NCBI RefSeq assembly: GCF_905475395.1
Contig: NC_058337.1
Location: 68,902,368-68,966,367 of the forward strand
DNA: 64,000 bases
Reading direction: 5' to 3'
Source of the DNA: Chrysoperla carnea
Taxonomy: Eukaryota; Arthropoda; Insecta; Neuroptera; Chrysopidae
Shown here piece after piece: positions 1-64,000 of this stretch. The position numbers and the translations under genes are program-made. The notes beneath the pieces are model-generated. The model was not told the DNA's origin. It searched no databases and worked only from the letters and a program-made list of their open reading frames with translations. The stretch's first letter is position 1. Each line of letters begins with the position of its first letter.

Positions 1-46
1 CTTGAGAATCATGTAATACCAATTAATCACAATAATTCACGTAGAC

Positions 47-290
47 AGTGTTGATGACGCAATCCTTTACGTGCTGAGCACGCTATAAAAATTTCAGCTT
101 GATATCTCTTTTCGTTTTTGAATTATCGTGTTGACAGACAGACAACCGGAAATGGACTAATTAAATGATTTCATGAACATTTTGTTCGAAGCATGAATAT
201 TTTTAAGCGTTGGGACTAAACTGAATATACTATATTTCATATATACATGGTATAATAAAATTACACTTGACTTAATCGATACCTGTCCCA
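47..290 (+). repeat. Dispersed repeat R1, copy 1 (partial)
   Basis: Carries the R1 core words gatatctcttttcg, ttatcgtg, acagacagacaaccg, aatggactaatta, and ends in tatatttcatatatacatgg. The same ordered words occur at 9243-9500, 33445-33610, 35040-35590, 41340-41885 and 61895-62360. The 5' part of the longer copies is missing here. Confidence 0.75.
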
Positions 291-2005
291 TATACATAGA
301 AACGATAAACGCAACAGATTCTTAACTCTATATAAAAACCAATAATAATAATTATTTCCAATTAAATTAAGAATCGAACCAGATTAATAAACTTCAATGT
401 ATTGTAGGTATATGTACAATCAACTCACATCATATAACAGACATTATAAAATACAAAATAATCGACCTAATTAGCCTTAATCACCATGCAATTAAAACTA
501 TAGAGTGCTGACTGAGTGCTATTATCATCATTATATTAACAACATCTAGCAGAGTAAAAATATTTAGGTAAATTAAATTGTTCAAATAAATAACAGACGG
601 TTAATTATAAATTTTTAAATAGACATACACACATACTTAAATAAAAAAGGATAAATATATTCAATTAATTAGTTAATTAGAATGAAACAAAATAAGTAAA
701 AAATATATAAATAATAAATATAAGCTTGCAAACTTTTATTAAGACATACTATAAACACATATATCAGTATCGTCGCTTCGTTTAGATAAATAAAATCGAC
801 CTGATAACTTTATATAAAAAAGTTTAACGTTTATTGCCGTGCATAGTCAAGGAGTTGGGGATGTTATTTGGACGAAATATAACATTTTGTTTTCCAATAT
901 TACATAAACCTACTAACTAACCTCATTACATTCGTCATTTATCCCATTTTTTCCGTGTTTTAGCAATACGAATCTAAAGGCACGTTAGATATCAAAAGGA
1001 ATTTATTTAAGATGATCATGTTTAAATATCTTTAAATTTGTTAGTTTTGGAGTGGATTTAACTATTCTTTCAGGAGACAATTGTTGTGTTGACTAATGTC
1101 ATTATGAGATAAATTAGTTTTTTATTGAAAAACCGCTTTGTCTAAGAACAGAGCCAGGCAAAATTTTACGGGCCTAAGATCTAAGCGCCGCGGTAGTTAA
1201 AAAATGAACTTTATATCAGGTCTCCAGTTGATCATTTTCAAAGGTTAAAAATATTATAGGACGATTATAGAATGCGTTGATATATATATTTATTTTGTAG
1301 AAATTTTGTTCTATTGTGTTTAACTTTAAAGTGTGCTTTTGACAACTGATTCCTTTCGTTATTTAAAAAGATTGCTCTTCTGTGTTGTAGATATTTGTAA
1401 TCTTTGATAAGTTTGTACTTTTCTAGTAAATTTTAAACTTTATCGTATTATCTATCTTTTTCTTGTAAAATGGCTTTAATAGATTTTCATTCTTGATCTG
1501 TGCATTGTTGCCGAAATTCCCAGTTTAGCCATCCAAATTTCCCTCCGATTCATTTATTTCCCATTCCATTGCACTTATTCCAAAATTCGTGCCTTTTTTT
1601 GACTGGAAATACCACTTTTTTGGTATTTTTAGCACAAAAACGGGAAACTATGTATTTATTTACTGTCCAAACTGTGCTCTAGGGATTATTTGGTTGCTAA
1701 TAACGAATCCTAGTTTCGACAATAAATAGAATTTTCGGTATAACATGAAATTGGATTCCTATTCAGCGAATTTACCTACCTATTTAAAGCCGAAGTAGGT
1801 ATTTTAAAAAAATTTTTCGCTTTATTCGCCCCCTACTAGGAACCGTTGCCCCCGTATGGGTAACTAGGCTAAGATGGTTGAATGTTCTTTGGGTTCTTAT
1901 CTATTTTCTATTTTTTCATACGAATAGAAAAATCAAGTCTTTTAAAAATCAAAATGTCAAAATGTACTACCTATAATAAAAAAAATTGTATTTTATAATT
2001 TATTG

Positions 2006-2562
2006 TAGTACTAGCTGTGAACTACCCGCTTTGCTGGGCAACATTCCCACTTTCACCCCTCCCCCATATTCCATATCCTTTTCTAGGTTACTATCTATCA
2101 TCTAACTAAATTTCATCAAAATCCGTTCAGCCGTTTAGGCATGATAGAGCAAAACTCCCAGCAAAAACCATAAAAAAATCACTAACTCAATTCAGTTTTC
2201 TGCCTACTTCTTACCCCCTAAGTACGATGACGTGATCATTTTGATCTTATATCCGTTTTTAGGTAACCATCTATTACCTTACTAAATTTCATCAAAATCT
2301 GTTCAGCCGTTTAGACGTGAAAGAGCAAAAGTCCCAACAAAAACGACTAAAAATCACTAACTCAATTTAGTTATCTGCCTACTACCTACCCCCTAAGAAC
2401 GATGGCGTGATTAATTATAGCCTATGACCATTTCTAGGTTATCATCTATCACCATACCAAATTTCATCAAAATCCGTTCAGCCGTTTAGGCGTGAAAGAG
2501 TAACAGACAGACAGACAGACAGACAGAGTTACTTTCGCATTTATAATATTAGTATGGAAGTA
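2006..2562. repeat. Retroelement-like interspersed repeat with three internal tandem units
   Basis: Begins near actagctgtgaactacccgc and ends with a (CAGA)n run at 2501-2527 followed by cgcatttataatattagta, a form common among arthropod SINE or RTE-derived sequences. The block with aaatttcatcaaaatc and gttcagccgttta occurs three times, starting near 2081, 2258 and 2431, with a spacing of about 175 bp. It has no coding potential. Confidence 0.75.
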
Positions 2563-3195
2563 TGGATGTTAACAAACAAATATGAATTTTTCTAATCTAA
2601 ATTGTTTATGCATGCGCGCCTAAACTAATGTCAACAGAAATTATGAAATAGCATGACAAAAATTTTTTTCTTGATGTTATTTTTAAATATTTTGTGCTAT
2701 AAATAGAAAATTTTTAACCAAATCAATCACAAAATCTATTTAGCTTTTTTCAAATGTTTTCATTTAATTTATTTTATTATTGTTATTATTAGGAGTTCAT
2801 AAATAACTGCTTATTTTGAAAGTTCTAATAAAATTTATTATTATTGTACACTAAATTTTACTATCATAGTAAAATCGTTGAAAAAATAGGCAAATTTACG
2901 TTGAGCCGAAGTTCGGGGAAATCTTGATTGTAGGGAGCGGATACCCCCAGAATACTTGTATCAAGTTTCATCCTCAAATTCCGAACGAAGTAGCCGCCAT
3001 CTTAAATTTAAAAATAATTTTTTCTCAAATTAGAAAAAAATGTTAAGTTTAATAAATAATAGCTTGAAAGGTAGAAAGGAATTATTCTTCGAAATCCTTA
3101 ACCGTATTCAAAAATAAAAAGTTGTTAAAAATATTATTCTTATTGAAAGAAAACACGTTAAACAATAGCTTAATTTATTGTTTTATTATTTTCAG

Positions 3196-17081
<13,886 letters not shown>

Positions 17082-17709
17082 AAAGAATACTCAAAAAGAT
17101 TTCAACTGAATCAATCAATTACACTCGATTCATACATGATCGAATTCTTTTAAAAACGCTTTCATTATGATTTTTTTTAAATTTTTATTTGCGACGTTAT
17201 TTATATTTAAATACGAATTTATTCGTCAATCCGCTTATGAAATAATGAACCGCTAAAAAATTATTTTAATTAACCAGAGTGTTCAGGAATCGAAGATATT
17301 ATAAGGGCCTAGAATTTTGAAAGTTAATTTTATGAAATTGAAATTATTTTACTGTACTGCGCTCGTGCGTATTTTTAGTTTCAGTTTCTGCACTAAACCG
17401 TAATAACCAACAAAATTATTTTGGGAAACATTGCACTTCGTCAAAATCAATTTTTTGGCAAGTATATTGTACGTTCACTCAAAGCATCAAAACAATTTTG
17501 GGCAAATTCCAAATTCGTTGGAATAATACTGTGATTATCGAATAATTTTAATTCTTGAAATTGAACTCATACAACAATCTTGATTATTCCAGAATATAAA
17601 CAAAATTAAATTTTTCGTTTAAAGAGGAATTAAAACGATTCATTATTTATAAATGGAACAAAACTATAAAATTTTTATTTAAATATAAATAATTTTGTAC
17701 GTTCGGTAA

Positions 17710-17715
17710 AATAAA
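17710..17715 (+). terminator. Candidate poly(A) signal of DYRK
   Basis: First AATAAA noticed after the stop, about 630 bases downstream. In DNA this AT-rich the hexamer is common by chance. Confidence 0.3.
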
Positions 17716-18937
17716 TCGAAACAAAAAATGTTAATAAGGGTCAAAAATCCTTTAATTTTCCAGGACGAAAGAGTATATCAACCACGGAATATCTTAAAAA
17801 CGAAAATTACTGAAATAAATGTCTATACAAATTTTGGTCAAATTCCTATTTGCGAAAAGGTATGCCATTAAATTTTTTTTTAAATTTTTTTCTTTTTTTT
17901 TCTTCGGGTACGAGGGGCATGTGTTTTTAATTAATTTTTTTCCATTTCCACAGACAAATTATTTTTGTTTTTTAATTGTTTTCTATTTTTTTCGTTTGTT
18001 CACTACAAAATTTTTGTTTTTAGAAACACATAGTTTTTTGTCATTGTCTGTGGAAATTTTTATGTGTGCATTATTATTCTTTCTATTTTACTTTGCGACC
18101 CTTATAAACATTTTAATATCATCTTTTCTTTGGGTTTGGTAATTCCATAAAACTGTGATTTTCTTTTCAAAAATTTGATACTAACAAATAACTTTTTCCA
18201 TATTCACGCATTTTTTCCATTAAACATTAACAAATAAAATTTCACGAAGAGTTTTCGACTTGATTTTGAATTCGAAAACTTATCGTGTCATAACGTCTAA
18301 AAGTAACCAAAATTAACTAATTTATTGAATATTTGCAAAAAGTTTTCAATTTCGGTTTAAATTAAGGTGAGTCACTAACAAAAATTTAATAGCATGCGTT
18401 TGGTTTTTCATTTTTATTAAAAAAAAATAATTTTAATATATACCTTTAGAAAATTTGATTAATTTTATTATTTATTTTTTTTTAATAATTTTTGTAACGT
18501 TTCATGTTTTCATTATTGTGTCAAAAAAAAAAAAAATAAACGTTTCAAATTTTTTATAATGTTTGACTATAAAAGAAAATTTAGTCTTCAAATTTTTATA
18601 TAATTATTGTCAATTAAAATGGTCCAAATTTTCTTCGTAGATTGTATTAGAGTTATTAAAAAAAGTTTGCAATTAATTACTTTTCAAATTTTTTACTTAG
18701 TGCCTATTTACATGCTAATACGTAAATAAGTAAATTATTTACACATTAAAATCGTTGTTTAAATTAACACCATACATTTTAATTTTTTTTAAAAATTCGT
18801 AACAAAATTCTAAAACTTAGTGCGATCAAGTGCTCGTATAAACTAAAAGCATTTCGATTACAATGTAGCTATCATCAGTTATATAAAGCTAAGAAGACTT
18901 TTCAGTGTCATGCTACTCGTCAGTAATTCACCATACT

Positions 18938-19338
18938 CAGGGCTGCCCTTAGACATCTAGACGCCTCAGGCAAGTCAAGCTTTTGGCGCCCTTGTTCCAT
19001 ATTTTTTATTGAATAAATAGAAAATTACAAACATGTATTTATTATGAACTTACGAGCATGTAAAAAGCGAAGAAAGAAAATGTATAATATAAGGGATCTA
19101 ATACGAGTTGCCATTCCTCGCCTGTCATTCAGCGTCTTTTTCATTCTACATTTGTTAGTGAGAGATACGACAAGCGACAAAATGACAGGTCGTGTTAGAC
19201 ATACTGAATACTCATCACTTCTACGAGATAAATTAACCAAAGTTAATGCACTGAGTTTAATTTTCCTTTAAATAAGTTGCCGCGCTACGTCCTGTAGAAC
19301 CTGGTACCCCGGTTTGCCCCCCTTCTAAAGCCGGCACT
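18938..19338. mobile_element. Possible non-autonomous hAT-like element
   Basis: It starts cagggctgcccttagac and ends in ctaaagccggcactg, whose complement is cagtgccggctttag. Such CAG-starting inverted ends with ggcgcc-rich flanks suit hAT elements. The inside has no transposase. No convincing 8-bp target duplication was found, so the limits are uncertain. Confidence 0.4.
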
Positions 19339-22300
19339 GGTCAGATTAAATGGAATGACTTGATATACAAAAATAGTGGAATTTATAATCCAAATAATTA
19401 ATTAAGTCAATTGCTTATATTGTCTATTTCTCCATTTCTAAATTTAAATGTACTTATACGCTAAGAATTTATCGGAATTGTTTGATGCATTTTCATGATA
19501 AAAATAAGACAACAACGGTACCATGGTGCTTCAGCTCTAGTTGAACTTTGCTTTGCTTTATGATGCTCTTGCATTCTAATCGGTTTCTCGCACTAACTTT
19601 CCAATAACTTCCAATCACTAACTTTCATCATAAAAAAATACTAACAATAATTTTAGCATGTAAATAATTTTTTAATTTATTTGCTTATTTGTAAATTTAC
19701 ATGCAAATAGACATAACGAATATTTTATTTTAGAAATTGTGTAATTTTTCAGAAAACCAAAATCTACTCACTAAAAGGATAATAAAATAAACAGAAAAAC
19801 AAAGTTAACGCATGTATCGTGCCATGACTCTCAAATATATTGTAGACATATCTCTCTGAATAAGGTTTAATATAATAATCTCGACAAATAAGATCTAAAG
19901 ATTTTCGAATCTTGAATTAATTTTGTGTCTATTATTTAGATCTAGAACTTGTTAGAAAATTTTGTGATGAACAAAATTTTGTATTTGACAAAAAATTTAT
20001 TAGAAAAAAATTGCAGTAGTTTAAAAAAAAATTGCATGACACAGATTTTAAAATCTGTTTTATTATTAAAAAAATGATGTTTAAAAATATAGCAAAAAAG
20101 AATTTAGATTTTAGTAATTAATTATTTAATAGTGTCATTTTGTATAGAAAAATATTAAAGTAATAATTAGATTATTTATTTATTAATTAATAAAATTTAT
20201 ATTTAAATGTAAGAATTAATTAGTTTGTAGAATGAATGTTTGTTGCCTTTTACAAGGCGAGATTAAATCAATTTTTTTAATGAACAAGTTTATTCAAATA
20301 TTTCTGAATGTATAATCTCAAAATTATTATGGTAAGGACGTTGCCGAAGCATGATTTTCAATATATAGTTTGGCAACCATCTCGTAATCCATTTAAAATA
20401 TATGAAGTAACAAGAGTTTTTATGGACGTTCTTACGTATAAGACAAATACAGAGTCTTCAGACAATGTATTGTGTGTTATGAGGCACTTTGCTGCCGAAT
20501 AAAACTTTAACCGTAAATTTTAAATGCTACATTATTTCATAAGTATGAAGTCTAGTTCAAATGCTTTCTTTCAATACATTATAATAGAAAATGGAATTTA
20601 GAACATAGCTCGCAGATTCAAAATGCAGGAAGAATTGTGTAAACATCTCAACGTGTGCGAACAAAAAGAATAACTTTTTTTAATAAATAGAAAATTTAGG
20701 CTATATGCTCCAGTTCGTAAAATTGTTGTCGAATTAAATACTTATTATTTGACACGTTCATCGTTAGGTTAATCATTGGTTTGACCTGACCTACGCTCTG
20801 TTCTAGAAACATGTAGGAAATACTTAAGTCATTGCTATACAAATAAATTGATATAATTCCGATTTAAATAATTCCGTAATTGAATCTATCAAGCTGTGGA
20901 AAGAATTTATTAGGATTCACATATTCAGAAAAGTAATATGATATAAACAAAATTTCTACAATTGAATTTTTTGAATTTAGAGCAATTCTTCAGATAAAAT
21001 GAGATTATATTATAACTTCAGAAATATAATTTGCACATACGAAAAAATTTGGTTATTAAAAAAATGGATACTAAGTTTATATAATAGACGATGTGGCAAG
21101 TCTCCTGATTCTGACATAAATAATTATTGTTTCAAACGAGATAACAGTGCAAAGAAAAATGCATATAAAAGTCCTAAAGTTTATAGGACTTCTGCTTGAA
21201 ACATCCCGAAATTATAAAAAAAAAAAAAAACGACTGTAATAGAACTGAAGTATGATATCAGAGCTAGGAGACTACCCACGGCGTCTTAAATAATATGATT
21301 TCATTTTTTAAAGCATATTATTAATTAATCAAAAAATATTACTTTATTCCTCACCATTGTGATAAAAATGATTACAAAAAGTAACATATTTATATTAGAA
21401 AATGTGTTCGGTTTTTGTATTAAATTAAAATTTATGTTAAAAATTTTTCTTTAGTACGACCAAAAAGAACCTTTATTATTGAATTCATTATGTATTTTTA
21501 AAAGTTTATTAATTAAATATTAAGAAGTTAATTAACGAAATATGTTATCATGACATTAAAAAAATATTGTAGCTAGATAAATGTGACCTTAGAAACTAAT
21601 AGACCATAAGTTTTTTGTTCTCTTTTATATCGAGTCCATTAAAATTAATCAACGAATATCAAATAGGCCTCAAACAATATTTTTAATAGTAATTTATTTT
21701 GCAGTTTCATAATTTAGGATATTTAAATGTTTAGCCAGCCATTTCGAATTCCATAATCTATGGAATTCGTTGAATTTTTTCTAATATAGATTTAGACAAA
21801 AAAAAATTGGATTGCAAATAAGAAATGTGGCAGTTATTGTAAAAAAAAATTGTCTAATGCAGTTATTTCTATTGCCAACTGTTTTTAACATTTATAGGCT
21901 TAAAATAATCTCATCACTGGTATTTATTATTTTGTATTTTGTTATTCTATTAATTATGTAAGTACTTACCTAATTATTTTGTGTACATATTTGTTTAACA
22001 CAAAATTTTGTATGAAATTTGTTATTGACAAAAAAATGCCCTAAATTGTTATAATAATATTTTTATATTGGGTGTACTCAAAAAAAAAATAAATAAAGAA
22101 ATAAATAAAATAAAAAATCCATTAAAATAACCAAATTAATCATAATATTATATAAAGTTCAATATTATTTAAAATAATGATAATGCGGTGTAAGTTTTAT
22201 TCCTGTTGAACTTAAACAACAAATGGTCGCGTCGCGTAAATCCTAATACTTAATGGCGAATTCAATAACTTATCGAATTCATAGTAACTTATCAAATTTA

Positions 22301-22546
22301 GTAACATTACCGATTGTGTTTTGATCATTTTAAATAGATATGTATAAGTACACCCATTATACAAATAAATTAGATGTTATTTTCTTAATTAATTTGCTTG
22401 ATTAACTAAAAAATTATTAAAAATAATAGTAAAAATAACGTTTATTATTATATTTATGAATTCAACAAAATAGTGTTTTAAGTATTATATGTTTACTGTA
22501 AATAAATAAAAGACTGAAGAGGAGTGTATTGCATAAAAAAAGTGTT

Positions 22547-22552
22547 TTTATT
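22547..22552 (-). terminator. Candidate poly(A) signal of PCCB-A
   Basis: AATAAA on the minus strand, 14 bases after the stop codon. Confidence 0.4.
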
Positions 22553-22566
22553 ACCGAACAAATTCT

Positions 22567-28150
<5,584 letters not shown>

Positions 28151-29677
28151 TTTTTTAGAAAAAATAATATTTTAAAATCATTTACAATAAATATTATAAA
28201 CATCTAGTATCTAGTATCAGTATTAGATCGGTACTAAAATGATTTATTGCCTGAGAAGAGAATAATCTTTTATGTTGTTCTTTTAAAAAACTGGTTATTT
28301 GTGACGTCACTGTTTAAAAAAAAATCAATACAAATAAATAATAATATCAATACAAATAAATAACAATAAACATTTATTTATATTAATAATAATAAATTAC
28401 ATTTTTATTATGGCAAAGTTGTTAACAATTCCAATTTTTGTTTTCATTGTTATTTCGTTTTATTTTAAATACTGTATAATTTTAGTGCTGCTTTCGGGAA
28501 TACCAAATAGTTTTTTTTATATAGTTTTTGTTCGAAATAGATAGGTCGTTTACCTAGCTTAAATGTTAAATTATCAGCATTTTGCTCACACTCGATTAAA
28601 AACATAAATATTTTTACTTTATTATATTATAAATATACCTAAGTATTGTGATCGAAAAAAAATCGATATCGGGGTTTCAACGGAAATACACGTTTTGAGG
28701 GTTCCTGATTCCAAAAAAGTGATTTTTAAAAAATGTTGCGTCCGTCGGTATGTCGGTATGTCTGTTACCAAGCTGGAGCCTTCAATTTTCAACCGATTTT
28801 TCTCAAACTCGGTACATAGGTTCAGTTTGGTCATAATTCCAGACAATTTTTTCATTTTTTCTCTAGGCCTTTTTTTAAGGATACTTCCCTCTAGGTCAAA
28901 ACAGGATTTTTGGGGTTTTCTCAAAAACGGCTATAACGATTTCGATTAAACTTGGCACAAGGCTAGACCTTAAGGTGTTCCCACACCCTAGGGAAAACCT
29001 TTCACACCCTAGGGAAAACCTTTCCAAATACAGGAAAATGGGATTTTCTAGGGAGAGTCTGAGCGGACAGCAGTGAAACTTCGTATCAGGGTTTATATCA
29101 ACAAGGTACTAGGTTTGACATTGACTCCCCTTTGGGACCCCCCTGGAGCCGTGAAGCTGGAGGGGATGAAATCGTCAAAAGTGGTCAAATCAACCCTACC
29201 CAAAATTGATCAAATATTATTTAAAATGTCTTTTTAAGTAACTTTTGTAACTTGGTAACCTTTGCTTAACCTCACCCTTACCAAACTACATCCTTCTAAA
29301 TATTATATTAAATCCAATAAATACCTAACCCTGTTCCTCATTACTTGTTTTTAAATACATAATTCTTTCAATTGGCTGCTTTCAATAAAAATATTACAAG
29401 AATAATAAGTATATCAATTTTATAATATAACAAAGTCTTGTCCGATGTTTCGTACCGTTTATTTTCAAATGGTATATAGTTCGACCTAGCGTTAGTTTAT
29501 TAATTTCGATTTGAATTCGTTGATTTTATTGTGTCTATTAATTTTATTCAGTACGTATCGCCTATGAGGTTAAAAAAAAATAGAAAATCAATCGGACGGT
29601 TCCAGTTTTTTAAAGTTTATCTAATTGTTGTTAGCAGCAAATGTTTGTATACGAGAGTAAACTTTCAATTTAATTAT
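28151..29677. other. Intergenic spacer between PCCB-A and PCCB-B
   Basis: It holds the 5' flank of A, the repeat block at 28655-29190 and the 3' flank of B. No TATA box could be singled out in such AT-rich DNA. Confidence 0.55.
28655..29190. repeat. Less AT-rich dispersed-element-like block with short tandem unit
   Basis: Conspicuously GC-richer than its flanks, with phrases such as ccgtcggtatgtcggtatgt and caaaaacggctataacgatt. A 21-bp unit containing caccctagggaaaacc occurs twice from 28982. The overlapping frames 28622-28949 on both strands look like chance frames in this block. Confidence 0.45.
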
Positions 29678-32600
29678 TTATAACGGAATATTTCCATGCT
29701 TTTTCTTTGGATGATGATTTACTGTTTTAGTTTTTAGCAATTCTAAATCGCGTATTAATCGCCATCGTGTTGTACGTGGTTCAATAATATCATCTACATA
29801 ACCTCGGATAGCTGCTGGAAATGGGTTACCAAATGTATCAATATAATGGTTTTCTAACTCAGCAATATTATTTTTTCCACGATATAAAATTGAAACTGCA
29901 CCCTTAGCACCCATTACAGCTACTTCTGCTGTAGGCCATGCATAATTAACATCACCTCCTAAACCTCTTGATAACATTGTAGCATACCCCCCTCCATACG
30001 CTTTTCGAGTGATAACAGACAATTTTGGTACAGTAGCTTCGACTATGGAATAAATCATTTTTGCACCATGTTTAAGTATACCGGAAAATTCTTGCTGTGT
30101 ACCGGATAAAAATCCAGGTACGTCCACAAATGATATAAGTGGAATATTGAAAGAATCACAAAAACTGATAAATCGGGCTGCTTTTAATGAGGCATTGATA
30201 TCCAAGCATCCAGCAACAACCTTTGGTTGGTTGGCAATAATTCCTACTGAACGTCCACCCATACGAGCGAATCCAACAATAATATTTGCTGCAAATCGCG
30301 GCATTATTTCAAAAAATTCTCTTTCATCAATAATTGCGTAAATGATATCATACATGTCATAAGGATCACTTGAATTGAAGGGAATTACTGAATCCAAAAA
30401 TGGAATGTCGCAGTTAACTGGATCTGTACAAGATCTAATAGGAGGAAATTCCTTATTTGATTGTGGCAAATAGCTCAACAAATTACGTATTTGTAGTAAT
30501 GCTTCCACATCATTTTTAAAAGAATTATGAGCAACCCCTGATATTGTTGTATGAACTTTGGGTCCTCCTAGTTCTTCATGAGTGACGTCTTCGTTTGTAG
30601 CGGACTTGAAGAAAGAAGTTTCTTAATTAATAATTTTCAAAAAGTGTTTTTATTTAAGGTAGTACGGGCGCCAAGTCAAGTTTAGACTTGTGGTTGAAAT
30701 TATTATGTAGACGAAAAATAAGAATAAAATTTTTCAATATCTGCCTTGGTTTTCGAAATATCGAAAGCTATATAATTAAACAAGATTTTCAATTTTCGAT
30801 ATTTTAAAAATTACTCCAGATATCGAAAATTTGTATTCTGATTTTTTGTCTTATATTGTCAAGTTATAACATAATTCACCATCAAAATTGAAAACAAATT
30901 TTTTTTACTTGTATCCCCACTACCGTGCTCATACATTCTTAATTAGTCGGGCAGGTCTGTTTTAATTTCCACCGACTAGTTTTGGAGAAATTTATGAAAT
31001 CATGTCATCCATCTACCGTTTTCCCTTAAAACCAATGTTAAATATACCTACCTTTGAAGTCATTTATTTAATTAAATAATCGGACAACCTTCCTAAAATT
31101 TTCAGAATTGATTTAGACTTAGTTCAACTTCATATAAAAAAAAATCAATACTTTTATCCAAAATTGCCCTGGCGCTCGAACATCCTTAAACGATGTTATA
31201 GTAACAAATTGTAATGGATAATCGGTTGAGCATAATTTCAATTAAAAAAAAAGTGTTGTACAAGATTTACAACTATTCAAATCAGGGAATAATAAATAGC
31301 ACACAAGATATGAAATCGATCTCCATGTTAAAATTCATTACAATAACAATCATTCTGTTTTTAGAATCACTTTTGCTATACCTTGGCAACTTCAGGGCCA
31401 GTTACGTATAAATATGAGGTATTATCTACCATAAATGTGAAATCAGTTAATGCCGGTGAATAGGCAGCTCCACCAGCGCATGGTCCCATAATTAACGATA
31501 TCTAAAAAAATTAAATTTTTTATTAATTTGTGTAGTTAGTCTGAATATCATTTTTAGAATGCTTGGTATAAACACGAGCTTTGCGAGCTTCCATTAACAA
31601 TACTAGAATTTTAAACTGAAAGAACTTGTGTATGGAATATAATTTTTATTTTTTAAAAGGGTATATATGATATCGGCATGCAAATCAATAGGTAAACTTT
31701 TATCAAAATGATCTTTCAGTTCGAGCAACACACCGTGAAAATATGAATCGATTTTAAGAATAGAATCCCATAGACGTTTATAAAAAAATTATTGAGTCAA
31801 TTAATTACTAGGCTGTACTGTAGTTTCATTTTGAGGGTGGCCACCTCCGTATTTTGGAGTATAGGGATAACAGTTTTATAATTTGCTCCAATTTTTACTA
31901 CACGGGGAGACTTTTTTACTACACGGGGAGACATGGCTTTGAGTTGAGCTGGAACAAACAATTCATGAACTCTTGTGATTCAAATTTTGCAAAAATTAGG
32001 AAAGTCAATTAGACATTGTTTTATCTCATGGCATAAACTGTTTGTTTATGTCTCAAATACTCGAATATGTTTCATACAAAACTTATGTACTGGGTAAAGA
32101 AAAAGAATTTTTTGAAAATTACCACGATAGAAAAGTACAATACAAGAAATATACAATCGATTCATTACGGATCTTCTAATAAACTTACTAGAAAATTATT
32201 GGTATCTCGATACTTTGTCGTGAGCCTTTAGTATATTATTCGAATAATGTTTATGCATCTGAGTAAACATTGTAAAGCCAGTTTTAAATATATACTGTTT
32301 TTCTACGTTTACTGCTCACATTAAAAAGAAAATTAGGAGCATTGCTATTGCATAAACTTAGGCTATGAAACTCCAGTTTAGCTCATGTGATATGTCTCCT
32401 CAAGTATACCTAGTAAATATTGCGACAAGAAATTATTTAAATCGTCTTATGTACTCCAAAATATAAAAGTGATTACACTCAAAGTGACTTTAACTTCATT
32501 AAATTTATTTAATTAAATTCGTTTATATTTAATGCCAGTTGTTGTTTGGTAAAATTTTACCCAATGTGGCAATTTCGGAAAGGGGTGAAAATTGGAGGCA

Positions 32601-34044
32601 GTATAAAAATACTTGCATATTGTCACTTTGCAAAGATAACGGTAAAATATACACTTATGCAATCGGTACTAATTTTTTCCTATTTTTGTTTAATTTTTCT
32701 TCCGCTACTATTAATGTTGTAATGTGTATGTAGTTTACTATTTGTATATTTCTTACTTGTGGTATAACTCCTGAAGCAACTACATTTCGATGGCCAATGT
32801 CAGAATAACCCATCAAAGACTCTATACCCTCCTGAATACGTGCTCCTCCTGAATCGTTCATTCCAATTATAGGTGCTCCAACCAACAACGCTTGATCCAT
32901 TATTTTCATAATTTTACGTGCATGTACACTTGACAAGCTACCGCCTAACACTGTAAAATCTTGACTAAATAGGTAAATTGGTCGACCATTAACCTTTGCA
33001 TGACCGGTTATTACGGAATCGCCTGTGAACTAAAATGAGAATATTTTGTAAAATTTTATTTTACTTGAAGATTTTATCATTGTGCATACTTTCATGTTTT
33101 CCATTCCAAAATCGGTGCATGTATGTTCCATGAACATGTCATATTCACAGAATGTACCTTCATCACAAAGAAGGTCAATTCGTTCTCTGGCTGTTAACTT
33201 TCCCTAAAAAAGTTTCATAATGCTTTATTTTCCATTTTTGATAGCTTTTGAACATAACTACAGGTTGTTATCATGGTTAGAGCAAACTAATTTTTCTACG
33301 CACATGGTTTAATAGGAAGAAAAAACCGATTATTAAAATGAGTAGTTTTTATTCTTTATATATGAATCAACATTTTTGTCGCATAAAATTATTTATAAAA
33401 TGTGAAATGTAAAAATGCTTTTTTTTTTTTTTAATTCAATTAATTAAATTGTGATCCTTGATATTTCAACATGATATCTCTTTTCATTTTTGAGTTATCG
33501 TAAGGACAGACGGACAGACGGCAGACTGACAAACAGACTTCGGACTATACTTAATATACTATGATATATTTCATACATGGAATAACAAGATGAATTATAC
33601 AAATTAGCACAAAAGTTCAGTGGCCTTTTTTTGCAGTATAGACAAAAGTCTATGAAATAAGCAAGAAAATTACTTATAGCTTAAGTACTCTTAGTTGTAT
33701 GCTGGACATAAATAATCCTGTACATCGTTCTTAGTCAACCTGATGCATTCTTCCTGGTACCACGAAAGACCCAGGCATCTTGAGAGCCCGTGGGCCTTTG
33801 TAGAAACTTTTTTTGAATTGGGAAAAACCTATTAAAAATATATGTAAAAAAATGAAATAAATATTATTACTCTAGCATGTTGAGCGTCGATTTTCTTTTG
33901 ACCGCCACCCAGTAGAGCATGTTTTCTTTTTTCTTTGATTCTTTCTTGAACAGCAATAGTCTGATTTGCACTTAATGAATTATTTGACGAATGACGTGTA
34001 TACTTTAATAACACTTGAAATATTTTTCTATCTAACGCTTTCAT
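29678..34044 (-). CDS. Propionyl-CoA carboxylase beta chain-like, copy B
   Basis: Five exons on the minus strand: 33871-34044, 33090-33203, 32757-33029, 31382-31501 and 29678-30604. They make about 535 residues with no internal stop. The N-terminus [20 protein letters not shown] is basic and suits a mitochondrial presequence. Exons 2-4 have the same lengths as in copy A (114, 273, 120 bp). The last exon joins what are exons 5 and 6 in copy A, so RKAYGG is uninterrupted. The first oxyanion loop is kept ([12 protein letters not shown]). The second reads AYGGGYATM instead of AYGGAYDVM, and VPGFLPG has become VPGFLSG. In exon 3, B differs from C at 8 of 91 residues and from A at 20 (counted by eye). 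The exon 4 donor, gtatag, is weak. The intact frame argues for a functional gene; enzyme activity is unknown. Confidence 0.93.
31502..32756. other. PCCB-B intron 3
   Basis: 1255 bp, against 58 bp in A and 57 bp in C. The extra length implies an insertion, though I see no clear element ends. The frame 32539-32733 is not a gene. Confidence 0.7.
33445..33610 (+). repeat. Dispersed repeat R1, copy 3 (partial), in PCCB-B intron 1
   Basis: gatatctcttttcatttttg, gagttatcg, gacagacggacagacgg and a tatatttcatacatggaata end identify the 3' half of R1. Confidence 0.75.
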
Positions 34045-35039
34045 TTTGAAACTAATTCTATGGCTAAAAATAGTTTAAAACTGAACAAATTATTATTAAG
34101 TGGTAGGAATTAAAATAATTCAAGAAAACAGTATTCCAATACCAAGTTTTATTATTTACTAGGGATGTGTAAATTACTTATTAACATTATTTTTTAGCTA
34201 GGTTTACTTTAAAATAAAATAAACCTACCTAAAAATTAACTAATAAGTTTATTTTTAAACACTACTTAACCCTAAACTCTTTTACTTGTTTTATACATCA
34301 GTTTACTAAATAAGGTTTTGACCTAATTAAAAAAGTAGGTATATTTTCTTTTGTATAGAAAAATTATAAATTATACAGGGTGTTATGTTATCCGTTATTC
34401 GTTTAACTTAAATGCTAGAACTCGAAATGTAAGTTTTATTGATAAAAATTCTTCAAACAAAAAGTTGGGTTCATAAGCGCACATATTAGAGATAGAAAAA
34501 CATTTTAGAAAATCACATAGCGGCAAAAAATGAATGAAATTTGAATGCCGTATAGTGGTCAGAAAGTGGTCACATAGTGGAAATGAAGTCAGAAAATGAA
34601 TATAAACAAGTAAAGTGCTTTTCCGCAAAATTATTTATCAAGTAATCACTTTTCGGAAAAATTTCCTTGTAAATATGGTTATTTACAAAGAAGTTTTTGG
34701 ATTTAAAATTTTCCTCTATTCCTTACTTTTTTCAAAAATTGAATGAAAAATAATCAAAAAAGAAGATTTTTGCATTCAATATTTGTCTTAATTATTCGGT
34801 TCCCAAAATAATATTTCAAACAAATCTATCTTTTACATAAAGACCCATTTTCCAATTGAAGGGTTACTTTTATCTCTTACCAGAAATGAAGCAGCGTGAG
34901 CACTTTATTGAACCTTAAATGTCAGGTTTATTTTAATGTTTGCGTTAGATGTGCGTCCATGAATCTAAAATTTTTTGTTTTTCTCAATAAAAATTACTAT
35001 TCAAGCATATGTAAAACAATGTAGTTAAAATAAACAATT

Positions 35040-35590
35040 CACTGAGTCAATTGTTGAAAGACCTTATATAGACAGTATTGATTACAGCGTTGATAGTTAC
35101 TCTTAGATAGCCACAGTCGTGTATATAACACGAGGGTGGTGCAACACACAAAACTGATACTCCCATATAATACAACCTGTATAATGATCTAAACTAATTA
35201 GGACCCTCATGGATAATGTTTAAAAAAAATGCTACAAACGAAAGTTGTTCATTTTTTTATAAGGAATATTTTTTACATTTAAACTTTTATTCTATCTCTA
35301 ACGGCTTACAAGATATATAGATATATTATCAAGACCCAATTGATCTATGTTGCTCTTTTCGAACTCGACCTCACTTTTTACCTCCTAACTAAGCTTGATA
35401 TCTCTTATCGTTTTTGAGTTATCGTGCTTACGAACAGACCTACGGACAGGCGGACAGACAATCGGATATGAACTAATTAGGTAATTTTATGAACACCTAT
35501 AACAAAATTTTTTTTAAAGCGTTACAAACTTGGGATTAAACTTAGTATACTTTAATTTATTTCATATGTACAGGGTATAAAATCACATTG
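35040..35590 (+). repeat. Dispersed repeat R1, copy 4 (long)
   Basis: It starts near cactgagtcaattgttg and tatagacagtattgatta. It continues with gaaagttgttcatttttt, aagacccaattgatctatg and the ttatcgtgcttacgaacaga block, and ends at atttcatatgtacagggtat. One of three near-complete copies. Confidence 0.85.
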
Positions 35591-38028
35591 AATAAAGAAT
35601 ACCACCAAAATTGAAACAAAATTAAGACAATTGCTGATAAAGTTTTGATTGTTTTGAAAAATAAAATGAAAACAGTATGTAAACAATTCCTTGAAAATTA
35701 CTCTGTTTTCCATTTACCAGAATTTTCGTCTTGGTGCTCATGTTGTTAATTTTTTATAGATTTAAAAGATGTATCTTTTAACATTGGAGCTCCCTGTATG
35801 TCCACAACAGATTTTTCTAAAAAATTAATTACTTTACAAAACAGTTTTAAATGCCAACAAATTTTTTAGAAACAGTTTTAATTCATTAACCAAAATTTTT
35901 ATGAGTGAAAACAATTTTCAAAATACTACATTAATGTCCAACCCCCAAGATTTGCTATATGTTTTTCACGAGTACCTATAACATTTAAGCCACATATCAC
36001 GATTTTTAAAAAAATGTTCTTATAATTCCACAAAAGTTTATTATTATTATATTCAATTAAATATTTCTCGTTTCATAATGTCTCTAGTGCTTAGTAGTTA
36101 GATCAATCAAAAATCAATAATAGTTGATGATGCTCAAAAAATGTTTCCTAGAGAGATTAGGGATTGCGTTTAGATTTAAATTTGACTGTTGGAATTAATT
36201 TCCTTGTGTAGAAACTAGGTGGTAATTCTAAGTAGCTTTTGATAATTTATTCTCTAGATGTATTTTCAATTTAATTCAATCTTTTTTAACCATATATACA
36301 TTGTAAAGAACATGTCATAAAATAGGTTAAGGAAAGAAACAGGAGGAATGCAGCTATGGCTGGCTGTGTTAGGATCTATTTCAGCATTTACCTTTATGCA
36401 AATCTAATGAAAAGGCATGGCTGGCTTTGATTTATAGTTTATTATATAGTTTAATTTATAGTTTTCTATAGCTGTAGTTCATCGAAATCATTTTTCGATT
36501 TGGAATTCTACACCCGTGAAACATAAAATCTCAATTTTGAATAGAAAGAAAAATTTTCATCCGATGCAATTACAACAGTTTATTATAATCCAAAAAAATG
36601 GCATAATAATAAACTAAGATATGGAACGAACTGATATTGCCCATCATAAAACTTTATTATTATTTATTTAGGATTAAAATAATATCTTATAATTATGTTG
36701 TAATTTAATAGGTATTATAATAATTCTACATTTACCGCTTTTTACGAATTAATAAAATGTAATAATTTGAATGACCTCTTAAAATAATGCAACTTTATTT
36801 TTTGATACTAATAAGGTCAGTCGTATAAAAGTAGAACACACAAAATTTTGACTCTCTCGGTTTATCAAAATTAAATCAAATCAAGGTATAGGTATCATGG
36901 GTTTCTTGTTCTTGGGTATGGGTATGGAGGTTGGCGGGCCATGCTCGAGCATTGGGTCTCGAAGCAATGGTTCAGAGCACCTAGCCAAATAGACCCTTGT
37001 ACTCTATCCCCGCTACGCTTTTCAGTGGCTATTATAACCAACTGATGTACTGAAACCCAGGATCTGCCTAGCGCCTTTCTTATTCTTGGTATAATAAAAA
37101 TACATTCGAATTGAGAAACTCTTCCTTTATTTGTTTGAAGTCGGTTAAAAAGAGCTCATTTTTTCAACAACAACAAAAAAACATGAAAAAAACTTACCTT
37201 TTAACTTTTAAATATCTTTCTATATCTATACCTTTTCCAGGTTTATTTAAGAGTTACAAAGTTTATTTAATATTACTAAATTTAATCTCAGATTAACAAA
37301 TCAATTAATAATTATATTTCAGATCCGTCAGCATTATTTCAGAAACTATAATTTGAAAATTATATTTGATTCATTCAATTATATAGAGATCAGTGGTTTC
37401 CTTACATAAAGTTTCAAGTATTTCATAAATATTTATATCATAATATATACTTTACTCTAGCATTTTTTTTTTCTGCCCTACCCGTATCTTCCTTATTCCT
37501 TTATCAAATTCCATGATTCACCCCTCATTTTTAAGCTTATTATGTCTAGGTTTGACGGAAAATACACTCACGGTCTTAAATGTACCCCTTAGGAAAAAAT
37601 ACGCTATAGACAAGTAATTTGAACGGAAAAAAAACAAATTTAAATTAGGCAAACATGTCAGCTTTTACAGATAATATCCTATATTCTAGATATTACTACT
37701 CAAAACATTAGTAGGCAAACATGTTAGTTCTTCAGATGCTCTTTTAATACTCTAGACATAGAATTACTCTTTTTAATACATGTTCTCCTAATATTAATTT
37801 AAGAACTTTTGATTTTTTTCACCACTTTTCTACGAAATGTTTGTTGTTTTTAACCACGGGAATGGTAGCCACGGATAACAGTAACTACGAGAGTGGAATT
37901 CCTCACGGGCCGAGCTAGTTTCTTATTTTATTTCTTATTTATTTCTTATTACCTTTAGTATTTTTGTTAACAAAAAATCTGAAATGAAATTGATAAATGC
38001 TGCGTCAGACAACATGATGCCCTGCTTT

Positions 38029-38186
38029 TTATACATAAAAGTTAAACTTGCGGGCTTTTTGTTTTGAAAATGTGTCGATGACAGTGTCAAAATCAGTTGT
38101 ACTCGAATATCCTGAGCCATAGTTGATCTCAAATACTTTTTGATCAATTTTAATTTTGAAATAGCTCTTTCAGCAATAGTTTTCAC
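38029..38186 (-). pseudogene. Frameshifted hAT transposase C-terminal remnant
   Basis: One frame from 38186 reads TIAERAISKLKLIKKYLRST then MAQD, the hAT C-terminal motif (AERSFSKLKLIKNYLRSTM-like, with the ERSFS serine pair altered). About 65 bases on, a different frame continues with DFDTVIDTFSKQKARKF up to a stop at 38029. This resembles the end of hAT proteins. The frame change and the missing helix between the two parts show that the copy is dead. Confidence 0.8.
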
Positions 38187-38604
38187 GTTATTTTGAATAC
38201 TCTAGATCATTTAAATTGCTCACCTCTAGTGTGTGAAGAGGCTTTTTGTACTGCCACTGTAATTGATATTTTCTGAAATGCAATTTGCAGGCCTGAAATA
38301 CAAATGACTAATCTGAAAAAGAATCTACATTTTTTTAAATAACATAAATAGATTCTAAAATAAATTAGGAAAAGGAAATGGGATCTGTTAAATGGATATC
38401 TGATACAGCTGGTTTATATTATTTGGTCTAAATATGTACAAGGAACGGCATAAGGTCGAGCTTCACCCATCTGATAACTAAATGATAAATAGTTTTTAAG
38501 AAATTTTATTAATTTATAAACACGTCTATCATAGTTTCTACCGAAAAGTGTTCGTGGCTATTTTTTATTAAATTAATTTTAATCAATTTTTTGCAGGCTA
38601 TAAT

Positions 38605-38705
38605 ATTTTAAGCCTATAATCAACAAACGATCAAGACGTTTTCAACGATATCTCATTTATCAAATTATGATAAGTAGTTAAGAAGCTTTGAGGAAACAGA
38701 TAAAA
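38605..38705. repeat. Dispersed repeat R2, copy 2
   Basis: Same ordered words as 5305-5395: acgatcaagacgttttcaac, caaattatgataagta and ggaaacagataaa. Confidence 0.55.
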
Positions 38706-39053
38706 GATTTATAAAAAACTGGGGAGTTTACAGATTTTATTCAATCAAACTCTCTAAAAAACTTACAGAAATTAATAAATTAAATTAATACAGAATTAAA
38801 TTAAAATAGTATTTATTTTGATAAAATTAGTTATTACTTAAAACTAAAAGTTTTTAATTTACAAAATTTAGTTTTTTTAAGTTGATAAGCATTTCAATCC
38901 CTTTAAGTAAGTTCCCCTACGGGCAACAACAGTTGTAAATGGGACACTGTTGTTACCATTTCCAGACTTTGTGAAGCGTTCAAGCTAGGAATGTTTAGAT
39001 TCAAGTAAGTTACTTCGGTTGCTCAAATCATAAGGATTTTTTTTTTCATTTAA

Positions 39054-39345
39054 GTTAGGTTAGGTTAGGTTATATTGGCTGCCCACGAAGGACACACTTA
39101 GGCTATAGAGCCCATTGTGATGCCATATATGTGTTTTACCACCTTTCAGCTGATAATTTCATTTATCAACTATTCAATTTTAGAGGCTGAGTGCACCTCT
39201 TTCATGCGTATACCATGCACTACACCAGCCCATGACAACTATTAATTAAATTAATTTTGTTGCGACAGCGGGAATCGAACCCGCTACCCTAAGCATACCG
39301 CGGACGGAATTGGTTACGCCTTAACCAACTGAGCTAATAGGGCGA
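39054..39345 (-). mobile_element. tRNA-derived SINE with TTAGG-type tail
   Basis: On the minus strand the head at 39345 downward reads tattagctcagttggttaag (A box TAGCTCAGTTGG), then gggttcgattcccgc (B box GGTTCGATTCC), as in a tRNA promoter. A unique body of about 200 bp follows. The tail at 39054-39072 is about four units of CCTAA (TTAGG on the plus strand). The flanks carry a near-perfect direct repeat, ttttttttcatttaag on the left and tttttttcatttag on the right, which is the target-site duplication. The tRNA part lacks a good acceptor stem, so it is not a tRNA gene. Confidence 0.88.
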
Positions 39346-39930
39346 CTTTTTTTCATTTAGTACCGAGTATTTTCGCAGTTGGTTACAAAAAAAGTATCAA
39401 CAGTGAATTTATTGAGTCTAGCCATTCACTTACTATCTATGATGAAAATGATATATCTTAACAAATGAGGTCAATTGTTTACATTGGAGTAGAAATCCTT
39501 GTTTTAAAACTTCCCGTAAAAATAGAAGCTCTTCTGTTAAAGCATAATATTTCCAGAGTAGTTATTACTCTGTATATTTTAGTAATTTTGAAGGAATACA
39601 CGGGTTAGTATGCAACAATAGTAAGTAATGGGTGGTACTATTACATGGAAAAATTTAACTTTTGTGAATTTGCTGTTAAGGCCTTGAGAGAGCAACCGTT
39701 ATGAATTACTTAAGCTTAGACAAGTAAAAAAATTATATTTTATTAATTAAGCTCCAGCTTCTATGAAGGACTGCTTGGACACATTAGCACTATTTGTGGA
39801 CCATAATATAAAAATTGTAGTTCGGGGAATTGTTGGTACAAGTACAACTAGCGCTTATCCAATTTTTTGTTTGTGTTAAGGGTCGTTTTTTGTGAATCTT
39901 TTTCAAACTTAATTAAAAATTAATAAAAAT

Positions 39931-42900
39931 TTACATCGGAATAATTCCATGTTTTTTGGTCGGAAGCTTCACTTTTTTACTTACTAATAATTCTAAATCA
40001 CGAATTAATCGCCAGCGTGTTGTTCTTGGCTCAATAATATCGTCTATATAGCCAAGAACAGCTGCAGGAAACGGATTACTAAATTTTTTAATATAGTCAT
40101 TTTCCATTTCAGTCATATTATCGTTTCCACGATACAGTACTGAAACAGCGCCTTTACTACCCATTACAGCTACTTCTGCCGTGGGCCATCCATAGGTAAT
40201 ATCGCTTTGTGATGACATTGTAGCAAACCCACCTCCATATGCTTTTCGAGTGATAACAGACAATTTTGGTACAGTGGCTTCGAATATGGAATATAACATT
40301 TTTGCACCATGTTTAATTATACCGGAAAATTCTTGCTGTGTACCAGCTAAAAATCCAGGTATATCTACAAATGATACCAGTGGAATATTGAACGAATCAC
40401 AAAATCTTATAAAACGAGAAGCTTTTAGCGACGAATTAATATCTAAACATCCAGCAGCAACTTTTGGTTGGTTGGCAAATATTCCTACAGTACGTCCACC
40501 TAAACGAGCGAATCCAACAATAATATTTGATGCATATCGCGGCATTATTTCAAAAAATTCTTTTTCATCAACAATTGCGTAAATTATATCATACATGTCA
40601 TAAGGATCACTTGCATTATACGGAATTACTGAATCCAAAAATGGAACATCATCGTCAACGGGATCTGTACAAATTCTAAGAGGGGGAGGTTCTTTATTTG
40701 ATTGTGGTAAATAGCTCAGTAAATTTCGTACTTGAAGTATTGCTTCCACATCATTTTTAAAAGAATTATGGGCTACTCCTGACATTGTTGTATGAACTTT
40801 GGAACCTCCTAGTTCGTCATGGGTGACATCCTCGTTTGTAACCGACTGTAAAAAATGTTGTAACGTGTGTTTAGAAAAAATAATGTCTCTTACAAAGAAA
40901 TTGAGCAACAATTATAGTAAGGCAGGCAATGAATCCAAAAATTGTTTCGGCGCTTGCTTGCCCGTCAATATTTAAAAGTAGTGCAAAATACACCAAGCAA
41001 ACAACCAAATATGGCATACTGTTTGAGAAAGTTGCTTTTCGATACAATAAGAATTTCTTATGATGTCTATTTTCAATTATGATGTCTAGTTCTTTGTTCG
41101 TCAAACCAGAAAATGAAATGTCAAAACAGGTAAAAGTACTCTTGGCTGACATTTTGGAAGAAGCGGTAAGATAATTTTTGTCAATTATATTTTTTGTCAA
41201 TTTAAAATTGCTTACCTAAGACTCAAAAGAAATTTGTATGCTTATATATTGAAATCTTTCCATTCTCGTTGAAGTGTTCTCAACAATGTTGGAATTGCCT
41301 TAAAAAGTTAATTTTATGGGCGCTACTTTTTTGTTAATATTTCTCTGTTCCAATCCTTAATTATACCATGTATATATTAAATATACATAGTATATTATGT
41401 TTAGTCCCAAGTTAGTAACGCTTAAAAATATTGATGCTACGAAAAAAATTTTGGTATAGGTGTTCATAAAATCATCTAATTAGTCCATTTTCGGTTGTCC
41501 GTACGTCTGCCCATCCGTCCGTCCGTGAACACGATAACTCAAAAACGAAAAAAGATATGACGCTGAAACTCACTCAGGACGTAAAAAGTGAGGGCGAGTT
41601 CGTAAAAGAGCAACACAGGTCAATTGGGTCTTGGGTCCGTAGGACCCATCTTGTAAACCGTTAGAGATAGAACAAAAGTTTAAATGTAAAAAATGTTCCT
41701 TATCAAAAAATAAACAACTTTTGTTTGAAACAATTTTGGAAACATCACTGTTTACTCACAAGGGCATCCATTAGATTCAAATTTTATAGTATGTATTAAT
41801 ATAGAATTATCAGTTATCAGAGTAATCAACATTGTCTATACATGGTATTTCAACAATTAACTCAATTGTTTGTTTTCACTTGTTTTATTATTTTATTAGT
41901 ACACAATAAATTGTTATTTAAAAATGTTTAAATTTCAAAATTGGATTGATTTGAAATTTTATGGCTCAATATTACCGATGTTGAAATTTCTATTACCCGG
42001 ATTCTATCCACACTATCTTTAACCTATATAAACTAAGCGAGTAATTAGCCTTTTTTCAAAATTTTAAAATAGATAAAAAACAATTCCTTCTCTCAGATTC
42101 AAAATGTCTTACAAGAGTATTTTGTATTTTGATCTCCATTATATCATTTTCAGAATTGACGAACAAAGAATTATGACATTGAAATTGGAAATAGAATCGA
42201 AGTCATGCGTATGTTAAAAACAATAATGAAAGTATATACGAATTCGTATCTAATTCTTTAATAATGTGCAATTTAATCGATTGAATTCGAAGTAGGATTT
42301 AAAGTCATACCTGACTCAATATTTAACCAAAAAAACTGAAATTTAGTACTTTAGATTAAAGTTCCAATTGAATCCTATAAAAAAGAGTATTGAATTGGTA
42401 TTCTGTATTTTGTATTCTATATTTATTACTAGTTTTCAATAAATAATAAATAAAAAAATTCAACTCTTTTTACTTCCAATTCAGGTTTCAATTCTTTCAT
42501 TCCCATTTAAAGTTTTGAATGGACTTTAATATGCACTAACATCTCCTGTAAAGAAGTATTTACCTTGATTTGGGGTCATCTTAGAATTGACTATACTGAG
42601 GCATGTATTTTCAACAAAATTATTTTTAGTTTTTTACATTTTCTGGTACATATCATGACCTTCAAAGCCGTTAGGTATTATGCGAAGCTTTATTTTTTGG
42701 CTTCATTATTGCCTAGTAGTTCGGCTTCGTCTACATATTTGAGAGTTAATTATGCGTCATAAATAAGAAATAAATTTAAATCTTTCCCATTTCTGCCTAC
42801 ATAAAATCATCTCATAGATAATAGAATTGAACTTATCTTTAGCTTACCTTAATAACATCAGGACCTGTTACATACAAATATGACGTATCTTCTACCATGA

Positions 42901-45568
42901 ATGTAAAATCAGTTAAGGCTGGCGAATAAGCAGCTCCGCCTGCGCATGGCCCCATAATTAGCGATATCTAAAAATTCAATTAATTTAATATTTTTATATT
43001 GGTCATCATTTTTTTGTAATTTACTTGTGGTATAAATCCTGAAGCAAGTACATTTCGAGTACAAATGTCAGAATAACCAATCAAAGACTCTATACCCTCC
43101 TGAATACGTGCTCCTCCCGAATCGTTCAATCCAATGATAGGTGCTCCAACTAACAATGCTTGATCCATTATTTTCGTAATTTTTCGTGCATGTACACTTG
43201 ACAAGCTACCTCCTAACACTGTAAAATCTTGGCTAAATAGGTAAACTGGTCGACCATTAACCTTTGCATGACCAGTTATTACGGAATCTCCTGTGAACTA
43301 AAATGATAATATTTTGTGAAATTTTATTTTCTTTAAGCTTTTATCATTGTGCATACTTTCATGTTTTCCATTCCAAAATCGGTGCATGTGTGTTCCATGA
43401 ACATGTCATATTCACTGAATGTACCTTCATCACAAAAAACTTGAATTCGTTCTCTAGCTGTTAACTTCCCCTGAAAATTATTTCGATTATTTTTTATTTT
43501 TGAAGTTTCAATGATTTTCAGCTTTTAACTAGCTTATCCAATTAATTTTTCATTTGATTGATTGATATCTGTCAATATCGATCACCCCACGCATTACAAT
43601 TAATATTATCATCCACTTTTTAGTGCAATCATGTGTGTTTTTTAATTTTTTAAACTATAATTTATTATTAAAAGTTTTTAAATTAAACAGTTTTTAGTCA
43701 ACCCATTGCAAAAATATTTGTCAACTTTTTAAGTGGCTGGGGGATGTCCGGCCTTAATTCGTATCTTATAGCTATCTATCCATCTTGTAGGTAGAAATTC
43801 CCACACCGTGTCGCAATTGAAGCACTTATTTTGAAACGAAGATACGTTTGTACATAATTCAATACCATTAGGCGTAAAATTTTTAAAATTTGGGTCTAGG
43901 ACTGCTGTAAAAGTTAGGTACCTCCCGGTGTGAACTTCTTTCTACGTGGCGATATTCAAAATTTTCGAATTTCATGGTAAAAATCTAAAACATAACAATT
44001 TTTATCGCCACCGCCTTATCCCACCTAATAAACGAAAATAACACCCCCCTAACATACTCTGGTATTTTTGTTTGTTTTTTTTTTCAGCTTTTTTGATGTT
44101 TGTTTTCTTCACCTTTTTCAATGTTTTGATGCGGAGTTAAGACCGCTGGCTACCAACGACGACTACTAGCACGACGATTGCTTGTATATTCTAAACCGAT
44201 ACCAAGACTAAATTGTGAACTCCGTGGCCAAAGGCAAAGATCTAATTGTCCAAATAATGAAAATAGATTTTGGTGGGCGGGGTTAAAGAGTTGAAAAAGA
44301 TGGCATACTATAGATTTATTTTCAAACTTAGCATTGTCCTCATTGCAAGTGCTATGGTGGAGGATATAGTAAGGGTAAGATAGGTAAAGGCTGTAACGCG
44401 GTACTTTAAACTAAATCAATGATTCTCTAAATGAATCATCGATTCTTGGAGAGAATCGCAGAACGTTGATTTTGAGAAAGTCATAAAAATAGGCTGAATA
44501 GTTCAGCCATTCTACGTGTTGAATCAGATTACCTCCAACATTTAGATTGTGAAAATCTAATATATCAATTCGCAAACCAAAAACGGCGAAATTTTTTTAA
44601 AGTACCCCAAAGTAATACTTAAGATAAATCCGGCCCTGGGCGCACCAATGAATTAAATAAATAACTATTTTATAGTAATTTTCAAGGGAATTTCTAAATT
44701 TGGTATTATTTTAATCTGAAAATAGATTGGTTTATCATTGCATGCAGTTATTAAATTAATTTACAAGCACCATTAAGATGTATATTAAGATTATTAGTGT
44801 AATTTATGTAATCGATTCATAACAATTTTCGTTCTGAATTCAAAATAAAATTCAACTAAATTCATCATTTTTCTTTAAAATTCAATGTATATACACAATT
44901 TTTTTTAAATTCACCCCTCGTCTCTCATGAACCTGAATGTTTATGATTGTGCCCCCTTTGGGGATTACTTTTTTTTGTTAAAACCACCCTCATTATATAT
45001 CACGTTTAAAAATTTATCGTGTTCAATTGTCATAAAAATTTTTTTGCCCCGACCCTCATTTAGCCACGTATTTTTCTCAAGGCTAAAACTCATGTGGAGT
45101 AAGAGACTTTCGTGAAATTAAATGTAGATATTGAAAAAAATCACTACACACAAATAATCTGCTCAAACATTATATTTTTTGGAGTATTAATTACTCATTT
45201 CTGCTCGTTTATCTTGAAAACATTCTCTTAAACCAAATTATATTAGCTTTGAAAAATTATTATTGTTCTTAATATCATATTGCCATGCTATGGTACATTA
45301 TTATAACTTTTATCAATAAATGAAAAAAAAAATTGTCAAAGCGATTAAAAAGTAAAATTAATAAAACTATTAAAATAAATATTATTACTCTAGCATGTTG
45401 AGCGTCGATTTTCTTTTGACCACCACCTAGTAAAGCATCTTTTCTTTTTTCTTTAATTCTTTCTTGAACTGCAATAGTATGATTTACACTTGATGAAACG
45501 TTTGATGAATTCAACTGACGTGTATTTTTTACTAATAATTGAAAAACTCTTTTATTTAATGGTTTCAT
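39931..45568 (-). CDS. Propionyl-CoA carboxylase beta chain-like, copy C
   Basis: Five exons on the minus strand: 45389-45568, 43357-43470, 43025-43297, 42848-42967 and 39931-40845. They make about 533 residues with no internal stop. The structure is as in copy B, including the joined last exon. The presequence [20 protein letters not shown] resembles that of B. The first oxyanion loop is [12 protein letters not shown]. The second is AYGGGFATM, and the following segment is three residues shorter than in B ([11 protein letters not shown]). PGFLPG has become PGFLAG. The protein ends KHGIIPM rather than KHGNIPL. In exon 4, C and B differ at 4 of 40 residues. The frame is open and the splice sites are good, so it is probably expressed. 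Substrate and activity cannot be told from sequence alone. Confidence 0.93.
40894..41152 (-). CDS. Possible nested first exon: two-helix membrane protein in PCCB-C intron 4
   Basis: An open frame starts [16 protein letters not shown] at 41152 (an upstream ATG exists at 41200). It has a soluble, partly basic stretch ([19 protein letters not shown]) and then two hydrophobic segments, [17 protein letters not shown] and [16 protein letters not shown], split by a short polar loop. A good donor, gtaaga, follows at once at 40893. Codons look less AT-biased than intron sequence. I do not recognise the family. The layout (soluble start, helical hairpin) is loosely like the N-terminus of PIG-H, but I have no motif to prove it. 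It could also be the relic of a retrocopied or transposed gene. No second exon was found. Confidence 0.35.
41340..41885 (-). repeat. Dispersed repeat R1, copy 5 (long), in PCCB-C intron 4
   Basis: Minus-strand reading gives acaattgagttaattgttga, aataccatgtatagac, the aacaaaagttgtttatttt and acccaattgacctgtg blocks, and a ttatcgtgttcacggacgg block, ending in atacatggtataa. Confidence 0.85.
43298..43356 (-). other. PCCB-C intron 2, nearly the same as PCCB-B intron 2
   Basis: 59 bp against 60 bp at 33030-33089, with most bases shared (for example attttatcattgtgcatac next to the donor). Intron 2 of copy A has no such likeness. Confidence 0.9.
43471..45388. other. PCCB-C intron 1
   Basis: 1918 bp. 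A GC-richer part at 43720-44640 is probably an old insertion. No gene is seen; the frame 44927-45115 has no domain. Confidence 0.6.
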
Positions 45569-46877
45569 TTTGAAACTATTTGTTTGGCTTGAATCGAAGA
45601 CGTTTAATTAAGAACTGAACTATTTATTTATGAAAAATTAACTGATGTTAAAGTCAACAAGTAAGGGATCTATTTCAATACTAAATTTATTGTTAACCAG
45701 GGATGTGAAAATTATTTATAATTTTGATTAGATTCTAAAGCGCAAACACAAGAGATCAGATACATGAAAATTATTTTAACAACAAAAATAATTATCTACA
45801 TCTTTCACTGTTGCTGCATTAAGGAGTACCCAAATTTTAATCGAATACTTATATTATTCTATTTCAATAAACGACAATAACTCTCTTTTTAGATTTTGCA
45901 AGGAAATTAAATTTACTTATAGCCAATATCAAAAAGTTATTAACAGCCTACACTGCCGTTATTTATTTAAAAGCCTCTAATGCTAACCACTTTTTAAATG
46001 CCTTTTTAAGCGTATACAAAACCTGTATTAAATACTTCACTTCAAAATCCTATAAAGTGCTTAGTTATATCGAAATTTCTATTGGTTCTAATTCCAGTTT
46101 GAGATCGTCTTTGATGGTCCTAAATCAATCAAAAAATTAATAATGATATTAATATCAACAAAAAGTTTAAAGAGTATTAAAACAACTTTAACATATCGAA
46201 AGTATTCGAAAAAATTAACATTTCATGCATATTACGACTTTTTGTTTGAATTATGACGGCAGTATAGTCCAAGACCCATTTTCACAAGTGAAGACTACTA
46301 ATAGAAAAACACTGCTTTATTTTAATGGTGATTCTGAAATATTTTTTAATTGAAAAAATTCTTGAACATAATAAATTTTTTTCGTGCGTAAAACATTGCG
46401 AAACGCAAACAAAATATTGTAATTTTCCAGATATCGGACAACAGATGTTTTGTAAAATGTATATCTTTTTATTAGGTTGACAAAAACAAACAGTTATTAG
46501 TTTTAAGATTTCGGTGCATAAATTTTCGGAACCCCACAATAGAATTCCTTCTATTATCCAAAATTAAAAAAAAATATTTTAGGGTTCACCATAACGAAAC
46601 TAAATACAACATGTACTTTGGTTAGTAATCGCTTAAGAAAAAGGGCTTGAAACTGTAGGCAGACTATACTTTGCGATGTTAATAGGCACATGTATTAACA
46701 GCGGGGCCAATTTAAGATCATGGAAATTTCATCCATAGATACTCACTACCATTTCGCAGAGATACTCATCATTCCATACACAATAATACCTTTTTTAGTT
46801 AAAAAAATAAATGATATGTATATGCCAAGCAGAACTTGTTTTATTTAATTTTAATACTTGAACACTCTTAATGGAAA

Positions 46878-46979
<102 letters not shown>

Positions 46980-47331
46980 TTATTCTTGAATAATACACAG
47001 CCCTTAATTTTTCTGCTTGATTTTCACAAATAAAGGAAGTAATATCACAACCTTAATTGAAACATGTTAACGAACATTTGCCATTATAAAATTTTATTAG
47101 TAAGAGATTAAAAAATAAGTATATACCTACTTAGATAATTATGTTATATTTTTAACTTTTTTGATAATATTAAAAGTAGGTAAAAAGCTTAAATTATAAT
47201 GAACTAAAAGGTATATAATAGATGCACTGTTGCAATAAGTGCATCTAATTTCTAGTGAAGAAGCCTAAGTCACTCTTACTTTAAATATGATCCCTTGTGG
47301 TCCTTAGCGTTTCAAGAAATTACATATTAGA

Positions 47332-47918
47332 CCATACGCGGGATAGGGGGTTCCATAGGAAGTAAAATCGCGCTGAGTAGGCGCAATGTTTTCTGAAGAT
47401 TTGAGGTTGCCGATTTCGTATATGTGCGTCGATTTTACAGAAAGTTGTGCAAACAAAAGCTATTAACAATTTAATTGTTTAAATCGGTGTAACTCGGAAA
47501 CAATCGATTGTATCGACAAAAGTTGTTGAAAAATATAGTGCAAAATCAAAATTTTCGATTATATACGTCGATTTTACAAAAAATTGTGCAAAAAAGCTAA
47601 TAACAATTTAATTGTTTAAATCAATGTAACTCGGAAACTATCGATTTTATCGACAAAAGTTGTCGAAAAAACTGGTCAAAAACCACGCCAAGAGACAGAG
47701 CTTTCAACTTGCCGCGCAACGCTGCTCAGGAGCTTATTATCTCGCTAAAATTGATAATTTCCGAGTTACAGCGATTTAAACAATTAAATAATTAAAAGTT
47801 TGAACTACTTTACGTAAAACTCGACATATACGTAATCAACGACCTAAAAACATTTAGAAAACATTGCGCCTGCTTAGCGCGATTTTACTTCCTACGAAAC
47901 CTCCTATCCCGCGAATGG
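47332..47918. mobile_element. Foldback element with about 185-bp inverted arms and internal tandem repeat
   Basis: The left end ccatacgcgggatagg and gaagtaaaatcgcgct, aggcgcaatgttttct are mirrored at the right end (reverse complement ccattcgcgggatagg ...). Pairing goes on inward through cgtatatg, aatttaattgtttaaatc and gtaactcggaaa. Within the element a unit of about 120 bp (cgtcgattttac ... tatcgacaaaagttgt) stands twice in tandem from about 47427 and 47566. No frame encodes a transposase, so it is non-autonomous. Confidence 0.88.
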
Positions 47919-49249
47919 GGTAGGTATATAGTTATATGTAATTAGCTAACAAAATATTATTTCCTGTACTTTTTTCTATGTGTCTTGGTGGAAGCGCAGA
48001 TAAAATATTTCATTATACGAATATTTGTAGAGCCTAAATTGAATTATATTTACTTCGCACTTGGTACGTTGCTTTGTACTTCGTAAGCATTTTAGATTTT
48101 AAAGCTTATTTTATTTAAGTTGAATTAAAATAATTTTTTTAATCGGAAATTATGGTTTTGAGATATACAGGGTGCCAGATCTTTACAGGCAGAAGAATAT
48201 CTAGTAATTTTAAATCGAGTTTCCACCAAAATGTTCCTTTACAGTTTTCGGATCCGAATCAGATGTATCCTTAACAGGATACTCTTTGGTTAATTGTTAA
48301 TAATTCTAAAAATTTCTCGATTAATATTAGTCAAATTGATATTCTTAAGACAGGCAAAGTTACAGAAAATAAAACTTAATCCAATTCATCCTCCAAAACA
48401 TTAATATTTACAGAGATTAACGCTGAAAGTTCCAAAATAGAAAATTGAAAATTTTTCGGCAAAAACTCCATGTAACTAACTCTACTCTACCATAAAATTT
48501 TCTACATACAAACTTTGATTTCTTATCGATAAATTTCTTTGTTTTAAAGTTCTTTAAACGTAAATATTAAATTTAGAGCATTTAGTTCAGGTAATTTCAT
48601 TATTATTTTTTGTTTACTTAATTTTGCAATTTAAGATCAAATGTAAATTTAGTTTCCGATATTTCAAAAGCTAGATCTTTCACATAAGCACCATGAATTT
48701 GAGGTCTTTATATTACATTCATCTTTATATATCAATATCGAAATTCTTTTTTAAAATGATATTATTGTGTTTCTTTAATTTGCATTCTAATACTTAACCA
48801 AAAAATCTATTAAAACAAGAATAACTACCAGATATGACTATTGCATTATCGACAATGCGAATGGAAAAATATATCATGAAGAGTTCAAAATTTAATGAAA
48901 GTCTTTTATTTCGATTATTTAGATTTACCAAAGTACAGCTCTGGTATTTATCTAATTTTATTTAAATAGTAATTTAGATAGTTAAACCACATTAAACATT
49001 TAATGCGATAAGCTAATAATTTCCTTGTGTCCTTCCCCGCATGAAACACTATAATAAACTATTATTTGTAATCTTAAAATATTTCCTTCTTTTTACTAAA
49101 ACTAATATTGAAGTGATAAATAAAATACTCATTTATCGAAAATCGAAAAAGATTCAACCCAATGTAATAATTTTTCGCGAAACAGCAACAGTTTTTAACA
49201 AAAGGAAACAAAAGAAATTTTGTACGAATTTTCTTTGGTTTCTTAAATA

Positions 49250-49520
49250 ATGTACCTACCGTAAATAGCGGCTACCCTAGAGTAGAATGAGAAGCGTGGT
49301 CGCTCTAGGCGCCAGGTAGCAAGAGGCACCATTATAAAAATTCGATCGAAAAATTAAAATTTTATAGCGCCTTTTAAAAGGCGGGACTGCTTCGAATGAA
49401 AATGAAGATTGAATTCAAGAAAATAAAATTAAATATAGCAGCACTGCACCTGCGGTGCTTCTTGTTCTCAATACCGCCGCACAGTAGTTGTTTATACGGA
49501 GCGTGGGTAATTTTTATTGC
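49250..49520. other. GC-richer block, probably non-coding transposon remnant
   Basis: tagcggctaccctagag, gctctaggcgccagg and agcgccttttaaaaggcg resemble the ggcgcc-rich ends of the hAT-like pieces at 15240 and 18940. No frame is convincing. Confidence 0.35.
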
Positions 49521-50289
49521 AGGAGTTTCCATGTTAATAATACACTATTAATATAATTTTATGATTAAGTCTATGATTTGTATATACAGCTTACATTAAA
49601 AATTTACTATTATTTTCTTATAAGTTAAATAAGTTATTATGATATGATAATTTACATTTAAAAATATTTTTATGCTGACCTAATTGATAATAAACCAATT
49701 ACTACATGTAAACAATTGAAATTTAAATAAGCGTGTGATTTATTGCAAGTTTTGTAAGACAGCAGAGCTGCGCTTGATGAAATAGTTCCCTCCACCTCCT
49801 TTGCACACAACGAATAGAAGTAAATTCTAAATTATTTTTTGAGAAACAAATAAGTTTAAAAAATTTAAATTTCACGAATTAAACGACTTATGCGTTTATT
49901 ACGAGAAATAAACGAATATGAAAAAGTTTTTAATTATAATTACTTGTACATGAACTGAAATATAATTAATGGTGCGAAAGCGTCGACCAAAGACAATCTC
50001 ACTCTACCTTGATTAAGGGCTAGGCTGGTGCTAAAGTACGAAATTTCTAGTTAATAATAATAACTAAACTAAGCATTATTACATTTTTTACTAGAATAAT
50101 ATTTCGAAACGCAAATATTTTATTAAGAGTGGTTATACCTGCATGTTATACCTGTATGTATGCGCGCAGTACCCAAAAAGTGTTGTATGTGTATAGTAAC
50201 TTGGAAAGTACGTAGTGTGCGCGTATAGTTTTGGTCCCTCAAACCGGATAGTAATCGGTCAATTAATTGAAATTCAAGCATCTCGACGA

Positions 50290-50583
50290 ACAAATGAAAA
50301 TGATTTGTGAGCTGATTGGAAGATATACAAGAAATTCAATGCAACAATCGAAAAGCACCAAGTGGACATTAACCTTGAACAAAATGGAAAAAGTTTTGTA
50401 GAAAACGATCTTCTAAATATAATTTCTATTGCCGAAGAAGAAAACATTGATTTAGTAAATAAAGTAAATTATTTGCAAACTTTGGGTATAAAACTTCCAT
50501 CATCAGAAGAGATTGCAGTGGTTAACACAGTTTTTTACAAACCCAGAAAAAATAAAGACCTGATTTATCTGTCTTCGATATAA
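50290..50583 (+). pseudogene. Unidentified coding-like fragment
   Basis: An open stretch reads DWKIYKKFNATIEKHQVDIN, continues through an acidic helix (NIISIAEEENIDLVNKVNYL) and ends YKPRKNKDLIYLSSI. There is a stop just upstream and no ATG. The composition is protein-like and the start is loosely like the linker after the endonuclease of non-LTR retrotransposons, but no motif proves it. It may be chance. Confidence 0.25.
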
Positions 50584-51820
50584 TTATTCAATATTGGGCT
50601 ACATTCGCTGAAACGTATGATTTACTGGCAATAGCCACAGTATTTGGCTGTAGCACAACAACTTGAGAGTCAACTTTCTTCGTATTGACGAGAATTGAAT
50701 ATCCGCACCGACTCTCAATATGCCACCAACAAATGTGAAATCCTTCTAGTACAATGTTGATCCTTCTAGTACAACAAAAAATGAACAAAAGTTTTAAGCA
50801 TTGACCTACTTTTGTTTATTAAGAAAATTTAATCAGCAGAAGACGACTGCAGATTTTCTAATTGTCTTTTTACAACAGTCATTAAAATATGTGTAAAAAT
50901 TAAAAGTTACCGTGTGTCAATGCTTTCCATTTTTATGGATAAGCCTATCCTGATTTTTCTTGAACCTGCCCTGATTACACAGCTGGGCTACAGGCCTGTG
51001 CTAGCCGTAAATAGAATTTTGAGAAAATTGTCAAATACTTAAATTTTCTACCATACAACCATATTATAGGTGCAAGTTTCTTCTATTCTATTATTTAATT
51101 TAAAAAATATCAGGTACTAATAAAAAATGTGAAATTTCTCAAAAAAATTTATTTATAAAGAAATTAAGAAATAAAATGTTATACAAATATGAAGCAAAAA
51201 AAAAAAAAAATACAGAAATTTTATTTTAAACTAACAAAAATTCAGATCACTCTTTTTAATATACACAAATGTATTTTTTTGAACACATATTTGGACGGGT
51301 TAGTGTGACTGATAAATCACAAGTACAATTAATAAATTCTTTAAAACATTTTAGGGGTTAAATCTTAAAGAATGGTATTTTGATTTAAAGATTATAATAC
51401 CTCATTTAAGATCTAACAAAATAAAATTATACGAAAAAACAAAACTATTTTTAAAATACGTTAAACATGATATTATAATTTATTTTTTTTTAATTAAAAG
51501 CTTTTTATTCAGTTGAATCCTGAAAATTGAAATTAGAATTTTATGTAGAATGAGCAACCTATAAGTTTATGCTACTATATCCTTTTTTTTTCCTAACAAA
51601 GACTAAAATGAAAATACAGACGAAAATATTTTGACGATTCCCGCATTTTTAAGGAATAATAATATATCGATAGCACGGCCTCATTAAAATTTGTATGATG
51701 ATTTTGAATGTAAATAGTCCCACATATTTTCGATCATTAACTTTCATTTTTTAAATTTTGGCAAGGTATTTGAGCCAGCAGCTTAGTAACCGTATTTAAC
51801 ATATTCAATCATTTTTGCTT

Positions 51821-51848
51821 TATTATGCCAATGACCATTGGCATAATA
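51821..51848. repeat. Perfect hairpin, 13-bp arms, 2-base loop
   Basis: tattatgccaatg, then ac, then cattggcataata. Confidence 0.85.
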
Positions 51849-51984
51849 GATATATGAGTTGATAAGGTCCAAAATAAAGTTAATAAGGCTTTATTTTATT
51901 TGTCAAAATAAAGTTTATAAGGTTCAAAATAGTATTACAGTGGTGTTCAAAAAGTATGTCGATGTAAAAAAAAATATGATTTTA

Positions 51985-52165
51985 CATGCGTTGGTCGTTA
52001 TAGCCGATACATTTGTTTATACTGTCAATGAATATTGGTCACTATAATCGATATGTCATTAGAACCGATGTCGATTTAGTCGATACATTCATGTATGTGT
52101 TTATATAGAGATCCGGTCGAGACCTTTCACATTCGTGGTTAAAGCCGTTTCGTCGTTAGAACCAA
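51985..52165. repeat. Degenerate short-period repeat
   Basis: Words of the form gt-cgttatagccgatac, cactataatcgatatg, cattagaaccgatgtcg, tttagtcgatac, ggttaaagccg and cgtcgttagaacc follow each other at spacings near 17-25 bp. No frame is involved. Confidence 0.5.
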
Positions 52166-54241
52166 ATTTGGCTGTAATTTATTTAAACTAATTTCTCAAT
52201 TGAAACAATTGCTCATTCTATATAAAAATAGTTTCTGTTTAGTTGCCATATTAAATTTTAAAAATTACAATTTCATGTTTAGTAATAAAAAATAAAAACG
52301 ATTTTTAACTTCAATAAAATATATATTTCGCAACTTAATAAAAAATGGAACAAATTCACACTACATGACAGAAAAGCAGTAAATTAAAACTAATTACCTT
52401 ACTCCAATCTTTTTCCTTATGTTTCGAATTTTATCTTTTTCTGCCTGAATGTGAATTCGCCCTTAAGGTTAGTTCTTTTATATAAAAAAATCTTTTTACA
52501 TATTTTAAAAAATATACTAAAATTATTGAGATTCCTAATCCAAAAAATAAATTCATGCATTTGTATATTTGAAATATATTAGACTATATTTATATTTTAA
52601 GGCGTTCATAAGTACAGCGTGTAACATAATAAACTTTGAACTTTATTATTATATTCCTAAAAGTACTTAAAAAACGTTTCACTTCTCTAAAAGAAAACAG
52701 TGCTCTTCTAAAAAACAAATTAAATAACACAACTATATTGCACTAACCGATATAATAACTTTTATTTTCGAAAAAAAAATTTTGCACGATTAGCTATGAA
52801 TTTTCTAAAAGTATACACTACATGATTATTTATTTGTGAAAATTTTGTGGTCAGCACCACCAAAACATTTCTATTAACCCTGAGAATTTTTTTTTATAAA
52901 CATCTACTATGTGGGTTTCATAGTAACTTTTCTAGTACCGTTTCTTCTATCACATGAAACCATTGACAATAATTTGAGAAGAGCAATAGAACATATGTTC
53001 ATAAATTAACTTTATAATAGAGGGTTAAAAAAAACCCTTTTTTAATTTATACCTGCCTTACAAAAGGTGTTCACCCTGCTGTTAATAACTTCTCTATTAA
53101 TAACATACTGTTAATAGAAGTCAAAATTTAGAAGAGGAATTTACTACATATCAAAAAAATTGTCTGCCAAGTGTGAATCAGACCACGTCCTCAATTCTAT
53201 ACTTTTTTAAAAAGAAATCATTAACTTTAATAAAGTAAATTCACTGCCTAGACTTTTTCGTTGCATCTCTTAGTTTCAAATATATTTTTTTAGACATGTT
53301 TTTCAAAAATACGCCTCAAAAAATAAGTATCTCAAAATTAAGTGACATTTTTAATTTATTCATAAAACATATCATGTTTTAATAAACTACGAAAATTTTT
53401 ATTTTCATTTCAAGAAGGTACTGGCAAGAAAAATAATCGTCACGACTCTGTTAGTAAGACTTCACTCAGTTGGTGCATTTTTTTAAAACTTTTTCGCACA
53501 ACCAATTTTATTAATAGTGCGACTAATCACTTCTTAGAGTTCCACGATGGCATGCGGATGTTTGACAAAACACTTTCTTATTCAGAAAATCTCAAAAAAA
53601 TACCACGAGATAATATTACTTTAAAATTTTGTTCGCTGTAATGAGGTGGCAGGTTGAACTCTCTTGTTTAAAGAATAACTAGCGCCATTATTATCATTAC
53701 CATAATTATTATTACCATTTTTATAGTAAATTTTCACAATTCTTAGTCGTTGCATGAGCGTGTAGCTTGTTGTTCTCTGTTACTAATCTTCAAAACTTTT
53801 TGATTTGTCAAAAATTAATACTCGGCCTTCGTTATAAAAACATGAAGGCCAATTTCAAATATGACTTAACTTTGAGACACTTGTATAAGTGTAAGTTTAT
53901 AGTCCTTAAACGTAAGCTCATTACGTAATACATTTATTCATATTCTTCAGCTAGCTACCACCCACATTTTTGTGGCTTTCACGGCAGAATTTTTACTTAT
54001 GATACTATTTTTGCAAAATTACAATCAAAAACATACTACCTACTTAGCTCAATACTCAAAGCACTTAATTTTGAAAATTTGTATCAACATGAAATTCTTT
54101 TTACATAATATTTATGGCAGTTTTATAAAAACATTTTCTCAATAAAAGCTTTTTTTTTATTATAAAACGTACAACCTTTTTTGTTTTTTTGAATTTTGTT
54201 TTTCATCGAACATGGGGAAGCACACATTTAGAATTTTGTAA

Positions 54242-54247
54242 TTTATT
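54242..54247 (-). terminator. Candidate poly(A) signal of vari
   Basis: AATAAA on the minus strand 19 bases after the stop. A second one (54260-54265) directly abuts the stop. Confidence 0.35.
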
Positions 54248-54265
54248 TTTTATCTAAATTTTATT

Positions 54266-63138
<8,873 letters not shown>

Positions 63139-64000
63139 CTGAAAACAAATAATATTTTTTTAACATTAATATTCCTTGAAAATTTTATTGTAAAACGTGT
63201 TTGTATGTTTGTTTTGTTGTTTATACGGTTTTGTTGGAGGTATTTAAAATATTTGTACCTAGTGTTTCATGTGGGATGTATTCGGAAAAAAAGTGAATCA
63301 AAAAATCGAAATTATTTAGCGAAGTTTCTATGACTTATCTATTTTTTATCTGCCATTTGAACGATTGGTAAAGGTAAGTTAGTTTTTCAATTTTTGTATT
63401 TCAACGATTTTTTTTTGCCTGTTGTTTATGTTAATAGAAAGTCTTTATCAACACAATAAACGGAAAAAATTATAGGAAGTTTGCAACTGTTGAACAGTGA
63501 ACTAGTTGAAAAATCATTTGATAAAATCCGAAAATTGCACTCTTTTTTCGATACTTGCAAATTTTCTTCTATTTTTTTCTGAGTAAGTATAATGTCAATG
63601 GCTTTTAATATAAACCGCAGGTAGAAAAAAGTTGTCGAAATACGAAAATCGAACCACAGAACCGGAAAACTGTTCATAAATTCAACAATCAAGCCACGAT
63701 TAAAATACCAATTTTTATTTTTTACTAAAATTAACTTTATCAATCGTCCAATTGGCAGTTAAAATAAATAATGTAAATTTCGCTTAATTATGGATACGTT
63801 TCTATTAGCTTTAAAGAAATTTTAATTATACATGAAAATACAGAAGTTATTAAATTTTTTTATGCTTTTATAGAAGCGAATAATTACATTCTAATATTAC
63901 TTGAGTTTTTCTCTTATTTTAACATTATATCTATTTAGTTAAAAAATTAAATGCAAAAAATTTAAATAATCTGAAGTAAAACAATTTTATATACTATATG
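63139..64000. other. Upstream vari intron, AT-rich
   Basis: Begins with the acceptor for exon 63017-63138. Frames 63133-63333 and 63426-63743 have no recognisable features. Confidence 0.6.

Follow-up and report, generated by a model that had tools for sequence, protein, structure and literature searches.

Tandem PCCB paralogues with altered acyl-pocket residues in the lacewing Chrysoperla carnea

Beta subunits with described acyl-CoA preferences

Position 422 of PccB is described, in part of PMC7835884, as affecting acetyl- versus propionyl-CoA use in Streptomyces coelicolor and T. fusca. That source ties the preference to Asp-to-Ile changes at 422, gives Ile as the residue of S. coelicolor AccB at this position, and reports that a single change there in T. 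fusca, D427I, shifted the kinetics only modestly. A passage of PMC5187497 reports that Asp-to-Ala lets PccB bind butyryl-CoA, while in part of PMC13118682 butyryl-CoA is already a substrate of wild-type S. coelicolor PCC. As ACC2 of the same organism illustrates, a beta paralogue may accept C2-C4 substrates evenly. The PDB entries of engineered 422 mutants include 3IBB (D422A) and 1XNW (D422I). Other entries have Val (3n6r, a PCC beta subunit entry), Ile (1vrg, annotated as a PCC beta subunit) or Leu (1on3, methylmalonyl-CoA carboxyltransferase) at this position, and the Val of 3n6r means that Asp422 is not needed for an enzyme to be called a PCC.

Two enzymes of longer chain preference are relevant here. 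MccB of Streptomyces ambofaciens, a medium-chain enzyme that has been crystallized with hexanoyl-CoA, is described in sections of PMC5187497 as having Ala423 in place of the PccB Asp, and Gly161 in place of a Phe called universal in beta subunits known for substrates of four carbons or fewer; the acyl pocket is there said to be formed across two subunits. In our alignment the MccB Gly sits opposite Phe160 of PccB, and the MccB loop reads GGGYAVM. AccD4 is the carboxyltransferase of the long-chain acyl-CoA carboxylase of mycobacteria and corynebacteria, a complex with AccA3 for which AccD5/AccE5 are also thought to be needed according to part of PMC4064979. In the same text the palmitoyl-CoA activity of an AccA3-AccD4 preparation is reported as lower than that of ACCases 5 and 6 by a factor of at least 500.

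Three PCCB genes side by side

The window, the whole stretch of 64,000 nucleotides that was analyzed, contains three complete, intron-split PCCB genes lying side by side on the minus strand, referred to here as copies A, B and C. Copy A (22567..28150) is a canonical PCCB of 539 aa with six exons (28150-27962, 25831-25718, 25653-25381, 25322-25203, 24044-23442 and 22887-22567), and its reading frame is open across GT-AG introns. Copy B (29678..34044; 535 aa) and copy C (39931..45568; 533 aa) are PCCB paralogues of five exons each, identified by gene model and Pfam; the exons are 34044-33871, 33203-33090, 33029-32757, 31501-31382 and 30604-29678 in copy B, and 45568-45389, 43470-43357, 43297-43025, 42967-42848 and 40845-39931 in copy C. 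The last exon of each matches Pfam Carboxyl_trans (PF01039) far above the curated cut-off of 22.3 bits, with 372.7 bits (E 3.5e-111) for B and 363.6 bits (E 2e-108) for C. All introns are in phase 0 with GT-AG splice sites, there are zero stop codons, and four intron positions are common to the three copies, while the last intron of copy A is missing from B and C. The neighbors of the copies include MAGUK exons and a kinase-like stretch.

The full gene models contain the loops that the initial annotation had read: GGAYDVM in copy A (residues 436-442, with Ala438 and Asp440; 22861..22881, minus strand), GGGYATM in copy B (residues 431-437; 29975..29995, minus strand) and GGGFATM in copy C (residues 433-439; 40216..40236, minus strand), the last followed directly by a three-residue deletion. 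The copy A loop falls outside the span of 29990..40240 that it gave.

Pocket residues and descent

The loop region of A, B and C aligns without gaps to PccB, copy A residues 436-442 corresponding to PccB 418-424. In the numbering of PDB 1xnv, where ITRKAFGGAYDVM spans 412-424, Gly-Ala occupies 419-420 and the Asp is residue 422; the Ala of B and C thus falls at 422, and the Asp lost from them is the one named in the initial annotation. Both copies have A438G, D440A and V441T in copy A numbering; Thr441 occurs in B and C only, within an alignment of 137 carboxyltransferases. Loss of the oxyanion hole through the Ala-to-Gly change was considered and rejected, as the oxyanion pair is Gly-Gly in 118 of 118 among the GTDB pattern loci listed.

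The N-terminal half of the pocket differs as well. The Phe at PccB position 160 (MccB Gly161) is kept in copy A as Phe180 (codon TTC, 25417..25419, minus strand), but is Gly175 in copy B (GGC, 32793..32795, minus strand) and Cys177 in copy C (TGT, 43061..43063, minus strand). Thus A has the Phe expected of short-chain (C4 or less) enzymes and B and C do not; B has the Gly of MccB, and the Cys of C recurs in nine other aligned sequences of the Gly438+Ala440 (GG-A) type. The initial annotation did not mention this loss.

The residues at these columns are strictly associated. Among the 137 aligned carboxyltransferases, Phe180 is present in all 30 sequences, copy A included, that combine Ala438 with Asp, Ile, Val or Cys at 440, and a small residue replaces it in all 101 with Gly438 and Ala440, B and C included; the Ile-type sequences retain both Phe180 and Ala438 (15/15). 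Most of the GG-A sequences were gathered by a DNA pattern that fixes columns 438 and 440, with column 180 never part of the selection, and those with known names are all actinomycete. Further Gly-Ala enzymes agree in 7 of 7 cases, these being the ones read out of 15 places found. Within one actinomycete order, Ala440 without Gly438 was seen in 0 of 61 genomes, and both residues in 13 of 61. Exactly three columns split the two enzyme classes perfectly across 37 representatives, and all three are switched in both B and C; only two of the next 22 most discriminating columns are newly switched in each copy. The pocket-column switches are thus more than chance would give. When these three columns are set aside, both copies remain PCC-like, with log-odds of -140.0 and -143.8 (A, -169.5; human, -95.5), and they retain the PCC residue at other class-separating columns such as 137, 175, 250 and 256.

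The tree, in which human is the only non-lacewing animal, joins B and C with support of 1.0, adds A with 0.994, and unites A, B, C and human with 1.0. As B and C are sisters that share the three loop substitutions, the changes most simply predate their split, in agreement with the origin that the initial annotation had proposed. The two copies do not descend from the actinomycete GG-A class, since they fall with animal PCCB, and their horizontal transfer from actinomycetes is ruled out by the tree and by the introns shared with A. The resemblance to the bacterial class is convergence, not transfer: both copies have switched all three columns, yet their place in the tree is beside animal PCCB.

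Predicted substrates and the described enzymes

Judging from residue states and from analogy with MccB and AccD4, B and C are probably functional beta subunits with an enlarged pocket that carboxylate acyl-CoAs longer than propionyl-CoA to alkylmalonyl-CoAs. Tandem duplication of PCCB would have given rise to B and C, and the pocket would have been enlarged at three positions, in the N-terminal half by Phe to Gly or Cys, and in the C-terminal half by two substitutions, Ala to Gly and Asp to Ala. Gly420 and Ala422 as in MccB and AccD4, together with the loss of the pocket Phe, predict a shift towards longer chains, provided that the switch acts in B and C as it does in the bacterial class containing those two enzymes; the side chains expected from a wider pocket are longer than methyl. 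The substrates would range from butyryl- to medium-chain acyl-CoAs, possibly longer or branched, and would be carboxylated at the alpha carbon. Weighing against this reading are the butyryl-CoA use of wild-type S. coelicolor PCC, the modest effect of D427I, the PCC-like residues kept elsewhere, the Cys and the deletion of C, the altered near-invariant sites of both copies, and the low palmitoyl-CoA activity of the AccA3-AccD4 preparation. The suggestion in the initial annotation of another acyl-CoA substrate for B and C is in this way favored by the residue states, but its framing as acetyl versus propionyl is not, as that choice belongs to Asp-to-Ile changes.

B and C might instead still be propionyl-CoA carboxylases of the same or slightly broader short-chain range, kept for dosage or tissue-specific expression, with the pocket changes of minor effect. 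The variability of position 422 among natural enzymes, the modest effect of D427I, the promiscuity of ACC2 and the PCC-like character of B and C outside the pocket are all in keeping with this, but we think it rather unlikely, given the perfect association of Phe with Ala438-type enzymes and its absence from every aligned Gly438+Ala440 sequence, and given that both copies lost the Phe, to different small residues, under purifying selection. That selection is evident from dN/dS values well below 1 over the whole coding sequence: 0.08-0.14 for A-B and 0.12-0.21 for B-C (ranges across methods).

It is less likely again that the two copies have lost catalysis or are on the way to losing it, or that their role is a structural or regulatory one within hexamers mixed with A, neutral decay accounting for the pocket changes. 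Of 96 near-invariant columns, 7 are altered in B, 9 in C and 2 in A, and copy C has its deletion; the changes include Phe224Tyr and Pro399 to Ser or Ala in both copies, with Tyr439Phe and Ala454Gly confined to C. These could reflect relaxed constraint. However, at a B-C dS of about 0.4-0.7 neither stops nor frameshifts have accumulated and the splice sites are all sound, the PCAGGA and SGGARIQEG stretches are unchanged, and the changes strike specificity positions and reach a known functional state. Pseudogenes are ruled out by the intact frames, the splice sites and dN/dS. AlphaFold2 models of the last exon, which are half-proteins, have low confidence at 205-212 in C and at 205-210 in B, so the models lend no support to a deletion that spoils the fold of C, B being low there too without it.

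A genome search found neither the methylmalonyl-CoA mutase domain (PF01642) nor the B12-binding domain (PF02310), and methylmalonyl-CoA may for this reason leave by a route that does not pass through succinyl-CoA, although the cobalamin adenosyltransferase domain PF01923 is present, which leaves absence of the mutase uncertain. A shift of B and C to acetyl-CoA, or a role in supplying methylmalonyl-CoA for methyl-branched hydrocarbons, could draw on that missing outlet and on the reported influence of 422 on acetyl versus propionyl use, but is very improbable: S. coelicolor AccB has Ile where B and C have Ala, the 15 Ile-type sequences of the alignment keep Phe180 and Ala438, loss of the Phe should enlarge the pocket where a smaller substrate would need the opposite, and PF01923 weakens the argument from the mutase.

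PF18140 occurs at two places in the genome, one of them within a bacterial-type stretch of chromosome 1; a duplicated alpha subunit was rejected, only one place lying outside that stretch, and there is likely one host PCCA, if the assignment to the host is right. B and C would assemble with this single PCCA-like gene product, as MccB does with a housekeeping alpha subunit, presumably in mitochondria, to judge from the composition of their basic N-termini. The product may serve, at a guess, as an extender unit in the making of branched lipids or of secretions, the most natural use for it.

A broader proposal, which we put forward tentatively as having somewhat less than an even chance, is that a medium- or long-chain acyl-CoA carboxylase arose independently in the lacewing when mitochondrial PCCB was tandemly duplicated and then converged on the MccB/AccD4 state at exactly the three class-defining pocket positions. 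Such an enzyme would be an animal source of alkylmalonyl-CoA, from which lipids or secretions with ethyl or longer branches could be made. Crystallography of Streptomyces enzymes had already revealed such a specificity switch, and here it would have been replayed naturally in an animal enzyme, and with A, B and C adjacent for comparison a two-site rule (422 and 160) would be directly testable. Among the open-access literature matches listed, none described an insect PCCB duplication accompanied by a pocket change, or an animal medium-chain acyl-CoA carboxylase, an absence that is not proof.

Human PCCB (7YBU) is 74% identical to A and 66% to each of B and C over aligned columns. B and C have descent, length and most active-site residues in common with animal mitochondrial PCCB, but Phe180, Ala438 and Asp440, present in human PCCB and copy A, are all absent from them. 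AccD4 (D4 chain of 9T97/9YX1) has Gly420, Ala422 and a GGGYA loop as in the class of B and C, and its Phe position is small as well, with Gly in 9t97_D4a and Ser in the Corynebacterium locus L015. The pks13 gene adjoins AccD4 in L015 and L021; neither pks13 nor another polyketide synthase was found beside B and C among window ORFs of at least 100 aa inspected by eye and five neighboring pieces that were scanned. Two actinomycete carboxyltransferases (L171 and L172) combine the GGGYATM loop with Gly at the Phe position, the very states of copy B. MccB (PDB 5INF) is a bacterial antibiotic-cluster gene with a long helix at 33-46 and a flexible lid at 452-477, whereas B and C belong with animal PCCB; what they have in common with it is the Gly-Gly pair, Ala at the 422 position, and, in place of Phe160, a small residue, which is Gly in MccB as in B but Cys in C.

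The pocket of copies B and C

Gene models of the three adjacent propionyl-CoA carboxylase beta (PCCB)-like copies confirm the loops reported in the initial annotation, GGAYDVM in A, GGGYATM in B and GGGFATM in C. The changes common to B and C are A438G, D440A and V441T (copy A numbering, as for all columns below). Residues 412-424 of PDB 1xnv read ITRKAFGGAYDVM, and this numbering places the Asp at 422 and the pair at Gly419-Ala420; by alignment, human D440 is the equivalent of Asp422 in Streptomyces coelicolor PccB and of Asp440 in copy A. Structures are available for engineered PccB with D422A (3IBB), D422I (1XNW), D422V (3IAV) and D422L (3IB9), 3MFM has Asn at this position, and the human PCC structure 8zv5 carries D440Y.

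It had been suggested from the loop that B and C may use another acyl-CoA. That interpretation was partly right. The loop change is one half of a two-site pocket switch matching medium- and long-chain acyl-CoA carboxylases. A passage of the paper on MccB, a medium-chain acyl-CoA carboxylase beta, names two specificity positions, Ala423 (Asp in PccB, numbered 421 there and 422 in PDB titles) and Gly161 (a bulky Phe in PccB) (PMC5187497). MccB Gly161, index 167 of the 5INF chain (the offset of 6 is the same as for placing Ala423), aligns with PccB Phe160 and with a Gly of the AccD4 chain of a long-chain complex (9t97_D4a). The lacewing residues at this second site are Phe180 (TTC) in A, Gly175 (GGC) in B and Cys177 (TGT) in C; since Phe, Cys and Gly codons are linked in a chain of one-base steps, Cys is a plausible ancestral state of the B/C pocket residue.

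The alignment comprised 137 sequences. Besides A, B and C, it held the PCC of human, Roseobacter and Methylorubrum, a bacterial-type pccB in the lacewing assembly, the pattern loci, and further loci from plasmids and from seven actinomycete genomes. Phe180 is present in all 30 Ala438 sequences with Asp (13, including A and human), Ile (15), Val (1) or Cys (1) at column 440, while all 101 Gly438+Ala440 sequences, B and C included, have a small residue at column 180 (Gly 49, Ser 18, Val 17, Cys 10, Ala 7). The single Ala438-Leu440 sequence (L166, loop AFGDAYLSL) has His at column 180, and five MCC-like sequences combine Gly438 and Tyr440 with Phe. Of 15 further Gly438+Ala440 places in one actinomycete order, seven were read at column 180, and all are small (Gly 6, Ala 1). 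Among 37 representatives below 75% identity (22 versus 15 per class), a perfect split between the classes is seen at just three columns, 180, 438 and 440, and B and C have the Gly438+Ala440 class state at all of them; at the next 22 columns that state is newly gained at only two by B and only two by C. Columns 438 and 440 were part of the pattern by which sequences were collected, thus column 180 is the independent result. Outside these three columns the log-odds (B -140.0, C -143.8, A -169.5, human -95.5) put B and C on the PCC side together with A and human. We consider it moderately likely that B or C accept acyl-CoAs longer than C4 better than copy A.

Integrity and origin of the copies

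The three genes are complete and on the reverse strand: A at 28150-22567 (six exons, 539 aa), B at 34044-29678 (five exons, 535 aa) and C at 45568-39931 (five exons, 533 aa). Every intron is GT-AG and in phase 0, and four intron positions are common to all. The extra intron of A, its last (22888-23441), directly precedes AYGGAYDVM and is absent from B and C, reflecting either loss in B/C or gain in A. B and C are intact, with no stops or broken splice sites in their gene models. For the complete coding sequences, the dN/dS ratio is 0.144 (NG86) or 0.076 (ML) for A-B, 0.175 (NG86) or 0.078 (ML) for A-C, and 0.213 (NG86), 0.117 (YN00) or 0.156 (ML) for B-C; B-C dS is 0.42-0.68, and B-C dN/dS within the 38-codon loop region is 0.22-0.27. 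The N-terminal 30 residues hold five Arg/Lys, with one Asp/Glu in B and none in C, a composition that would fit a mitochondrial presequence without establishing one.

In a FastTree phylogeny (LG, gamma), B groups with C (1.0), then with A (0.994), then with human (1.0). This grouping and the shared introns show that B and C are duplicates within the animal gene rather than transfers from bacteria, with a pocket convergent with the bacterial one. Distances to human are larger for B (0.640) and C (0.666) than for A (0.457), so the B/C pair evolved faster; at 35 of the 378 positions where A matches human, B and C share a different residue.

Genomic and pathway setting

PF01039 matches in the lacewing genome are A, B, C, further host loci (L005 and L007, read as ACC, and L006, read as MCC, together two host genes) and the bacterial-type pccB at C1:139.40 Mb. 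The PCCA model PF18140 matches at two genomic places, one inside the bacterial-type stretch of C1, so B and C would probably be forced to share a single host PCCA. In exon-by-exon model searches of the genome, neither methylmalonyl-CoA mutase (PF01642) nor the B12-binding domain (PF02310) was matched; a cobalamin adenosyltransferase domain (PF01923) was found at C3:33.59 Mb. A genuine lack of the mutase would leave methylmalonyl-CoA without its usual exit to succinyl-CoA; as the model search goes exon by exon, this argument is no more than suggestive.

The bacterial-type pccB (C1:139397346-139401665) is an intronless frame with the loop GGAYIVM, less than 0.6 Mb from the chromosome 1 end, and was noted together with locus L127 at C1:139387923. 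By eye, ORFs beside it resemble a biotin carboxylase piece and transposases, and a PCCA BT domain lies about 10 kb away. This stretch, Rickettsiales-like in appearance, is either an insertion from a symbiont or a piece of symbiont DNA misassembled into the chromosome.

Of the window ORFs examined, none looked like a gene for a metabolic partner. The neighbours, noted at 55734-57580 (reverse) and 14958-17078 (forward), are MAGUK exons (L27-PDZ and guanylate-kinase) by profile search and a stretch that by eye resembles a DYRK-type protein kinase, for which Pfam gave no match in the two pieces scanned. The window's only Rfam tRNA-like match (59371-59442, forward, 39.8 bits) was not called as a tRNA by ARAGORN, and a similar stretch lies, by eye, at about 39260-39345; both are possibly tRNA-derived SINEs.

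The same loop in bacteria

A scan of GTDB contigs with the pattern K-A-[YF]-G-G-G-[YF]-A-x-M gave at least 118 matching stretches. Among the matches listed, 118 of 118 translate to a conserved carboxyltransferase context with RKA[YF]GGGYAVM, and each of the 80 record titles listed belongs to an actinomycete. The carboxyltransferase gene adjoins pks13 in a Corynebacterium (L015) and a Mycolicibacterium (L021) locus (NF040607, 2344.8 and 2590.8 bits; cut-off 2100), and a passage of PMC4064979 reports pks13 as a neighbour of accD4. Within one actinomycete order the Gly438+Ala440 pattern occurs in 13 of 61 genomes, and Ala438+Ala440 in none of the same 61.

The acyl-CoA carboxylase beta of PDB 9j0c, with the loop GGGYGVM, Val at the Phe160 position and Gly at the 422 position, is a third pocket variant. 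MccB (5INF, 5ING) has the same Gly-Gly/Ala loop type as the GTDB pattern loci, and GGGYATM, identical to the copy B loop, occurs in two of the 15 actinomycete Gly438+Ala440 places found. The chemistry was already known; its place would be new.
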